Positions 1 to 64,000 of a stretch of DNA of 64,000 bases are shown in pieces. The stretch spans positions 62,001-126,000 of the forward strand of contig NZ_JABEQL010000002.1 of assembly GCF_014174215.1 (NCBI RefSeq). Reading direction: 5' to 3'. A program made the translations under genes and the position numbers. A model generated the notes under the pieces. That model saw nothing but the letters and a program-made list of their open reading frames with translations, was not told the DNA's origin and ran no database searches. Within the stretch, counting starts at the first letter, position 1. Every line of letters begins with the position of its first letter. This DNA comes from Gluconacetobacter tumulicola (GTDB lineage Bacteria > Pseudomonadota > Alphaproteobacteria > Acetobacterales > Acetobacteraceae).

Positions 1-267
1 CAGTCGCGCATTGGCAACCTGGTCCTGCGGCACATAGATGCTTGTGCCGTCGTTGCTCGTTCTGGTGGCGATATGGGCTTTGGTCAGGTCGTCGACCATA
101 TGGGCGGCTTCGTTGAGGTCGACACCACCATAAAGAAGGGCCATCGACTGGCCGCTGGTCCGGGAGGCAAAGATACCGATCGCCGCAAGGAGGACTGCAG
201 CGGCAGCCCCCATCACCATCAATCGTGTACGCCCCAGCCCCTTAAGGCCGGCCAATAAATTCTGCAT
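1..267 (-). CDS. fliF: Flagellar M-ring protein FliF, N-terminal fragment
   Basis: The first 89 codons of a minus-strand gene that runs off the left edge. FliF forms the MS ring of the flagellar basal body in the inner membrane. The fragment starts MQNLLAGLKGLG, has a transmembrane helix at about residues 16-35, and continues into the family's ring-building motif (LLYGGVDLNEAAHMVDDL, then TSNDGTSIYVPQDQVANARL), which matches the usual 'LY..L...DA..I...L...I.Y....DG..I.VP...V...R' pattern. The start is the first ATG before the hydrophobic segment; no strong Shine-Dalgarno sequence is visible. The lipoprotein gene and motE lie upstream on the same strand, which fits a flagellar locus. Confidence 0.88.
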   Translation of the reverse strand, partial: MQNLLAGLKGLGRTRLMVMGAAAAVLLAAIGIFASRTSGQSMALLYGGVDLNEAAHMVDDLTKAHIATRTSNDGTSIYVPQDQVANARL

Positions 268-558
268 AAGGAAACCGCTACGTTGATACAGTGCTGGACC
301 GGGACTTCACGCAATCCCCAGGAAGTTTGATCATTCGAAATCTCTGCAGTTCGCGTTGCCATCGCGCTGTCAGGCGCATCAAGGCGATCCGGAAGCACTG
401 TGTCGCCATCATAGCGCAGCCCGTCTTCTCAGGAAGGGAGAAACGGCAATTCATGACGAAAACCCCAAAAAACCGGATTTCATCATGAGACGACAGGCGG
501 ATGGGGCGCCTGCCGCGCGGGGGCGCGTGTTCCGAAACTTAGCTTCTGTTTCACTGTA

Positions 559-894
559 TCAGGGAAGATAGTCGTTGGTCGGCGGGGCCTGTTTGACGTC
601 CATGTTCAGTCGGTCTGCATTCTGGTCTTGAGTCAGGCCTGTGGGTCCTTGGGCTACCTGCCGCGCGACATTTGGCATTTGGTCCGGACGACCCCAGCAA
701 TCTACGCCATTCCAGCTTTGCGTACAGTATGGCTGCGGAACGGGTGGTCTTGCCGGCGGCGCGCACCAATCCTCGCCTTCCTGAATATAACCGGCATTGC
801 ACTCACGGCCCGTGAGGTGCTGGGTGACGGTGTCGGCGGAGCAGCCCGCGAGAAGTGCGGTCATCAGAACCATCGCCCCGCGCTTGATTGTCAT
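559..894 (-). CDS. Small putative lipoprotein near flagellar genes
   Basis: A 111-residue protein beginning MTIKRGAMVLMTALLAGCSAD. The lipobox LLAGC ends at about residue 18, so a diacylated lipoprotein is predicted. The mature part is rich in Pro, Gln, Asn and Cys (cysteines around CNAGY, DWCAPP, PYCTQ and DCWG) and has no domain I recognise. The start was chosen to give a proper signal peptide; upstream in-frame codons exist, but they would put a charged stretch before it. It lies between fliF and motE on the same strand, so a flagellar or envelope role is possible but is only inferred from position. Confidence 0.6.
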   Translation of the reverse strand: MTIKRGAMVLMTALLAGCSADTVTQHLTGRECNAGYIQEGEDWCAPPARPPVPQPYCTQSWNGVDCWGRPDQMPNVARQVAQGPTGLTQDQNADRLNMDVKQAPPTNDYLP

Positions 895-1161
895 GACTGC
901 TAGTTCCTGCCCCTCAGTAACACTGCGTTCCGGTCGCGTCGCGCCTGGTCGATCCAAAATACAGCATGGATGAATGACACGGAATATGCCCGTGCACGTG
1001 CGCCTTCACAACTGGCGGCGTCGTTTTTCCCGTGCAAAACCTTCGCAAGGAAAACAACCCCTTTCGCGAAATTCTTGAACGTAATGAATCCTGGGCTTCA
1101 GCTATGATTATTTCCAATCTGGATGAGCTGTTAGGGATCCGCCTGGTCGCGCAGGAAGCGG

Positions 1162-2088
1162 TCACTGGCGCGACAATTTCAGTGCGTCCTTGTCGGATTC
1201 GGATTGCTTCTGGTTGGCTTTGGATTGGGACCACCAGGTCAATGTCCCCGAATCCACAGGCTGTCCGGTCGTGCCGTCGAAGGATGTGCGAAGGGGGCGG
1301 AATGTCCTGACCCCCGCCATGTATTGCGAAACGATATTGACCCGCTCGGGCATCATGTACCCCATGATGGCCGATATCTTGCGGGGAGCCATCTTGTTGG
1401 CCACGGAAACGAGGACGTGGATGTCCATGATGTTGAAGACTGCGGCGGCCTCCTTGGGAGGCATTTCCTCATAGATTCGTACCAGCCTGTCTGTCTCGGC
1501 CGACATCGTTTCGCGATGCGCGGCCTGCCGTTCGGCTAGCGCGGCTATCGAGCTATCCAGGCTCCGCATCTTTTTATTGAGTGCCGCCTGGGCGGCATCG
1601 AGGATGTGTTTCTGCTCTTCCAGGTTTTTCTGTTCATTCTCGAAGGTCGACTGTCTCGCCAGGATATTCTGGACCAGATCCGTTTCCACCCTGTCGACTT
1701 CGGGATCGGCGCCCTGTTTCGGCGTTACTGTCGCCACCGCTGCCTTCGCCACATCAGGGCAATCGCCGTCCGCGCATGCTTCAGCGCGACGGGCAACGGT
1801 TGCCTGCGCGGTTGCGGGGCGCGTCCCCGCGTCGCGATCATCGGAGGGCAGGGCGGAGATCCACCCTTCGGTGGCATTCCTCTCGGCGTTTGGATTTGGA
1901 TCTGTGTTTTCTGCGGATCTGCTCTGGCGTGGCTGCGGGACTGTGTCCTGCGTGGGCGGGTCATCGGCCTCTATGGCGTCGCCTTTCAGGTGGCCGGCGA
2001 GGGCGTGCATGTTCATCGCCAGCAGCAGAGTCATCAGAATTGACGAAACATGCACAAGCTTCCCGAATGACAGGCGAGGTATCAGCAT
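1162..2088 (-). CDS. motE: MotE-like flagellar motor chaperone (MgtE N-domain family)
   Basis: A 308-residue protein with one N-terminal membrane segment (about residues 8-32), a long low-complexity Asp/Ala/Pro-rich linker, a coiled coil rich in Glu, Gln and Ala (about 140-215), and then a C-terminal segment with RIYEEMPPKEAAAVFNIMD and KMAPRKISAIMGYM. The last part is typical of the MgtE-N-like domain of MotE, the periplasmic chaperone of MotC in alphaproteobacterial flagellar motors. The ATG at 2088 has an AGG at about -8 and begins just before the hydrophobic helix. A TTG start at 2139 would add 17 residues. The linker is longer than I would expect for the core family. Confidence 0.75.
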   Translation of the reverse strand: MLIPRLSFGKLVHVSSILMTLLLAMNMHALAGHLKGDAIEADDPPTQDTVPQPRQSRSAENTDPNPNAERNATEGWISALPSDDRDAGTRPATAQATVARRAEACADGDCPDVAKAAVATVTPKQGADPEVDRVETDLVQNILARQSTFENEQKNLEEQKHILDAAQAALNKKMRSLDSSIAALAERQAAHRETMSAETDRLVRIYEEMPPKEAAAVFNIMDIHVLVSVANKMAPRKISAIMGYMMPERVNIVSQYMAGVRTFRPLRTSFDGTTGQPVDSGTLTWWSQSKANQKQSESDKDALKLSRQ

Positions 2089-2627
2089 CTTAACCTGATC
2101 GGCTTTCGGATTCGTGTCGATGACATGGCGTTGGCCCAAATCGGGAATGCGGGCAATTAACTGGATTTAAACAAACAATTCGGCGCAGATTTTTGCGATC
2201 TATTCGCTGCGAGTTCTCGTAAAGTATGTAACTGTCTTGCGTTTTTGCAAGTCATAGGGTCTCCGGAGGCATTGAATGCAACGGACGTTGTAATTCGGAA
2301 ACCGTAATCACATGTTTTTAATACCGCGCAATAAAAATGCTGGGAATGAAGGTTTCTGTCAAGCCGGACCATGGCCTGACGGCCTATTTTCTCCCGGCCC
2401 GGATAAAGTGTAGCCTGTGGAAAGGCAAGGGGCGATGTCAGTATGCATTTCTGATGTGCGATGCTTCAAGCCGCCAAGTGGCCGTGCGCTTGTGTCGAGT
2501 AAGCGGGGCGTGACTTAAAGGCGCTGCCCGGCTTGGCTCTGTGCAGATTGTCTGGTTATTGCAGAGGAAGATGGCGTTCTTCTGCATTTATTGTGACAAT
2601 TCTGTTTACCATCTTTTCTTGAAAGAA
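2089..2627. other. Intergenic region between motE and tRNA-Tyr
   Basis: A stretch of about 540 bases without a convincing gene. A 71-codon minus-strand frame (2157-2372) has no family resemblance and an unstructured composition. The region presumably holds the motE promoter and the tRNA-Tyr 3' end. It is more AT-rich than its surroundings around 2160-2350. Confidence 0.5.
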
Positions 2628-2713
2628 TGGTGGAAGGGGTTGGATTCGAACCAACGTAGGCGCACGCCAGCGGATTTACAGTCCGCCCCCTTTAGCCACT
2701 CGGGCACCCTTCC
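2628..2713 (-). tRNA. tRNA-Tyr (GUA)
   Basis: An 86-nt class II tRNA on the minus strand. The acceptor stem pairs GGAAGGG with CCCTTCC, the anticodon loop reads CTGTAAA (anticodon GTA), there is a long variable arm, the T loop is TTCGAAT, and CCA is encoded. The stem closes cleanly at both ends. Confidence 0.96.
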
Positions 2714-2822
2714 GTGCTGGAGAGGGTGGTTAAGGCCATCGGCCGGACGTGTCAATGGTCTTGTCGTACGTTCTCTTGCTGCATGTCGTGACGGGGGGAA
2801 CGGTTCGTCCTATATCGAGGAA

Positions 2823-3656
2823 ATGCGCACCCGTCCCCCGCGTCGTCCGGACGCCAGAATCGCTTCTCATTCGACCGATAACCGGGCGGAAACCGCCGGT
2901 CGGGAGTCTTTCCGCTCGCCCCGGCGCAGTGGCGGGACCACGCCGCGCGGAACCTACTGGCTGTATGGGCTGCACCCAGCGCTGGCGGCCCTGGCCAATC
3001 CGGAGCGGCGAATCCGCCAGATTCTGACGACCGAAGAGGGCGAGGCCGCGTTGCGCCAGCGGTTGGGCTCCTCCCTGCCGATGCAGCCCCAGCGGGCCGA
3101 TCGGGCACGGTTCGAGGCGTTGTGCGGTCGTGATGCCGTGCACCAGGGCATCGCGATTCTGACCGATATCCTGCCGCCCCTGGCGATCGAGGATGCCGTG
3201 GAGCGGCCTGGTCCGCTGCTGTTGCTGGACCAGGTGACCGATCCACGCAATGTCGGGGCGATCCTGCGTTCCGCCGCCGCGTTCGGCGCCGCCGCCGTCG
3301 TGGTGATGGACCGCAATGCACCCGACGAGACTGGGGCCTTGGCCAAGGCCGCCTCGGGCGCACTGGATGTCGTGCCGCTGGTGCGCGTGGTGAATCTGGC
3401 CCGTACCTTGGATCTACTGAAGGAACAGAATTTCTGGGTCGTGGGACTGGATGCCGGCGGGGGCGTGCTGGATGGAGGAACGTTCGGGCAGCGACGCGCC
3501 GCCCTGGTCCTTGGGGCCGAAGGAGACGGGTTGCGGCGCCTGACCCGCGAGCATTGCGACGAGATCGCTGGACTGGCGATGCCGGGCGATATGGAAAGCC
3601 TGAATGTCTCGAATGCTGCGGCGGTCGCGCTGTATGAGGTGACCCGCCGACGCTGA
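2823..3656 (+). CDS. rlmB: 23S rRNA (guanosine-2'-O-)-methyltransferase RlmB, TrmH/SpoU family
   Basis: A 277-residue SPOUT methyltransferase expected to methylate the 2'-OH of a guanosine in 23S rRNA. About 45 disordered, Arg-rich residues precede the substrate-binding domain (YWLYGLHPALAALANPERRI). The knotted SAM domain follows, with motif 1 LLLLDQVTDPRNVGAILRSA, motif 2 LVLGAEGDGLRRL and motif 3 MPGDMESLNVSNAAAVALYE. ATG 2823 has GAGGA five or six bases upstream. Earlier in-frame starts would run through the opposing tRNA-Tyr gene and were rejected. The assignment to RlmB rather than another TrmH paralogue rests on the N-terminal 'YGLHPV' type motif. Confidence 0.88.
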   Translation: MRTRPPRRPDARIASHSTDNRAETAGRESFRSPRRSGGTTPRGTYWLYGLHPALAALANPERRIRQILTTEEGEAALRQRLGSSLPMQPQRADRARFEALCGRDAVHQGIAILTDILPPLAIEDAVERPGPLLLLDQVTDPRNVGAILRSAAAFGAAAVVVMDRNAPDETGALAKAASGALDVVPLVRVVNLARTLDLLKEQNFWVVGLDAGGGVLDGGTFGQRRAALVLGAEGDGLRRLTREHCDEIAGLAMPGDMESLNVSNAAAVALYEVTRRR

Positions 3657-3773
3657 TGGTGTGGGGGAGGCGATTCTAAAATCGCCCTCATGATCCGTGA
3701 AATGCGGCCGAGAATGGCTGACGGCAGGGAGGGAATCTGGCATCCTGGACGTGACCGGTGGAGAGCGTTGCCG

Positions 3774-4226
3774 ATGAGAGCCGCCATTCCTCTTCTATTC
3801 GCTGCATCCCTCATGCTCGCCAGTTGTGTTGAGCGGCGTACCGATGGGATCGTTGCCAGGTCCGATGTCTTGGCGGGCCCGGCGGCCGATGCCCATTTCG
3901 TCCGGGACTTCGCGGTGGCTGCTGGGCAGCCCGGCATAATCAATACATGGTTCATGCTGAATCCCGACTGCTCGGTCGGGGGCCAAATCACGGTGCGGGT
4001 GCATGAGGCGCCGACGCATGGCACGGTGACGATCGAACCGGGCGCGTATTATCCCAACTATGCGGTCGGCAGTCAGCGGCGAACCTGCAATCTGCGACCT
4101 CAGCAGGGTGTGCGGGCTATCTATCATCCGGCTCCCGGCGCGCTGGGAAAGGATCGCTTTTCCATATTGGTCGTAACGCCGCTGGGACAGTCCTGGACGA
4201 CCGACATTCATGTCGTCATTCGCTGA
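3774..4226 (+). CDS. Putative lipoprotein of unknown function
   Basis: A 150-residue protein beginning MRAAIPLLFAASLMLASC. The lipobox LASC predicts cleavage at Cys18. The mature domain contains two further cysteines (PDCSVGG and RTCNLRP) and a stretch (KDRFSILVVTPLG) that suggests a small beta-rich periplasmic domain, perhaps Ig- or cadherin-like. I do not recognise a family. The start was set at the ATG of the signal peptide; a longer frame from 3690 adds 28 unlikely residues. It overlaps the next gene by 17 bases. Confidence 0.65.
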   Translation: MRAAIPLLFAASLMLASCVERRTDGIVARSDVLAGPAADAHFVRDFAVAAGQPGIINTWFMLNPDCSVGGQITVRVHEAPTHGTVTIEPGAYYPNYAVGSQRRTCNLRPQQGVRAIYHPAPGALGKDRFSILVVTPLGQSWTTDIHVVIR

Positions 4227-4641
4227 CGGGAGCGTGGGCGCTGGCCGCCCCCTGACCGGAAGCTGTCTGTGCGGCGCGGTCGTCTATCGTCCCGACGGTG
4301 CGCCGTTGGATTTCGTGCTGTGTCATTGCGGCCGCTGCCGCAAAACGACGGGGTCGGCTTTCGCCGCCAACCTGATTGCCCATCCGAAGGCTATGGTCTG
4401 GATCTCCGACGGTCCGGATGGGAGCATGCGCTGGGACCTGCTGAAGGCCAGCAGCTTTGCCACTGCGATCTGTCGTGCCTGTGGCACGCCGGTTCCGCAC
4501 GCTACGCGAAACGGGCAACTGATGATCGTTCCGGCCGGCATGCGGGACGATGACCCTGGTATACGGCCGCGCCGGCAGATCTTCACCACCTCGCAGGCGG
4601 GTTGGTGCGTCGATCTTGAGGATGTGCCCGTGGAGACCTGA
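4210..4641 (+). CDS. GFA-family (glutathione-dependent formaldehyde-activating-like) zinc protein
   Basis: A 143-residue protein of the GFA/DUF636 fold. The zinc ligands are visible as GSCLCGAV (about residues 17-24), CHCGRCRK (38-45) and CRACGTPV (88-95). Family members bind zinc, and a few are linked to formaldehyde-glutathione adducts; most have no proven function. It lies upstream of genes that release one-carbon units from betaine, so formaldehyde handling is conceivable but not shown. It overlaps the preceding lipoprotein gene by 17 bases. Confidence 0.8.
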   Translation: MSSFADGSVGAGRPLTGSCLCGAVVYRPDGAPLDFVLCHCGRCRKTTGSAFAANLIAHPKAMVWISDGPDGSMRWDLLKASSFATAICRACGTPVPHATRNGQLMIVPAGMRDDDPGIRPRRQIFTTSQAGWCVDLEDVPVET

Positions 4642-4665
4642 CCATTGGCAGCGGGAGCTTGATCG

Positions 4666-5052
4666 ATGTTCAGCCATGTAACCATCGGTGTTGACGACGT
4701 TGCCCGCGCGATCCCGTTCTATGACGCATTTCTGGCCCCGCTGGGCATTGCCCGGATCTGGACCGACGAGGACGGTGGCTTTGCCGGCTGGGGTAAGGAC
4801 GAGGCGGGACCGAAGCCATACCTCACCCGCCCGTTCGATGGCCGGCCGGCGGCCCCGGGCAATGGAGGGATGTGTGCGCTGGCGGCGGACAGCCATGATT
4901 CGGTGCGCGCTGCCTGGGAGGCCGCCATGGCTCATGGCGGCAGCGACGAGGGTGCGCCGGGACTGCGCCCCAATTATAGCCCCGATTATTTTGGCGCCTA
5001 TGTTCGCGATCCGGAGGGCAACAAGCTACACGTCGTCTGTCGCGGCCCATGA
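4666..5052 (+). CDS. VOC (glyoxalase/dioxygenase superfamily) protein
   Basis: A 128-residue single VOC protein: FSHVTIGVDDVARAIPFYDAFL at the N-terminus and NYSPDYFGAYVRDPEGNKLHVVC near the C-terminus. His4 and a C-terminal His sit where metal ligands usually are; a Glu ligand is not obvious. The substrate cannot be predicted. A GGGAGC Shine-Dalgarno lies about 8 bases before the ATG. Confidence 0.8.
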   Translation: MFSHVTIGVDDVARAIPFYDAFLAPLGIARIWTDEDGGFAGWGKDEAGPKPYLTRPFDGRPAAPGNGGMCALAADSHDSVRAAWEAAMAHGGSDEGAPGLRPNYSPDYFGAYVRDPEGNKLHVVCRGP

Positions 5053-5188
5053 CGGGGTGATCCACGCGATCGCCATGATGTCGCGAACATGCAAGTGGCG
5101 TGTCATTTTTGTAAAAGATTTTCCCGGGTGCGGCTTCCATCATCGCCCACGATCGCGCGTGTCGGTGCGGAGGTGAAGTCAGATCGCC

Positions 5189-6442
5189 ATGCAGAAATTT
5201 TCCGCGTTTTCCCTGGCCCGTCAGGCAGTGGGACGTCATCTGGGGTGGCGACCTCAGTGGCGTTCGGCCGCGCCGAAGCCGAGCTATGACATTATCATCG
5301 TCGGCGGCGGTGGCCATGGGCTGGGCGCGGCCTATTACCTGGCCAAGCAGCATGGGCTGCGTAACATTGCGGTGGTCGAACGTGGATGGTTGGCGGGCGG
5401 CAATACCGCGCGCAATACCACCATCATCCGGTCGAATTACCTGTTCGAGCAGAGTTCGTCCTATTACGAACATGCGCTGAAATTGTGGGAAGGCCTCTCG
5501 GAAGAGCTGAACTACAATGTCATGTTCAGCCAGCGCGGCTGCCTGATGGTGGCGCATACGGTTCATGACGTGCAGGTCTTCAAGCGGCATGTCTATGCCA
5601 ACCGGTTGAACGGCATCGATAATGAATGGCTGACGCCGGAAGAGACCAAGGCGTTCTGTCCGCCGCTGAACATCTCGCCCAACATCCGCTATCCCGTCCT
5701 GGGGGCCGCGCTGCAACGCCGCGCCGGTACCGCAAGGCATGATGCGGTGGCCTGGGGGTTCGCGCGGGCGGCCAGCGACCTGGGCGTCGACATTATCGAG
5801 AATTGCGAGGTCACGGGCATCGACCGCGACCCATCGGGCAAGGTGACGGGCGTGCAGACGACGCGGGGACCGATCCGTGCGGGCAAGATCGGCGTGTCGG
5901 CGGCGGGCCATAGTTCGGTGGTGCTGGCGATGGCCGGCATCCGCCTGCCCCTGCAGGTCAATCCGTTGCAGGCGCTGGTGTCCGAACCGGTGAAGCCGGC
6001 CTTTCCCTGCGTGGTGATGTCCAACACCATCCACGCCTATATCAGCCAGTCCGACAAGGGCGAGATGGTGATCGGTGCCGGCACCGATTCCTATGTGTCG
6101 TACACCCAGCGCGGGGGCCTGCACATTCCGGCCCACACACTGGAGGCGATCTGCGAATTGGTGCCGGATTTCCGCCGGCTGCGGATGCTGCGGTCGTGGG
6201 GCGGGATTACCGACAACACGCCCGATCGCTCGCCCATTACGGCGAAGACGTCGGTGCCGGGCCTCTATGTGAATTGCGGCTGGGGCACCGGTGGCTTCAA
6301 GGCGACGCCGGGGGCGGCGAACCTGTTCGCCTGGACGATCGCGCGCGATGAGCCGCACCCGATCAACGCGCCTTTCACCATCGAGCGTTTTCGCGACGGC
6401 ACCCTTATCGACGAAGCCGCTGCGGCGGCGGTCGCGCACTGA
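5189..6442 (+). CDS. soxB: Sarcosine oxidase subunit beta
   Basis: The 417-residue catalytic flavoprotein of heterotetrameric sarcosine oxidase, which converts sarcosine to glycine and passes the methyl group to tetrahydrofolate. The N-terminus [20 protein letters not shown] is the typical SoxB opening. The FAD-binding motif is [15 protein letters not shown] (about 36-50), the R-N-T-T-I-I-R-S-N segment follows, and the [14 protein letters not shown] segment (about 188-200) contains the His that carries covalent FMN in this family. It is first in a run of eleven co-directional genes and is followed by soxD after a 16-base gap. Confidence 0.95.
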
Positions 6443-6458
6443 CGCGGCGGAGACTGTC

Positions 6459-6740
6459 ATGCTTCTGATCGATTGTCCCTATTGCGGTCCCCGGGCCGAA
6501 ATCGAATTCGCCTATGGGGGGGAGGCGCATATCGCCCGCCCCGCCGCCGATGTGTCCGAGGCGGAATGGGCCGCGTTCCTGTATCTGCGCGACAATACCA
6601 AGGGTGTTCTGGCCGAGCGCTGGCGCCATTCTCATGGGTGTGGCCGCTTCTTCAACGCGCTGCGCGATACGCGGACCGACCGGTTCCACGCCTTCTATGA
6701 AATCGGGACGCCTCGGCCCGACGTGGGAGACGCGGCATGA
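6459..6740 (+). CDS. soxD: Sarcosine oxidase subunit delta
   Basis: A 93-residue zinc-binding small subunit. The ligand set CPYCGPR (Cys6, Cys9) and HSHGCGRFFNALRDT (His and Cys near residues 59-63) matches the SoxD pattern. ATG 6459 was chosen because the family begins M-L-x-I-x-C-P-Y-C. The stop overlaps the soxA start by 4 bases (ATGA), indicating translational coupling. Confidence 0.93.
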   Translation: MLLIDCPYCGPRAEIEFAYGGEAHIARPAADVSEAEWAAFLYLRDNTKGVLAERWRHSHGCGRFFNALRDTRTDRFHAFYEIGTPRPDVGDAA

Positions 6741-9730
6741 GCGGCGCTTTCCGGCTGGCCGGTCGCGGCCGCATCGATACCACGCGGCCTGTCGTCTTCC
6801 GCTTCGACGGGCGGATGGTCAGGGGGTATGCTGGCGATACAGTGGCTTCCGCCCTGCTGGCAGAGGGCCGGCATCTGATGGGGCGGTCCTTCAAATATCA
6901 CCGGCCGCGCGGCCCGGTTTCCGCCGGGTCGGACGAGCCGAACGCGCTGATCGGCGTTGGCGAGGGAGGGCGGTACACGCCCAATCTGCGCGCGACCCAG
7001 GTCGAGATCCATGACGGGATGGTTGCGGTCAGCCAGAATCGCGCGCCCAGCCTGCGCTTCGATATCGGGGCGTTGAACACGCTGGCGGCGCCGCTACTGC
7101 CGGCCGGGTTCTACTACAAGACTTTCATGTGGCCGCGCGGGTTCTGGGACAAGGTTTACGAACCGCTGATCCGTCGTGCTGCCGGGCTGGGCCGCGCGCC
7201 CACGGAGCCGGACCCTGACCATTATGCGCTGCATTATGCCCATTGCGACGTGCTGGTGGCGGGCGGCGGGCCGGCCGGCCTGGCGGCGGCACTAGCGGCG
7301 GGGCAGGCTGGGGCGCGGGTTATCCTGTGCGATGAGAATGCCGAATTCGGCGGCAGCCTGCTGGCCGATACGTACAGCCTCATCGATGGCTTACCCGGTG
7401 GGGAGTGGGTGGCGCGCATCGTCGCCGAACTGGAGCGGCTGCCGAATGTGCAATTGCTGACCCGCTGTTCGGCCTTCAATTACGGTCCGCACAACATGGT
7501 GGCGCTGAACCAGCGCCTGGCCGACCATCTGGCGACGCCGCCGGCCCATATGCCGCGTGAGCGGATCTGGCAGGTGCGGGCGCGCGAGGTAGTGCTGGCG
7601 GCGGGCGCGCTGGAACGGGTGCTGGTCTTCGAGGGCAATGACCGCCCCGGCATCATGCTGGCCAGCGCCGCGCGGACCTATCTGCATCGCTACGGCGTCG
7701 CCTGTGGCCGCAAGGCGGTGGTGGTGACGGCTGACGATGCGGCCTATCGCGTAGCGCTGGATCTGGCCGAGGCCGGAGTGAAAATCGCGGCGATTGCCGA
7801 TCTGCGTTCCACGCCGGGTGGCCCGTTGGTCGAGGCCGTGCGGGCACGGGGAATCGAAATTCTGCCTGCGACCACCATTCAGCGCGCGCATGGTCATCTG
7901 CGGGTGACGGGGGCCGAACTGGCGCCGGTCGGGGCGGATGGTGGGGTAGGGAAGGGACGGACTGTCTCGTGCGATCTGGTGCTGATGTCGGGTGGCTTCA
8001 CGCCCAGCCTGCATCTGCATAGCCAGGCGCGCGGGGCGCTGCGTTTCGACGATGCGCTGGGAGTCTATCTCCCCGGCGAATCGATCGAGCGCGTGCGGTC
8101 GGCCGGGTCGTGCCGGGGCATGTTTGCGCTGGACGACGTCCTGCGCGACGGGGTCGCTGCCGGACTGGCGGCGACGGGTGGCAAAAGCGGGCCGGAATGG
8201 GCGGTGACGCGCCAGGACGCGCCGGGGACGGGGGGCTTCGCGGGCGCATTGCCGCGTCGTGGCCCCGGCCATCTGGCGCTGGCCTTTGTCGATTTCCAGA
8301 ACGATGTCACGGCCAAGGATGTGAAACTGGCGGTGCGGGAGGGTTTCCGCTCCATCGAGCATGTCAAGCGCTACACCACCACCGGCATGGCGACCGACCA
8401 GGGCAAGGGCTCCAACGTCAACGCGCTGGCCATTGTCTCCAACGTGCTGGGGCGCAGGCCGGAGGAGATCGGGCTGACGACCTATCGACCGCCTTATACG
8501 CCGGTGACGTTCGGCGCCTTCGCCGGCCATGCGCGCGGCGACCAGTTCGATCCGCTGCGTCTGCCGCCGATGGATGCGTGGGCGCGCGCGCAGGGGGCGG
8601 TGTTCGAGGATGTCGGGCTTTGGCGTCGGGCGCGCTATTTCCCCCGCGTGGGCGAGGACATGGCGGCGGCAGTGGCGCGCGAATGCCGCGCGGTGCGTGC
8701 GGCGGCCGGCATCTTCGATGCTTCGACCCTTGGCAAGATCGAAGTGGCGGGCCCGGACGCGGCGGAATTCATGAACCGCTTCTACGTCAATGTCTGGACG
8801 AAGCTGGGCGTCGGCAAATGCCGCTACGGGCTGGTGTGTCGCGATAGCGGCTTTGTCTATGATGACGGGGTGGTCGGGCGGATTGCCGCCGACCGGTTCC
8901 ATGTCACCACGACCACCGGCGGGGCGGCAGGCGTGCTGAACATGATGGAGGATTACCTCCAGACCGAGTGGGCCGACTTGGATGTATGGCTGACCTCGAT
9001 CACCGAAGAATGGGCGGTGATCGCGCTTCAGGGGCCGCGCGCGCGCGACATCCTGGCGCCGCTGGTGGACGGGCTGGATATCTCGGCCGGTGCGATGCCG
9101 CACATGACGCTGCGCGAGGGCAGTATCGGCGGCGTGCCGATGCGGCTGTTCCGCGTCAGTTTCACCGGGGAATTGGGCTATGAGATCAATGTGCCGTCCA
9201 GCCAGGCGCAGGCGGTCTGGGATCGTGTCTGGCAGGCTGGGGCGTCACTGGGCCTGACGCCCTATGGTACCGAGGCAATGCATGTGCTGCGGGCCGAGAA
9301 AGGCTACCTGATCGTCGGGCAGGAAACCGATGGCACCATGACCCCCGCCGATGTCGGCTGCGGCTGGGCGGTCAGCAAGGTCAAGCCGGATTTCATCGGC
9401 AAGCGGGCCCTTGCCCTGCCGGCCATGTACGCGCCGGACCGGTTGCAGATGGTCGGCGTGCTGACCGACGACCCCCGGACGATGCTGGAAGAAGGCATGC
9501 AACTTGTCACCGCCGCCGAAACCCCGATTCCGACATCGGCGGAGGGGCATGTGACGTCCTCCTATTTCAGTCCAGCGCTGGGCCGCTCCATTGCGATTGC
9601 GATGGTGAAGGGCGGCCGTGGCCGGATGGGCGCCGCCCTGTATGCGCTGCGCCTGGATGGGCCGGCGCTGAAGGTCACGCTGGTTGATCCTGTCTTCTAC
9701 GATCCCGAGGGGGCGCGCCTGAATGGTTGA
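6737..9730 (+). CDS. soxA: Sarcosine oxidase subunit alpha
   Basis: 997 residues, the usual length. The order is a 2Fe-2S-ferredoxin-like N-domain without the cluster cysteines (about 15-100), an NAD-binding domain with VAGGGPAGLAAALAAGQAGA (about 171-190), and from about residue 600 an aminomethyltransferase (GcvT-like) folate domain with a WAVIALQGPRARDIL segment. In the heterotetramer it binds NAD and tetrahydrofolate and receives the methylene group from SoxB. It overlaps soxG by 8 bases. Confidence 0.96.
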   Translation: MSGAFRLAGRGRIDTTRPVVFRFDGRMVRGYAGDTVASALLAEGRHLMGRSFKYHRPRGPVSAGSDEPNALIGVGEGGRYTPNLRATQVEIHDGMVAVSQNRAPSLRFDIGALNTLAAPLLPAGFYYKTFMWPRGFWDKVYEPLIRRAAGLGRAPTEPDPDHYALHYAHCDVLVAGGGPAGLAAALAAGQAGARVILCDENAEFGGSLLADTYSLIDGLPGGEWVARIVAELERLPNVQLLTRCSAFNYGPHNMVALNQRLADHLATPPAHMPRERIWQVRAREVVLAAGALERVLVFEGNDRPGIMLASAARTYLHRYGVACGRKAVVVTADDAAYRVALDLAEAGVKIAAIADLRSTPGGPLVEAVRARGIEILPATTIQRAHGHLRVTGAELAPVGADGGVGKGRTVSCDLVLMSGGFTPSLHLHSQARGALRFDDALGVYLPGESIERVRSAGSCRGMFALDDVLRDGVAAGLAATGGKSGPEWAVTRQDAPGTGGFAGALPRRGPGHLALAFVDFQNDVTAKDVKLAVREGFRSIEHVKRYTTTGMATDQGKGSNVNALAIVSNVLGRRPEEIGLTTYRPPYTPVTFGAFAGHARGDQFDPLRLPPMDAWARAQGAVFEDVGLWRRARYFPRVGEDMAAAVARECRAVRAAAGIFDASTLGKIEVAGPDAAEFMNRFYVNVWTKLGVGKCRYGLVCRDSGFVYDDGVVGRIAADRFHVTTTTGGAAGVLNMMEDYLQTEWADLDVWLTSITEEWAVIALQGPRARDILAPLVDGLDISAGAMPHMTLREGSIGGVPMRLFRVSFTGELGYEINVPSSQAQAVWDRVWQAGASLGLTPYGTEAMHVLRAEKGYLIVGQETDGTMTPADVGCGWAVSKVKPDFIGKRALALPAMYAPDRLQMVGVLTDDPRTMLEEGMQLVTAAETPIPTSAEGHVTSSYFSPALGRSIAIAMVKGGRGRMGAALYALRLDGPALKVTLVDPVFYDPEGARLNG

Positions 9731-10247
9731 GATCGCCGAAGGCTGTGCGCTTGCCGGCCTGCCCCCCATGGTCCGGCTGGTATTGCAGGGACGCGCGGCG
9801 GCGCTGGATGCCGCCGCCACATCGCTGGGGCTGGCGGCCCCGCCGCCGATGCTGCGTGCGGCATCGGGCACGGGTGGAACGGCGCTGAGGCTGGGGCCGT
9901 TCGAACTGCTGATCCTGCCTACGCCGGACGGACGCGCCGGGGTGGATACCGCGCTGGCCACGGTGCCGCACAGTCTGGTGGAAGTCAGCGACCGCAATGT
10001 CGGTTTCATGCTGGAGGGCGCACGGGCAGCCGACATTCTGGCCGGTCTCTGCCCGCTGGATTTCGCGCTGTCGTCCTTCCCGGTCGGGATGATGACGCGC
10101 ACACTGCTGGACAAGGCCGGCGCGATGATCTGGCGCACGGATGCCCAGTCCTTTCACATCGAGGTCTGGCGGTCGTTCGGGCCATATGTCGAGGCGCAAC
10201 TGCGCGAAGTGGCGCAGGGCATTTCTTTCTCGCTTCTGGCGGTCTGA
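9723..10247 (+). CDS. soxG: Sarcosine oxidase subunit gamma
   Basis: A 174-residue GcvT-related small subunit that closes the SoxBDAG set. Typical features are SLVEVSDRNVGFMLEGARAADIL and DFALSSFPVGMMTRTLLDKAGAMIWR, with a C-terminal SFGPYVEAQLREV. It follows soxA with an 8-base overlap. The 134 bases after it are the largest gap in the array and may carry a second promoter. Confidence 0.9.
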   Translation: MVEIAEGCALAGLPPMVRLVLQGRAAALDAAATSLGLAAPPPMLRAASGTGGTALRLGPFELLILPTPDGRAGVDTALATVPHSLVEVSDRNVGFMLEGARAADILAGLCPLDFALSSFPVGMMTRTLLDKAGAMIWRTDAQSFHIEVWRSFGPYVEAQLREVAQGISFSLLAV

Positions 10248-10276
10248 AAAAAATGGATGACGGAAAAAGGAAATAG

Positions 10277-10303
10277 GGACAGCATATCGATATCGTAATG
10301 TCC
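10277..10303. promoter_or_regulatory. Candidate operator: inverted repeat upstream of gbcA
   Basis: GGACA at 10277-10281 and TGTCC at 10299-10303 enclose a perfect ATATCGATAT palindrome (10284-10293). It lies in the only substantial gap of the sox-gbc-dgc-etf array, about 80-105 bases before gbcA. The symmetry is imperfect (2 versus 5 bases on the two sides of the core), so a GbdR or other regulator site is only a guess. Confidence 0.25.
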
Positions 10304-10381
10304 TGGGTGGGGACTAGGAGGCGGATGTGCCCGTCGCCCTTCGCAACAGGACGGCCGCCGGCCGATGGAGAGCGTTGTGCC

Positions 10382-11638
10382 ATGCCGAAATACGATGCCG
10401 AGGCGGTAAGGGCCCTGATTGCCCGTCGTCGACCGGGACATGCGCTGGAAGGCGCGTTCTACACCGACCCGGAAATCTTCCGGGCCGATATCGATGCCAT
10501 TTTTCACCAGCACTGGATTTATGTGGCGGTGGAATGCGAGGTGCCGGAGCCTGGCGATGCGCTGGCGGTGGATATCGGTGCGTCGTCCGTCGTGATCGTC
10601 CGCGGCGACGACGAGCAGGTTCGTGCCTTCCACAATGTCTGCCGCCATCGCGGCGCGCGGCTGTTGCCGCCGGGACCGTCCATCGTCGGCAATCTGGTCT
10701 GCCCCTATCATGCCTGGACCTACGGGCTGGATGGCGACCTGAAATTCGCCGAACATATGGGCGACGGTTTCGATCCGTCCTGCCACGGGCTGCGCCCGGT
10801 GGCGATGCGCTCGGTCGGCGGGTTGCTGTTCATATGCCTGGCGGAAACGCCGCCCGACGATATCGACGATCTGGCGCGGCAGATCGAGCCGTATCTGGCA
10901 CCGCATGATCTGCGCAACACGCGCGTCGCGCATTCGGCGGACTTGGTCGAATATGGCAACTGGAAGCTCGTGATGGAAAATAATCGCGAATGCTACCATT
11001 GCACGCCCAATCATCCGGAACTGACGATTCCGCTCTTCGCCTACGGGTTCGGCTTCGCTCCTGAGGAGTTGACGCCGGAAGGGCAGGAACAGGCGGCACG
11101 GTACGAAACGCTGCGCCAGACCTCTCATGCGGCCTGGGAGGAAGCGGGCCTGCCCTCGCGCCTGATCGAGCATCTGGACGACCGCCCCACCGGTTTTCGC
11201 ACCGAACGCCTGCCGTTGGACGGCGCGGGCGAAAGCCAGACGATGGACACGATGGCGGCCTGCCGCGTTCCGCTCGGTTCGATCAGCGACAAGGCAGCCG
11301 GAGGGCTGCATTTCTGGACCCAGCCCAATTCGTGGCATCATTTCATGAGCGATCATGTCGTGACCTTCACCGCGTTGCCGCTGGATGAGGGACGCACGCT
11401 GGTCCGCACCAAATGGCTGGTCCACAAGGATGCCGTGGAAGGTGTGGATTATGATCTGGAGAAGTTGACCGACATCTGGAACGTGACCAACCGTCAGGAT
11501 GCCGATCTGGTGGAGATGACGCAGCGCGGGGTCGCGGACCCGGCTTACGTGCCCGGCCCTTATTCGCCTTATACCGAAGGACTGGTCGAGAAATTCATGC
11601 TCTGGTACCTGGCGCGCCTGCGCGCACATCTGGGCTGA
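10382..11638 (+). CDS. gbcA: Glycine betaine monooxygenase, Rieske oxygenase subunit
   Basis: A 418-residue ring-hydroxylating-type oxygenase that demethylates glycine betaine to dimethylglycine, releasing formaldehyde. The Rieske ligands are Cys87-x-His89 and Cys107-x2-His110 (NVCRHRG, CPYHAWTYG). The mononuclear iron site is NNRECYHCTPNHPEL (His206 and His211), with an Asp supplied by the later NRQDADL segment. The start at the second in-frame ATG region removes an unlikely Arg-rich leader. It is followed by its reductase gbcB and the regulator gbdR, which identifies it as GbcA rather than a generic dioxygenase. Confidence 0.9.
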   Translation: MPKYDAEAVRALIARRRPGHALEGAFYTDPEIFRADIDAIFHQHWIYVAVECEVPEPGDALAVDIGASSVVIVRGDDEQVRAFHNVCRHRGARLLPPGPSIVGNLVCPYHAWTYGLDGDLKFAEHMGDGFDPSCHGLRPVAMRSVGGLLFICLAETPPDDIDDLARQIEPYLAPHDLRNTRVAHSADLVEYGNWKLVMENNRECYHCTPNHPELTIPLFAYGFGFAPEELTPEGQEQAARYETLRQTSHAAWEEAGLPSRLIEHLDDRPTGFRTERLPLDGAGESQTMDTMAACRVPLGSISDKAAGGLHFWTQPNSWHHFMSDHVVTFTALPLDEGRTLVRTKWLVHKDAVEGVDYDLEKLTDIWNVTNRQDADLVEMTQRGVADPAYVPGPYSPYTEGLVEKFMLWYLARLRAHLG

Positions 11639-11645
11639 GCGCCGC

Positions 11646-12731
11646 ATGACGACCGTCGAGGCCCTGCCGCCCTTCTGGGACCCGGAACAGGACGAAATGC
11701 TGGTCTGTCGCGCCGTGCGGCGGCAGACCCATGATGTGGCGACCTTTATTCTGACCGCGCCTGCGCCGCGCCGGTTCCGCTACCGGCCGGGGCAGTTCAT
11801 GACCTTTACCATCATGATCGGGGATGTCGTGTATCATCGCTGCTACACGCTCTCCTCCTCACCCAGCCGGCCGGACGCGGTGGCGATCACGGTCAAGCGC
11901 GTGGCCGGCGGCCCGGTGTCGAACTGGCTGCATGATCATCTGCGGCCGGGGATGGAGATCGCGGCGCTGGGCCCGGCGGGGGATTTCGTGCTGGATGTGC
12001 CGCCGGACGGTGCGGCGGAACGATATGTGTTTCTGTCGGCGGGCAGCGGCATCACGCCGGTGATGTCGATGGCGCGGCACATGGTCGATACGCGCTTCGA
12101 TGTCGATGCCGTATTCCTGCATTCCGCCCGCTCGCCGAACGACCTGATTTTCGAACGCGAACTGGCATGGATGGAAAGCCAGGCACCGTCGCTGCGGGTG
12201 CGGATGATCTGCGAGCACGATACGCCCTGGCGGCGTTGGCCGGGTGCGATGGGGCGGATCGACGCGGCGCTGCTGATGCGCGAGGTGCCCGATCTTCTCG
12301 CCCGCCGCTGGTTCGTCTGCGGGCCCGAGGGCTATCGCCAGGCAGTGCGGGCGTTGGCCACGCAAGCCGGGCTGGATATGGAGCGCTTCCACGAGGAAAG
12401 TTTCGATTTTGGCGAACTGGTGCCACAGGAGGCCGACGATTCCGAGCAGGATGTTGTGCCCGGTGGCGTGCGATATGCAGTCAGCTTCACCCGAAGCCGG
12501 CGCGAGATTGCCTGTGCCGGTGATACGCCGGTTCTGTCCGCCGCGCGGGCTGCCGGGATGCGCCTGCCGGCGTCCTGCGCGCGGGGCATGTGCGGAACGT
12601 GCAAATGCAGGTTGGTATCCGGCACGGTGGAGATGAAACATGACGGTGGCATCCGCCAGCGTGAGATCGACCAGGGCATGATCCTGATCTGTTGCGCGCG
12701 CCCCACCAGCGATCTCGTGATCGAGCGTTAG
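11646..12731 (+). CDS. gbcB: Glycine betaine monooxygenase, ferredoxin-reductase subunit
   Basis: A 361-residue electron-transfer partner of GbcA. In order: an FAD-binding ferredoxin-reductase domain (RYRPGQFMTFTI and HRCYTLSSSPSRPD), an NAD-binding domain (YVFLSAGSGITPVMSMARHM and WFVCGPEGYRQAV), and a C-terminal plant-type 2Fe-2S domain (PASCARGMCGTCKCRLVSG with a later Cys in ICCARP). It starts 7 bases after gbcA. Confidence 0.92.
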   Translation: MTTVEALPPFWDPEQDEMLVCRAVRRQTHDVATFILTAPAPRRFRYRPGQFMTFTIMIGDVVYHRCYTLSSSPSRPDAVAITVKRVAGGPVSNWLHDHLRPGMEIAALGPAGDFVLDVPPDGAAERYVFLSAGSGITPVMSMARHMVDTRFDVDAVFLHSARSPNDLIFERELAWMESQAPSLRVRMICEHDTPWRRWPGAMGRIDAALLMREVPDLLARRWFVCGPEGYRQAVRALATQAGLDMERFHEESFDFGELVPQEADDSEQDVVPGGVRYAVSFTRSRREIACAGDTPVLSAARAAGMRLPASCARGMCGTCKCRLVSGTVEMKHDGGIRQREIDQGMILICCARPTSDLVIER

Positions 12732-12735
12732 AGCG

Positions 12736-13701
12736 ATGGCTCCACGCGCCAGCGACCTCGCCAGCCTGCGCCGTTTCGGGTTCCTGACGCTGAAGACCTA
12801 TTCGCTGATCGCTGTCAGCAACGCGATCGAGGCGTTGCGCATGGCCAATCGGGTGACCGGGCGCGAGGATTATGCCTGGCGGGTGCTGAGCCTGGATGGC
12901 GCGCCGATTGCCGCCAGTAACGGATTGTCGCTGCATCCGACCGAAGCGCTGGGGGACGCCGAGGGGCTCGATGTGCTGTTCGTGTGCGGTGGGATCGATG
13001 TCCGCGGTGCCACCAGCCAGGAGCTGCGGGTGGCGCTGCGCCGGCTGGCGCGGCAGCGGATCGTGATCGGGGCGTTGTGTACCGGCACTTTTGCCCTGGC
13101 TGAAGCCGGGCTGCTGCGTGGTTATCGCTGTGCGATCCATTGGGAAAATCTGGGCGCGATCCGCGAGGAATTTCCCGAGATCGATATTGTGGACGAGATG
13201 TTCGTGATCGATCGCGATCGCATCACCTGCACTGGTGGCGCGGTGCCGTTGGATATGATGCTGCGGATCATCGCCACCCATCTCGGCCCGGCGCGCGCCC
13301 GCGAAATCGCGACGCAGTTCCTGCTGGAGCGCGACCGGGCGGGGAGCGAGGTTCAGCCCGTCACCACGCTGGACCCCTTGCCGCCATCGATGGGCCGCGC
13401 CGTGCAGCTGATGGAAAGCCGTATCGACCAGAAGCTGAGCGTAGGTGAGATCGCGCGCGCCGCCGGCCTGTCGGAACGCCAGTTGGAACGGCTGTTCCGC
13501 ACCTATACCGGTGCCACGCCGGTCGCTTATCTGGCCGCGACACGGCTGGAGCGCGCACGGCGCCTGCTGCGGCAGACCGGCATGTCGATCACGGATATCG
13601 GCATTGCCTGTGGCTTCATGTCCCTGGCCCATTTCTCGACCGCCTTCCGTAACCGGTTCGGCTATGCCCCGCGCCAGGAACGTCAGCGGCAGGCAGGCTG
13701 A
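12736..13701 (+). CDS. gbdR: GlxA/AraC-family activator of betaine catabolism, GbdR-like
   Basis: A 321-residue regulator with an N-terminal DJ-1/PfpI-like domain (about 10-190; FVCGGIDVRGAT and GALCTGTFALAEAGLL) and a C-terminal AraC double helix-turn-helix (about 220-315; SVGEIARAAGLSERQLERLF and SITDIGIACGFMSLAHFSTAFRNRFG). In pseudomonads GbdR senses betaine and dimethylglycine and activates gbc, dgc and sox genes. Here it sits inside the operon it presumably controls, 4 bases after gbcB. Assignment to GbdR rather than the carnitine regulator CdhR comes from this context. Confidence 0.85.
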   Translation: MAPRASDLASLRRFGFLTLKTYSLIAVSNAIEALRMANRVTGREDYAWRVLSLDGAPIAASNGLSLHPTEALGDAEGLDVLFVCGGIDVRGATSQELRVALRRLARQRIVIGALCTGTFALAEAGLLRGYRCAIHWENLGAIREEFPEIDIVDEMFVIDRDRITCTGGAVPLDMMLRIIATHLGPARAREIATQFLLERDRAGSEVQPVTTLDPLPPSMGRAVQLMESRIDQKLSVGEIARAAGLSERQLERLFRTYTGATPVAYLAATRLERARRLLRQTGMSITDIGIACGFMSLAHFSTAFRNRFGYAPRQERQRQAG

Positions 13702-13711
13702 AGGAACGAAT

Positions 13712-15760
13712 ATGATCCCCTATGCCGACGCCCTGCTGAAGCCGTTGCGCATCAAGTCGATGGTCATCCGCAACCGGGTGATGAGCACCAGCCATGCACC
13801 GGGCTATGGCGTCGATGGCAAACCGCAGGAGCGCTACCAGCTTTATCACGCCGAGAAGGCGAAGGGCGGCATCGGGCTGACCATGTTCGGTGGTTCCTCC
13901 TCGGTCGAACTGGACAGCCCGGCCACGCCGTGGAGCCAGATCGCGGTCTCCGACGACAGCGTGATCCCGTATTTCCGCCAGTTCGCGGACCGGGTGCATG
14001 GCCATGGCGCCCGGTTGATGATCCAGTTGACCCATATGGGGCGCCGTACGCGGTGGGATACCGATGCGTGGCTGCCGGTGATCGGGCCCTCGGTCCGGCG
14101 CGAGCCGGCATCGCGGTCGATCCCCAAGGAGATGGAGCCGGAGGATATTACCCGTGTCGTCCGTGCCTTTGGTGCTGCCGCGCGGCGATGTCGCGAGGGC
14201 GGGTTGGACGGGCTCGAAATCTCGGGGGCGCATGGTCATCTGCTGGACCAGTTCTGGAGCCCATCGGTCAATCACCGGCACGATGCCTATGGTGGCAGTT
14301 TGGAACACCGGATGCGCTTCGGCATCGAGGTTCTGAGCGCGATCCGTGAGGCGACCGGGGATGATTACGTGGTCGGCATGCGCATGTCGGGCGATGAACT
14401 GATGAAGGGGGGGCTTACGCAGGAGGATTGTATTGCGATTGCCGAGGACTACGCGCGTCGAGGATTGATCGATTTCGTCAATGTCATCGGCGGGCAGGCG
14501 CGTGATGAGATGGCGCATGCGGTCTCGCTGCCTAACATGGCGTTTCCCGTCGCGCCTTTTCTCGGCTTGGCCAGCGCGATCAAGCGGGCCGTGGATATTC
14601 CCGTTTTTCACGCCCAGCGCATCACCGACCTGGCGACGGCGGCCCGCGCGGTGGCCGAGGGGCATGTCGACATGGTGGCGATGACCCGCGCGCATATCGC
14701 CGACCCGCATCTGGTCAGGAAACTGGCGGCTGGGCACGAGGACGATATCCGCCAATGTGTGGGGGCGGGCTATTGCATCGACCGGATCTATGTCGGTGGC
14801 GACGCGCTGTGCCTGCAGAATGCGGCGACGGGCCGCGAGGCGACGATGCCGCACGAGATCGCGCCGGCGCCGCTGACGCGGCGCGTGGTCATTGTCGGGG
14901 CCGGCGTGGCGGGGCTGGAGGCCGCGCGGGTCTGTGCCCAGCGTGGCCATCAGGTGACGCTGTTCGAACGAGAGGACCGCACTGGTGGGCAGGTGAACCT
15001 GGCGGCCCGCGCGACGTGGCGCGAGGCGCTGTCAGGCATTGTGCGCTGGCTGGACGGGCAGGTGCGCAAGCTGGGGGTCGACCTGCGACTGGGCGAGGAC
15101 GCGACGGCGACCGACATCCTGCTGCGCGCGCCGGATGTGGTGATTGTGGCGACGGGCGGTGATGCGATCCGGGGTGACGATCCGGGCAGCGACCTGCACC
15201 ATACGACGCGGGACGTGCTGGCGGGACGGGTTGCGCCGACGGGCAGCGTGCTGATCTTCGACGAAATGGGGCAGCATAATGCGTCCTCGGTAGCGGAATT
15301 GCTGGCCACGCGGGGGTGTCTGGTCGAGCTGGTGACGCATGATCGGCTGGTGGCGCAGGAGGTCGGTACCACCAATCAGCCGGTGCATCTGCGCGAATTC
15401 TATCGGCTGAACGTTGTGACGACGCCGAACATGGAGCTGACCGAGACCTGGCGCGAGGGCAACCGGCTGGTCGCCGTGCTGCGCAACACCATGACGGGTG
15501 CGGAAGAGGAGCGGGTGGTCGATCACATCGTGGTCGATCGCGGCGGGACGCCGGATACGATTGTTTATGACGGGTTGAAGGCGGCCTCGGCCAATGAAGG
15601 GCAGACCGACGTGCACGCGCTGGTCGCCGGACGGCCCCAGCCGGTGATGGAACGGATCCGGGTCGGGGAGTATGCGCTGTTCCGTATCGGCGATGCCGTG
15701 GCGGCGCGTAACGTCCATGCCGCGCTCTATGACGCGCTGCGGCTGTGCAAGGATCTCTAG
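13712..15760 (+). CDS. dgcA: Dimethylglycine demethylase subunit A (Old Yellow Enzyme-like flavoprotein)
   Basis: A 682-residue protein of the trimethylamine-dehydrogenase type. It has an FMN-binding barrel (about 1-370; LKPLRIKSMVIRNRVMSTSH and HGARLMIQLTHMGRRTRW), a cluster region with Cys in RQCVGAGYC and ALCLQNAATGRE, and then an FAD/NAD-like domain with VVIVGAGVAGLEAARVCAQRG. Only three cysteines are visible in the cluster region (spacing C-x5-C-x11-C). It should remove a methyl group from dimethylglycine with DgcB and EtfAB as electron route. The ATG at 13712 is preceded by AAGGAA. Confidence 0.88.
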   Translation: MIPYADALLKPLRIKSMVIRNRVMSTSHAPGYGVDGKPQERYQLYHAEKAKGGIGLTMFGGSSSVELDSPATPWSQIAVSDDSVIPYFRQFADRVHGHGARLMIQLTHMGRRTRWDTDAWLPVIGPSVRREPASRSIPKEMEPEDITRVVRAFGAAARRCREGGLDGLEISGAHGHLLDQFWSPSVNHRHDAYGGSLEHRMRFGIEVLSAIREATGDDYVVGMRMSGDELMKGGLTQEDCIAIAEDYARRGLIDFVNVIGGQARDEMAHAVSLPNMAFPVAPFLGLASAIKRAVDIPVFHAQRITDLATAARAVAEGHVDMVAMTRAHIADPHLVRKLAAGHEDDIRQCVGAGYCIDRIYVGGDALCLQNAATGREATMPHEIAPAPLTRRVVIVGAGVAGLEAARVCAQRGHQVTLFEREDRTGGQVNLAARATWREALSGIVRWLDGQVRKLGVDLRLGEDATATDILLRAPDVVIVATGGDAIRGDDPGSDLHHTTRDVLAGRVAPTGSVLIFDEMGQHNASSVAELLATRGCLVELVTHDRLVAQEVGTTNQPVHLREFYRLNVVTTPNMELTETWREGNRLVAVLRNTMTGAEEERVVDHIVVDRGGTPDTIVYDGLKAASANEGQTDVHALVAGRPQPVMERIRVGEYALFRIGDAVAARNVHAALYDALRLCKDL

Positions 15761-15764
15761 CCTG

Positions 15765-17627
15765 ATGCGCGCGCTGATCGTGGGGGAGATCGGGGGCATT
15801 GCGCTGGCGGCGGCGGTGGGTTGGCTGGTGCTGCTGGCGCGTTGGCTGAAGGGGCGCCCGGCGACCGGTTGGCTGGCCGGGCTGCGTCAGGTGCCCGGGC
15901 GCTATCTGGTGGATGTGCATCATGTCGTCGCGCGCCGTCCGGCGGCGGCGCGGATGCATGCGATGGCGGCCGGGGGCGTATTGGGTGGGTTGGCGCTGGC
16001 GCTGCTGGCGGCTCTGCTGGGTGCGGGGGGGATCGTCTGGGCGCTGGCGGCGCTGGCTTTTGGAATGGGGGGTATCGGTGCGCTGCTGGTGTGGCGGCGA
16101 CGGGTGCCGAAGACGCCGCCCGCCTTGTCGGGAGGCGTATTCCTGTGGCTGCCGGCAGCTCTGGCCGCATGGTGTGTGGGCAATGGATTGGCCGCCCTGT
16201 TCATGGCGATCGGCGCGTCGGCGCTGCCGGTGATCCTGTCGGTGGTGCTGGGCGGCTTGGGCGGGGTGGCGCTGCTGCGGTTGGTGGCGCTGGGGCCGAT
16301 GCGCCATGCGTTGGCGGGCGTGGCATGGCTGGCCGGTCATACGCGGCCGGGCCGCTTCAGCGGGAAGGGGCGCGATACGGGGTTACGGCCGCTCGATCTT
16401 GCGGCGCCGCGTCTGGGCGTGCTGGTGCCTGCCGATTTTTCGGGGCCGGAACTGGCTGGTTTCGATGCCTGCATCCAGTGCGGGCGGTGCGAGGAGGCGT
16501 GCCCTGCTTTCGCCGCCGGGCAGCGCCTGAACCCCAAGGCGCTGATCCAGGCCCTGTCGGGGGCGATGCGTGCCGTGCCGCCTCCTTATGCCGGGCGGCC
16601 GGCACCATCGGCGCCGGTGTTGCGGGGCAAGGGGGGAATGGAAGAGCCTATCGTCGGCAATGTGCTGCATCGCGACACGCTGTGGGCCTGTACCACTTGT
16701 CGCGCCTGTGTCGAGGAGTGTCCGATGCTGATCGAGCATGTCGACGCGGTGGTGGCGCTGCGTCGGGGACAAACCCTGATGCTGGGGGCCACGCGTGACG
16801 GCGCGGCGCAGGCATTGCGGGCTTCGCGCGAGCGGGCCGAGCCGGGCGGCCGGGATCTGGCGGCGCGGGGGGACATGATTGCGGCCCTCGATGTGCCGGT
16901 GGTGCCGCCGGGGGGCGAGACGGACATCCTGCTGTGGCTGGGTGAGGGGGCGTTCGACGCGCGCTATGGCCGCACATTGCGCGCGCTGGTCACGCTGATG
17001 CGCCGGGCCGGACTGCGCTTCGCCACCCTGGGCGGGGACGAGGTCGATTGCGGGGATCTGGCGCGCCGTCTGGGGGATGAGGCGACATTCCAGGCTCTGG
17101 CGGCGGAAGCCATCTCGGCGCTGAATGCGCGGCGCTTTACGAAGATCGTTACCGCCGATCCGCATGTGTTGCATGTGCTGCGCAACGAGTATCCGGCGCT
17201 GGGCGGCCGGTGGGAGATTCAGCACCATACCGGCCTGCTGGACGAACTGGTGCGCGACGGGCGGCTGCGCCTGGAGCGGCGGGAAGGTGCGCGCGTCGCC
17301 TATCACGATCCCTGCTATCTGGGCCGGTACAATGGCGAGATCGATGCGCCCCGCCGCCTGCTGGATGCAGCCTGCACCGACCGGGTGGAAATGGCGCGCC
17401 ATGGCATGCGCGCCATGTGCTGTGGCGGCGGGGGCGGCAGTCCGGTCAGCGATGTCGATGCCGTCACCCGCATTCCGGACCTGCGGATGGAGCAGGCGCG
17501 GGCGGCGGGAGCGAGCCTGGTGGCGGTGGCCTGCCCCGGCTGCACCGCGATGCTGGAAGGCGTGACCGGCCCGCGCCCCGAGATCCGTGACGTGGCCGAA
17601 CTGGTGCTGGCGGCGGTGGTGGCATGA
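15765..17627 (+). CDS. dgcB: Dimethylglycine demethylase subunit B (membrane Fe-S protein)
   Basis: A 620-residue membrane-anchored iron-sulfur protein. Roughly four hydrophobic helices (residues 1-180) precede two 4Fe-4S motifs (CIQCGRCEEACPAF and CTTCRACVEECPM). The C-terminal heterodisulfide-reductase-like CCG domain contains HDPCYLGRYNGE and MCCGGGGG. It is expected to pass electrons from DgcA towards EtfAB or the quinone pool. The stop overlaps the etfA start (ATGA). Confidence 0.9.
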   Translation: MRALIVGEIGGIALAAAVGWLVLLARWLKGRPATGWLAGLRQVPGRYLVDVHHVVARRPAAARMHAMAAGGVLGGLALALLAALLGAGGIVWALAALAFGMGGIGALLVWRRRVPKTPPALSGGVFLWLPAALAAWCVGNGLAALFMAIGASALPVILSVVLGGLGGVALLRLVALGPMRHALAGVAWLAGHTRPGRFSGKGRDTGLRPLDLAAPRLGVLVPADFSGPELAGFDACIQCGRCEEACPAFAAGQRLNPKALIQALSGAMRAVPPPYAGRPAPSAPVLRGKGGMEEPIVGNVLHRDTLWACTTCRACVEECPMLIEHVDAVVALRRGQTLMLGATRDGAAQALRASRERAEPGGRDLAARGDMIAALDVPVVPPGGETDILLWLGEGAFDARYGRTLRALVTLMRRAGLRFATLGGDEVDCGDLARRLGDEATFQALAAEAISALNARRFTKIVTADPHVLHVLRNEYPALGGRWEIQHHTGLLDELVRDGRLRLERREGARVAYHDPCYLGRYNGEIDAPRRLLDAACTDRVEMARHGMRAMCCGGGGGSPVSDVDAVTRIPDLRMEQARAAGASLVAVACPGCTAMLEGVTGPRPEIRDVAELVLAAVVA

Positions 17628-18715
17628 GCAATGGTGTGATGACGGGGCGGCCCAGACGCGATCCACGTGCGGAACGGGCGCGTTGCCTGGTGCCGGGCGG
17701 TGCCCGGCCGCGTCTGGCGCGTGCCGGCCGGGATGGTATGGCGATTGCGCCGGATGCCGGGCCGCGTGAGCCCGTGATGATTCGCGTCGAAACGCCTGTC
17801 TTCTGGGTTGCGGCGGTCGTCGAGGCGCCGAATGGGCGGCTGGATCGCTGGGCGCGCCAGACTTTGGGGGCGGCGCGTGTGTTGGCGGGGGCGGATGGTG
17901 GCGTCGTTGCCTTGCTGGCTGGGAGAGATGCGGGCGAGGCAGTTGGCGAGGCGGGTGCGGACCGTGTGGTGTGGCTGGATACGGCCATTGGTCCGGACGC
18001 GATGCCGGGGGTGATGCTGGCGGCGCTGGCGCCGTTTGCGCCGCGCCATGTGGTGCTGGCGGAAACGCCGGCGGGGGGGGATTGGGCGCGCCGGCTGGCT
18101 GCGCGGTCGGGGTGGCCGATCCAGACCGGAATTGAAATGCTGAGCGCGCGCCAGGCGATCCGGCCTGTTGGGGCCGTGCGGCGCGAGCGGGCGGCCGTGC
18201 CGGCCCGAGTACTGACCCTGCCGATCGATCGTGTCGCGCCTTATGGCGGGACGCGGCGCGAAGGCCGGCCATGCCCGCCGCCGGACGTGCCGGCGATGGC
18301 GGCGCGGATGCAGGTCGGGCCGGTGATGGCGGCGCAGGCTGCCGGCATTCCCCTGGCCGAGGCGCCGTTTGTGATGGCGGCGGGGCAGGGGGTGGTTGAT
18401 TTTGAAAGTTTTCATACCCTGTCTAGACTTATGGGTGCGACCGAGGGGGCGAGCCGTGTGGTGTGCGATGCCGGGCTGATGCCGCGCGCGGCGCAGGTCG
18501 GTGCGTCGGGCACGGTGCTGGACGCGCGCTGCTATCTGGCGTTCGGCATTGCCGGTGCGCCGCAGCATCTTCAGGGATTGGGCAAGGTGGAGCATGTGGT
18601 GGCGGTCAATACCGACCTGCATGCGGCGATCGTCGCGCGGGCGGGGCTGTCGATCATTGCCGATGCGCAGGCGGTCATGCCGGCGCTGATCGCGCTGCTG
18701 CGGGGGGAAGGGTGA
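17624..18715 (+). CDS. etfA: Electron transfer flavoprotein subunit alpha
   Basis: 363 residues. An N-terminal extension (RPRRDPRAERARCL...) resembles that of the betaine-cluster EtfA of pseudomonads. The ETF domain follows, and a C-terminal FAD-binding region contains MGATEGASRVVCDAGLMP, QVGASGTVLDARCYLAFGIAGAPQH and VVAVNTDLHA. It takes electrons from the betaine-pathway flavoproteins. ATG 17624 overlaps the dgcB stop, and its own stop overlaps the etfB start by one base (TGATG). Confidence 0.9.
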   Translation: MSNGVMTGRPRRDPRAERARCLVPGGARPRLARAGRDGMAIAPDAGPREPVMIRVETPVFWVAAVVEAPNGRLDRWARQTLGAARVLAGADGGVVALLAGRDAGEAVGEAGADRVVWLDTAIGPDAMPGVMLAALAPFAPRHVVLAETPAGGDWARRLAARSGWPIQTGIEMLSARQAIRPVGAVRRERAAVPARVLTLPIDRVAPYGGTRREGRPCPPPDVPAMAARMQVGPVMAAQAAGIPLAEAPFVMAAGQGVVDFESFHTLSRLMGATEGASRVVCDAGLMPRAAQVGASGTVLDARCYLAFGIAGAPQHLQGLGKVEHVVAVNTDLHAAIVARAGLSIIADAQAVMPALIALLRGEG

Positions 18716-19422
18716 TGCGCAGCGTGGTGCTGCTCTCGGGCGGGATCGACCCTGTCTCCGGCCGTTCGGCTCCGCCGCGCGGCGAGATTGCGGCGATCGG
18801 GCTGGCGCTGTCGGCGGGCGGGGCGGTCGGTGGGTTGCATGTGGGTCTGCCGGCGGCGGCCCTGGGGCAGGCGGCCGGTCATGGGCTGGGACAGATCGCG
18901 TGTCTGCGGGGGGTGGGCGATCCCGTCGCGATTCTGGCGGCGCATCTGTCTGCCGCGCCGCCCGATCTGGTACTGGCGGGGTCGCGGGCCTGTGGTGGCG
19001 AGGATAGCGGCATGCTGCCCTATCTGCTGGCCGAGCGGCTTGGCTGGCCGCTGCTTGCCGGCGTGATGGCGATCGGTGCCGGGGCGGATGGCTGGCTGCC
19101 GGTGACGATCGGCCTGCCGTTGGGGGCGCGGCAGGACGCGCGGATCAGGCTGCCCTGCATCCTGTGCGCGCATGATGCGGCGCCGGCGCCGCCCTTTGTC
19201 TTCGACCGCGCGCGGCGGGTGGCGATGCATACGGTCGCTGTGGCGGATGCGGAGACCATCGCCCCGCTGGAAGGGACGGAGCGACCCTATCGTGCGCGCC
19301 CCCGGCTGATCGGGTCGGCCGCGCCGGCTGGTGGAGGGCGGGTGCTGGACAATCCGGACCCTGCCGAGGCGGCGCGGGTGCTGCTTGACCATCTGCGGGC
19401 GCTCGGCATGCTGGGCGCATGA
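18715..19422 (+). CDS. etfB: Electron transfer flavoprotein subunit beta
   Basis: A 235-residue ETF beta, slightly short for the family, with the AMP-binding type segment LAGSRACGGEDSGMLPYLLAERLGWPLLAG and preceding GIDPVSGRSAPPRGEIAAIGLAL. It is the last gene of the 14-kb betaine demethylation array. The start codon is coupled to the etfA stop. Confidence 0.87.
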   Translation: MRSVVLLSGGIDPVSGRSAPPRGEIAAIGLALSAGGAVGGLHVGLPAAALGQAAGHGLGQIACLRGVGDPVAILAAHLSAAPPDLVLAGSRACGGEDSGMLPYLLAERLGWPLLAGVMAIGAGADGWLPVTIGLPLGARQDARIRLPCILCAHDAAPAPPFVFDRARRVAMHTVAVADAETIAPLEGTERPYRARPRLIGSAAPAGGGRVLDNPDPAEAARVLLDHLRALGMLGA

Positions 19423-19438
19423 GAAGGAACATCCATTG

Positions 19439-19930
19439 ATGCGTGAAGATCTGCGTGCCCTGCTGGAGCGGCTGGATTTCCAGCCGCGCGGCGTCAGCCA
19501 TCCGCCCGTCCGCACGGTGGAGGAAGCGCATCTGCATTATGCGGGGCTGGATGGGGTGCATACCAAGAATGCCTTCCTGAAGGATGCAAAGGGCGTTCTG
19601 GTGCTGGTGAGTGTGCCGGCGGACCGGCGGCTGGACATGAAGGCCCTGCCGGGGCTGATCGGGACCAAGCGCCTGTCCTTCGGTAGTCCGGAGCTGATGC
19701 GTGCGGTGCTGGATACCGAACCGGGGGCGCTGGGGCCGCTCAGCCTGGTGGCCGATACGCAGCGCCAGGTCCGCTTTGCCATCGAATCCTCGCTGCTGGA
19801 GGCCGATGCCATCACCTGTCATCCGCTGGACAATACCGAAACCTGGGTGTTTCCCCGCGCCGTGCTGATCCGCCTGCTGGCCGATCTGGGGGTGGAACCG
19901 GTGGTCTTTACCCTGCCGGCGGAGGGGTAG
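19439..19930 (+). CDS. YbaK/ProX-type aminoacyl-tRNA deacylase
   Basis: A 163-residue trans-editing domain (ProXp-ala type) that hydrolyses mischarged tRNA, usually Ala-tRNA(Pro). Motifs are HPPVRTVEEAHLHYAG, HTKNAFLKDAKG (the conserved Lys), KRLSFGSPELM and the C-terminal HPLDNTETWVF. GAAGGAA lies about 10 bases before the ATG. It overlaps the convergent lipid kinase gene by 23 bases at its 3' end. It has no evident link to betaine catabolism. Confidence 0.88.
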   Translation: MREDLRALLERLDFQPRGVSHPPVRTVEEAHLHYAGLDGVHTKNAFLKDAKGVLVLVSVPADRRLDMKALPGLIGTKRLSFGSPELMRAVLDTEPGALGPLSLVADTQRQVRFAIESSLLEADAITCHPLDNTETWVFPRAVLIRLLADLGVEPVVFTLPAEG

Positions 19931-20810
19931 GGCCCGTCGCCACGTGCAGTGGCGATGCGGAAATATCGAGAAGAACCGGGGAAAATCCTTTGCGGTCGCC
20001 GTCACTCTGGATGGGAATGGCGGCGGGGGACGGGATCTGGACGGTCGAGGCGGTCAGGGTTCGCGTGCCCTTCTGCTGCTCGATTCTGCCGAGGAACAGC
20101 GAGAGAATGGTCCTGACCAGGGCCAGCTTGCCGGATGTTTCGAACAGGATGACGGAAAAATTCCTGTCCCCGTGCGCGGAGTGGCGCGTCAGCTCGTATT
20201 TTCCGGCGTAGAGCGAGCCTTTCGAGACGATGACGGTCGTGGCGCGATGGGGAATATCGTCGATCAGCGCGGTAAATTCCGTCAATTCGAACCGGAAGAG
20301 GGATGAGAGCGTGCTGACGGCATAGGCGGCGCGGCCTACCCATGCTTTCAGCCGCGTCGAGGTGCCGTGGACGATGTGGGCGTCGAACCCGATGCTGGCC
20401 ATCTGTACGAAAAGCTGGCGCCCCGCCTTTGTGTGGAGATAGCCGGGCCAGATGGTCGTGAAATGGCCGGCCTGGATCAGGGCGGCGTTCCTGATCTCGT
20501 TGAAGGGGATCTTCAGCTCGTGCGCCAGCACGTTGGCCGAGCCGAGGGGGAGGATGCCCAGGATGGCGGAGGTGCCGATCATGCCCGCCGCGACTTCCGC
20601 GATCGTGCCGTCTCCGCCCGCCGCGACGATGTGGGAATAGAGCCCGCTGGCGGCGGCGTCGCGGGCAAGGATGGTCGCGTGGCCGGGATATTGTGTCCGC
20701 GCGATTGTCGTGCGCGGGCCGGCCTGCTCCAGATGGCGTACGAAGCGGGAAATTCTTGAACGACTATGATGTCCGGCCGTCGGGTTTGTAATGATAATGA
20801 CTTTTTTCAT
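19908..20810 (-). CDS. Diacylglycerol kinase-family lipid kinase
   Basis: A 300-residue protein of the DAGK/YegS/LCB5 family. The N-terminal KKVIIITNPTAGHHSRSR and the nucleotide loop AAGGDGTIAEVAAGMIG (about 63-79) are diagnostic, followed by LGILPLGSANVLAHELKIP. It probably phosphorylates a membrane lipid; the substrate is unknown. The minus-strand start is preceded by an AT-rich region. Its 3' end overlaps the convergent deacylase gene. Confidence 0.87.
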   Translation of the reverse strand: MKKVIIITNPTAGHHSRSRISRFVRHLEQAGPRTTIARTQYPGHATILARDAAASGLYSHIVAAGGDGTIAEVAAGMIGTSAILGILPLGSANVLAHELKIPFNEIRNAALIQAGHFTTIWPGYLHTKAGRQLFVQMASIGFDAHIVHGTSTRLKAWVGRAAYAVSTLSSLFRFELTEFTALIDDIPHRATTVIVSKGSLYAGKYELTRHSAHGDRNFSVILFETSGKLALVRTILSLFLGRIEQQKGTRTLTASTVQIPSPAAIPIQSDGDRKGFSPVLLDISASPLHVATGPTPPPAG

Positions 20811-20885
20811 CGAAAAAATTCATCTTCCGGGAAATGTCCGCGATCCTATACACGTCCCCGGGGATGAAAGACATGACCGGTCCGG

Positions 20886-21737
20886 TCAGTCCGGAAACAC
20901 CACCGTGCGATGCCCGTTGACGATCACGCGCCGTTGCAGATGGTAATGCACGGCCTTGGACAGCACGCGCCGTTCCACGTCGCGGCCCTTGCGGATCAGG
21001 TCGTCGGGCGTGTCGGCGTGCGAGATGCGTTCGACATCCTGTTCGATGATCGGGCCTTCGTCGAGGTCTGCCGTGACGTAGTGGGCGGTGGCGCCGATGA
21101 GCTTGACGCCGCGGGCCTGGGCCTGGTGATAGGGGCGCGATCCCTTGAAGCTGGGCAGGAAGGAATGGTGGATGTTGATGCAGCGGCCGGAGAGTTTCGC
21201 CGCCATCTCGTTCGACAATACCTGCATGTAGCGGGCCAGCACGACCAGGTCGGCCCCGATTTCGGTCACCAGGCGCCATAGCTGCTCTTCCTGCGCCGCC
21301 TTGGTCATGGGGGTGACGGGCAGGTAGTGGAACGGGATGTCGTCGGTGGCGACGGCGCGGGTGGCCTCGCGCGGGTGGTTCGACACGATGGCCACCGGGT
21401 CCATCGCCAGTTCGCCGATGCGCCAGCGATAGAGCAGGTCGGCCAGGCAATGGTCGAATTTCGACACCATGATCAGCACGCGCTGCCGCGCGCCGGCCGG
21501 ATAGAACTGCCAGTGCGCGTCGAACCGGGCCGCCACCCCGACCAGGATTGCCCGGTCGGGCGGGGTGGCGGCGGTGAAGGCGATGCGCATGAAGAACTGG
21601 CCCTCCGCCAGATCCGCATGCTGATGGATCTCGATGATGTTCGCGCCCGCATCGAACAGGCAGCCCGACCAGGCGGCGACCAGGCCTGTCTGGCTGGCGC
21701 AGGTGACGATGAGGATATGGGCGTCGGCATAGGCCAT
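20886..21737 (-). CDS. purU: Formyltetrahydrofolate deformylase
   Basis: A 283-residue PurU: an N-terminal ACT domain (HILIVTCASQTGLVAAWSGCLFDAGANIIEIHQHAD) and a formyltransferase-fold hydrolase domain with NHPREATRAVA, RYMQVLSN, NIHHSFLPSFKGSRPYHQA and DEGPIIEQDVERISH, the catalytic His and Asp being in these last segments. It releases formate and tetrahydrofolate, which fits disposal of methyl groups freed by sarcosine oxidase; purU accompanies sox genes in other bacteria. The start is the ATG directly before the ACT domain. Confidence 0.93.
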   Translation of the reverse strand: MAYADAHILIVTCASQTGLVAAWSGCLFDAGANIIEIHQHADLAEGQFFMRIAFTAATPPDRAILVGVAARFDAHWQFYPAGARQRVLIMVSKFDHCLADLLYRWRIGELAMDPVAIVSNHPREATRAVATDDIPFHYLPVTPMTKAAQEEQLWRLVTEIGADLVVLARYMQVLSNEMAAKLSGRCINIHHSFLPSFKGSRPYHQAQARGVKLIGATAHYVTADLDEGPIIEQDVERISHADTPDDLIRKGRDVERRVLSKAVHYHLQRRVIVNGHRTVVFPD

Positions 21738-21750
21738 GGTCGGGGTGTCC

Positions 21751-22827
21751 TTACCGGTCGGAGAACAGCCTGATGCCGGCATGGGACAGCACGTCCGGCG
21801 CGGCGCGGCGGGCGGCGAAGTCGGGCAGGGCCGTGCGATGGCAGGCGCTGGGGCTGATGCCGAACATGTTCTTGAAATGACGGGAGAAATGCGAGCAGTC
21901 GGAAAAGCCCATCTCGATGGCGATTTCGGTCACGCTCATTTCGCCGGCTTCCAGCAGGGCGCGGGCGTGGCGCAGGCGCAATGTGCGATAGAAATCCTGC
22001 GGCTTGCGGCCCAGCGTGGTCTGGAACAGCCGTTCGAGCTGGCGGCTGGAGATCCCCAGCCGGGCGGCGAGCTGCGCGATCGGCAGCGGGCGCGCCATGT
22101 TCTGTTCCATGTGTAACACCGCGCGCCGCACCCGAGGGTCGGCGAAGCGGGTGGCCGAGGCCAGGGTCGGCGGCTGGGGTTGCAGCCTTGTCTGGTTGCC
22201 GGCGGCGCCGGCGCGTTCCATCAGCAGGATATGACTGGCCTTGAGCCCCGCCGGGCGGCCGATGCTGCGTTCGATCAGGTGCATGGCCACGTCGGCCGCC
22301 GCCCCGCCGCCGGAGCAGGTGATGCGGTCGCCATCGTCGAGGAACATCTGGTCGCTGACCGGCTCGTGGGTGGGAAAGGCCTCCTGGAAATCCTGGCGAT
22401 GGTACCAGCTGACGCAGACGCGGCGATTGTCCATCAGCCCGGCGCGGCACAGGGCGAAGGTGCCGGTGCAGACGCCGATCAGGGTGATGCCCATCGCGGC
22501 GGCGCGGCGCAGCCAGGCGGTGGTGACGTAATCGATCTGCTCCTGCCCGTGCAGCAGGCCGCCGACCACGACGATATGGTCGAAGGCCCTGGGATCGCCC
22601 AACGGGGCGTCGCGCGCGATGGCCACGCCGCAACTGGAGCGCACCGGATGGACCGAGGCGGAGAGGACCTGCCAGGAACAGTGGATGGGGCGGCTGCGAT
22701 CGTCCTTGTCGGCGGCGAGGCGCAGATGGTCGACGAACAGGGCGAAGGCGGACAGCGTGAAATGCTCGGCCAGAACGAAGCCGACGCGCAGGCGCGGCTT
22801 GATGCCGGCCGATGCCCCTTCTGACAT
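21751..22827 (-). CDS. GlxA/AraC-family transcriptional regulator (second copy)
   Basis: A 358-residue regulator with the same layout as the gbdR product: DJ-1/PfpI-like domain (about 15-200; VVVGGLLHGQEQIDYV and GVCTGTFALCRAGLMD) and a C-terminal AraC HTH (about 235-330; PIAQLAARLGISSRQLERLFQ and SVTEIAIEMGFSDCSHFSRHFKNMFG). GGGAG lies 7 bases before the ATG at 22827. purU follows after 13 bases, so they may be co-transcribed. It could be a paralogue that senses carnitine or another betaine; the ligand is not predictable. Confidence 0.87.
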   Translation of the reverse strand: MSEGASAGIKPRLRVGFVLAEHFTLSAFALFVDHLRLAADKDDRSRPIHCSWQVLSASVHPVRSSCGVAIARDAPLGDPRAFDHIVVVGGLLHGQEQIDYVTTAWLRRAAAMGITLIGVCTGTFALCRAGLMDNRRVCVSWYHRQDFQEAFPTHEPVSDQMFLDDGDRITCSGGGAAADVAMHLIERSIGRPAGLKASHILLMERAGAAGNQTRLQPQPPTLASATRFADPRVRRAVLHMEQNMARPLPIAQLAARLGISSRQLERLFQTTLGRKPQDFYRTLRLRHARALLEAGEMSVTEIAIEMGFSDCSHFSRHFKNMFGISPSACHRTALPDFAARRAAPDVLSHAGIRLFSDR

Positions 22828-22954
22828 GATCATTCTCCCGATCGTGGCCGGCCCGTGCCGGGCGGTTTGATTGCTTGTCCGAAACGAGGATACGGAACCA
22901 TAAGCGCGTGCCTCTTGTCCCGATACGACATAAATTTCATTCGATCCGTCAGAT

Positions 22955-23911
22955 TCATCCGCCGGGCGCGAGAAATGCCTGCATGGCGGGCAGGGACGGC
23001 GCGCCATCGCGGGTGGTCACGCCGTCCAGCCAGGCGTGCCAGGCGTCGGGATGGCCGCGCAGCCAGCGCCGGGCGACCTGGGGCGGGGGCATATGGTCGC
23101 GCTGGATGGCCAGCATCATGATGTTCTCGTCGGGGATCGTGAAGCGGATCCGGGCCAGCAGGCGCGCCGCGTTGGGGCAGTCCGTGCGGTAGCCGCGCCG
23201 GATCACGGTATTGACGGTGGCGCCGCCATCGGGGCCGAAGACCTTGTCGCCGCCGGTCAGGTAGCGCAGGGCGAAGCGCAGGTTCATGGGATGGGGTTCC
23301 CACGCCAGGAACACGATCGGGCGGTGGCTCTGGATCATGCGGTCGACCTGGCTGAGCATGCCCTGCTCGCTGCTTTCCACCAGGCGGAAGCGTTGAAGCT
23401 GGAACTGGTTGGCGCGGATCATGTCCAGCACCAGCGCGTTGCCGTCATTGCCGGCTTCTAGCCCGAAGATCATGTAGCCCAGGCGCGAGCCCCATGCCGC
23501 GATGTCGCGATAATCGCGCAGGCCCGCCTGCCAGACATAATCGGGCACCGCCAGCGTGTAATGCGCGCCCGACAGGTTGGTGGCCAGCCGTTCCACGGAC
23601 CCGTCGGCCAGGAACGGCGCGATCGGGGTGCTGCCCGAGGGTTCCCAATTGCTGAGAAACGCATCCACGCGCCGGTCGCGCATGGCCACGTAGGTCATGG
23701 TCAGGGCCAGCATCGGCGTGCGGGGCGCGTAGCCGAGTGCCTCGAACAGGGTGGCGGCGACGGCGGTGACCGCTTCGGCATCCGTCCAGCCGACATTGGA
23801 CAGGCGGACCGGCGCGCAGGCGGCCGGATCGCCGGATGCGGCATGCGCCCCACCCGTCGGGAGGGCCAGCAGGATCAGAATCGCGAACAGGCGGGCGGTG
23901 CGGCTGGGCAT
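22955..23911 (-). CDS. Periplasmic substrate-binding protein for choline/betaine (OpuAC/ProX type)
   Basis: A 318-residue secreted protein: signal peptide MPSRTARLFAILILLALPTGGAHA, then an OpuAC-family domain. VRLSNVGWTDAEAVTAVAATLFEALGY, DAFLSNWEPS and FLAWEPHPMNLRF supply the Trp/Tyr-rich pocket typical of quaternary-amine binding. AAGGGG lies upstream of the ATG. No permease or ATPase gene is adjacent; the only matching ones in the window are proW and proV, 20 kb away. Confidence 0.85.
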   Translation of the reverse strand: MPSRTARLFAILILLALPTGGAHAASGDPAACAPVRLSNVGWTDAEAVTAVAATLFEALGYAPRTPMLALTMTYVAMRDRRVDAFLSNWEPSGSTPIAPFLADGSVERLATNLSGAHYTLAVPDYVWQAGLRDYRDIAAWGSRLGYMIFGLEAGNDGNALVLDMIRANQFQLQRFRLVESSEQGMLSQVDRMIQSHRPIVFLAWEPHPMNLRFALRYLTGGDKVFGPDGGATVNTVIRRGYRTDCPNAARLLARIRFTIPDENIMMLAIQRDHMPPPQVARRWLRGHPDAWHAWLDGVTTRDGAPSLPAMQAFLAPGG

Positions 23912-24137
23912 GCGGACATTCCCCTTCTGACCGGCAGGGCTCCCGGCTATCATGTCGGGCCTGTCGGCCTGTCACCCGAATGTTCGCGTCGGATGACGGT
24001 TCGGTTCCGACATGAAACACAGGAAAACCGGATCGGGTCGATTTTTTTGTGTCGCTGGGCTGGCCCCGACATTCCCTCGCCGTGGCAAGGGCCTTATCAG
24101 ACTGTCGGATATCCTGCCTGACCGATCGGAGCCCGTC

Positions 24138-24551
24138 ATGTCCATTGCCACCGCGCGCGCGGTCATCGAGAGCTATTACCGCATCTTCAATTCCGGCGAC
24201 CGTGCGGCCTTTCTGGCCCTGCTGACCGATGATGTCGTACATGACATCAACCAGGGCGGCAGCGAGAACGGGGTGGCGGCGTTCCGTGCCTTTCTGCAGC
24301 GCATGGACCGCTGCTATCGCGAGGAGATCCGCGACGTGGTGGTGATGGTCAATGACGATGGCAGCCGGGCGGCGGCGGAATTCGTCGTCCATGGCACCTA
24401 TCTGAGCACCGACGAGGGGCTGCCGGAGGCCGCCGGCCAGACCTATGTGCTGCCGGCGGGGGCGTTCTTTACCCTGCGCGAAGGCAAGGTGGCGCGGATT
24501 TCGAATTACTACAACCTGCCGGAATGGACGCGGCAGGTTACAGGCGGGTAG
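24138..24551 (+). CDS. NTF2-like/SnoaL-type protein
   Basis: A 137-residue small cone-fold protein: ARAVIESYYRIFNSGDRAAFLALLTDDVVHDINQG at the N-terminus and AFFTLREGKVARISNYYNLPEW at the C-terminus. The family includes ketosteroid-isomerase-like enzymes and many orphans. It is divergent from the betaine-binding protein gene and convergent with the cytochrome gene; neither neighbour tells its role. Confidence 0.8.
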   Translation: MSIATARAVIESYYRIFNSGDRAAFLALLTDDVVHDINQGGSENGVAAFRAFLQRMDRCYREEIRDVVVMVNDDGSRAAAEFVVHGTYLSTDEGLPEAAGQTYVLPAGAFFTLREGKVARISNYYNLPEWTRQVTGG

Positions 24552-24596
24552 GAGCCTGCATCGCGATCCGTACAATGCGGATTTAAAAATTGCCGT

Positions 24597-25874
24597 TCAG
24601 CGCAGAAGGGATTGGGGAGCGTTGAGTGCCTGGCGGGCGCGGGCCGCGTCGGCCGGGGTGACGGGGGAGGCGCGGTTGCCCCAGCTGTTGCGCAGGAAGG
24701 TCGTGACGTCGGCGACCTGGGCGTCCGTCAGTTTCCAGGCGAAGGCCGGCATGCTGGTGCCGCGGTCGTTGCCGTGCGTGATCGCGGACTGGGCGCCCTG
24801 CAGGATCACGTTGAGGGCGCTGGCCGGATCGGCCGACTGGACGCGCGCGTGGCCGGCCAGGGCCGGGACCATGCCCGGGATGCCTTGCCCGTCGGCGCCG
24901 TGGCAGGCGCGGCAGCTTTCGCCGTAGAGGCGCGCGCCGGCTTCCATCGCCGCCGTAGCCGGCGGGGCGGGCGGCGTGGCCTCCTGCCCGGGTGGGGTGG
25001 GCACCGATCGCAGATAGACCGCGATTGCCCGCAGGTCGGCGTCGGTCAGGAACTGGGTCGAGCGGCTGACGATCTCGGCCATCGGGCCGGCCGCGACCGC
25101 GCGGCGGCTGGTGCCGGTGTGCAGGTAGGCGACGATGTCCTCCTCCGTCCAGCCGCCCAATCCGGTGCGGGCGGCGTCATCCAGCGCCGGGGCGAACAGG
25201 CCCTCCAGCGGCGCGCCGCCCAGATAGGCGCGCACATCGTCGGCCCCCAGGCGGTTCTTGGGCGAATGGCAGGTTGTGCAATGACCCAGGCCGGTCACCA
25301 GATAGGCGCCGCGATTCCATTGCGCGTCGCGCGTGGGATCGGCGCGGAACGGTGCCGGGTCGAAATAGAGCAGCGACCAGACGAAGGCCGACAGCAGGCG
25401 GATATTGAAGGGAAAGCGTAGCTGGTTGGTCGCCACCGCGTTGCGTACCGGCGGCTGGCTGGCGAGATAGGCCTTGATGTCCAGGATATCGCGGTCGCTG
25501 GCCCTGGCATAGGTATTGAACGGCATGGCGGCATAGAGCCGCTGGCCCCTGCCGCCGATCCCGCGTTTGACCGCGCGCAGGAACTGCGCGTCCGTCCAGC
25601 CGCCGATGCCGGTTGCGGTGTCGGGCGTGATGTTGCTGCCCAGCAGGGTGCCGAAGGCGGTACGGATGGCCCGTCCGCCCGCGAAGGGACGGCCGCCGGG
25701 TGCCGTGTGGCACGCCACGCAGTCCCCGGCCGCCGCCAGATAGGCGCCACGCGCCACCGCCCCCTGGTCGGGGGTGGTGGCCTGGCCCGTTGCGCGGGCC
25801 GGCGATGCGCCGGCCCCGATCAGCAGCAGGGCCGCGCAGGCGGCGCGGCGCGCGCGGTTGCGGCCGCCGGTCAC
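24597..25874 (-). CDS. Three-heme cytochrome c, electron acceptor for the molybdenum hydroxylase
   Basis: 425 residues with a signal peptide and three heme c sites, CVACH (52-56), CTTCH (199-203) and CRACH (321-325). It resembles the cytochrome subunit of membrane alcohol/aldehyde dehydrogenases and the C-terminal heme part of NicB-type hydroxylases. The start is GTG 25874, overlapping the VOC stop (GTGA); a longer frame adds about 90 Arg/Gly-rich shadow residues. It is last in the minus-strand operon after the Mo hydroxylase, so it probably carries electrons from that enzyme to the respiratory chain. Confidence 0.87.
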
Positions 25875-26299
25875 TGTTTGGCGAACAGCTGGTCCATCGA
25901 ACGGAGGGCCTTGAATTCCAGGGCATTGCCGGCCGGGTCGAAGAAGAACATCGTGGCCTGCTCGCCCGGCAGGCCCTTGAAGCGGACCTGCGGTTCCAGG
26001 ACGAAGGGAATATTGTGCGCGCGCACGCGCTCGGCCAGGGCTTCCCAGCTTTCCATGTCCAGCACGACGCCGAAATGCGGGATCGGCACGTTGTGGCCAT
26101 CGACCGCGCCGCTGCCCGTGCCGCCGCCATGGGGGTCGCGGGGGCCGGTGCAATGGGTGACGATCTGGTTGCCGAACAGGTCGAAATCGATCCAGCTATC
26201 GGAGCTGCGCCCCTCGGGGCAGCCCAGGACCTCGCCATAGAAATGGCGGGCGGCGTCGAGATCGTCCACGGGAAAGGCAAGATGGAACGGCGAAGACAT
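25871..26299 (-). CDS. VOC protein, possible extradiol-type dioxygenase
   Basis: A 142-residue VOC domain: [42 protein letters not shown] and [15 protein letters not shown]. The two His and the C-terminal Glu form a plausible 2-His-1-carboxylate metal site, so ring cleavage or isomerisation are both possible. CAGGAGAAA precedes the ATG. It lies between the Mo hydroxylase and the cytochrome gene, in the same operon. Confidence 0.83.
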
Positions 26300-26356
26300 T
26301 TTCTGTTTCTCCTGATGGTTTATGGATGATTCTGTTATTGATGCGGCGGTGTGGCG

Positions 26357-28552
26357 CTAGGCGCGCGCCTGGAACCATTCGGCGCGGAACGGCATGCGGT
26401 CCGGCCGTCGTCCTGTGGCGTGGAGCAATGCCTGCGAGATGGCGGGGGCCAGCGGCGCCACCATGATCTCGCCCGCGCCCTGGGGCGGCCGGTCGCTTTC
26501 GACGATGACCGGAACAATTTCGGGCATTTCGGCGATGGACAGCAGCGGATAGTCGACGAAGTTCGACTGTTCCGCCGCGCCGTCGCGGAAGGTGATTTCG
26601 CTTTTCAGCGCGGAGGTCAGGGCAAAACCGATTCCGCCCTGGATCTGGGCGTTGAAGGTATTGTGGTTGACGACCAGCCCGGCATCCATCGCGCAGACCA
26701 CGCGGGCCACCTTCCAGCGGTCGCCCACGCGCTTGAGTTCCACCACCTCGGCGCACTCCGACACGAACGAGCCGCCGCGCCCGAAATAGGTGTTGAAGGC
26801 GATGCCGCGCGCGATGTCCGGGCCGGCCGGCCGGTCCCATCCCGCCGCCTGGGCGGCCGCGTCCAGGACCCGCAGCCCGGCGGGGTAGTTGCGCAGCAGG
26901 TGTCGGCGATAGGCGTACTGGTCGATGCCGGCATGATGGGCGAGATCGGTGATGAAGCTTTCCCAGAACAGCACGCCGGCGCTCGACCCGACCGAGCGCA
27001 TGAAATAGACCGGGATCGGCAGCGGCGTCTGGATGACGTCCACATGGAAATTGGGGATGGCGTAGGTCTGCTGGTACAGCCCGTCGACCATGCTTTCGTC
27101 ATAGTCGCCCAGCGGTGTCTTGGTCAGCCAGTTCGGCCGGGTGGTGGCGAACAGCGACTGGCCGCAGACCCGCGCGTGGACCGCCAGCGGGTAGCCCTCG
27201 GCATCCAGCACCGCGCGCAGCCGGCCCTTGTTGTTGGGCCGGAAATGATCGTGCTGGATATCCATCTCGCGCGTGCGGATCAGCTTGACCGGGCGGCCGA
27301 GCGCCTTGGCCGCCCTGGCCGCCTGCGCGACGAAGGCCGGCACGATCTTGCCGCCGAAACTGCCGCCCAGGAAGCCGACATGCAGGTGAACCTGGTCCTC
27401 GTGCATGCCGCAGATCTTGGCCACGGCCGTGACGGTGGCGTCCGTGCTCTGGATCGAGCCCCAGACATCCACCCGGTCCTTCTGCACATGGACCGTTGCG
27501 TTCATCGGCTCCATCGCGGCATGGGCCAGGTGGGGAACGCTGAAGCGGCTTTCGATCACCCGGTCCGGATGCTGGCCGATGATCTTGAGCGCGTCGCCCT
27601 GCGAGAGCGCCGGCACGCCGATTTCGGCTTCCAGCCCCGCTTCGGCCAGATTGTCGATCAGCGCGGTCGACAGGTGGCCGTTCTCGCCGGCCGAGAAGAC
27701 GACATCCAGCAGGTCGATCGCGCGCTGGGCCTGCCAGTAGCGATCGGCGACGGCGATGACGGCGTCGTCCAGTTTCAGGATGTGACGCACCCCGGGCTGC
27801 TTCAGCACCTCGGCCTCGTTGCGGACGGCGACCAGCCATCCGCCGATGGCCGGCGCGATGCGGATGGCGGCGTTGAGCATGTCCGGCAGCGTGACGTCGA
27901 GCCCGAAGATGGCCGAGCCATTGGTCTTGGCCGCCGTGTCGCGGCGGGGCAGGGATTTGCCGATCAGCCGGAAGGCGCTGCGGTCCTTCAGCGGCGGATC
28001 GGACGGTACGGGCAGCTTCGCCGCGTCGGGGGCCAGCGTGCCGTAGGCCAGCTTTTCCCCCGTCACCCGGTTGTGTACCCAGCCGTCGCGCGTCTCGCAC
28101 TGTCCGGGGGGCACGCCCCAGCGCGTGGCGGCGGCGCTGACCAACATGATGCGTGCCGCCGCCCCGGCCGTGCGCAGCCGGGCGTACAGCTTGGTGGTCG
28201 AGGTGGAGGCGCCTTCCTTCTGCGACGGTTTTTCGTTGCGGAACTGGATCTTGTAGGCGTCGCGCCCCATCACCCAGCGCACGGCGACGGCCGGCCAGTC
28301 GGCATCCAGCTCCTCGGCCAGGATACTGGGCAGGACGGTGTACGAGCCCTGGCCGACCTCCGGCTGGCACAGGCCGAGGGTGACGGTGCCGGCCTGGTCG
28401 ATGAAGATCCAGTCCGTCAGTTCGGATTCCGCGACCTCGCCCCGCCGGGCGATGGCTGCGTCCAGCGGGACGGCCAGCACCGCGCCGAAGGCGGCCGCGA
28501 CCTCAAGGAAACGGCGCCGGCCCAGCAGGACAGGGGATGGGTGGTGCGACAT
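26357..28552 (-). CDS. Molybdenum hydroxylase large subunit (xanthine dehydrogenase/IorB-like), Tat-exported
   Basis: 731 residues with a twin-arginine leader (RRRFLEVAAAFGAVLAVPLDAA) and the aldehyde-oxidase molybdopterin domains: LGLCQPEVGQGSYTVLPSILAEELDADW, a hammerhead domain (GLDVTLPDMLNAAIRIAP), FLGGSFGGKIVPAFV, and a C-terminal QGGIGFALTSAL with the AGEIMVAPLAPAISQAL segment. Related enzymes (isoquinoline 1-oxidoreductase, nicotinate dehydrogenase) hydroxylate N-heteroaromatics or oxidise aldehydes. Signal peptide and cytochrome partner suggest periplasmic action. It starts 14 bases after the 2Fe-2S subunit. Confidence 0.88.
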   Translation of the reverse strand: MSHHPSPVLLGRRRFLEVAAAFGAVLAVPLDAAIARRGEVAESELTDWIFIDQAGTVTLGLCQPEVGQGSYTVLPSILAEELDADWPAVAVRWVMGRDAYKIQFRNEKPSQKEGASTSTTKLYARLRTAGAAARIMLVSAAATRWGVPPGQCETRDGWVHNRVTGEKLAYGTLAPDAAKLPVPSDPPLKDRSAFRLIGKSLPRRDTAAKTNGSAIFGLDVTLPDMLNAAIRIAPAIGGWLVAVRNEAEVLKQPGVRHILKLDDAVIAVADRYWQAQRAIDLLDVVFSAGENGHLSTALIDNLAEAGLEAEIGVPALSQGDALKIIGQHPDRVIESRFSVPHLAHAAMEPMNATVHVQKDRVDVWGSIQSTDATVTAVAKICGMHEDQVHLHVGFLGGSFGGKIVPAFVAQAARAAKALGRPVKLIRTREMDIQHDHFRPNNKGRLRAVLDAEGYPLAVHARVCGQSLFATTRPNWLTKTPLGDYDESMVDGLYQQTYAIPNFHVDVIQTPLPIPVYFMRSVGSSAGVLFWESFITDLAHHAGIDQYAYRRHLLRNYPAGLRVLDAAAQAAGWDRPAGPDIARGIAFNTYFGRGGSFVSECAEVVELKRVGDRWKVARVVCAMDAGLVVNHNTFNAQIQGGIGFALTSALKSEITFRDGAAEQSNFVDYPLLSIAEMPEIVPVIVESDRPPQGAGEIMVAPLAPAISQALLHATGRRPDRMPFRAEWFQARA

Positions 28553-28566
28553 GACCGTGCCTCCTG

Positions 28567-29019
28567 TCACGCCCGCCGGGCGGCGGCGTGGATGGCCGCG
28601 CGGATGCGGATATAGGTCGCGCAGCGGCAGAGATTGGTGATGGCCTGGTCGATATCCTGATCGGTGGGGTTGGGATTGCGGGCCAGCAGGGACGTGGTGG
28701 CCATGATCATGCCCGACTGGCAGTAGCCGCATTGCGGCACGTCCAGTTCGTTCCAGGCCTGGTGCACGGGATTGGTCTCGTCGGTCGGCAATCCCTCGAT
28801 CGTGGTCACGGCGCGCCCGCGCACATGGCCGACCGCCATGACGCAGGTGCGTACGGCCTCGCCGTCCAGATGCATGGTGCAGGCGCCGCACATGCCGATC
28901 CCGCAGCCGAACTTGCTGCCCGTCAGGCCGAAATGCTCGCGCACCGCCCACAGGAGGGGCACGTCGTCGGGCCCGTCGAAGGTGACGGGCTTGCCGTTGA
29001 GGCTGAAAGTGACCGACAT
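28567..29019 (-). CDS. Molybdenum hydroxylase small subunit, (2Fe-2S)-binding
   Basis: A 150-residue IorA/CoxS-type protein with two 2Fe-2S clusters: CGIGMCGACTMHLDGEAVRTC (about 39-60) and CGYCQSGMIM ... CRCATY (about 98-135). It shuttles electrons from the molybdenum site to the cytochrome. AAGGAG lies 5-6 bases before the ATG. A MITE (29062-29224) lies in the 5' leader between this gene and gntR. Confidence 0.93.
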   Translation of the reverse strand: MSVTFSLNGKPVTFDGPDDVPLLWAVREHFGLTGSKFGCGIGMCGACTMHLDGEAVRTCVMAVGHVRGRAVTTIEGLPTDETNPVHQAWNELDVPQCGYCQSGMIMATTSLLARNPNPTDQDIDQAITNLCRCATYIRIRAAIHAAARRA

Positions 29020-29061
29020 CGATGCTCCTTCTGGAAGGCCCGGCGCAGCCGGGCGGTGTCA

Positions 29062-29224
29062 GAGCCTGACCGGAAATGTGGGCTGGTGAGCGAGAGCGGC
29101 CCGACAGGGCCGCGGCCGGCGTGTGTTTTCGAGCATCGCAGCGCAGCGGCCTCTATGGCCGTGAGCAGTGAAGCGCAGAAAACGCGCGTCGGATCGCCAT
29201 CAGCACGCATTTACGGTCAGGCTC
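29062..29224. mobile_element. 163-bp MITE with terminal inverted repeats and TCA target duplication
   Basis: The ends are inverted repeats: the first 27 bases from 29062 match the reverse complement of the last 27 (to 29224) with four mismatches, beginning GAGCCTGACCG on both sides. The element is flanked by TCA at 29059-29061 and 29225-29227, a 3-bp TNA duplication like that made by IS5-family (IS1031-group) elements. No transposase is encoded. The interior is itself palindromic (GCGGCCC-GACA-GGGCCGC at 29096-29113). The right duplication copy is the stop codon of gntR. Removing the element plus one TCA leaves about 39 bases between the genes. Confidence 0.75.
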
Positions 29225-29911
29225 TCAGACGGTGGCGTAGAGCGTGGCGTATGGCCGCGCGCCATCCTGTTCGCGGCTACGCAGCAATTGCAGCACGCCG
29301 GCCGCCAGCCGGGCGTTGTGGTCGCGCATGACGGTGTAGGCGGTCTCGGGATCGCCCGCGACGATCGCCCGCATGACCGCGCCATGATCGTCATGCGACC
29401 GGGTCAGGCGTTCGCCGTTTTCCAGCGGCTGGGCCTGGCGGAACGCGGCTAGGCGGGTGCGCAGGTCGCGCATCAGTTCCGCCAGGGTATGGTTGTGGGC
29501 GCCGCGCCCGATCAGATCATGGAACTGCTGGTTGATGGCCCAGTACGCCTTGCGGTCGCCGCGCGCGGAGGCGTCCTTGCCCTGCTCGTACAGGTCCTGC
29601 AGCAGGCTCTTTTCCAGCGCGTTCATTTTCTGCGACGCCAGTCGGGCGCACAGCGCCTCGATCTCGCATTCCGCGTCCAGCATGTCGGCCAGCTGGTCGA
29701 GGCTGATCTGCGTGACCACCGCCCCGCGCCGGGGCTGGAATTCGATCAGTCCCCTTGCCGCCAGTTCCTTCAGCGCCTCGCGCACCGGGGTGCGCGACAC
29801 GCCGAAGCTGGCGGCCAGGCCCTGCTCGTCCAGTTTCTGGCCGGGCTGCAGCTGGCCATGGATGATCTGTTCGGCCAGGCGGTTATATATATCTTCGGCA
29901 TATGTCGACAT
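29225..29911 (-). CDS. GntR-family regulator, FCD/FadR subfamily
   Basis: A 228-residue protein: winged HTH (about 8-70; YNRLAEQIIHGQLQPGQKLDEQGLAASFGVSRTPVREALKELAARGLI) and an all-helical FCD ligand domain (about 85-215; DAECEIEALCARLA, NQQFHDLIGRGAHN and DDHGAVMRAIVAGDPETAY, which supply metal-binding Asp/His). AAGGAG lies 6 bases before the ATG. It probably controls the surrounding catabolic genes in response to an organic acid. Its TGA stop coincides with the target duplication of the MITE. Confidence 0.9.
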   Translation of the reverse strand: MSTYAEDIYNRLAEQIIHGQLQPGQKLDEQGLAASFGVSRTPVREALKELAARGLIEFQPRRGAVVTQISLDQLADMLDAECEIEALCARLASQKMNALEKSLLQDLYEQGKDASARGDRKAYWAINQQFHDLIGRGAHNHTLAELMRDLRTRLAAFRQAQPLENGERLTRSHDDHGAVMRAIVAGDPETAYTVMRDHNARLAAGVLQLLRSREQDGARPYATLYATV

Positions 29912-29938
29912 GAAGGGCTCCTTGCGTTCAATCCCGCT

Positions 29939-30922
29939 TCAACTGTGTACCAGATTCGGCGGAGACTTGCCCTGCATGCAAGCAGCGATATGATTTTCCA
30001 GCGCCGAGAGCTGCGCGGCCTGCGCCTGCGGCGACCGGCCGGCCAGATGGGGTGTGAGGATGAGATTGGGCAGCGCGCGCAGCCGTGGCGGCGCGAGCGG
30101 TTCGCCCTCGAACACATCCAGCGCGGCGCCGGCGATGACGCCGTCCTCCAGCGCCGCGATCAGGGCCGTGGTATCGACCACGCTGCCGCGCCCGATATTG
30201 ACTAGGAACCCCTGCGGCCCGAGTGCCCGCAGCAATGCGGCATCGACCAGATGGCGCGTCTGCGCCCCGCCGGGGCAGGCCACCACCAGATAGTCGGCGC
30301 GCGTGGCCATGGCCGTCAGGTCGGCCACATGTTCCGCGCCCCTGAAGGGACGCGGGGCGCGGGCGTGATAGAGGACGCGCATGTCGAACCCCAGCGCGCG
30401 GGTGGCGATGGCCTGGCCGATCTGCCCGAAACCCAGCAGGCCCAGCGTGCGCTCGTGCGGCGCCGGGCGCGGCTGGCGCAGATCCTCCCACCGGCCCGCG
30501 CGCACGCCCTGGTCCAGCCGGAGCAGGTCGCGCGAGATGGCCAGCAGCAGCGCCATGGCGTGATCGGCCACCGTGTGGGCGTTTGCGCCGGGGGTATTGG
30601 ATACCAGCACCCCCCGCGCCTGCGCCGCACCGAGATCGACATTCTCGTGCCCCACCCCGGTACACAAGACCCATCGCAGCGCGGGCAGTGCTGCCATGTC
30701 GTCGGCCGACAGCCCGACCGAGCCGTTGGTGACGACAAGACGGACCAGCGCCCGCACCCCCTGGTCGAGCAGCGCGACCGGTGTGGCCGGCCCCGGCCAT
30801 TCGACGACGTTTCCATGCCGCGCCAGCATCATCCAGGCGGGCTCGGCCAGCGGGACGCGCGTCAGGATCGCCATGGCGTCATCGGGTCCGGGCCGGGACG
30901 GGGGGTGGGACAGGCGTGTCAC
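29939..30922 (-). CDS. D-isomer-specific 2-hydroxyacid dehydrogenase family protein
   Basis: 327 residues. The NAD-binding motif is LGLLGFGQIGQAIA, and the catalytic residues are Arg in NIGRGSVVDT, Glu in ALDVFEGEP and His in LILTPHLAGRS. It reversibly reduces a 2-keto acid. The start is GTG 30922, four bases after the upstream VOC gene; an ATG at 30874 is an alternative. It is co-directional with gntR (27-base gap). The substrate is not predictable. Confidence 0.87.
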   Translation of the reverse strand: MTRLSHPPSRPGPDDAMAILTRVPLAEPAWMMLARHGNVVEWPGPATPVALLDQGVRALVRLVVTNGSVGLSADDMAALPALRWVLCTGVGHENVDLGAAQARGVLVSNTPGANAHTVADHAMALLLAISRDLLRLDQGVRAGRWEDLRQPRPAPHERTLGLLGFGQIGQAIATRALGFDMRVLYHARAPRPFRGAEHVADLTAMATRADYLVVACPGGAQTRHLVDAALLRALGPQGFLVNIGRGSVVDTTALIAALEDGVIAGAALDVFEGEPLAPPRLRALPNLILTPHLAGRSPQAQAAQLSALENHIAACMQGKSPPNLVHS

Positions 30923-30926
30923 GGTG

Positions 30927-31340
30927 TCAGGCCGCGACCACGTTCTTGACCGCGCCGCGCCAGCCGCTCTCGGTCATGTCGAAGACGATGCCTTCGGGGG
31001 TCTTGTACTTGACCTCGTAGAACACGTTCGGATCGGTTTCCTTGCGGCCGGTCACATAGGCGCCGCCGGCCTCGGTCACCTTGCTGCCGGCCTCTTCCAG
31101 ACTGTCGACCCAGACGCCGAAATGGATCAGGCCGTAATAGCCCTTCTGATTTTCGAAGCCCGGTACCGGCTCGTCGCCGAAATTCAGCAGCGCGATATTC
31201 ACGATGCCGTCCGACATATAGATGCCCCGCATGGCGCGGCCGGCGCGCTGCATGCCGAAAGCCTGTTCGAAGAATGTCGCCGCCGCCTCGGGGTCCGGCA
31301 CGGACAGGGCGATATGTCTCAGCTTGCTCGTCTCACTCAT
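30927..31340 (-). CDS. VOC protein (second of the catabolic cluster)
   Basis: A 137-residue VOC domain: KLRHIALSVPDPEAAATFFEQAFG, YYGLIHFGVWVDSLEEAG and the C-terminal PEGIVFDMTES. His10, the His of LIHFG and a C-terminal Glu can form the metal site. It is the first gene of the minus-strand catabolic operon, facing away from the hydrolase gene across a 200-base regulatory gap. Confidence 0.85.
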   Translation of the reverse strand: MSETSKLRHIALSVPDPEAAATFFEQAFGMQRAGRAMRGIYMSDGIVNIALLNFGDEPVPGFENQKGYYGLIHFGVWVDSLEEAGSKVTEAGGAYVTGRKETDPNVFYEVKYKTPEGIVFDMTESGWRGAVKNVVAA

Positions 31341-31412
31341 GGGTCACTCTCGTCCTTGATATACGCACGTGCCGCCTGAGCCTCATCAGGGCGGAGCTTC
31401 ACTATGCATAGG

Positions 31413-31456
31413 AATACAATTCTGCGCTACAAAATACTTTGACAGAGAATTGTATT
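31413..31456. promoter_or_regulatory. Divergent control region with 11-bp inverted repeat
   Basis: AATACAATTCT (31413-31423) and AGAATTGTATT (31446-31456) are perfect inverted copies, 33 bases apart (about three helical turns), centred between the divergent VOC and hydrolase genes. TTGACA (31439-31444) overlaps the right arm and could be a -35 element for the plus strand. The TTGTAT half-site is typical of FCD-type GntR operators, so the neighbouring GntR protein is the likely binder (inference). Confidence 0.5.
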
Positions 31457-31543
31457 TTTGCCTAGCCTGCGAGCAAGGCAGGAGGGGTGCGTGTCGACGA
31501 TCGGTCGAAGCCTGCCGTCAAATGGATCACATGATTGAAAAAG

Positions 31544-32535
31544 ATGCAGATCTGTGAGGGCGGGCGATTGGTGCGTGACGATTTCCTGTGCGATCCGACG
31601 GGTTTTGCCCAGCTGACGCCGGAGCAGCGCGCTCGCATGCGGACGATCGGGGCGTGCTGGAACGACGATATCGTGGCCCATCGTGCGGAGATGGTGGCGC
31701 TGTATTCCCCGCTGGCCGCCGGCGCGCCCAAGGCCGCGAAGGTTGTCCGTGACATTGCCTACGGACCCGACGCGCGGCAGGTGCTCGACATCTTCTGCCC
31801 CGACGGTCAGGCGGGGGCGCGGCCGGTCGTCGTCTTTATCCATGGGGGGCGTTTACCCGTGGTGCCAAGAGCGCGAATGGCGAGATCTATGACAATGTCC
31901 TGCACTGGTTCGCCCGGCTGGGCTATGTCGGCGTCAATGTCGAATACCGTCTGGCGCCTGCCGTCACCTGGCCCGATGGCGCGTGGGACGTGCTGGACGC
32001 GCTGACCTGGGTGCGGGACAGCATTGCCGCCCATGGCGGCGACCCGGCGCGGGTGCATGTGATCGGCCATTCGGCGGGCGGCAGCCATCTGGCCACCGCC
32101 GCGCTGGAGCCGGGATTGGGCGGGCTGCCGGCGGGGGTTCGCAGCCTGGCGCTGGTCAGCGGCCGACTGCGTGCCGACCGGCGCCCCGACAACCCCAATG
32201 CGGGCAATGTGGCGGCCTATTTCGGCCCGGACGAAAGCCTGTATGCCGCGCGATCGCCCGTGAGCCGTGCCGCGGACTGCCCGCTGCCGGTGCTGGTGGC
32301 CGTTGCGGAATTCGAGAACCGGCACCTGGATACGTACGGCGCGGAATTTGCGCACGCCGTGGCGCGGGCAGGCCGGGTGCCTGTGCGCTGGGTCCGCCTG
32401 GCGGGCCACAACCACACGTCGATCGTCGCCCATCTCAACACCGGAGAGGAAGGATTTGGCCGCGCGCTCGATGCCTTCTTCCGCTTAAATGATTCCGTGT
32501 CCGATTCGGAACGGAACCGAACAGGAGCCTCGTAG
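31544..32535 (+). pseudogene. Alpha/beta hydrolase (esterase-like) interrupted by a -1 frameshift in a G run
   Basis: The reading frame from 31544 reaches the oxyanion motif FIHGG, then changes frame at the six-G run 31844-31849 and ends at 32005. Adding one G restores AFTRGAKSANGEIYDNVL and continues in the next frame through EYRLAP, the nucleophile elbow GHSAGGS and the catalytic-His region LAGHNHTSIVAHL to 32535, giving a normal alpha/beta hydrolase of about 330 residues. It is either a real mutation, slippage or a sequencing error. In context it would hydrolyse an ester or amide formed in the catabolic pathway. The start codon is uncertain. Confidence 0.8.
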
Positions 32536-32540
32536 GACAG

Positions 32541-33752
32541 ATGCAGAAACGGATCATGATCGTCGGCGCCGGCCCTGTGGGCATGGTCTGCGCCCTGGCC
32601 CTGGGGCGGCAGGGATTCGACGTCACCGTCGTCGAACGCGAGGCCGGACCGGTGATGGACCAGCGCGCGGCGTCGCTGCACCCGACCACGCTGGCCATGC
32701 TGGGCGAGCTGGGCATTGGCGAGACGATTATCGACAAGGGGCTGATCGCGCCGAAATACCAGTTCCACGACCGTGTCAGTGGCGAGATCGTGGCGGAATT
32801 CGACCTGTCCACCATGGCCGACGAATTCCGCTATCCTTATGTGCTGCAATACGAACAATATAAATTCACCGACGATGTCAGCACCCGTTATGCCGACGAG
32901 ATCGGGATTGCGGTGCTGTTCTCGACCGAAGCGACGCAGATCGTCCAGCATGCGGACGGCGTGACCGTCACGCTGGAGCATGACGGTGCGCAGGAGGTGC
33001 GGGAGTACGATTATCTGATCGGCGCCGATGGCGGACGCAGCATCGTGCGCAAGTCGCAGGACATTGCCTTCGAGGGCTTTACCTATGACGAGCGGTTCGT
33101 GAAGATCGCGACCTTCTTCGATTTCGGCGCGCAGCGGCCGGACTATGCCTTCCGCAATTATTTCTCGGACCCGAATGAGTGGTGCAACCTGTTCAAGGTG
33201 CGCGGCGCGGACGGCAAGGGGTTGTGGCGCGCGATCTTTCCCACCCGGGTCGGCGAGTCCGAGGAAGAGGCGCTGAGTCATGCCGGCATCCAGGGGCGGT
33301 TGCAGAAATTCTTCCCCAAGGCCGGCGATTACGACATTGCCTATTCCAACATGTATGCCGTCAACCAGCGTGTCGCGGCCACCTTCCGCAGGGGGCGCGT
33401 GCTGCTGGCGGGGGATTCGGCGCATGTGAACAACCCGATCGGCGGCATGGGCATGAATGGCGGCATTCATGACGCCGTCAATCTGAGCGAGAAGCTGGGC
33501 CAGGTTCTGCGCGGCGAGGCCGATGCGGCGGTGCTGGACCTGTACAGCCGGCAGCGGCGCAAGGCCGCGGTGGATTTCGTCCAGGCCCAGACCATCCAGA
33601 ACAAGCGCCTGCTGGAAGAACGCGACCCTGAAATCCGCGCCCGGCATCTGCGTGACCTGCGCGACGCGGCCGCCGACCCCGAACGGGCCCGGGCCTTCAT
33701 GCGGCGCGCGTCGCTGGCCGACAGCCTGAAGGCGGCGGCTTCCGTGACCTGA
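32541..33752 (+). CDS. FAD-dependent aromatic monooxygenase
   Basis: A 403-residue class A flavin hydroxylase. GxGxxG is IMIVGAGPVGMVCALALGRQGF, the DG motif is YLIGADGGRSIVRK (about 160-173), and the FAD ribityl motif is VLLAGDSAHVNNPIGGMGMNGGIHDAVNL (about 290-315). It resembles 3-(3-hydroxyphenyl)propionate or hydroxynicotinate hydroxylases and would hydroxylate an aromatic ring with NAD(P)H and oxygen. It starts 5 bases after the frameshifted hydrolase. Confidence 0.88.
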   Translation: MQKRIMIVGAGPVGMVCALALGRQGFDVTVVEREAGPVMDQRAASLHPTTLAMLGELGIGETIIDKGLIAPKYQFHDRVSGEIVAEFDLSTMADEFRYPYVLQYEQYKFTDDVSTRYADEIGIAVLFSTEATQIVQHADGVTVTLEHDGAQEVREYDYLIGADGGRSIVRKSQDIAFEGFTYDERFVKIATFFDFGAQRPDYAFRNYFSDPNEWCNLFKVRGADGKGLWRAIFPTRVGESEEEALSHAGIQGRLQKFFPKAGDYDIAYSNMYAVNQRVAATFRRGRVLLAGDSAHVNNPIGGMGMNGGIHDAVNLSEKLGQVLRGEADAAVLDLYSRQRRKAAVDFVQAQTIQNKRLLEERDPEIRARHLRDLRDAAADPERARAFMRRASLADSLKAAASVT

Positions 33753-33796
33753 TTTTCTGCCCGCTTCGTGCCATGCCCCCAGACAAGGATCGCAGA

Positions 33797-35107
33797 ATGC
33801 CCCTCGCCAATGTCGAGACGTCCGCCATTCCGGCGACGTCGGCCCCCAGGACGAAGCCCGGCGCCGGTCCCCTTGGCTGGTATACGGGCCTGTCGAAGGT
33901 CGAAAAGATCACCTTCTGGAGCTGCTATGGCGGCGTGGCGCTGGATGCGATGGATCTGCGCATCTTCAGCTTCCTGATCCCTGTGCTGATGAAGGCCTGG
34001 CATGTCGCGCCCGCCCAGGCCGGGCTGCTGGGCAGCGCGGCCCTGTACGCGGCGGCGGCCGGCGGGTGGATGACCGGCCTGCTGGGCGACTGGTTCGGGC
34101 GCGTGAAGGCGATGCAGTTCACGATCGTCATCTATTCGCTGTTCACGTTCCTCAGCGGCTTCGCCACCAGCTACGAGCAATTGTTCATCTGCCGGACGAT
34201 CCAGGGGTTCGGTTTCGGTGGTGAAATCACCGCCGGCGTGGTGCTGATGGCCGAGATCGTCGGGCATCGGAACCGGGGCCGCGCCGTGGGATGCCTGCAA
34301 AGCGGCGTGGCCGTGGGCTGGGCCCTGGCCGCCATCATCGCCAGCGTCGCGATTGCGCTGCTGCCGGAATCCATTGCCTGGCGCGCGGTGTTCTGGTCGG
34401 GCATCCTGCCCGGGCTGCTGCTGATCGTGATCCGGCGGCATGTGGACGAGCCCGCAATATACAAGGAATGTCGCGAGCAGGCGATCGAGCGTGCGGCGCG
34501 AATGAAGATCCATGACATTTTCCGCCCCGCCATCCTGCGGCGGACGACGCTGTCCACCGTGCTGGCCCTGGGCGTGCAGACCAGCGGCCTGGGCATTTCG
34601 ACCTGGCTGCCCGCCTATCTGACGCTGTCGCGCCACCTGTCGCACGGTGCCACCGGGCTGTATGTCATCGTGCTGACGGCGGGTGCCTTCTTTGGCTATA
34701 TCGGCAGCGCCTATCTGTCGGATCGCTGGGGCCGGCGGCCCAATTTCCTTGTCTATGTTACGGGCAGCATTGCCATCCTGGCCATCTATCTCTGCCTGCC
34801 GATGCCGGGTTGGGCGCTGCTGGTGGCGGGCTTTCCGCTCGGCTTCTTCTCGCAGGGGCTCTATGGCGGCATGGGCACCTTCTTTTCCGAACTGTTTCCC
34901 ACGGCGATCCGTGCCAGCGGCACCAGCTTCGCCTATAGCGCCGGGCGCCTGGGTGCGGCGTCGGGCGTGGCCTTGGTGGGCGCGCTGGCCCATGGGGTGG
35001 GGATCGGCGCCGCGCTGCTGTGGGTCTGCCTGGCCAGCTATGTGCTGGTGCTGATCGCGACGATCCTGCTGCCCGAGACCGGTCGGAACGGGCGCCTCGC
35101 CCACTGA
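33797..35107 (+). CDS. MFS transporter, aromatic acid:H+ symporter type
   Basis: A 436-residue, 12-helix major facilitator. The loop 2-3 signature is GLLGDWFGRVKAM, and the DAMDLRIFSFLIPVLM helix resembles the Asp-containing helix 1 of aromatic-acid symporters; loop 8-9 has YLSDRWGRRPNFLV. ATG 33797 was chosen for its AAGGA 7 bases upstream; 33773 is possible. It probably imports the pathway substrate across the inner membrane. A rho-independent terminator follows. Confidence 0.87.
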   Translation: MPLANVETSAIPATSAPRTKPGAGPLGWYTGLSKVEKITFWSCYGGVALDAMDLRIFSFLIPVLMKAWHVAPAQAGLLGSAALYAAAAGGWMTGLLGDWFGRVKAMQFTIVIYSLFTFLSGFATSYEQLFICRTIQGFGFGGEITAGVVLMAEIVGHRNRGRAVGCLQSGVAVGWALAAIIASVAIALLPESIAWRAVFWSGILPGLLLIVIRRHVDEPAIYKECREQAIERAARMKIHDIFRPAILRRTTLSTVLALGVQTSGLGISTWLPAYLTLSRHLSHGATGLYVIVLTAGAFFGYIGSAYLSDRWGRRPNFLVYVTGSIAILAIYLCLPMPGWALLVAGFPLGFFSQGLYGGMGTFFSELFPTAIRASGTSFAYSAGRLGAASGVALVGALAHGVGIGAALLWVCLASYVLVLIATILLPETGRNGRLAH

Positions 35108-35113
35108 CGCGTG

Positions 35114-35145
35114 CCCCGGCACACGGGCCGGGGATTTCGTTTCTT
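35114..35145 (+). terminator. Rho-independent terminator after the MFS gene
   Basis: A hairpin with a 7-bp stem, CCCCGGC (35114-35120) and GCCGGGG (35127-35133), with a 6-base loop, followed by the T-rich ATTTCGTTTCTT. It closes the hydrolase-monooxygenase-MFS operon. Confidence 0.7.
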
Positions 35146-35257
35146 CCAAGAAATTTCTTTGCGCCGGCCGTGGTGCCGGTGTCCGCGATCCGCGTGAATC
35201 GCTCATCAGGCCGGCAGATGGCATGCCTGATGGGCGCGGCGGGATTTTTTACTGCTC

Positions 35258-35271
35258 TTATGTATACAAAA
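35258..35271. promoter_or_regulatory. GntR-type operator candidate upstream of the TonB receptor
   Basis: TTATGTATACAAAA contains the perfect palindrome TGTATACA (35261-35268), close to the TTGTATACAA core of FCD-type GntR operators. It lies about 60 bases upstream of the -35 of the TonB receptor gene. Binding by the GntR regulator encoded at 29225-29911 is inferred. Confidence 0.45.
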
Positions 35272-35327
35272 CGGACGGAAAAAGTGTTTTTCCGAGTCTG
35301 TGTCTACGTAACGGCATCAAAATGATA

Positions 35328-35357
35328 TCGACATATCGTTTCGGTATGCGGTATAAT
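35328..35357 (+). promoter_or_regulatory. Sigma-70-type promoter of the TonB receptor gene
   Basis: A perfect TATAAT at 35352-35357 with TCGACA (five of six to TTGACA) at 35328-35333 and an 18-base spacer, 30 bases before the receptor start codon. Confidence 0.6.
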
Positions 35358-35386
35358 CTGGATCACATGATGATCGGGGTGAAAAC

Positions 35387-37783
35387 ATGCGTAAGACCAT
35401 TTTCGGTATAACGCGCCGGAGCCTGCGGACGGTCCTGCTGATGGGTGCCGGCCCCTGCGCGCTCGCACTTCCCGCCCTGGCGGCGACGGCACAGCATCAG
35501 GTGCCGGGCCATGGCCCCCACCCGGCAACCGCCCGCCAGCCGGCCCGCTCGACGGATGCCGGCCCGGCCCGCAAGGAAGCCGCCACCACGCCGGCCAAGC
35601 CGGCGGGCCATGATGCGCAGGGGCTGGAGGAAGTGACCGTGTCGGCGACGCGGCGCACCACCAGCGTCCAGCATACGCCGATGGCGATCGATGCGATCAG
35701 CGGCCGCGTGCTGACGCAGATGCATGCCCAGGGCATTTCCGACTATGCCACGCAGATTCCGGGCCTGAGCATCCAGGACCAGGGGCCTGGCCAGAAGCGC
35801 CTTGCCATCCGCAACCTGACCGCGGCCGGCGAGCCGCAGGTGGGCATGTATCTCGACGAAATTCCGATCGTCGGCTTTACCGGCGAGAATACGGATGCGG
35901 GGTCGGCCCAGCCCGACGTGAAATTGTGGGACATGCAGCGCATCGAGGTGCTGAAGGGCCCGCAGGGCACGCTCTATGGCTCGGGCTCGGAAGGCGGCAC
36001 CGTCCGCATCATCTCGGAACGGCCGGACCTGGCGAAGTTCGGCGGCCGCGTCGACACGTCGGTTTCGACCTATGCCACGGGCGGATTCAATAATTCACAG
36101 AATGGAACGATCAATATTCCGATCATAAAGGACAAGCTGGCGATTCGCCTTTCGGCCTATCGCGACAGCAACGCGGGATGGATCAAGGAATATTACCTGC
36201 AGCAGAACGGTACCAACTGGGTGCATAATGCCGGCGGGCGGCTGAACATCCGCTATCGTCCGATGGAGAACTGGACGATTGACTTTATCGGCTATCGCCA
36301 GAACACGAATACCGGCGACCTGTTCAACCTCAACCCCCAGTTCGATTCCGTCGCCCACAGCAAATGGGCAGCGGCCAATTTCGTCAAGCAGCCGATGACG
36401 GACCAGTTCCAGGCCTACAACCTCATTTCCACCAATCACATGCATTGGACGACGTTGACCGCCATTGCGTCCTGGCAGGAACGCAAGATGGAATATACGC
36501 ATGATACGTCATTCAATTACGGAAATGATTGCAGTGGTGGCGATTTCTGGAACTGCTATCCGCTGGCGCAGTACCAGCAGCGTCTGGCATCGGGCCAGAT
36601 CAACGCGGTGAACGACCGCCAGCGCGTCAGCGCCTGGACGGCCGAGGTGCGGCTGTCCGCGCCCAGCCATGCCCGAATCCAGTGGACGGGCGGCGTGTTC
36701 TACCAGATGCGCAAGAACATGTTCAATCTGTACTATGGCGGGGTGGATTCCGCCGGCTTCTTCGACCGGATGTCGGACGGTTATGCCCCGACCACCAAAT
36801 ATGCCCGGGCGAACTGGGACGACACGCAGCAGATCGCGGAATTCGGCGAACTGACCTATCCCATCACCTCGAAGCTGAAAGTCACTGGCGGGGTACGCGT
36901 CTTCCAGGTTTCGCGCACCTTGAACACGCTGTCGATCATGCCCTTCATGGATTTCAGCGCCGTGCCCACCTACTACCCGAAGCTGTCGGCGAAGGAGAAT
37001 TCCGCGACAGGAAAGTTCCTGGTGTCGTATGACATCACGCCGAACGCGATGGTCTATGCCGAGGCGGCGGAAGGCTATCGCATCGGCGGGCCCAACCTGC
37101 CGATCGGCTTTACCGTGCAGCAGGCCCCGCCCTATCAGCCGGATACGGTGTGGGACTATGAATTCGGCTGGAAGACCGGCTGGTGGAACAACCGCGTGAC
37201 CTTCAACGGCGCCTTCTACCGGATGAACTGGTCGAACGTGCAGCAGCAGGGTACAGACCCGACGGGTGCCTTCGATTATATCGTCAATGCCGGGTCGGCC
37301 GCCGCGACGGGGTTCGAGGCCGAACTGGCAGCCCGGCCGATCCGCGCGCTGCAACTGGGGCTGGGTACCAACTATGCCGACGCCCAGCTGGTCGGGCGCC
37401 AGCCCTATCAGCCGCTGGCGGTCAACCAGACGCATGCCGGCGACCCGCTGCCCTACGTGCCGCGCTGGACGCTGAATGCCAACGCCACCTACACGTTCGA
37501 CGTACTGGGCCACGAGACCTATCTGCGCGGCGATATCGCCTACCAGAGCGGGCGCAGCACGGCCTTCAACCGCGCCAATCCCGACTATATCTATCTGGGC
37601 GGCTGGTTTCTGGCGAACGTCAATCTGGGCATGAAATTCGGCCGCTACAGTGCGCAGATCTTCGCCAGCAATATCCTGAACCGGCAGACGCGCGTGTCGG
37701 GCCACGTCAATTCGGTGATGCCGGTCTATTATAACTCCTCGCCGCCGGCGACGGTCGGGCTCGACCTGTCCGCGACGTTCTGA
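35387..37783 (+). CDS. TonB-dependent outer-membrane receptor (aromatic catabolic cluster)
   Basis: 798 residues: signal peptide (about 1-33), an Ala/Pro/His-rich linker, TonB box-like LEEVTVSATRRTTSV (about 80-94), plug domain (TPMAIDAISGRVL to QRIEVLKGPQGTLYGSGSEGGTVRIIS, about 95-215) and a 22-strand type barrel ending in the aromatic LSATF. The end VGLDLSATF is a proper outer-membrane terminus. It resembles receptors of the FecA/CirA-like group used for organic substrates as well as siderophores. Its position and promoter suggest uptake of the compound degraded by the cluster. Confidence 0.9.
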   Translation: MRKTIFGITRRSLRTVLLMGAGPCALALPALAATAQHQVPGHGPHPATARQPARSTDAGPARKEAATTPAKPAGHDAQGLEEVTVSATRRTTSVQHTPMAIDAISGRVLTQMHAQGISDYATQIPGLSIQDQGPGQKRLAIRNLTAAGEPQVGMYLDEIPIVGFTGENTDAGSAQPDVKLWDMQRIEVLKGPQGTLYGSGSEGGTVRIISERPDLAKFGGRVDTSVSTYATGGFNNSQNGTINIPIIKDKLAIRLSAYRDSNAGWIKEYYLQQNGTNWVHNAGGRLNIRYRPMENWTIDFIGYRQNTNTGDLFNLNPQFDSVAHSKWAAANFVKQPMTDQFQAYNLISTNHMHWTTLTAIASWQERKMEYTHDTSFNYGNDCSGGDFWNCYPLAQYQQRLASGQINAVNDRQRVSAWTAEVRLSAPSHARIQWTGGVFYQMRKNMFNLYYGGVDSAGFFDRMSDGYAPTTKYARANWDDTQQIAEFGELTYPITSKLKVTGGVRVFQVSRTLNTLSIMPFMDFSAVPTYYPKLSAKENSATGKFLVSYDITPNAMVYAEAAEGYRIGGPNLPIGFTVQQAPPYQPDTVWDYEFGWKTGWWNNRVTFNGAFYRMNWSNVQQQGTDPTGAFDYIVNAGSAAATGFEAELAARPIRALQLGLGTNYADAQLVGRQPYQPLAVNQTHAGDPLPYVPRWTLNANATYTFDVLGHETYLRGDIAYQSGRSTAFNRANPDYIYLGGWFLANVNLGMKFGRYSAQIFASNILNRQTRVSGHVNSVMPVYYNSSPPATVGLDLSATF

Positions 37784-37821
37784 CGGCATAGCGCCGGACC
37801 GTCCGGTCCGGGAATGGCGGG

Positions 37822-37847
37822 CCGGCGCGGGGGAAATTCCGCGCCGG
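37822..37847 (+). terminator. Strong hairpin terminator after the TonB receptor
   Basis: A 9-bp stem, CCGGCGCGG (37822-37830) and CCGCGCCGG (37839-37847), with loop GGGAAATT, followed by a T-rich run ending in TTTTT. It lies between the receptor stop and the aspartate dehydrogenase-like gene. Confidence 0.65.
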
Positions 37848-37885
37848 TCTTGCTGTTGGTTTTTCCCATTTTCGGAGTCCCGTCC

Positions 37886-38716
37886 ATGCATTTTGCCCCC
37901 TATGCCCGGTCGCGCCCCCTGCGGATCGGGCTGGCTGGCCTCGGCTCGATCGGCATTCAGGTGGCGCGCCTGCTGGATGCGGGGATTCCCGGCCTGGAAC
38001 TGGCCGCCGTGGCGGCGGGGGACCAGGATCGGGCCCGCGCGCGGCTGGCCGGCCTGGCGAATCCGCCGCCCGTGGGCGACCTGGCCATGCTGGGGGAATG
38101 CGATATGGTGGTCGAGATGCTGCCTTCGCGCCTGTTCGTGGATATCGCGCGGCCGACCCTGGCGCGAGGGGCGACGCTGATCGTGGCCTCGGTCGGCGCG
38201 CTTTTGTCCAACATGGAGCTGATCGACCTGGCCCGTGCCGGCGGGGGGCGGATATTGGTGCCCAGTGGCGCCATCCTGGGGCTGGATGCGATCAAGGCCG
38301 CCTGTGAAAGCCGGGTGGCGTCGATCCGGATCGACACCCGCAAATCGCCCGCCAGCCTGGCCGGTGCGCCGCATATCGTCGCGAATGCGATCGATATCCA
38401 TGCCATTGCCGCGCCCACCGTGATTTTTACCGGCACGGCGGATGAGGCCGCCATCGCCTTTCCGGCCAATACCAATGTCGCCGCCGCCCTGGCGCTGGCC
38501 GGGCTGGGGCCCGCGCGCACGGATGTTCGCGTGATTGCCGACCCGGCGGTGGACCGCAATATCCACACGATTACGGTCGAGGCCGATTCCGCGCGCTTTA
38601 CCGCGACGATCGAGATCGTGCCCAATGCGGAAAATCCCCGCAGCGGGCAGTTGACTCCGCGTTCGATCGTCGCCTGCCTGCGCGATCTGGTCTCGCCGAT
38701 CCGCATCGGCAGTTGA
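37886..38716 (+). CDS. Aspartate dehydrogenase-like protein (NadX family)
   Basis: 276 residues with the NAD-binding motif RIGLAGLGSIGIQVARLLDAGI and the family core ASVGALLSNMELIDLARAGGGRILVPSGAILGLDAIKAA, RKSPASLAGAP, ANTNVAAALALAGLGP and DRNIHTITVEAD. Family members oxidise L-aspartate to iminoaspartate or oxaloacetate plus ammonia. The gene sits at the end of an aromatic-type catabolic cluster and not beside nadA or nadC, so it may act on a pathway intermediate instead. The start is the ATG with TCGGAG 12 bases upstream. Confidence 0.85.
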   Translation: MHFAPYARSRPLRIGLAGLGSIGIQVARLLDAGIPGLELAAVAAGDQDRARARLAGLANPPPVGDLAMLGECDMVVEMLPSRLFVDIARPTLARGATLIVASVGALLSNMELIDLARAGGGRILVPSGAILGLDAIKAACESRVASIRIDTRKSPASLAGAPHIVANAIDIHAIAAPTVIFTGTADEAAIAFPANTNVAAALALAGLGPARTDVRVIADPAVDRNIHTITVEADSARFTATIEIVPNAENPRSGQLTPRSIVACLRDLVSPIRIGS

Positions 38717-38743
38717 GCGGGCCGTCGGGCAGCGGGGGGACGA

Positions 38744-40117
38744 TCAGCATTCCGGGAAATTGACCGCCAGGCCGCCCAGCGCCGTTTCCTTGTAGCGGTG
38801 GTTCATGTCGCGGCCGGTTTCCGCCATGGTGCGGATGACCTGATCGAGCGAGACATGATGGGCGCCGTCGCCATGCATGGCCAGCGAGGCGGCGTTGATG
38901 GCCTTGACCGCGCCGAAGGCGTTGCGTTCGATGCAGGGGATCTGCACCAGGCCGGCGACCGGGTCGCAGGTCATGCCCAGATGATGTTCCATGCCGATCT
39001 CGGCGGCGTTTTCGATCTGGAGCGGGGTCGCGCCCAGCGCCGCCGCCAGGCCCGCCGCCGCCATGGACGAGGCTACACCGACCTCGCCCTGGCAGCCGAC
39101 CTCGGCGCCGGAGATCGAGGCGTTGAGCTTGAACAATCCGCCGACCGCCGCTGCCGTCAGCAGGAAATCATGCATGCCCTGGCGCGAGGCGTCGGGGCAG
39201 AAATCGCGGTAATAGCGCAGTACGGCCGGGATCACCCCCGCCGCGCCGTTGGTGGGCGCGGTGACGACGCGGCCGCCGGCGGCGTTTTCCTCGTTGACTG
39301 CGATGGCGAACAGGCTGACCCAGTCCATCGCCTCGTGCGGGGGGCGCTGGTTGAGGCGGGCGCGTTCCTGAAGGCGTTCGTGCAGTGCCGCCGCGCGGCG
39401 GCGGACCTTGATCCGGCCGGGCAGCGTGCCGTGCTGGACCAGGCCGCGTTCGACGCAGGCCATCATGGTGTCGATGATCCGGTCCAGATAGGCCGTGATT
39501 TCGGCATGGGGGCGTTCGGCATGGGGGCGGAGGCTTGCCTCGTTGGCCAGGACGATTTCCGCGATGCTCAACCCGCTTTCGCGCGTGCGGTCCAGCAGTT
39601 CGATGCCGCTGGTGAAATCCAGCTTCATGTCGGGCTGGGCGTAGCCGGCCTGTTTCGTCGCGTCCTCGGGCACGATGAAGCCGCCGCCGACCGAACAGAA
39701 GCGTGCGGTGTCCAGCACCGTGCCGTCGGCGGAAAGGGCCTGGAACTGCATTGTGTTGGGATGGACGGGCGGGGTCGTGTCGCGGTCCAGCACGATGTCG
39801 TGGGCGGGGTCGAAGGCGACGGCGCGGCCATGGACCGGCACCGTGCGGTCGGCGCCGATCGTGCGCACGATGTCGTCGGCGGCGTCGGGATCGACGCTCT
39901 CCGGCGTTTCGCCTGCCAGGCCGAGGATGACGGCCTTGTCGGTGGCGTGGCCGCTGGCGGTCCATGCCAGCGAGCCGTAGAGCGTGACGCGCAGGCGTGC
40001 GACGGGCATCGCGGGATCGAGATGCGCGATAAAGCGCCGGGCGGCGCGCATCGGCCCGACCGTATGGGACGAGGAGGGGCCGATGCCGATCTTGAAGAGG
40101 TCGAAGAGGCTGATCAT
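38744..40117 (-). CDS. sdaA: L-serine ammonia-lyase (iron-sulfur type)
   Basis: A 457-residue single-chain serine dehydratase: N-terminal beta domain ([23 protein letters not shown]) and C-terminal alpha domain with the cluster cysteines in [32 protein letters not shown]. It converts serine to pyruvate. As third gene after betIB and betA on the minus strand, it completes the route betaine, glycine, serine, pyruvate. The ATG at 40117 matches the family N-terminus exactly. Confidence 0.93.
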
Positions 40118-40205
40118 GGGCGGTGATGGTGCGCCTGCCAGCGGCACGGCACAAGGAGGCGCGCGCCATCTGTACGGCGGAAAACGACAGAGGGCGCGCC
40201 GGAGG

Positions 40206-41873
40206 TCAGGCTTTGCCGAGGCGCTGCCGGGTCTGCCAGTTCGGGGCTTCGAAGAACGGGGCGTTGGAGGCGGGCAGGGGGGGCAGGCCCCTGATGTGAT
40301 CGGCGGCTTTTTCCGCGATCATGATGGTCGGGCCGTTCAGGTTGCCGTTGGTGACGCGGGGCATGATCGAGGAATCGACCACGCGGAGGCCCTCGACCCC
40401 GATCACGCGGGTCTCGGGATCGACCACGGCCATCGGGTCGTCCGTGGCCCCCATCCTGCAGGTGCAGGAGGGGTGCAGCGCGCTTTCGACCTTCCGGCGG
40501 ATGAAGGCGTCGATCCGGTCGTCGCTCGTGCAGTCGGTGCCGGGTTGCAGTTCCTGGCCCCGGAACGGGTCGAAGGCGGGCTGGGCAAAGATCTCGCGCG
40601 TCAGGCGCACGCAGGCGCGCATGTCGGTCCAGTCGTCCGGATGGCTCATGTAGTTGAACTGGATCTTCGGCTTTTCCGCCGGGTCGGCCGAGCGCAGGCG
40701 GACCCGGCCCCGGCTTTTCGAGCGCATCGGGCCGACATGGGCCTGGTAGCCATGGCCCTGCGCCAGGCCCTTGCCGTCATAGGTGACGGCAAGGGGCAGG
40801 AAATGGAACTGGATGTCGGGATAGCGGATGCCGGCGCGGCTGCGGATGAAGCCGCAGCTTTCGAAATGGTTGGTGGCGCCCAGCCCGTCCTTGAACAGCA
40901 GCCAGCGCAGGCCGATCCGGGCGCGGGCCCAGGGCGACATGGCGGAATAGAGCGTGACCGGCTGGCGGCAGGCGACCTGGAAGTAGAATTCCAGATGGTC
41001 CTGGAGATTTTCCCCCACGCCCGGCCGGTCGGCCAGGACCGTGATGCCGTGATCGCGCAGTTCCGCCGCCGGGCCGATTCCCGACAGTTTGAGAAGCTGC
41101 GGGGAGTTGATGGGACCGCCGCAGAGAATGATTTCGCGGATCGCGCGAACGGTATGGGACACGCCATGGCGCGTATAGGCCAGGCCGGTGGCGCGCCGGC
41201 CGTCGAAGAGGAGGCGCGTGACGCGGGCATGGGTTTCCAGCGTCAGGTTGGGGCGTTTGAGCGCCGGGCGCAGATAGGCGTTCGCGGTGCTCCAGCGCCG
41301 GCCGCGATACACCGTCATGCTCATCCGGTCGAAGCCTTCCTGGCGGAAGCCGTTATAATCGCCGGTGCGGCCGTAGCCGGCCTGTTCGCCCGCCTTCATC
41401 CAGGCGTCGTGCAGGGGATTGTCCAGCGTGCCGTATTGCGTGTGCAGCAGGCCACCGCGTCCGCGATAGGAATCCTCGCCCTCCGCGCAATCCTCGGCGC
41501 GGCGGAAATAGGGCAGGACGTGGCGATAGCCCCAGCCGGCAGCACCACTTTCCTCCCATTCCTGGTAATCCAGCGCGTGGCCGCGCACATAGACCATGCC
41601 GTTGATGGAGGAGGAGCCGCCGAGCCCCTTGCCGCGCGGGGTGTGCATGCGGCGATTGTCCAGATGCGGCTCCGGCTCGCTTTCGTAGAACCAGTTGAAG
41701 CGTTTCGAATGCATGGGCATGGCCAGGGCGCTGGGCATCTGCACGATGATCGAGCGGTCGCTGCCGCCGAATTCCAGCAGCAGGACGCGGCTGCGCCCGT
41801 CCTCGGTCAGGCGGTTGGCCAGCACGCAGCCGGCCGAGCCGGCGCCGACGATGATATAATCATAGTCCCGCAT
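40206..41873 (-). CDS. betA: Choline dehydrogenase
   Basis: A 555-residue GMC oxidoreductase. MRDYDYIIVGAGSAGCVLANRLTED binds FAD; PRGKGLGGSSSINGMVYVRGHALDY and GGPINSPQLLKLSGIGP are the GMC signatures. The C-terminal catalytic pair is His in HPSCTCRMG and Asn in TNGNLNGPT. It oxidises choline to betaine aldehyde, feeding the BetB half of the upstream fusion. The ATG overlaps the fusion's stop by one base (TGATG), so the two are translationally coupled. Confidence 0.94.
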   Translation of the reverse strand: MRDYDYIIVGAGSAGCVLANRLTEDGRSRVLLLEFGGSDRSIIVQMPSALAMPMHSKRFNWFYESEPEPHLDNRRMHTPRGKGLGGSSSINGMVYVRGHALDYQEWEESGAAGWGYRHVLPYFRRAEDCAEGEDSYRGRGGLLHTQYGTLDNPLHDAWMKAGEQAGYGRTGDYNGFRQEGFDRMSMTVYRGRRWSTANAYLRPALKRPNLTLETHARVTRLLFDGRRATGLAYTRHGVSHTVRAIREIILCGGPINSPQLLKLSGIGPAAELRDHGITVLADRPGVGENLQDHLEFYFQVACRQPVTLYSAMSPWARARIGLRWLLFKDGLGATNHFESCGFIRSRAGIRYPDIQFHFLPLAVTYDGKGLAQGHGYQAHVGPMRSKSRGRVRLRSADPAEKPKIQFNYMSHPDDWTDMRACVRLTREIFAQPAFDPFRGQELQPGTDCTSDDRIDAFIRRKVESALHPSCTCRMGATDDPMAVVDPETRVIGVEGLRVVDSSIMPRVTNGNLNGPTIMIAEKAADHIRGLPPLPASNAPFFEAPNWQTRQRLGKA

Positions 41874-43966
41874 CAATAGGGTGCCTCGACATCGCCCAGC
41901 GCCACGTAGACGCTCTTGATCTGGGTGTAGTGATCGAGCGCCGCGCGGCTGTTCTCGCGGCCCAGGCCCGATTGCTTGTAGCCGCCGAAGGGGAGCTCGA
42001 TCGGCGTGACGTTATACTGGTTGATCCAGCAGGTGCCGGCCTCCAGCCGCGCGATGACCCGGTGTGCACGGGCCAGGTCGCGGGTGAAGATGCCGGCGGC
42101 CAGGCCGAACGGGGTGGCGTTGGCGCGGGCGATCGCCTCCTCCTCGTCGGTGAAATCCAGGACCGCCATCACGGGGCCGAAGATTTCCTCGCGCACGATC
42201 GTCATTCCGTCATGGCAGTTGACGAACACGGTCGGCTCGACGAAGGCGCCCTGACGCAGGGCGCCGCGCGTGGCCCGCCGGCCACCGATCAGGAGTTCGG
42301 CGCCCTCCTTCTTCCCGGCGGCGATGTAGGACAGGACCTTGCGCATGTGATCGTCGGAGATCAGCGCGCCGACATCGGTTTTCGGGTCGAGCGGATCGCC
42401 GATCGTCATGGCCTGCACCCGTGCCTTCAGCCGTTCGAGGAACCGGTCGCGGATGCCGGATTGGACGAAGACGCGCGTTGCGTTGGAACAGACCTCGCCG
42501 GCCGAATAGAAATTGCCCAGCAGGGCGGCCGACACCGCATTGTCCAGGTCGGCATCGTCGAAGATGATCAGCGGCGATTTTCCGCCCAGTTCCAATGTGA
42601 CATATTTCAGGGTGGCGGCGGCGTCCGCCATGACGCGGCGGCCGGTGCCGACCTCGCCGGTGAGGGATATTTTTCGGATCTGCGGTGCGCGGGTCAGCAA
42701 TTGCCCGGTTTGCCGCGTACCCTGCACGACGTTGAACACGCCGTCGGGCAGGCCGGCCTCGCGGAATATGGCCGCCAGGCGCACGGCCGTGAGCGGGGTG
42801 AGTTCGGCGGGTTTGAAGATCATCGCGTTGCCGCAGGCCAGGGCCGGTGCGGCCTTCCAGCAGGCGATCTGGATCGGGTAGTTCCAGGCGCCGATCCCGG
42901 CCACGATGCCCAGCGGTTCGCGCCGTGTGTAGCCGAACGCCGTCGGCCCCAGATCGACGCAATCGCCGGTCATCGTCGCGGCAAGGGCGGCGAAATATTC
43001 CAACGCGTCGGCGCCGGACAGCACGTCGACGCTGGATGTCTCGGCGATCGGCTTGCCGGTGTCCAGCGTTTCGATCCGGGCCAGATCCGCATTGTCGCGG
43101 CGCAGCAGGTCGGCCGCGCGGCGCAGGATGCGGGCCCGTTCGGCGCCGGTGTGGGTGGCCCATGCGGCCTGCCCGCGCGTCGCGGCCTCGATGGCCTGTG
43201 CGACCATTGCCTCGCCGGCTTCCTCGACTTCCGCCAGCACATTGTTGGTTGCCGGATTGCGGGTTTCGAACCGTGCGCCGTTGCCGGTGGCGGGGCGGCC
43301 GTCGATCCAGCTTGTACACAGCCCCTCCGGCGGGCCGTGCAGGATCGCGGGGGGTGGGGAGAGTGACGGGGCGGCGTCGATCTGGCTGTCGAGAAAGGCG
43401 AGGACCTGCTGGCGGGGCATGCGGCTGTCGAACGCCGCCGGTGGGGCCAGGGCCGCGCGCAGCCATGTGCCGTCGATCAGCGAGGCCAGCGTGTCGGCCG
43501 TGGCATGGGCGCGTATCCGGGGCAGCAGGTGGCCGAGATCGTGCCGCAGGTTCGAGAGCATGCGGGCCTGGTAGGCGCGCTGGATGCGGCCCAGCGTCGG
43601 GCTATGGACGGCCTGCCCCCATAGGGCCAGCCAGATGGCGACCTGGCGGGTGGTGAACTGTTCGCCCCCCAGGCAGACGCCGATCAGGGCCTCCAGCCGG
43701 GCCCGTGGCCCCCGCGCGTCGCGGAGCGCGCGCGCGACGTCGGCCGACAGGGCGGCGGCGGTGCCGCGGAATGCCAGGCCGAGCAGCGCGTCCTTGTCGC
43801 CGAAATAATGGACCAGGAGCGGAGGAGAAACGCCGGCATGACGGGCGATGCGTGCCACCGTGGCGCCGGCGAAGCCGTGATCGACCAGCACGTCGCGCGT
43901 CGCGGCCACGAGTTCCCTGCGGCGCTTCAGTTCGACCGGCGTAAGAGCGGGAGGGGGCTGTTTCAT
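41873..43966 (-). CDS. BetI-BetB fusion: TetR-type repressor joined to betaine aldehyde dehydrogenase
   Basis: One uninterrupted frame of 697 residues. Residues 1-198 are a TetR/BetI protein (HTH about 31-55: GFAGATVARIARHAGVSPPL, then HYFGDKDALL; C-terminal domain with FTTRQVAIWLALWGQAV and LIDGTWLRAAL). A Pro-rich linker covers about 199-217. Residues 218-697 are a full BetB-type aldehyde dehydrogenase (SWIDGRPATGNGARFETRNPAT; catalytic Asn362 in WNYPI, Glu459 in TLELGGKSP, Cys493 in AGEVCSNATRVF). BetI and BetB are normally separate proteins of about 195 and 490 residues. No ATG, GTG or TTG lies between residue 183 and the first BetB strand. The start was placed at 43966, downstream of the operator; a frame from 44056 would run through it. 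It is followed by betA. Confidence 0.88.
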   Translation of the reverse strand: MKQPPPALTPVELKRRRELVAATRDVLVDHGFAGATVARIARHAGVSPPLLVHYFGDKDALLGLAFRGTAAALSADVARALRDARGPRARLEALIGVCLGGEQFTTRQVAIWLALWGQAVHSPTLGRIQRAYQARMLSNLRHDLGHLLPRIRAHATADTLASLIDGTWLRAALAPPAAFDSRMPRQQVLAFLDSQIDAAPSLSPPPAILHGPPEGLCTSWIDGRPATGNGARFETRNPATNNVLAEVEEAGEAMVAQAIEAATRGQAAWATHTGAERARILRRAADLLRRDNADLARIETLDTGKPIAETSSVDVLSGADALEYFAALAATMTGDCVDLGPTAFGYTRREPLGIVAGIGAWNYPIQIACWKAAPALACGNAMIFKPAELTPLTAVRLAAIFREAGLPDGVFNVVQGTRQTGQLLTRAPQIRKISLTGEVGTGRRVMADAAATLKYVTLELGGKSPLIIFDDADLDNAVSAALLGNFYSAGEVCSNATRVFVQSGIRDRFLERLKARVQAMTIGDPLDPKTDVGALISDDHMRKVLSYIAAGKKEGAELLIGGRRATRGALRQGAFVEPTVFVNCHDGMTIVREEIFGPVMAVLDFTDEEEAIARANATPFGLAAGIFTRDLARAHRVIARLEAGTCWINQYNVTPIELPFGGYKQSGLGRENSRAALDHYTQIKSVYVALGDVEAPY

Positions 43967-43984
43967 GTGCGGAATGTGGCATGT

Positions 43985-44002
43985 ATTGAACGTCTGTTCA
44001 AT
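43985..44002. promoter_or_regulatory. BetI-type operator palindrome
   Basis: ATTGAAC-GTCT-GTTCAAT, perfect 7-bp arms with a 4-base spacer. It resembles the dyad bound by BetI in the E. coli bet control region. It lies 19-36 bases before the fusion start codon and 134 bases before proW, so it can control both directions. The fused repressor is the natural ligand (inference). Confidence 0.75.
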
Positions 44003-44135
44003 GTCGATTTCGTTCCTGTAAAAGTCGGAATTCTCTCTATCACTTTCCGATTTCATTTCGTTATATGTTCATTCAGTTCGCAGGGGTATCGACGTCCGCG
44101 ATATCGAACACCGACAGACGGGAGCTGCGCGGATC

Positions 44136-44984
44136 ATGGCGCCGGAACAATGGATCGCGGAGCACAAGATTCCGGTGGGTGCCGTCATGGCGGCCGTGGT
44201 GGATGTGGTCCGGAAGCATGGCCTGGGTGTCTTCGACGTGATCACCGATAGCGTCGGCTTCTGTGCCGATGGTCTGACCACGCTGCTGCTGGATCTGCCG
44301 CCCCTGCTGCTGGTGGTGGCCGCCATGGCGGGGGCGTGGTTCCTCCGCCGGTCGGTGGGGCTGGCGGCCCTGGTCGCGCTGGGGCTGCTGTTCATCATCA
44401 ATCAGGGATACTGGAACGAGACGATGGCGACGCTGTCGCTTATCCTGTTCTCGACCGTCTTCTGCATGGCGGTCGGTGTTCCGCTGGGGATCGCCTGTGC
44501 GCATCGTCCCCGGCTGGCGCAGGCGTTGCAGCCGCTTCTGGACCTGATGCAGACCCTGCCGACCTTCGTCTATCTGATCCCGACGCTGATCCTGTTCGGC
44601 CTGGGCACCGTGCCGGGCATGATCTCCACCATCATCTTCGCCGTTCCCGCGCCGATCCGCATGACGCAGATGGGGATTGCCCGGGTGCCCCGGTCGCTGA
44701 TCGAGGCCGGCGAGGCTTTCGGCGCCACCGGGCGGCAGATCCTGTGGAAGATCGAACTGCCTGCCGCACTCCCGATGATCCAGGCGGGGCTGACGCAATG
44801 CATCATGCTCAGCCTGTCGATGGTGGTGATCGCGGCGCTGGTCGGGGCCGGGGGGCTGGGGGTGCCGGTGGTGCGGGCGCTGAATACCGTGCAGGTCGAT
44901 GCCGGGTTCGAGTCCGGATTCGTCATCGTGCTGCTGGCGATCATGCTCGATCGGGTCTGTCGTCCGAAGGATTCGGCTTCGTGA
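44136..44984 (+). CDS. proW: Choline/betaine ABC transporter permease (ProW/OpuAB type)
   Basis: A 282-residue inner-membrane permease with about six helices and the ABC EAA loop (IEAGEAFGATGRQILWKIELPAALPMIQAGLTQ). The segment NQGYWNETMATLSLILFSTVFCMAVGVPLGI is typical of ProW-family proteins. It shares the regulatory gap with the BetI-BetB gene. Its stop overlaps the proV GTG start (GTGA). Confidence 0.9.
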   Translation: MAPEQWIAEHKIPVGAVMAAVVDVVRKHGLGVFDVITDSVGFCADGLTTLLLDLPPLLLVVAAMAGAWFLRRSVGLAALVALGLLFIINQGYWNETMATLSLILFSTVFCMAVGVPLGIACAHRPRLAQALQPLLDLMQTLPTFVYLIPTLILFGLGTVPGMISTIIFAVPAPIRMTQMGIARVPRSLIEAGEAFGATGRQILWKIELPAALPMIQAGLTQCIMLSLSMVVIAALVGAGGLGVPVVRALNTVQVDAGFESGFVIVLLAIMLDRVCRPKDSAS

Positions 44985-46165
44985 GCGAAGGGATCAACGC
45001 GGCGCTGGAGTTCCGCAATGTCGATATCCTGTTCGATCGCGGCAATCGTCGCGGCGCGATCGAGGCTGCGCTGGCCCGGCTTGATGCCGGCGAGACGCGC
45101 GAGGAGATCGGTCGCGCCCTGAAGGTGACCGTGGGGGTGGCGGGGGCGAACCTCGCGGTGGCGCGGGGCGAGATCAGCGTGCTGATGGGGCTGTCCGGCT
45201 CGGGCAAATCGACCCTGCTGCGGGCGGCCAACCGGTTGAACAGGCCGATACGGGGCGAAGTGCGGATCGGCAACGGCCTGGCGTGGCTGGATATCGCGCG
45301 TTGTGATGACGATACGCTGCGCACCCTGCGCAAGACGCGCATCGCGATGGTGTTTCAGCAGTTCGGCCTGCTGCCGTGGCGGACCGTGCGCGACAATGTG
45401 GGGTTCGGGCTGGAACTGCGCGGCATGGCGCCGTCGATCCGGCGGGACATCGTTGCCGAAAAGCTGGAACTGGTTGGTCTGGCGAACTGGGCCGATGCCC
45501 ATGTCCATGAACTGTCGGGTGGCATGCAGCAGCGTGTCGGTCTGGCGCGCGCGTTTGCGACCGATGCCGACATCCTGCTGATGGACGAGCCGTTTTCAGC
45601 GCTCGACCCGCTGATCCGCCGGAAATTGCAGGACGAGCTTCTGGACCTCCAGAAACGGCTGAAGAAGACGATCCTGTTCGTCAGCCATGATATCGACGAG
45701 GCGCTGAAGATCGGCAGCCGTATCACGATCATGCGCGAGGGGCGGATCGTCCAGACCGGCACGCCGGATGATATCGCCTTGCGGCCGGTGGATGACTATG
45801 TCGCGGAATTCATCCGGCACATGAATCCGCTGCCGACCATTGTGGCTGCTGCCGTCATGCGGCGCTTCCAGGACCTGCCGCGCCGGCCGGACGGGATGCT
45901 GGATGGCGGGCGCATCGCCATAGCGCCGGACGCCGCGACCGCGACGATCGCCGATCGGGCCCTGGCCATCCGGCCGCATGGCGCGTGGACGCAGGGGGCG
46001 CTCTGCGTGGTTCCGGCCCAATTGAGCCTGGGCGAAATCATCGCCTTGCGCCAGCGCAGCGGCCTGCCCGTGCTGGTCGAGGTCGAAGGGCGGCTTGTCG
46101 GGCTGTGTGACGATGCGGACATTCTTCAGGCCCTGTGCGGGGAAGCCCGCTTTCGAGCAGGATAG
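44981..46165 (+). CDS. proV: Choline/betaine ABC transporter ATPase (ProV/OpuAA type)
   Basis: 394 residues: Walker A GLSGSGKST, Q loop VFQQFGLLPWRT, signature LSGGMQQRVGLARA, Walker B ILLMDEPFSALDP and H-loop FVSHDIDEA, then a C-terminal regulatory tail with one CBS-like segment (about 330-390). The GTG start is coupled to proW. The glycine betaine family tag is the RTVRDNVGFGLELRG region. The matching binding protein is encoded at 22955-23911. Confidence 0.92.
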   Translation: MSEGINAALEFRNVDILFDRGNRRGAIEAALARLDAGETREEIGRALKVTVGVAGANLAVARGEISVLMGLSGSGKSTLLRAANRLNRPIRGEVRIGNGLAWLDIARCDDDTLRTLRKTRIAMVFQQFGLLPWRTVRDNVGFGLELRGMAPSIRRDIVAEKLELVGLANWADAHVHELSGGMQQRVGLARAFATDADILLMDEPFSALDPLIRRKLQDELLDLQKRLKKTILFVSHDIDEALKIGSRITIMREGRIVQTGTPDDIALRPVDDYVAEFIRHMNPLPTIVAAAVMRRFQDLPRRPDGMLDGGRIAIAPDAATATIADRALAIRPHGAWTQGALCVVPAQLSLGEIIALRQRSGLPVLVEVEGRLVGLCDDADILQALCGEARFRAG

Positions 46166-46241
46166 CGCGCGTCGGGCCCCATTTCGGGTGGGTCGCTTTT
46201 CTTCAAGTGTCTGACGGATTCATCATTCCGAAATGACAATG

Positions 46242-46257
46242 ATTGAACGAACATTCA
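46242..46257. promoter_or_regulatory. Second BetI-like operator, upstream of the TonB receptor
   Basis: ATTGAACG-AACA-TTCA shares its first eight bases, spacer length and TTCA with the operator at 43985-44002, but the last two bases of the right arm differ (GC instead of AT). It lies 39-54 bases before the start codon of the TonB-dependent receptor. Confidence 0.5.
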
Positions 46258-46295
46258 GCTCTCCGCTTGGTTCCGTCGGACCGGCCGCCTGAACA

Positions 46296-48740
46296 ATGGG
46301 ACAGCCAACAATGAGACATGCCTCGTGTCTTCCGAGATGTCCGCTGCCGACCGGCATGGTCTCGCGAACATTCCTATCCTTTCTCTTGTTGACCTCCTGC
46401 ATCGTCACGAGTCCGGATGCGGCGTTTTCGGCCGAGGCGGGGAATGGGGCCGGCAAGGCAGGCGGGTCACGGCATCGTCATGCGTCGAAGACCGATGCGC
46501 CCGCGTCCGGCCCGGCTGCGAGCCATACGGATGCCCGTTCGCGCGCGGGGGAAGACCTCATGGTGACGTCCATGCGGCATCATGCCAATGGGGCGACGGA
46601 AAGCATGACCCGCACCGAGATGGACAGGTTCGTCCAAGGCAGCAGCCCGATGATGATGCTGTCGCGCAAGCCGGGTATCAATTTCGTGGCCAACGATCCG
46701 CTGGGGGTCGATAGCTGGGGCTCCAGCCTGTATATGCGCGGGTTCCAGCAGGATCAGCTTGGCGTCACGCTGGATGGCGTGCCGCTGGGCGCGCAGACAT
46801 ACCTTCCCTATAACGGCCAGAGCATCAACTTCTCGATCCTGTCGGACAATATCGAGCGCATGGATGTCTCCGAGGGTGGTGGCGATGTGGCATTGCCTGC
46901 CACGACGAATCTGGGTGGCGCGATTCAGATCGTCTCGCGCGATCCGGCGGACAAGTTCGGCGGCAGGATTTCGCAGATGTTCGGCAGCTACAATGCTTTT
47001 CGTACTTTTGGACGCGTTGACAGCGGCAGGTTGAACGCATCGGGTACCAAATTCACGGTGTCTTACGCCCGATCCGACGGCAATAAATGGAAGGGGGATG
47101 GCGAGCAGTTTGATCAGCAGGTGAATGCCAAGCTTGTCCAGCCCATCGGGCAGGACAGCAATGTGAAGGTGTTTTTCAACTGGAACGATGCCACCCAGTT
47201 CAACTACGCCGACCAGACGATCGACATGCTGAACACGCTTGGTCATCGGAACGATTATTACTACCCTGATTATACGCGCGCCTATCTCGCTGCCGTCGGG
47301 GAATTCAGTGGTGCCCTGGCGGCTTACGACGCGGCAGGTGGGGATGCCCTGGATGCATCCTATTTTGACGGCGTGACGCATTCGTCGAGTTATCTGGGTG
47401 GCGTGAATGCTCATCTGGTGCTGAACCGGCGTCTGGCGTGGAATTCCGTGGTCTATGGGCAGGCTGCGAACCAGTGGGGTACCTGGACGACCCCCTATGT
47501 CAGTTCTCCCAATGGTGTGCCGCTTTCCGAGCAGATCAATTTTTCCGGAAACCAGAAGTTCGGCTTTACGACCGCGCTGGAATACAAGTTCAGGAAACAT
47601 ACGATCGATGCGGGTGTCTGGTACGAAAACAACCGTTACCATGTTGTACAGGATATGTTCCAGCAACCAGTGCCCGGTGAGGGTATTCCTGTCAGCGGTG
47701 TGCTGGGCAATTTTGGTACGCCGTTTCAGCGTAACTGGGGTGAGAATTTCAATACCAACAGTTTTCAGTTCCACCTCGAGGATAGCTATCGGCCGATTTC
47801 CAGCCTGACCTTCAGGGCCGGGTTCAAATCCATGCTGGTGACGACGGTCGGGGGAGCCACGGCGAACGACGCCGCCTATACCGGGCAGGAGCAGCTTGCC
47901 AATGGCAGCCTGACCAGCGCGAAGGCATTCCTGCCTCATGTCAATGGAGTATGGCATTTCCTGCCGGGGCATGAAGTCTATTTCGACGTCGCCCGCAATA
48001 TGCGCGCTTACAGTTATGGCGGATATCAGCTGGGATCGACCTTTGGAGGGTTCGCCAATCAGGCAACGTTCGACAGTATCAGGAATACCCTGCGCCCGGA
48101 GACGGCCTGGGTCTACGATGTTGGATATCGCTATATTTCACAGATCGTTGGGGGTTCGCTCAACCTGTATCATGCGGATTTTTCCAATCGTATCCAGAAC
48201 CTGACATCGGGCCCGATTACCGACCCGGTTTCCACGCCCATAGACGTAGGTGGCGTCAGCATGTACGGCGTCGACGCCGCGCTCACGCTTCGCCCGGTCA
48301 GGAATCTCTCGATTACGAATAGTATCAGCTATAATCATTCGACCTACGACGACAATATCATATCGGAAGGCGTGACCTATGCGCTGGCGGGCAAGAGGGT
48401 GGTCGCTTTTCCGCAATTGATGTACAAAGCCGATATTTCCTATAATTGGGGTCCGGCAAGTATTTATGCCAATGCCAATTACATGTCGAAGCGCTATTTC
48501 AGTTACGTCAACGATATGTCGGTGCCGGGTTACTGGCTGACGTCTTTGGGGGCAAGCTACCGATTCGGAAAGATCGGCCCACTGCATGATCTTAAATTCG
48601 ATCTGAATATCTATAATCTTACGAACATATCGTACATTTCCCAGATTGGCGAAAATGGCCTTCCGCTCTCGGGCGATTATCAGTCGGCTCTGGCGGGCTC
48701 CCCGCGCACATATTATGGCACCGTCAGCGTCGCATTCTAG
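46296..48740 (+). CDS. TonB-dependent outer-membrane receptor next to the choline/betaine transporter
   Basis: 814 residues. A hydrophobic signal follows two possible upstream Met starts (the segment MVSRTFLSFLLLTSCIVTSPDAAFSAEA is the likely leader; starts at 46296, 46311 and 46356 are possible). The plug (about 90-215) contains SWGSSLYMRGFQQDQLGVTLDGVPLG and LPATTNLGGAIQIVSRDPADKFGG, and the barrel ends in TYYGTVSVAF. The usual Glu-rich TonB box is weak (GEDLMVTSMRHH). It follows proV by 130 bases on the same strand and carries a BetI-like site in its leader, so uptake of a choline- or betaine-containing compound is a reasonable guess. Confidence 0.88.
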   Translation: MGQPTMRHASCLPRCPLPTGMVSRTFLSFLLLTSCIVTSPDAAFSAEAGNGAGKAGGSRHRHASKTDAPASGPAASHTDARSRAGEDLMVTSMRHHANGATESMTRTEMDRFVQGSSPMMMLSRKPGINFVANDPLGVDSWGSSLYMRGFQQDQLGVTLDGVPLGAQTYLPYNGQSINFSILSDNIERMDVSEGGGDVALPATTNLGGAIQIVSRDPADKFGGRISQMFGSYNAFRTFGRVDSGRLNASGTKFTVSYARSDGNKWKGDGEQFDQQVNAKLVQPIGQDSNVKVFFNWNDATQFNYADQTIDMLNTLGHRNDYYYPDYTRAYLAAVGEFSGALAAYDAAGGDALDASYFDGVTHSSSYLGGVNAHLVLNRRLAWNSVVYGQAANQWGTWTTPYVSSPNGVPLSEQINFSGNQKFGFTTALEYKFRKHTIDAGVWYENNRYHVVQDMFQQPVPGEGIPVSGVLGNFGTPFQRNWGENFNTNSFQFHLEDSYRPISSLTFRAGFKSMLVTTVGGATANDAAYTGQEQLANGSLTSAKAFLPHVNGVWHFLPGHEVYFDVARNMRAYSYGGYQLGSTFGGFANQATFDSIRNTLRPETAWVYDVGYRYISQIVGGSLNLYHADFSNRIQNLTSGPITDPVSTPIDVGGVSMYGVDAALTLRPVRNLSITNSISYNHSTYDDNIISEGVTYALAGKRVVAFPQLMYKADISYNWGPASIYANANYMSKRYFSYVNDMSVPGYWLTSLGASYRFGKIGPLHDLKFDLNIYNLTNISYISQIGENGLPLSGDYQSALAGSPRTYYGTVSVAF

Positions 48741-48812
48741 GCCTGATGCTTCAGGAGGCCATTGCCTGGATGGCATGTGGGCACCGCCGATGATCCGCGC
48801 TGCGACGAGCGG

Positions 48813-49535
48813 TCAGAACGGCAGGACGCTATCGAGAATCTGCTGCCCGTAGCGCGGTGTCTGGATCTTGCTGAGCTGGCCACGGCCGCCGTAGGAAATC
48901 CGCGCTTCGGCAATCCTGTCGTGGGTCACGATATTGTCTTCGGTGATGTCCTGCGGACGGACGACGCCGCTGACCATCAACTGGCGCAGTTCGCCATTCA
49001 CGCGGACTTCCTGACGGGCCACCACGACGAAATTGCCGTTGGGCAGGACCTGGGTGATTGTACCTGCCAGGGCGAGCGTGACCGATTCGTTGCGCCGGAT
49101 CGAGCCGGTGCCCGTGTTGGCGCTGGCGCTGCTGGTGTCGAGGGCCGACGAGCTGGACAGGGTCTTGCCCTGGGCGCCGAAGAAGCTCGGGATGCCGAAG
49201 GTCTGCGAGCCGCTGCCGGCGGCGCTGGTATTGTTGGTCACGGCCGCATTGTCGGCGATATTGACGTTGATCGTGAGCAGGTCGCCGACCTGCGATGCCC
49301 GCTGGTCCCTGAAAAAGGCGCGGCTACCGGGCCGCCACAGGCTTCCGACTTCCGTCGGCGGGGGCTGGAGCGGGGGCATGGGCATCGTGATCGGTCGGTA
49401 ATCGGGCGCCTGGGTCGGGTCCGACGTCTTCGTCATGCGGGGAGGATGGCCGATCTCGCTCATATCGGCCAGCCCGGTGCATCCGGACACGCACAGCAAT
49501 CCGGCCAGAGCTGCCCGGGACAGAGGACGTTTCAT
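48813..49535 (-). CDS. flgH: Flagellar L-ring protein FlgH
   Basis: A 240-residue lipoprotein beginning MKRPLSRAALAGLLCVSGCTG (lipobox VSGC). It forms the outer-membrane bushing of the flagellar rod. FlgH motifs are GSLWRPGSRAFFRDQRASQVGDLLTINV and FVVVARQEVRVNGELRQLMVSGVVRPQDI, ending YGRGQLSKIQTPRYGQQILDSVLPF. An ATG seven codons upstream (49556) is possible. It follows flgA by 30 bases. Confidence 0.94.
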   Translation of the reverse strand: MKRPLSRAALAGLLCVSGCTGLADMSEIGHPPRMTKTSDPTQAPDYRPITMPMPPLQPPPTEVGSLWRPGSRAFFRDQRASQVGDLLTINVNIADNAAVTNNTSAAGSGSQTFGIPSFFGAQGKTLSSSSALDTSSASANTGTGSIRRNESVTLALAGTITQVLPNGNFVVVARQEVRVNGELRQLMVSGVVRPQDITEDNIVTHDRIAEARISYGGRGQLSKIQTPRYGQQILDSVLPF

Positions 49536-49565
49536 CGCAGACAGGCTCCAGCGCATAAGCGGCGG

Positions 49566-50588
49566 CTATCGAAGGGACAGGTCCGCGCGCGAGGCGTCGC
49601 GCGAGGATGTCGTCAGGTGCCGCAGGGTATTCGAGTCGGAGGGGACCGGGTTGCTCCCGGCTTCGACTTCGATTTCGGATGCGCTGACCACCCGGCCTGT
49701 GACGATCATGCTGCTCGACAGGTTGAGGATGTGCACGTACTGGCCTGCCCCGCCATCTTCCAGTGCGCGGCCGGTCGCCGTCAGGTGAACGCCTGGTGCG
49801 GCGAACGTGATGACTGCCGGGTCTCCCTTATGCATCAGCACTGTCCGATGCAGGTCCTGGTCGAGGACGGCGGAACCGGCGACCACGCCGCGCGTCACGG
49901 TCATGCCGTCGATATCGGCTTCGTTCGTGAATGCCCTGGAGCCAATGTGTCCGGCATAGGATTCGTCGAGCTGGACGTCGGAGGCCGAAATCACGCTGCC
50001 GGCGGGGAGGGCATGCGCATAGACGAGCAGCCGGCGCGCCGCGTGGATCACGCCGGTCAGCATGAAGGAATCCCGCGTGATATCGCCCGTGGGCTGGCCA
50101 CGATAGGCTGTCGCGGAAAACCATCCGCTGCGCTGGTCCCATTTGACGTCGGACAGGACGACCGGCTTCGGGTCGTCCGGCGCGACCATCATGGGATGGA
50201 AATCGCGAAGGTCGATGGAGACGGGGCCGTTGCCGAGATCCGGCAGGTTCTGCCTGATAAGATCGGCGAAATAGGCCTGGTCCAGTATCCGGCTGGCCCG
50301 GGTGATCGTTGCCATGGCCGACGGCGATTGATCGAGCCAGTCGACGCCATATTCGTCGGCGATGGCGATCAATTGCGCGCCGCCCACCTGGATGCTTGCC
50401 CCGGGGGCAGGGCCGGGGCCGAGGGGGCGGTCCTGGCCCGGTTCGAGATCGGCGAAGAGGTCGGACAGCCGGACGGTGCCCGACGTAATGATTGCGGCAT
50501 TCCGAAGTGTTGCCGCCCGGGCATGCGTGGCGCCCGCTGCCATCAGGGCGAGCGCGAACACTCCCGCAATTGCCACCCGTGCCGACAT
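49566..50588 (-). CDS. flgA: Flagellar P-ring chaperone FlgA
   Basis: A 340-residue periplasmic protein: signal peptide (about 1-25) and a C-terminal SAF domain with LVYAHALPAGSVISASDVQLDE, MTVTRGVVAGSAVLDQDLHR and a final SNTLRHLTTSS. It is longer than the roughly 220-residue enterobacterial FlgA because of an extended N-terminal domain (DLFADLEPGQDRPLGPGPAPG), a form common in alphaproteobacteria. It starts 1 base after flgG. Confidence 0.87.
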   Translation of the reverse strand: MSARVAIAGVFALALMAAGATHARAATLRNAAIITSGTVRLSDLFADLEPGQDRPLGPGPAPGASIQVGGAQLIAIADEYGVDWLDQSPSAMATITRASRILDQAYFADLIRQNLPDLGNGPVSIDLRDFHPMMVAPDDPKPVVLSDVKWDQRSGWFSATAYRGQPTGDITRDSFMLTGVIHAARRLLVYAHALPAGSVISASDVQLDESYAGHIGSRAFTNEADIDGMTVTRGVVAGSAVLDQDLHRTVLMHKGDPAVITFAAPGVHLTATGRALEDGGAGQYVHILNLSSSMIVTGRVVSASEIEVEAGSNPVPSDSNTLRHLTTSSRDASRADLSLR

Positions 50589-50589
50589 G

Positions 50590-51378
50590 CTATCTCAGGT
50601 TCGTCAGCGTCTGCAGCATCTCGTCGGAAGCGGTGATGACTTTGCTGTTCATTTCGTAGGCGCGCTGCGCGGTGATCAGGTCGGTGATTTCGGTCACCAC
50701 GTTGACCGATGATTCTTCCACGAAACCCTGCCTGACCGATCCGTAGCCTTCGCTCTGGGGCGTGCTGAGATTGGCGGTGCCCGACGACGTGGTTTCGGTG
50801 AACAGGTTCTGCCCCATCGCCGCCAGGCCGTTTTCGTTCTGGAAGGTCGCGAGCTGGATCTGGCCCGCGACCTGGGCCGTCGTCTGGCCGGACAGGGTGT
50901 ACTGGACCTGGCCGGACTGGTCGATGGTGATGTTCTCGGCGTTGTTCGGCAGGGAAATGTTGGGTGACAGCGGATAGCCGTCGGCCGACACGATGGTGCC
51001 GTCCTGCGACAGGGAGAACGTGCCGTCGCGCGTGTAGGCATATTCACCCGACGGCAGCGTGACCCGGAAATAGCCGCGCCCCTCGATGGCGAGGTCGAGC
51101 GAATTGCCGGTCTGTTCCAGCGTGCCCTGTTCGTTGATGCGGTAGATGCCGGCGGTGCGGACGCCCAGGCCGACCTGCGCGCCGGCCGGGACGAGGTCGC
51201 CGGTGTCGGAGCTCATGGTGCCGGCGCGTCGCAGGTCCTGATAGATCAGATCCTGGAATTCGGCGCGGCGGCGCTTGTAGCCCGTCGTGGTCATGTTGGC
51301 AATGTTGTTGGAAATCGTCTCGACATTCGTCGTCTGGGCCTGCATGCCCGTATTGGCGATATCAAGCGAACGCATCAT
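50590..51378 (-). CDS. flgG: Flagellar distal rod protein FlgG
   Basis: 262 residues, the standard length. The N-terminal MMRSLDIANTGMQAQTTNVETISNNIANMTTTGYKRRRAEFQDL and C-terminal EESSVNVVTEITDLITAQRAYEMNSKVITASDEMLQTLTNLR are the FlgG signatures. It starts the flgG-flgA-flgH operon. GGAGGA lies about 12 bases upstream of the first of two ATGs. Confidence 0.96.
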   Translation of the reverse strand: MMRSLDIANTGMQAQTTNVETISNNIANMTTTGYKRRRAEFQDLIYQDLRRAGTMSSDTGDLVPAGAQVGLGVRTAGIYRINEQGTLEQTGNSLDLAIEGRGYFRVTLPSGEYAYTRDGTFSLSQDGTIVSADGYPLSPNISLPNNAENITIDQSGQVQYTLSGQTTAQVAGQIQLATFQNENGLAAMGQNLFTETTSSGTANLSTPQSEGYGSVRQGFVEESSVNVVTEITDLITAQRAYEMNSKVITASDEMLQTLTNLR

Positions 51379-51655
51379 GGGATGATAGTCCTCCGGGTGT
51401 GCCGCGCCGGGCGGTTACCCACTATAACGAATGTAAGTCCATAATATTCGCAGAGGCCATGGTCCGGCGAAGTGCGTCCATTTCTGCATTGCCACCGACA
51501 GAGCTACGATCATGCGGCGTTCATGGCAAGGTCTTTCCCCGGTCGCGTTCCGTTAAATTTCTCTGTCGGGCGACCCTGTTGCGGGGTGGGACCGATGGAA
51601 CGCGCCGTGACCGGGGGCCTGTCCTGCGGGAGCTTCGTTGCGCCGGGGAGGAAAG

Positions 51656-51745
<90 letters not shown>

Positions 51746-52371
51746 GGTCGGATATTGGCGTTTTATTTCAGTGGCTTGGTGCCATATTTCCAAAAATAAA
51801 CCGCTGCCTGACCTTATACCCTGAGCCCGACTTTTGTGCCAGCATTGGCAAGCATGTCAAGCTCTGCCCCGCAAGGTGCTGACGGATGGATTCCGTGGTC
51901 CTCGCGGATGTCCGTTCAGGATGCCGGTTCGGGCGATGGACGTCACTTCCCGATTTCAGCCATCGAATCGCAACTGCGTGGGGCAGGGCGTGGATACGCT
52001 GTCGATGGCGGGGATGATCGGCCGCCAGCATCGTTCCTTCCCCGAGCGGGGGCTTCGGCGAAAGTGGGAGCCAGTGTCTCCGCCGGGCGTCTTCCATGCG
52101 ATGGCGCGGGCCTGATCCGTCTTCGTGCTGTTGTGGTACGAGGACATGTCGATTCGGTGGAAAAACGCGAACATATCGGTCGATTTCCGGTCATTCGGCA
52201 TGGGATCGGGCAGGCGCGAAGAGCGGAGAAAGACCGTTCGGAACGACGCGTCGGGGAGCCGGGTGGTTAGCCTGCGGTTATAGGGAGACAATCTTTTAAA
52301 AATGGACGCATTCGATACGATATAGAGACAATATCGGAGTGAAACACAACCCGTCGCCAGGAACGCAGGGC
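51746..52371. other. Intergenic region between tRNA-Ser and the acyltransferase gene
   Basis: About 625 bases with only short, overlapping frames on both strands and no recognisable protein. The 3' part (52310-52340) is AT-rich and holds ATTCGATACGATAT, a possible promoter region for the acyltransferase. I see no RNA gene. Confidence 0.45.
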
Positions 52372-53607
52372 ATGGCAAAAACAGGAATGTCCGCGGGTCG
52401 GCGGTTTCTGGCGCCCATGACCGGTGCCGCAGCGTCCCATGCTGCCCCGCGCATCGTCTCGATCGATGCGATGCGGGGGGCGACGATCGCGTTCATGATC
52501 GTCGTCAATACGCCCGGTGACTGGAACCATGTCTGGCCGTTCCTGGAACATGCCCCCTGGAACGGCTGTCGGCCGGCGGACTTCGTCTTTCCGTTCTTCC
52601 TGTTCCTGATGGGCTGCGTCATTCCGTTCGCGCTCGACCGCCGCCTTGCCGCCGGCGAAAGCCGGGCCATGCTGGCCGGGCATATCGCACGGCGGGTTCT
52701 GCTGCTGATTGCGCTCAAGCTCCTGCTCAGCGCCTATCCCCATTTCCATCTCGGCCATCTGCGCCTGTTCGGCGTTCTGACGCGCATCGCGCTGTGCTAC
52801 GGCCTTGTGGCGCTGCTCTATATGACGATCCGTCAATCCCTGCCCCTGCTTGCCGTAACCTGCGGCATCCTGCTGGGCTGGTGGCTGATGCTTTGTGCGA
52901 TTCCCATACCGGGCCTGGGCCTGCCGGGGCGCGATGTTCCGCTGTTCGACCCCCAGGCCAATCTGGCGGCATGGCTGGATCGTATCGTATCGGGCTGGAC
53001 GCTGCGTACGCTGCATACGGGCGTGCTGTACGAAAAGACCTGGGACCCGGAAGGGCTGCTCGGCACGCTGCCGGCCTGTGCCTCGGTGCTGGCTGGCGTG
53101 CTGGCGGGGCAGGTATTCCGGAACCGCAGCCTGCCCGTGCAACGCAGGCCTTTGCTGTTTCTGGTGGCCGGTATCGTCAGCCTTGCGGCCGGTCTGGCCT
53201 GGGGCACGGTCCTGCCGATCAACAAGGCATTGTGGAGCAGTTCCTTCGTGCTGGTCACATCCGGCGCGGCCCTGCTGATGCTGGCGGCATTCGATTGGGC
53301 GTTCGACATCCGGCGGGTGCAGGACGGCAGCCGGGTTGCGTCCCGCACGCTGCTCTTCCTGCGCGTGTTCGGCACCAACGCCATCGTCGCCTTCCTGCTC
53401 AACGGATTCGTCGTCAAGACACTGATGCTCTTCCCGGCCCCTTCCGGTACCGACCGCTCGGTCTATGCCTGGCTCTATGCGCGGTTCTTCGCATTCCGGA
53501 TTCCATCACCGGACCTGGCCTCGTTCCTCTTCGCGCTGGCCTTCATGGTTGCAATGGCCCTGCCCCTTGCGGTTCTCTACCGTCGCAACATCGTCATCAG
53601 ACTCTGA
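52372..53607 (+). CDS. Membrane acyltransferase, HGSNAT/NagX-like (DUF5009 type)
   Basis: 411 residues with about ten membrane helices. The N-terminal RIVSIDAMRGATIAFMIVVNTPGDW and PWNGCRPADFVFPFFLFLMGCVIPF are typical of heparan-alpha-glucosaminide N-acetyltransferase-like proteins, with the acceptor His not certain. The bacterial role is probably acetylation of an amino sugar or glycan. ATG 52372 has GCAGGG upstream; a GTG at 52339 would add 11 residues. Confidence 0.8.
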   Translation: MAKTGMSAGRRFLAPMTGAAASHAAPRIVSIDAMRGATIAFMIVVNTPGDWNHVWPFLEHAPWNGCRPADFVFPFFLFLMGCVIPFALDRRLAAGESRAMLAGHIARRVLLLIALKLLLSAYPHFHLGHLRLFGVLTRIALCYGLVALLYMTIRQSLPLLAVTCGILLGWWLMLCAIPIPGLGLPGRDVPLFDPQANLAAWLDRIVSGWTLRTLHTGVLYEKTWDPEGLLGTLPACASVLAGVLAGQVFRNRSLPVQRRPLLFLVAGIVSLAAGLAWGTVLPINKALWSSSFVLVTSGAALLMLAAFDWAFDIRRVQDGSRVASRTLLFLRVFGTNAIVAFLLNGFVVKTLMLFPAPSGTDRSVYAWLYARFFAFRIPSPDLASFLFALAFMVAMALPLAVLYRRNIVIRL

Positions 53608-53826
53608 CCCCGGATCGGAGGCCGGCGCCTTCGAAAGACCGCGTCTGGAAACATCATGATGTCGGGAATGGAGATGTGGGAGCGGCTGCAGGCGCGCGCG
53701 ACATCCAGGATCGTGTCGATCGCCGCCGCGCCGACGCCCGGGGTGAGCGGAACGGGAAACGACCCACAGTCATCTGCAAACCGTTTTGCAAACCTGCAAA
53801 CCTCTTGGGCGCTAACCTATTGAAAA

Positions 53827-53903
53827 TGGCGCGCCCTGCTGGATTCGAACCAGCGACCCACAGCTTAGAAGGCTGTTGCTCTATCCAACTGAGCTAAGGG
53901 CGC
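53827..53903 (-). tRNA. tRNA-Arg (UCU)
   Basis: 77 nt. The acceptor stem pairs GCGCCCT with AGGGCGC, the D arm contains AGTTGGATAGA, the anticodon loop is CTTCTAA (anticodon TCT), the T loop is TTCGAAT, and CCA is encoded. Confidence 0.96.
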
Positions 53904-53936
53904 ATGCGCAGTGGCGTTTCTTCTGCCAGAGCGCGG

Positions 53937-54242
53937 TCAGTGCGTCCAGTTCTGGACCCGGTCGTGGCGGAAATTGTCGGCGTAGAGTTTCGGCTTGCGC
54001 ACCCGGGCCACCGGCAGTTCCAGATCGTAGGGGACCGCATGCCGGTCGGCATAGGCGACGGCGCTCTCGCGGTCGGGGAACTGCAGGCGGAGCTGGGAGC
54101 GGGTATCGCGGCTGCCGGTCCAGCCCATCAGCGGGTCCTGCTGGCGGGCCTGGGCCTGGCCGTATTCGAGAATCCAGTCATGGGTATTCGCCTGGCCGGA
54201 CTGGGTCGCCGTCTTTGCCTGCCTGTAGATTCGGGCCCGCAT
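53937..54242 (-). CDS. ETC complex I subunit family protein (NDUFS4-like)
   Basis: A 101-residue homologue of the 18-kDa accessory subunit of mitochondrial NADH dehydrogenase. ARIYRQAKTATQSG, WILEYG, DPLMGWTGSRDT, LRLQFPDRESAVAYADRHAVPYDLE and RKPKLYADNFRHDRVQNWTH are family landmarks. It occurs in alphaproteobacteria, which supports the taxonomic guess. It lies between tRNA-Arg and tRNA-Pro. Confidence 0.93.
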   Translation of the reverse strand: MRARIYRQAKTATQSGQANTHDWILEYGQAQARQQDPLMGWTGSRDTRSQLRLQFPDRESAVAYADRHAVPYDLELPVARVRKPKLYADNFRHDRVQNWTH

Positions 54243-54269
54243 GGAACGAAACTCCCTTTAATTCTCTTC

Positions 54270-54346
54270 TGGTCGGGGCGCCCGGACTCGAACCGGGGGC
54301 CTCGTGTACCCAAAACACGCGCGCTACCAGGCTGCGCCACGCCCCG
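54270..54346 (-). tRNA. tRNA-Pro (UGG)
   Basis: 77 nt. The acceptor stem pairs CGGGGCG with CGCCCCG, the anticodon loop is TTTGGGT (anticodon TGG), the T arm is CCCGGTTCGAGTCCGGG, and CCA is encoded. Confidence 0.95.
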
Positions 54347-54423
54347 AACCTGGGCGCGAAGCTATGAGTCCTTGAGGGCGCTGGCAAGCGCCCCACGAAA
54401 TTTTTCCTTGGCCCGGGCCCGTA

Positions 54424-54906
54424 TCAGCCTGCCGTGCTGCCCTTGCGGGCCAGGGGCGGGATGAACAGCGGTGCGGTGTCCCACGGGAACAGCACCCAGG
54501 TTTCCTGCGGGACTTCGACCACGAACAGGTCGGTCAGCGGCTTGCCGGACGGTTTGGCGTACAGGCAGGCGAACACGGCCTTGGGCAGGAGCTGGCGCAC
54601 GATCTGGGCGGTGACGCCGGAATCGACCAGATCGTCGATGATCAGGAACCCTTCGCCGTCGCCGGCGGCGGCGGGCGCCTTCAGCACCGTGGGCTGGCCC
54701 TGTTCTTCCTCGTCATAGGTCACGACGGAGACCGTTTCGATCAGCCGGCAATCGATTTCGCGGGCGATGATGGCCGCGGGGATCAGGCCGCCACGGGTGA
54801 CCGCCACGATCCCCTTGAACGGGCCGCGCGGGATCAGGATTTCGGCCAGTTGGCGGGCGTCGCGGTGAAGCTGGTCCCAGGTTACGGTTGCGTAGTTGGT
54901 GGCCAT
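54424..54906 (-). CDS. gpt: Xanthine/guanine phosphoribosyltransferase
   Basis: 160 residues. The PRPP loop FLIIDDLVDSGVTAQIV (about 88-104) and VAVTRGGLIPAAIIAREI (about 33-50) identify a type I purine phosphoribosyltransferase, with the C-terminal ETWVLFPWD typical of Gpt. It salvages xanthine and guanine. The ATG overlaps the csaA stop by one base. Confidence 0.9.
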   Translation of the reverse strand: MATNYATVTWDQLHRDARQLAEILIPRGPFKGIVAVTRGGLIPAAIIAREIDCRLIETVSVVTYDEEEQGQPTVLKAPAAAGDGEGFLIIDDLVDSGVTAQIVRQLLPKAVFACLYAKPSGKPLTDLFVVEVPQETWVLFPWDTAPLFIPPLARKGSTAG

Positions 54907-55271
54907 CAGAACAGCTTTCCTCCATCTGGCACGGTCAGGTCGGGTCTGATCAGGACGACGTCGCCCTTCGTGTCGGGCATGCCCAGGGTCAGGACTTCGC
55001 TCAGGAACGGGCCGATCTGGCGTACCGGGAAGTTGACCACCGCGCAGACCTGCCGCCCGACCAGCGTGTCGGGGGTGTAGTGGACGGTGATCTGGGCCGA
55101 CGAACGCTTGACGCCGATCTGCGGCCCGAAATCGATCCATAGCTGGTAGGCCGGCTTGCGGGCTGCCGGGAAGGGGCGGGCTTCCACGATCGTGCCGACG
55201 CGGATGTCGAGGCGTGCGAAGGTCTCGAAATCCGTGGGGGGAAGCGGCGCGGATGGGACGGTCTCTGTCAT
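54906..55271 (-). CDS. csaA: CsaA-like tRNA-binding domain protein
   Basis: A 121-residue OB-fold EMAP/Trbp111 protein: FARLDIRVGTIVEARPFPAARKPAYQLWIDFG, VGRQVCAVVNFPVRQIGPFLSEVLTLGM and the C-terminal PDGGKLF. CsaA has been described as an export-related chaperone and binds tRNA-like ligands. It is directly upstream of gpt and overlaps it. Confidence 0.9.
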   Translation of the reverse strand: MTETVPSAPLPPTDFETFARLDIRVGTIVEARPFPAARKPAYQLWIDFGPQIGVKRSSAQITVHYTPDTLVGRQVCAVVNFPVRQIGPFLSEVLTLGMPDTKGDVVLIRPDLTVPDGGKLF

Positions 55272-55342
55272 GGAACGGTTTTGCCCGCGCGGCGGCGGAT
55301 TTGCAAACGGTCCCGTGGGCGTGATGGCGGACACGAGAGACA

Positions 55343-56662
55343 ATGGATGGTAAAAGACGTCCGTCCGGCTATTGTCCGCCCATCATGCCAGATCATTCCG
55401 AGCAGGCGGACGAAACGCGGGAGCGGTCCGCCCCGACGCCAGTGCCGGCACGTCTGTTCAGCCATCGGGGCTTTGCCGTCTTCCTGACGGCCCGGACCCT
55501 GTCCTCGTTCTCGTCGCAGGTGCAGGCCGTCGCGGTCGGGTGGCAGATCTACATGCTGACCCATAGTGCGAGCGCGCTCGGCTGGGTCGGGCTGGCGCAG
55601 TTCATGCCGATGTTCTGCTTTACGCTGGTCGCGGGGCATGTGGCCGATCATTTCGACCGGCGTTTCATAACGGCGGCCTGCCAGGCGCTGGAAGCCTGCG
55701 GGGCGCTGGTCATGGCGGTCGGCTCGCTGGGTGGCTGGCTGACCCCTGGCATGATCTGTGGCATGGTCGCGCTGTTCGGTACGGCGCGCGCGTTCGAAAT
55801 GCCCAGCCAGCAGACATTCCTGCCCGCGCTGGTACCGCCCGCCCTGTTCGCGCGTGCGGCGGCGCTGTCCTCGTCGCTGTTCCAGGTGGCCTCGATCATG
55901 GGGCCGTCGGTTGGTGGCCTGCTGTACGGCGTGGGGGCCGGGATCTGCTACTGCGTCTGCACGGTCGGGTTCGGGCTGGCGTCGGTGGCGACCCTGTGCA
56001 TGCGGCTGGAAGCGCCGGCGCGGGTGCGGCGGCCCATGACGCTGGAAACGGTCATGGGGGGGCTCCATTTCATCCGCGCGCATCCCGAGATGATGGGGGC
56101 GATCTCGCTCGACCTGTTTGCCGTGCTGCTGGGCGGCGCGACCGCGATGCTGCCGCTTTATGCGGACTCGATCCTGCATGCCGGGCCGACCGGGTTGGGC
56201 GTGTTGCGGATGGCGCCGGCGCTGGGGGCGCTGCTGGTTGCCGTGATCTTCGCCCGCTGGCCGCTGAAGCACCGGGCCGGAGAGGCGATGTTCGCGGCTG
56301 TCGCCGTCTTTGGCGTGGCGACGATCATCTTCGGTCTTTCGCGTTCGCTGGTGCTGTCGGTGGTGGCGCTGGCCGTGCTGGGGGGCGCTGATGTCATCAG
56401 CGTGGTCGTGCGCGGGGCGCTGGTGCAGTTGCGCACGCCTGACGACATGCGCGGCCGGGTGTCGGCGGTGAACATGCTGTTCATCGGGTCGTCGAACCAG
56501 TTGGGCGAGTTCGAAAGCGGCATGCTGGCCAGCCTGATCGGCCCGGTGGAGGCCGTGGTACTGGGCGGGATCGGAACGATTGCGGTCACGCTTCTGTGGA
56601 TGCGCCTGTTCCCTGACCTGCGGCGGCTGGATCGCCTGGACGATATCGGCCCGGCGCGGTGA
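55343..56662 (+). CDS. MFS transporter, MFS_3/EntS-like exporter
   Basis: 439 residues, 12 predicted helices. The N-terminal FLTARTLSSFSSQVQAVAVGWQIYMLTHSASALG and the loop ADHFDRRFI are typical of EntS/MFS_3 proteins, and the late segment RGALVQLRTPDDMRGRVSAVNMLFIGSSNQLGEFESG is the strongest family marker. The exported compound is unknown. ATG 55343 has GAGAG upstream; 55385 is an alternative. It is divergent from csaA. Confidence 0.87.
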   Translation: MDGKRRPSGYCPPIMPDHSEQADETRERSAPTPVPARLFSHRGFAVFLTARTLSSFSSQVQAVAVGWQIYMLTHSASALGWVGLAQFMPMFCFTLVAGHVADHFDRRFITAACQALEACGALVMAVGSLGGWLTPGMICGMVALFGTARAFEMPSQQTFLPALVPPALFARAAALSSSLFQVASIMGPSVGGLLYGVGAGICYCVCTVGFGLASVATLCMRLEAPARVRRPMTLETVMGGLHFIRAHPEMMGAISLDLFAVLLGGATAMLPLYADSILHAGPTGLGVLRMAPALGALLVAVIFARWPLKHRAGEAMFAAVAVFGVATIIFGLSRSLVLSVVALAVLGGADVISVVVRGALVQLRTPDDMRGRVSAVNMLFIGSSNQLGEFESGMLASLIGPVEAVVLGGIGTIAVTLLWMRLFPDLRRLDRLDDIGPAR

Positions 56663-56785
56663 CCCGCAGGCTGCGTGCCGCCGGGCAGGCTCCGTGACCT
56701 GAGGGCAGGGTGCGGGACGGGTGTGGCAGGCAGGACCGGATCGCGGTATGATGACGCCTCGAAATGGATCGGGGTATCCGTTTTT

Positions 56786-58003
56786 ATGCCCACTTCCACG
56801 CTGCCCGCCGGTCCCGCCATCGCGCTTGTCTGCCTGTTGATCGGCTTTCTCTGCCACGTTGCCCGTCGCTATCGTCCTGACCCGGCTTTGCGCCTGCTGG
56901 AAATCGCGACGGTTAGCGCGGCCATAGGGATTCCGCTGGTGGTGATGCGTCCGCCGGTCCCGGATTTTCTGGCGGTTCCGGTGGGGAACAGTGCGCTGAT
57001 GTTCTCGCTGGCGCTGTTCTGGCAGGCCGCCTGCCAGCTCAATGGCCGGCCGCTTTCCCGTATCGGGCTGGTGGTTCCGGTTCTGACATGGCTGGGCTTG
57101 TGCGCGTTGCCGCTGTTCCGGCATTCGTTCGTCATGCGGGTGGAAATCGCGATGGCCATGGCGATCACCCTCGTGGTGCTGGTACGGCGTCAATTGATCC
57201 GGCTTCCGTGTGAAACCCGCGCGCGTCGGATACTGATCCTCATTTCCGGCCTGCATATCCTCAGTTGCGTCGGGCGGGGCATCCTGGTTGCATTGCCGTC
57301 TCTGGCGGGCTGGGTGCCGCTGATGCTGGCGAGCATTCCCTTCGAGATGCTGATCTATATTGTCCTGTGGCCGGGCCTGATGCTGACGCTGGTTGCCGAA
57401 CGGGCCATTCTTGAGGCGCGGGCGGCGGCATTGCGGGACGATATGACCGGTGTGCTGAACCGGCGGGGATTCTGGCAGATGGCGGAGGCCGTGCCGGAGC
57501 GCGGCGTGCTGCTGTTCGATATCGACCATTTCAAGCGCGTCAACGATACGTTCGGTCACGCCACAGGCGACTGGGTGATCAGGCATTTCAGCATGGTGGC
57601 GACGGCGGTGGTGGGGGGCGATGCCGTCTTCGGACGGATCGGCGGCGAGGAATTCGCCGTCGCGGTCAGTGGTTTGTCACCCGACGCATTGGGAGCCCTG
57701 GCCGAGCGCGTGCGCGCCGCCTTCGAGCGGACGCCTCTGTCCGACGATCTGCTGGCGACCGTCAGCGTCGGTTATGCCCCTGCCACGATCCCCGACAGGC
57801 CGCTGGGCGAACAGATGGCGCTGGCGGATGCTGCCCTCTATTGCGCCAAGCAGCGGGGGCGCAACCGCGTGGAAGCGGCCCCTCCGGAAGGTGCTTCCGT
57901 CGCGGGCGTGCCTGTTGGTATCGGTCGAAGGGCTGGTGAATCGGAGGAAAGCCGTCTCGTCGCCCTGAATGCGGTCATGGCCGATCCACAGGGGCGTGCG
58001 TGA
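56786..58003 (+). CDS. Membrane-anchored diguanylate cyclase (GGDEF)
   Basis: A 405-residue protein: six or seven hydrophobic helices (about 5-205) and a GGDEF domain (about 212-375) with DDMTGVLNRRGFW, LLFDIDHFKRVNDTFGHATGD and the active-site GGEEF at about 286-290. An RxxD inhibitory site is not visible five residues before it, so product inhibition may be absent. It should make c-di-GMP, which fits a neighbourhood of flagellar and surface-glycan genes. The start was set at the ATG before the first helix. Confidence 0.88.
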   Translation: MPTSTLPAGPAIALVCLLIGFLCHVARRYRPDPALRLLEIATVSAAIGIPLVVMRPPVPDFLAVPVGNSALMFSLALFWQAACQLNGRPLSRIGLVVPVLTWLGLCALPLFRHSFVMRVEIAMAMAITLVVLVRRQLIRLPCETRARRILILISGLHILSCVGRGILVALPSLAGWVPLMLASIPFEMLIYIVLWPGLMLTLVAERAILEARAAALRDDMTGVLNRRGFWQMAEAVPERGVLLFDIDHFKRVNDTFGHATGDWVIRHFSMVATAVVGGDAVFGRIGGEEFAVAVSGLSPDALGALAERVRAAFERTPLSDDLLATVSVGYAPATIPDRPLGEQMALADAALYCAKQRGRNRVEAAPPEGASVAGVPVGIGRRAGESEESRLVALNAVMADPQGRA

Positions 58004-58031
58004 CGGTTGCGGAAGGTGGAGTGGCCGCCCA

Positions 58032-61000
58032 TCATGCCAGAGCGGCAATGACGGAATCCTGCATCGCTTTTGCCGAGAAATGATCCTGGGCAAAGCGGGT
58101 CTGGGCATGCGAGCGCGCCAGCCATGCCGCGTCGTCATTCAGCATGTGCAGCAGGTCGTCCGCGATCTCTCGGGGCGAACGGACGATCGGCAGGATATCG
58201 GCCAGCCCCGCGATTCCTTCGGCGCCGATCGGGGTGACGGTCAGCGGGACCCCTTGGTACAGGGCCTCGACCACCTTGCCCTTGACGCCGGCGCCGAAAC
58301 GCAGCGGTACCACCGCTGCCCGGCTGGTATCGTAATGTTCGTGGAGCTGCGCGTCGCTGACCCAGCCCGTTACGGTGACGGTGGGGCCGGCCAGCGCCTT
58401 GACCCCAGCCGCGGGATGCGACCCCACGAGCAACACGCGGGCATCCGGTCGTTCGGCCAGGATCAGGGGCAGGATCTCGCGGACCAGGAAGATTGCCGCG
58501 TCGACATTGGGTGGATGGGCGAACCCCGCCACGAACAGGATCGTACTGTCTGCGGTCGGCCGCTCGCGACGGCGGAAATCACGGAAGCAATAGGGGACGA
58601 CGACGCGGAAATCACAATAGGGCTCAAGCTGCCGGGCGGTAAGGGCTTCGTCCTGCGAAAGGTAGATGCTGGTGTCGAACATCCGCCATAACTGGCGTTC
58701 CTGCGCCTTCATGCTCTCCGCGGCCCGCATCAGGTCGGCATCGCCGGTGAGGGCTGCCTCACGCTGCATCCGTTCGAAATGCAGGTCGTGGCCGTAGAAG
58801 CACATACGTGCCTTTTTGTGCGTGAAGAGCATGGGGAGCAGGTCATTCGCCACGGATGGACGGCTGACCAGCACGCAATCGAGCGCATTGCCCCGTTCGG
58901 CGAGCCAGGCCCGCAGGTCGCCGGGCCAGCGATGGTCCAGGACCTCGATGCCCATATCCTGGAGGAGAGGGGTATAGATTGGGGAATAGAATCGATTCTG
59001 CGGCCAGAATTTCACGACCCAGCCGGCATCGACCAGGCTGGAGAGGACCCCCATGATGGTGCGGGAGCCGGCATCGCGATCGGGTTCGGGGACATAATGA
59101 TCGACGACGAGGATGATCTTGCGGTCATGCGCCTGATCGGACGCCCGCAGGAGATCGGCTGAATCGCGGAAATGCAGGCGGTCCAGTACCGATGCCCAGC
59201 GGGTCCGCATCAATTTTGCATTGACGGCCTGGTGCGCCTTTACCCCTGTCGCGATGTCCGTTCCGTGCGAGATGCCTTCATAATGGACGACGACGGAGCG
59301 GGGCTCATAGACCACCTTGGCCCCGGTTTCGCGCACGCGGAAGGCCAGATCGGTATCCTCGTAATAAGCCGGCGAGAATGCGGTATCGAAACCGCCCAGC
59401 GTTTCGAACAGGTCGCGGCGGATCATGATGGCGGCGCCGGAGATATAATCGACAGACCGTCGATAATTATATTCCGGGCGCGACGGGTCCTGGTTGCGCC
59501 CCCAGTTCCAGCCGCTGGCATCCTGCCAGATGATGCCGCCGGCCTCCTGCAACTGTCCGTTGGGATAGACCAGTTTTGACCCGGTCATGCCGATGTCGGG
59601 CCGCTGGGCCAGCAGGTCCGCCAGCGCATCGATGGCGCCCGGCATGAGTTCGGTGTCGTTGTTGAGGAAAAAGAGATAATCGCCGCGCGCCTGCCGGGCG
59701 GCCGCGTTGCAGGTTTTCAGGAACCCCAGATTTTCCGGATTGCGGATGATGTGCGCGCCTTCCACGCGATCCTGCAAAAAGGAATGGTCCTGCCGCGTGG
59801 GATAGGCATCGTCCATCACGATCACTTCGATGGATGTTTGCGGTTGCCGCATGGCGATGGAGGCGAGGCAGCGCAGCGTGTAATCGTCCTGCCCATAGGT
59901 GGGGATAATCACCGACACGCGTGGCGTCGCGCTTGTGACCAGACGAATGGGGAAATCGGGCATTGCCGTGAGGAGTGGCAGGGCCTTTGCCTGATCGGCA
60001 CTGTGATCCGAAAGGTGACGCATCGCACGATGGCGGCGCCATGCGCCCAGCCGGGCCGCCAATTGGCCCGTGATCGTCCACCATGCGGCCTTCAGCAGGA
60101 TACGCGTTGCCCGAGCGAATCTGGGGCTGCGGCCGAACAAATGACGGACGGGCGCGCTGCCTCGCCAGATGGAACTGCTCTCGATCGCCTGCAACCGTCC
60201 CTCTGCCATGGCCAGTGATCGGGAGAGATCGTCTATGATACGCTGTCGTGCAGCGATTTCCGCCTCGTGGCTGGCACGGGCTGCTTCGGCAGCCTCCAGG
60301 TGGGACGGGCTTTCAGAGGGATTCAGGTTGGCGCGGAGTTGGGAAAGTTCTTCCTGCGCGTGGCGTAGTGCATGTTCATATTCCGCAATGGTCGCCCGTG
60401 CCGCCATCTGGGCGGCATGTTCGCGCGCGGCGGCTTCCCTTATCGCGGTTCGTGCCCGATCGGCCTCGGCCCGTTCGCGCAGGGTGGCGTCGGCCTGTGC
60501 GGCGACCGCGCGATCGCGATCCTGCCGCGCGCTTTCCAGTTCCCCGCGCATATGGACCATCGCGCTTTCGGCTGCGGCCCGCATGTCCCGATCGGTATCA
60601 AGATCGCTGCGATCGATATAAAGCGAATTCGGTAGATCCGGTAGCGGCCCCGCAGATGCGAAAGCGATGAGGTAGGGTGCTGCGGGGAGATGATCCGTTG
60701 CCTCGAAATGCGTTTTTCCCTGTCGTTCGAAGACAAGCGGCACGCCGCTCTCCTGCGAGAGGATTGCGGACCCGATGACCGGCTTTTGTGCCAGGAGCGC
60801 CATGTTCGGGAAATAGCCGGCGAGGATTTGCCTGAATTCGACCGTGCTCAATTCGGCGACGTGATACGGGTTGGGCGGGGCCCCCGGCGGTGAATAGACA
60901 TTCCGGTCGGGCGTGCTGATCACCAGCAGCCCGTCGGGGCGCAGCACCCGTTTCAATTCGCCCAGGAAACGGTGCTGATCGGCCAGATGTTCCAGCGTTT

Positions 61001-61364
61001 CGAAGGAAACCGCGACGTCGATGCTTCCGTCGGGCAGCGGTAGGGCGCGGGCATCGCCCTGCAGATAGGCAAGATTGGCGTGGCGGTATTCCCGGGTCGC
61101 GTGAATGACGGATGCGGCGTCGATTTCCACGCCCGTGACCGAGGATGCCACTTGGGCGAGGAGCGCCGACCCGTATCCCTCGCCGGATGCGACGTCGAGC
61201 ACCGCCTTCCCATGACACAAGGTCCGCGCCAGCAGATAGCGGTGGTAATGTTCCGTCTCGATCTGTCCTGCTATGGCGGAAGAGAATCGTTCCCCGCTGA
61301 ACGCAATTGAATTTTCAGGGGTTTCCAGACGAATCAGCTCGCCCATCTCGTCTCTCATAGTCAT
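58032..61364 (-). CDS. Multidomain methyltransferase/glycosyltransferase for surface glycan
   Basis: 1110 residues with three catalytic regions. About 20-200: SAM methyltransferase (AVLDVASGEGYGSALLAQ at 54-71; SFETLEHLADQHRFLGELKRVLRPDGLLVISTPDR). About 268-405: coiled coil rich in Ala, Glu and Arg. About 475-745: GT2 transferase (VSVIIPTYGQDDYTLRCL, the metal motif FLNNDTELMPGA and the acceptor motif YYEDTDLAFRVRE). About 760-1110: GT4/GT1-type domain (IILVVDHYVPEPDRDAGSRT, LFVAGFAHPPNVDAAIFLVREILP and RFGAGVKGKVVEALYQGVPLTVTPIGAEGI). It probably elongates and modifies O-antigen or capsule. Confidence 0.85.
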   Translation of the reverse strand: MTMRDEMGELIRLETPENSIAFSGERFSSAIAGQIETEHYHRYLLARTLCHGKAVLDVASGEGYGSALLAQVASSVTGVEIDAASVIHATREYRHANLAYLQGDARALPLPDGSIDVAVSFETLEHLADQHRFLGELKRVLRPDGLLVISTPDRNVYSPPGAPPNPYHVAELSTVEFRQILAGYFPNMALLAQKPVIGSAILSQESGVPLVFERQGKTHFEATDHLPAAPYLIAFASAGPLPDLPNSLYIDRSDLDTDRDMRAAAESAMVHMRGELESARQDRDRAVAAQADATLRERAEADRARTAIREAAAREHAAQMAARATIAEYEHALRHAQEELSQLRANLNPSESPSHLEAAEAARASHEAEIAARQRIIDDLSRSLAMAEGRLQAIESSSIWRGSAPVRHLFGRSPRFARATRILLKAAWWTITGQLAARLGAWRRHRAMRHLSDHSADQAKALPLLTAMPDFPIRLVTSATPRVSVIIPTYGQDDYTLRCLASIAMRQPQTSIEVIVMDDAYPTRQDHSFLQDRVEGAHIIRNPENLGFLKTCNAAARQARGDYLFFLNNDTELMPGAIDALADLLAQRPDIGMTGSKLVYPNGQLQEAGGIIWQDASGWNWGRNQDPSRPEYNYRRSVDYISGAAIMIRRDLFETLGGFDTAFSPAYYEDTDLAFRVRETGAKVVYEPRSVVVHYEGISHGTDIATGVKAHQAVNAKLMRTRWASVLDRLHFRDSADLLRASDQAHDRKIILVVDHYVPEPDRDAGSRTIMGVLSSLVDAGWVVKFWPQNRFYSPIYTPLLQDMGIEVLDHRWPGDLRAWLAERGNALDCVLVSRPSVANDLLPMLFTHKKARMCFYGHDLHFERMQREAALTGDADLMRAAESMKAQERQLWRMFDTSIYLSQDEALTARQLEPYCDFRVVVPYCFRDFRRRERPTADSTILFVAGFAHPPNVDAAIFLVREILPLILAERPDARVLLVGSHPAAGVKALAGPTVTVTGWVSDAQLHEHYDTSRAAVVPLRFGAGVKGKVVEALYQGVPLTVTPIGAEGIAGLADILPIVRSPREIADDLLHMLNDDAAWLARSHAQTRFAQDHFSAKAMQDSVIAALA

Positions 61365-61682
61365 TTCGCCTTAGTAGCGCACTCAATCGTGCCAGATATA
61401 TGGCGCGTGGCAACCACCTGATCTCAGAGCGGAGCCGGACGTTGAGCCTGATTCGGTCGCCAGGCGAGGCCGGACCATCGGATGCCGGGGAAGGGGCGGA
61501 CAGCGACCGGACCCGTCATGATGCCGCGTTTCTCTGAGCATGTATCCACGCACCTCGTATGGAGAAGGTGGGATAACACGGTCGTGACGGACCGGTTCCC
61601 ATTTGTCGTCAGGTAAGGGGCGGGTATGTAACGCGTCGGAAACATTGGCAATGGATAAAAATCAGGATATGACTTTGAAAGG
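61365..61682. other. Divergent intergenic region, AT-rich towards the right
   Basis: About 320 bases between the divergent glycosyltransferase genes. No gene or clear hairpin is visible. Base composition falls from GC-rich to AT-rich from about 61620, continuing into the next gene, which suggests a recombination or transfer boundary. Confidence 0.4.
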
Positions 61683-62939
61683 ATGAATATAAAAACGACA
61701 TGTTCCCTGAGAAAGCGCCATATGAGCCGAATTTTTTTTCCTGAGCATGGCAGGAAATTGAAGAAAGAAAGCGGAGCATTTTTTTATGAGGGAACTGCAC
61801 CCGATCTTGTGCGGTTTTTCCTGTTTTGTTTTGGTTCCTATGTGGGAATATTATTATATTATGTCATTGTCGCAAAAGCCTTTAGCGGCTTTTCCTATTC
61901 GGCGTGCGAGTGGGATTGCGGCTGGTATATCAGCATTGCGTCTGGCGGGTACGATCTGCGGCCTCATGTGGGGGGCGCCGACAATGGGCAGGCCAACTGG
62001 GCCTTCTTTCCGCTGTTTCCCTTGCTCCTGCGGGCCATCCATGCCGTAACAGGCTTCAGTTACCAGCTTTCCGGCGTTCTTCTGAACAATGCCCTCTTTC
62101 CCGTGATGGCCGGGTCGGCTGCCTTGTATCTCAAGGCAAGGCGACCTGAGACGAACGCGTATGTGACCGTTCTGGTCTTCTTTGCGTCACCATTCAGCCT
62201 GTATTTCCGGGTTCCATTCACTGAAACGCTCTATGGGATTCTTCTGGTCGCTCTGCTGTTTCTGCTCCGCAGCGAGAGAATCTGGCTGGCATCCGTGGTG
62301 GCTGCCTTTTTTACCGCCAGTCGTCCCACGGCCGCGCCGTTACTGGCCGTCATGGGGGGCACGCGCATGATCGCCCAATGCCTGCACGCCCGCCTTGCGG
62401 GGGGAGATGTCAGGCGGCTGATAGTGCGTGCCGTCATGCAATGTATTGCGCTGGGACTGGTGGGTGGGGTCGGGCTTGTGGCCTATATGCTCTATCTTCG
62501 TGGCCATGTCGGAGATGCGCTGGCTTTCCAGCATATTGAGGTCGCCTGGGGGCGCCATCCCGGCAATCCTCTGGCGAATATCTGGCACGGGCTGCGAGCC
62601 CGCGACCTGAGCGTCGCGTCGTTCCTGCCCGGTCACGAGGAAAGCCTGACATATTTCGCGCTGGCCTGCGTCGTGGCAGCCGGACTCATCCTGTGGGCAT
62701 TCTGGTCGGGCCTGATCCTGGAGGCTGGCCTCGTCGCGGTCACGCTTCTGCTTTCGACATCCACAGGCTTGTGGTCCAGCACGCGATATCTTTACGCAAA
62801 TCCGGTGACATTGATGCTGGTGGCCGCGTTGATGCAGAAAATGCCTCGGGCTACCTGCACGCTCATTCTCTGCCTCTTTTCCATGGTGCAGGCTCTTTTC
62901 GTCATTCTCTGGTACCAGGGCTCCCGGTTTCTGATGTGA
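61683..62939 (+). CDS. PIG-V-like integral membrane mannosyltransferase
   Basis: A 418-residue protein with about nine or ten membrane helices. CEWDCGWYISIASGGYD (about 79-95) and NWAFFPLFPLLLRAIHAVTG (about 105-124), then ASPFSLYFRVPFTETLYGILLVALLFLLRSERIWLASVVAAFFTASRPTAAPLLA-like segments (about 160-220), follow the PIG-V/GT76 pattern. It probably transfers a sugar from a polyprenyl-phosphate donor. It lies beside a polyprenyl-phosphate sugar synthase-like gene. The N-terminal 60 residues are Lys/Phe-rich and AT-rich. The start is uncertain (61683 or 61722). Confidence 0.72.
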   Translation: MNIKTTCSLRKRHMSRIFFPEHGRKLKKESGAFFYEGTAPDLVRFFLFCFGSYVGILLYYVIVAKAFSGFSYSACEWDCGWYISIASGGYDLRPHVGGADNGQANWAFFPLFPLLLRAIHAVTGFSYQLSGVLLNNALFPVMAGSAALYLKARRPETNAYVTVLVFFASPFSLYFRVPFTETLYGILLVALLFLLRSERIWLASVVAAFFTASRPTAAPLLAVMGGTRMIAQCLHARLAGGDVRRLIVRAVMQCIALGLVGGVGLVAYMLYLRGHVGDALAFQHIEVAWGRHPGNPLANIWHGLRARDLSVASFLPGHEESLTYFALACVVAAGLILWAFWSGLILEAGLVAVTLLLSTSTGLWSSTRYLYANPVTLMLVAALMQKMPRATCTLILCLFSMVQALFVILWYQGSRFLM

Positions 62940-62976
62940 CGGGCCCTTCACGCATTATCCCTTGAATGCCCCTGCC

Positions 62977-63948
62977 ATGCGGACCACCCCTATGATCCCT
63001 TATAATCTAGATGTCGTCATACCGTGTTATAACGAAGAGGAGGCTTTACCCGTCACATTGCCGCGCATTCTTTCCTATCTCGAGGGTCTGCAATCCGATC
63101 CGCGCTTTGCGCTGCGACATTGGCGCGTCATTCTCGTCGATGACGGCAGCAGGGATCGGACCTGGACGATCATCGAGGATCACGGCAAGGCGGAGCGGGT
63201 CGTTGGCGTGAAATTATCCCGTAATTTCGGCCATCAGAATGCGATGCTTGCCGGACTGACATATGCCAGTGCCGATGCCGTCATTACGATGGACTGTGAT
63301 CTGCAGGACGATATCAACACGATCGAGGCGATGCTGCTGTCCTATCAGAGCGGATTCGACCTGGCCCTGGGTGTGAGATCTTCCCGCGCGTCCGATACGT
63401 TTTTCAAGAAAGGCACCGCACGCCTCTATTACAGCCTGCTGACGCTTTTCGGGGTCAATATCATCGAAGATCATGCCGATTACCGATTGATGTCGCAGCG
63501 GGCGCTCCGTGCGCTGCTGGCGCATCACGAGGTCAATCTTTTCCTGCGCGGCATCATTCCGGCCATCGGATTCAAGACGTCGATCATTCCCTACGTGCGA
63601 CAGGCCCGGGAATTGGGATGCAGCAAATATACGCTGGGAAAGATGCTCTCTCTCGCGATCGACGGCATTACATCCTTTTCGGTCCTTCCGCTCAGGATGA
63701 TCGCCTTGTTCGGTATCGTGGTCTTCCTCGTATCGTCAATCACGGGCCTGTGGGTTCTTGTGGAGCGGTTTGTCCATAGTGCCTCCGTCGTCAGCGGCTG
63801 GGCATCGACGATGCTGCCGTTGCTGGCACTGGGCGGCCTCCAGATTCTCTCCATCGGTATCCTGGGCGAATATATCGGCAAGATTTATCTGGAAACGAAG
63901 CGCCGGCCCAGGTTCATCGTCGAAACCACGACGGATCAGACGCGCTGA
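62977..63948 (+). CDS. GT2 glycosyltransferase, polyprenyl-phosphate sugar synthase type (GtrB/ArnC-like)
   Basis: About 323 residues. The GT2 core has LDVVIPCYNEEEALPVTLPRIL, RVILVDDGSRDRTWTII and VITMDCDLQDDI (the DxD-type motif), and ADYRLMSQRALRALL follows. Two C-terminal helices (about 235-265 and 275-300) with GEYIGKIYLETKRRPRFIV complete the GtrB/ArnC/DpmC layout. It should make an undecaprenyl-phosphate-linked sugar. Starts at TTG 62962, ATG 62977 and ATG 62992 are all possible. It is 37 bases after the PIG-V-like gene, which would use its product. Confidence 0.88.
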   Translation: MRTTPMIPYNLDVVIPCYNEEEALPVTLPRILSYLEGLQSDPRFALRHWRVILVDDGSRDRTWTIIEDHGKAERVVGVKLSRNFGHQNAMLAGLTYASADAVITMDCDLQDDINTIEAMLLSYQSGFDLALGVRSSRASDTFFKKGTARLYYSLLTLFGVNIIEDHADYRLMSQRALRALLAHHEVNLFLRGIIPAIGFKTSIIPYVRQARELGCSKYTLGKMLSLAIDGITSFSVLPLRMIALFGIVVFLVSSITGLWVLVERFVHSASVVSGWASTMLPLLALGGLQILSIGILGEYIGKIYLETKRRPRFIVETTTDQTR

Positions 63949-64000
63949 CAGGCTATCGGTTCGTCGCGGGCGCGGTGCGATAGCGCGGTTGGCGTCGGGG

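Follow-up and report, generated by a model that had tools for sequence, protein, structure and literature searches.

A fused BetI-BetB gene within a choline operon

The window, which is the whole 64,000-nucleotide stretch of acetic acid bacterium DNA that we analysed, carries a choline operon in which the repressor BetI and the betaine aldehyde dehydrogenase BetB are encoded by one gene, betIB, with the following genes and features:

40206-41873, minus strand: betA, choline dehydrogenase (TIGR01810, 827.8 bits; cut-off 732.1)
41873-43966, minus strand: betIB, fused BetI-BetB coding sequence (697 amino acids plus TGA stop; single frame; each half matched in Pfam and NCBIfam)
41876-43312, minus strand: BetB betaine aldehyde dehydrogenase half, residues 219-697 (TIGR01804 and PRK13252.1 above cut-off; Foldseek)
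42488-42490, minus strand: TGT codon of the predicted catalytic cysteine, C493
43313-43378, minus strand: Pro-rich linker, about residues 197-218
43379-43708, minus strand: BetI-type C-terminal domain TetR_C_6, residues 87-196 (PF13977, 80.2 bits, E 1.7e-22)
43781-43912, minus strand: TetR_N helix-turn-helix (HTH), residues 19-62 (PF00440, 50.1 bits, E 2.3e-13)
43986-44001, no strand assigned: putative operator TTGAACGTCTGTTCAA, inverted half-sites TTGAAC/GTTCAA around a 4-bp centre, 20 bp upstream of betIB
44136-44984, plus strand: choW, choline ABC transporter permease, divergent (TIGR03416, 384.7 bits; cut-off 363)
44939-46165, plus strand: choV-like choline-type ABC ATPase, divergent, start approximate (TIGR03415, 476.4 bits, just below the 483.75 cut-off)

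The betIB frame runs uninterrupted on the minus strand from an ATG at 43966 to a TGA at 41875-41873, and the ATG of betA overlaps this stop by one base (TGATG). The ATG at 43966 is kept in 6/6 aligned relatives; an alternative start at 44056, which would lengthen the open reading frame, is missing from a relative that is 92% identical (L011). BetI is not a separate polypeptide of about 195 residues here (E. coli betI encodes 195 residues), as it shares one 697-codon frame with BetB. Its half carries both TetR_N and the BetI-type C-terminal domain, each exceeding its Pfam cut-off. The other half matches Aldedh at residues 229-686 (E 7.6e-176) and the BetB equivalog models PRK13252.1 (784.2 bits versus a cut-off of 593) and TIGR01804 (BADH; 680.4 versus 668.6 bits), and its top Foldseek matches are solved betaine aldehyde dehydrogenases (BADHs). 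In an alignment with Pseudomonas BADH, residues N362, E459 and C493 fall opposite N153, E252 and C286, the latter two of which are named in PDB titles. N362, E459 and C493 are invariant in 49/49 aligned fusions, consistent with a catalytically intact BetB half. An AlphaFold model of the fusion (pTM 0.64) folds both halves, with the helices of the BetI half running to residue 198 and a pLDDT below 50 at residues 200-213, within the linker (32 for the block 201-210). The pLDDT also falls below 50 at residues 333-350, 489-495 (around the catalytic cysteine) and 644-690, so that, with this pTM, the mutual placement of the halves is undefined. The earlier note, which gave no strand, had described one continuous 697-codon frame holding a full BetI half, a Pro-rich linker and a full, catalytically intact BetB half; the reading frame, the Pfam and NCBIfam matches, the modelled linker and the catalytic residues agree with it on each of these points.

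Distribution, origin and selection

Full-length fusions were found in 9/14 genomes of the genus. Of the best 80 relatives in a search of genome contigs, 74 carry single-frame fusions, with fused members in Acetobacteraceae, Hyphomicrobiales, Caulobacterales, Sphingomonadales and gammaproteobacterial MAGs. Proteins combining TetR_N and Aldedh beside betA, which the earlier note had proposed looking for, exist in number: betA lies downstream of the fusion at 55/55 fused loci tested, and a choW-type permease gene and a choV-like ATPase gene are divergent upstream at 35/55 and 37/55, respectively. Relatives keep the reading frame despite one-residue gaps in the linker. The same open frame in the genus genomes and in the best relatives refutes a sequencing or assembly artefact, be it a missed stop or a frameshift, to which we give almost no credence, and the earlier judgement that a missed stop was unlikely therefore holds. 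We conclude that betIB is a true, natural BetI-BetB fusion in a single open frame.

To place the fusion on trees, we dropped five cut or broken sequences (L017, L093, L128, L129 and L154; 167 to 162 rows) and afterwards near-duplicates sharing at least 93% identity, which left 124 rows. The BetB-only tree (124 rows) had five changes between fused and split labels, three of them forced by starred branches, which counts against a single origin; for 25 of its 58 split rows, the flanking sequence fetched contains no BetI. Several fusion origins, as suggested by that tree, were not retained, as one label change suffices on the BetI plus BetB tree of the 99/124 rows that have a BetI. This concatenated tree has a branch, with a support of 88 that is not decisive, to one side of which all 66 fusions fall, and the BetI tree has such a branch too (support 79). 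These trees make a single fusion event likely.

Across 11 pairs, dN/dS was 0-0.39 in the HTH, 0.03-0.48 in the BetI C-terminal domain and 0.07-0.24 in BetB, and both halves are under purifying selection. These values bear on the idea that the BetI half is vestigial and the enzyme alone works. Six BetB genes whose fetched 1.5 kb of flanking sequence contains no BetI (L131-L133, L135, L153 and L173) sit within the BetB-tree clade that holds all fusions, and L129 has no readable HTH part, so the BetI half can evidently be lost. However, dN/dS of the BetI half is below 0.5 in 11/11 pairs and both the HTH and the putative operator are conserved, which disfavours a vestigial regulator and leaves it very improbable.

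Linker and internal starts

The linker evolves fast, its dN/dS exceeding that of the other three regions in 8/11 pairs, and its length ranges from 0 to 28 residues across 66 fusions. The junction DNA is GC-rich and contains a C run. A long frame could still yield two working products, BetI and BetB separating by internal initiation or cleavage. Some fusions would allow this: in 11/66, an in-frame start codon near the junction is accompanied by a Shine-Dalgarno-like match of 4-6 bases, which in L050 is AGGAGG. However, betIB of the window has no ATG, GTG or TTG between the end of the BetI profile and ten residues before the NPAT motif, and 23/66 fusions likewise have no start codon in the junction. 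The nearest upstream ATG to the BetB half is Met183, inside the last BetI helix (residues 182-198 in the model), and no AGGAGG-like sequence was seen ahead of it. In six sphingomonad rows (L086, L089, L092, L094, L106 and L110), moreover, profile extrapolation gives a linker of 0-3 residues and the usual BetB start is not recognisable. We regard two separate products as quite improbable. The earlier statement that no usable internal start exists is right for the window's betIB and for those 23 fusions, but not for the 11 that keep a Shine-Dalgarno-like start.

A candidate operator upstream of betIB

In E. coli K-12, the order betI, betB, betA, the divergent choline transporter and both protein families resemble this locus, and the betI-betT spacer contains a 16-mer of the same TTGA-N8-TCAA type, TTGATTGGACGTTCAA; there, however, betI and betB are two genes and the divergent transporter is betT, with no ABC system. 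The BetI-type palindrome TTGAACGTCTGTTCAA lies in the corresponding control region, and its half-sites are spaced differently from the published TTGA-N4-TCAA. That core comes from Ruegeria pomeroyi, where, in passages of PMC12442346, the BetI1 box is ATTGACG-CGTCAAT and the alphaproteobacterial repressors BetI1 and BetI2 respond to choline, BetI1 also controlling betB. Unlike the fusion, R. pomeroyi BetI and BetB are separate genes in that account.

In the 4.29 Mb genome, the pattern TTGAAYNNNNRTTCAA occurs at this site alone, which is weak evidence because a reversed control pattern also occurs once; it is the position that counts. The TTGA and TCAA ends of the putative operator are kept in 5/6 aligned relatives, and TTGA-N8-TCAA occurs within 300 bp upstream at 53/64 fused loci versus 16/2,971 random windows; at 7/64 fused loci the 16-mer is absent within 450 bp. 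The published core with closer half-sites is found in 27/33 split operons versus just 9/64 fused loci (Fisher p 6e-11 by count), a difference that is no statistical proof of cause because the tree holds only 1-3 independent pairs. Two candidate 16-bp operators at least 20 bp apart were found at 14/64 fused loci and 0/33 split ones, spanning 139-166 bp in 13 loci and 109 bp in one, although these 14 loci cannot be counted as independent, L099 and L123-L126 being closely related. A promoter scan found no sigma-70-like promoter around the putative operator. DNA binding by the BetI half is supported indirectly, because a BetI-type palindrome lies just upstream of betIB and near most fused relatives tested.

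The HTH residues H53, Y54, F55 and K58 are conserved in fused and split BetI alike. W112, W116, D165 and W168, strongly conserved in the BetI C-terminal domain, are identical between the 66 fused and the 33 split BetI, as would be expected if choline were still the effector of the fused BetI half. The genome holds no second close BetI; apart from betIB itself, the only match limited to this half reaches 28% identity over residues 6-97.

Proposed mechanism

Beside what was computed, namely the fusion, its conservation, the selection on both halves, the operon context and the conserved palindrome, we think it probable that the fusion joins a choline-responsive autorepressor and the operon's own enzyme in one chain. 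Through its BetI half, the fusion would bind the palindrome in the spacer between the divergent genes (43986-44001) and repress the operon that encodes it, betIB-betA; the choline transporter genes on the other side would probably be repressed as well. Choline binding to the BetI half would release the fusion from DNA. The C-terminal half would work as a conventional betaine aldehyde dehydrogenase that uses NAD(P) and presumably forms tetramers. Each tetramer would carry two DNA-binding dimers and, at loci with two operators, could link both sites. Because both activities share one chain, repressor heads and enzyme subunits would always be equal in number, and enzyme build-up would directly tighten repression, a form of dosage coupling.

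Few transcription factors are known to be fused to a metabolic enzyme of their own operon; PutA, whose DNA-binding part has a ribbon-helix-helix fold, is the textbook example. The earlier note had proposed a PutA-like switch governed by substrate or turnover state. In such a switch, betaine aldehyde, NAD(P)+ or turnover would be sensed by the dehydrogenase half, which would then make the BetI half bind or leave DNA. Like PutA as described in passages of PMC9132996, the fusion is a single chain that combines an Aldedh-family enzyme with a DNA-binding domain, and the same text has Ralstonia solanacearum PutA, with its C-terminal Aldedh domain, passing from regulation to catalysis through FAD and NAD+. 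The resemblance is one of analogy, as the DNA-binding parts are not homologous: that of the fusion is TetR/BetI. PutA also has, in that text, a proline dehydrogenase domain, for which the fusion gave no Pfam match at E 0.001. At the betIB locus, unlike in PutA, the first enzyme, BetA, has a gene of its own. Four fusion-specific BetI residues, L50, L99 and G117 (each in 100% of 66 fusions) and Q133 (98%), occur in only 3-12% of 33 split BetI and could mark a new interface. However, split BetI shares the other residues that are strongly conserved in the BetI half, and a linker that is disordered in the model, evolves fast and varies so widely in length does not point to rigid signal transmission; such a switch therefore seems rather unlikely. 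Also doubtful is a broader version, a second, independently evolved PutA-like class in which a TetR-type repressor was joined once to an aldehyde dehydrogenase: the tetramer would yoke two repressor dimers and bridge paired 16-bp operators, substrate or NAD(P)+ occupancy would set repression, and operator spacing would have shifted to suit the fused geometry. The earlier reading stands as regards a genuine fusion, with complete and conserved halves, inside a choline operon.

Among the open-access papers that our literature searches listed, none described a BetI-BetB fusion, although a description may exist elsewhere; in passages of PMC7824335, 'fused' refers to methyltransferase genes or a compound. 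The earlier note, which knew of no described fusion of this kind, agrees with this, but the sequence is not rare and already has a RefSeq coding sequence: Komagataeibacter saccharivorans WP_254058047.1 is the same fusion in one coding sequence of 2,031 bases beside betA, 62.7% identical, on a 217 kb plasmid, and is named betaine-aldehyde dehydrogenase only. At least one RefSeq record therefore conceals the fusion by naming the enzyme alone. It apparently arose once and has been kept across several orders, and it comes with a simple, testable putative operator. Closely related split operons, in Labrys and Aquibaculum, provide natural before-and-after controls for the effect of the fusion on gene control.

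A single gene for the repressor and the dehydrogenase

The betIB gene encodes the choline repressor BetI and the betaine aldehyde dehydrogenase BetB in a single frame:

41873-43966, minus strand: betIB, 697 codons

Pfam placed TetR_N at residues 19-62, the BetI-type C-terminal domain at 87-196 and Aldedh at 229-686, and the second half exceeded two curated NCBIfam cut-offs for betaine-aldehyde dehydrogenase, bearing out the earlier note's reading of both proteins in one continuous frame. Searching the organism's own genome with the fusion gave 12 matches (the gene itself, ten in the dehydrogenase half, one of which begins at residue 180, and one to residues 6-97 at 28%) and no other close BetI. 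The best 50 of 1,608 Foldseek matches were all aldehyde dehydrogenases, with solved BADHs on top, and the best 60 of 264 PDB sequence matches covered the second half only. An AlphaFold model built with 49 sequences (pTM 0.64) recovered the helices of the TetR part and, for the most part, the ALDH fold, with the joint between the halves disordered at 200-213.

Distribution of the fusion

We rejected the reading of the fusion as an artefact, as the same uninterrupted frame is found in relatives. Among 14 genomes of the genus, nine carry a full-length fusion without a stop, one has it truncated where the contig ends, and four lack a close BetB, their best match being 44%. A missed stop, which the earlier note had thought unlikely, is likewise rejected. 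The best 80 of at least 546 relatives in genome_contigs, a set that partly overlaps the genus genomes and is biased to fusions because the query itself was fused, had a single-frame fusion in 74 cases, betI and betB split but side by side in five (L070, L105, L107, L113 and L116) and a contig edge in one. Fusion counts in the family, class and phylum samples are lower bounds, because the samples overlap and 30 loci were fetched for each: 29 of 299 genomes in the family matched at E 1e-150 or better, at least 16 of them with uninterrupted full-length fusions; 58 of 387 matched in the class, with at least three uninterrupted fusions and a fourth (G653) broken within BetB; and 136 of 397 matched in the phylum, with at least four uninterrupted fusions by alignment plus G884 (L187) by profile. 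The broken gene (L154) lies on a 4.4 Mb contig and may reflect decay or assembly error. The fusion is rare overall, at about 1 in 100 genomes, yet widely scattered. Two records of Komagataeibacter saccharivorans (L197, NZ_CP023037.1; match H2, NZ_CP036405.1) place it on plasmids, 218 and 222 kb in size; RefSeq presents the plasmid-borne K. saccharivorans gene as one CDS, with the product name betaine-aldehyde dehydrogenase. Our searches of open-access literature brought up no description of a BetI-BetB fusion.

Origin of the fusion

In 33 of 58 split rows, those with BetI in the fetched flank, betI precedes betB in the same direction, and in 19 of the 33 the two share a frame, a case that the search favours; loss of a stop could therefore suffice for fusion. 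On a BetB-only tree the fused or split label needs five changes. All 66 fusions fall on one side of a branch in the BetI-only tree (support 79) and in the BetI+BetB tree (support 88), neither branch being starred, and the nearest split rows are from Labrys (L116), Aquibaculum (L070) and G327 (L151). The simplest reading is a single fusion event. Six BetB genes placed among the fusions on the BetB tree have no nearby BetI (L131-L133, L135, L153 and L173) and look like genes that lost the BetI half later. In L129 (Acetobacteraceae), BetB is preceded by a BetI half of which just the end can be recognised, and an in-frame Met stands where the two meet.

Neighbourhood and candidate operator

The choline dehydrogenase gene betA lies 3' of betIB on the same strand, and the betIB stop runs into the betA ATG with one base in common (TGATG). 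Across a 169-bp spacer, a choline ABC permease gene (choW; TIGR03416, above cut-off) is divergent, followed by a choline-type ATPase gene (choV) scoring slightly below its cut-off. In all 55 fused genome_contigs loci tested, with near-copies removed, betA lies downstream in the same orientation; choV (37/55) and choW (35/55) are divergent upstream. Other genes in the window include:

22976-23833, minus strand: ChoX-like choline-binding protein, about 20 kb from choW/choV (TIGR03414, 369.8 bits, slightly below the 379 cut-off)
37814-38716, plus strand: aspartate dehydrogenase (PRK13302.1, above cut-off)
38744-40147, minus strand: L-serine ammonia-lyase, directly past betA (TIGR00720, above cut-off)
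46296-48740, plus strand: TonB-dependent-receptor-like, past the choline ABC genes (TIGR01783, 96.6 bits, below the 223.5 cut-off)

A second ChoX-like gene is on contig C28, and in many fused relatives the fusion and choW are 1.2-1.8 kb apart, a space that could hold choX. Homologues of the ammonia-lyase and aspartate dehydrogenase occur in the fetched stretch of 2/55 and 1/55 fused loci. A TonB-dependent receptor likewise flanks the K. saccharivorans fusion.

Upstream of betIB lies a putative operator, TTGAACGTCTGTTCAA, ending 20 bp from the start codon. The pattern TTGAAYNNNNRTTCAA occurs at one place in the 4,294,186 bases of the genome, as does a reversed control pattern; the telling point is therefore that its place is inside the betIB spacer. 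Its outer TTGA and TCAA are kept around a variable centre in five of six aligned relatives, the exception being the most distant (L013). Among the 64 of 66 fused rows with enough upstream sequence, 53 carry TTGA-N8-TCAA (the 16-mer) no more than 300 bp from the BetI domain, compared with 16 of 2,971 random windows of the same loci (70 sites, where the remainder of these loci predicts about 0.5), and 57 carry it within 450 bp. The R. pomeroyi BetI1 box is ATTGACG-CGTCAAT (PMC12442346). Split operons resemble this box, with the TTGA-N4-TCAA core in 27/33, compared with 9/64 fusions; 23/33 split operons also have the 16-mer, often in a longer box holding both. We infer that the 16-mer, which E. 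coli carries as TTGATTGGACGTTCAA, is the elementary dimer site and that the split box holds two registers overlapping at an offset of four bases. A pair of 16-mers separated by 20 bp or more occurs in 14/64 fused and 0/33 split loci, with upstream windows similar in length. Such paired palindromes, 109-166 bp apart (L043, L045, L057, L060, L064, L066, L069, L071, L099, L100 and L123-L126), are possible bridging sites.

One probable product and its conservation

As the earlier note had stated, there is no usable internal BetB start: the junction in the window has no start codon, and ordinary initiation could hardly yield a separate BetB from this gene. Of the 66 fusions, 23 lack a start there; an ATG is present in 23, and a start accompanied by a Shine-Dalgarno-like match in 11, so a separate BetB could also arise in some lineages. 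The linker is 0-3 residues in sphingomonad rows, by profile extrapolation.

In 11 pairs from 10 sequences, the window's included, the HTH had a dN/dS of 0-0.39 and the BetI C-domain one of 0.03-0.48; BetB gave 0.07-0.24 and the linker 0.21-1.01. The two halves are both maintained. H53, Y54, F55 and K58 of the HTH and W112, W116, D165 and W168 of the C-domain are conserved in BetI whether fused (66) or split (33); letters specific to the fusions include L50, L99, G117 and Q133. Catalytic C493, E459 and N362 are invariant in 49/49 aligned fusions.

Proposed working of the fusion

Without choline, the BetI half would sit on the operator and shut both directions. Choline, brought in by the divergent transporter, would free it; BetA would produce betaine aldehyde, which the BetB half would then oxidise. 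Because repressor and enzyme would be tied one to one, the enzyme level may act as its own brake. In PutA, FAD and NAD+ feed back on DNA binding (PMC9132996). Catalysis may feed back on DNA binding in the fusion as well, an interesting possibility, in the PutA-like manner that the earlier note had proposed.
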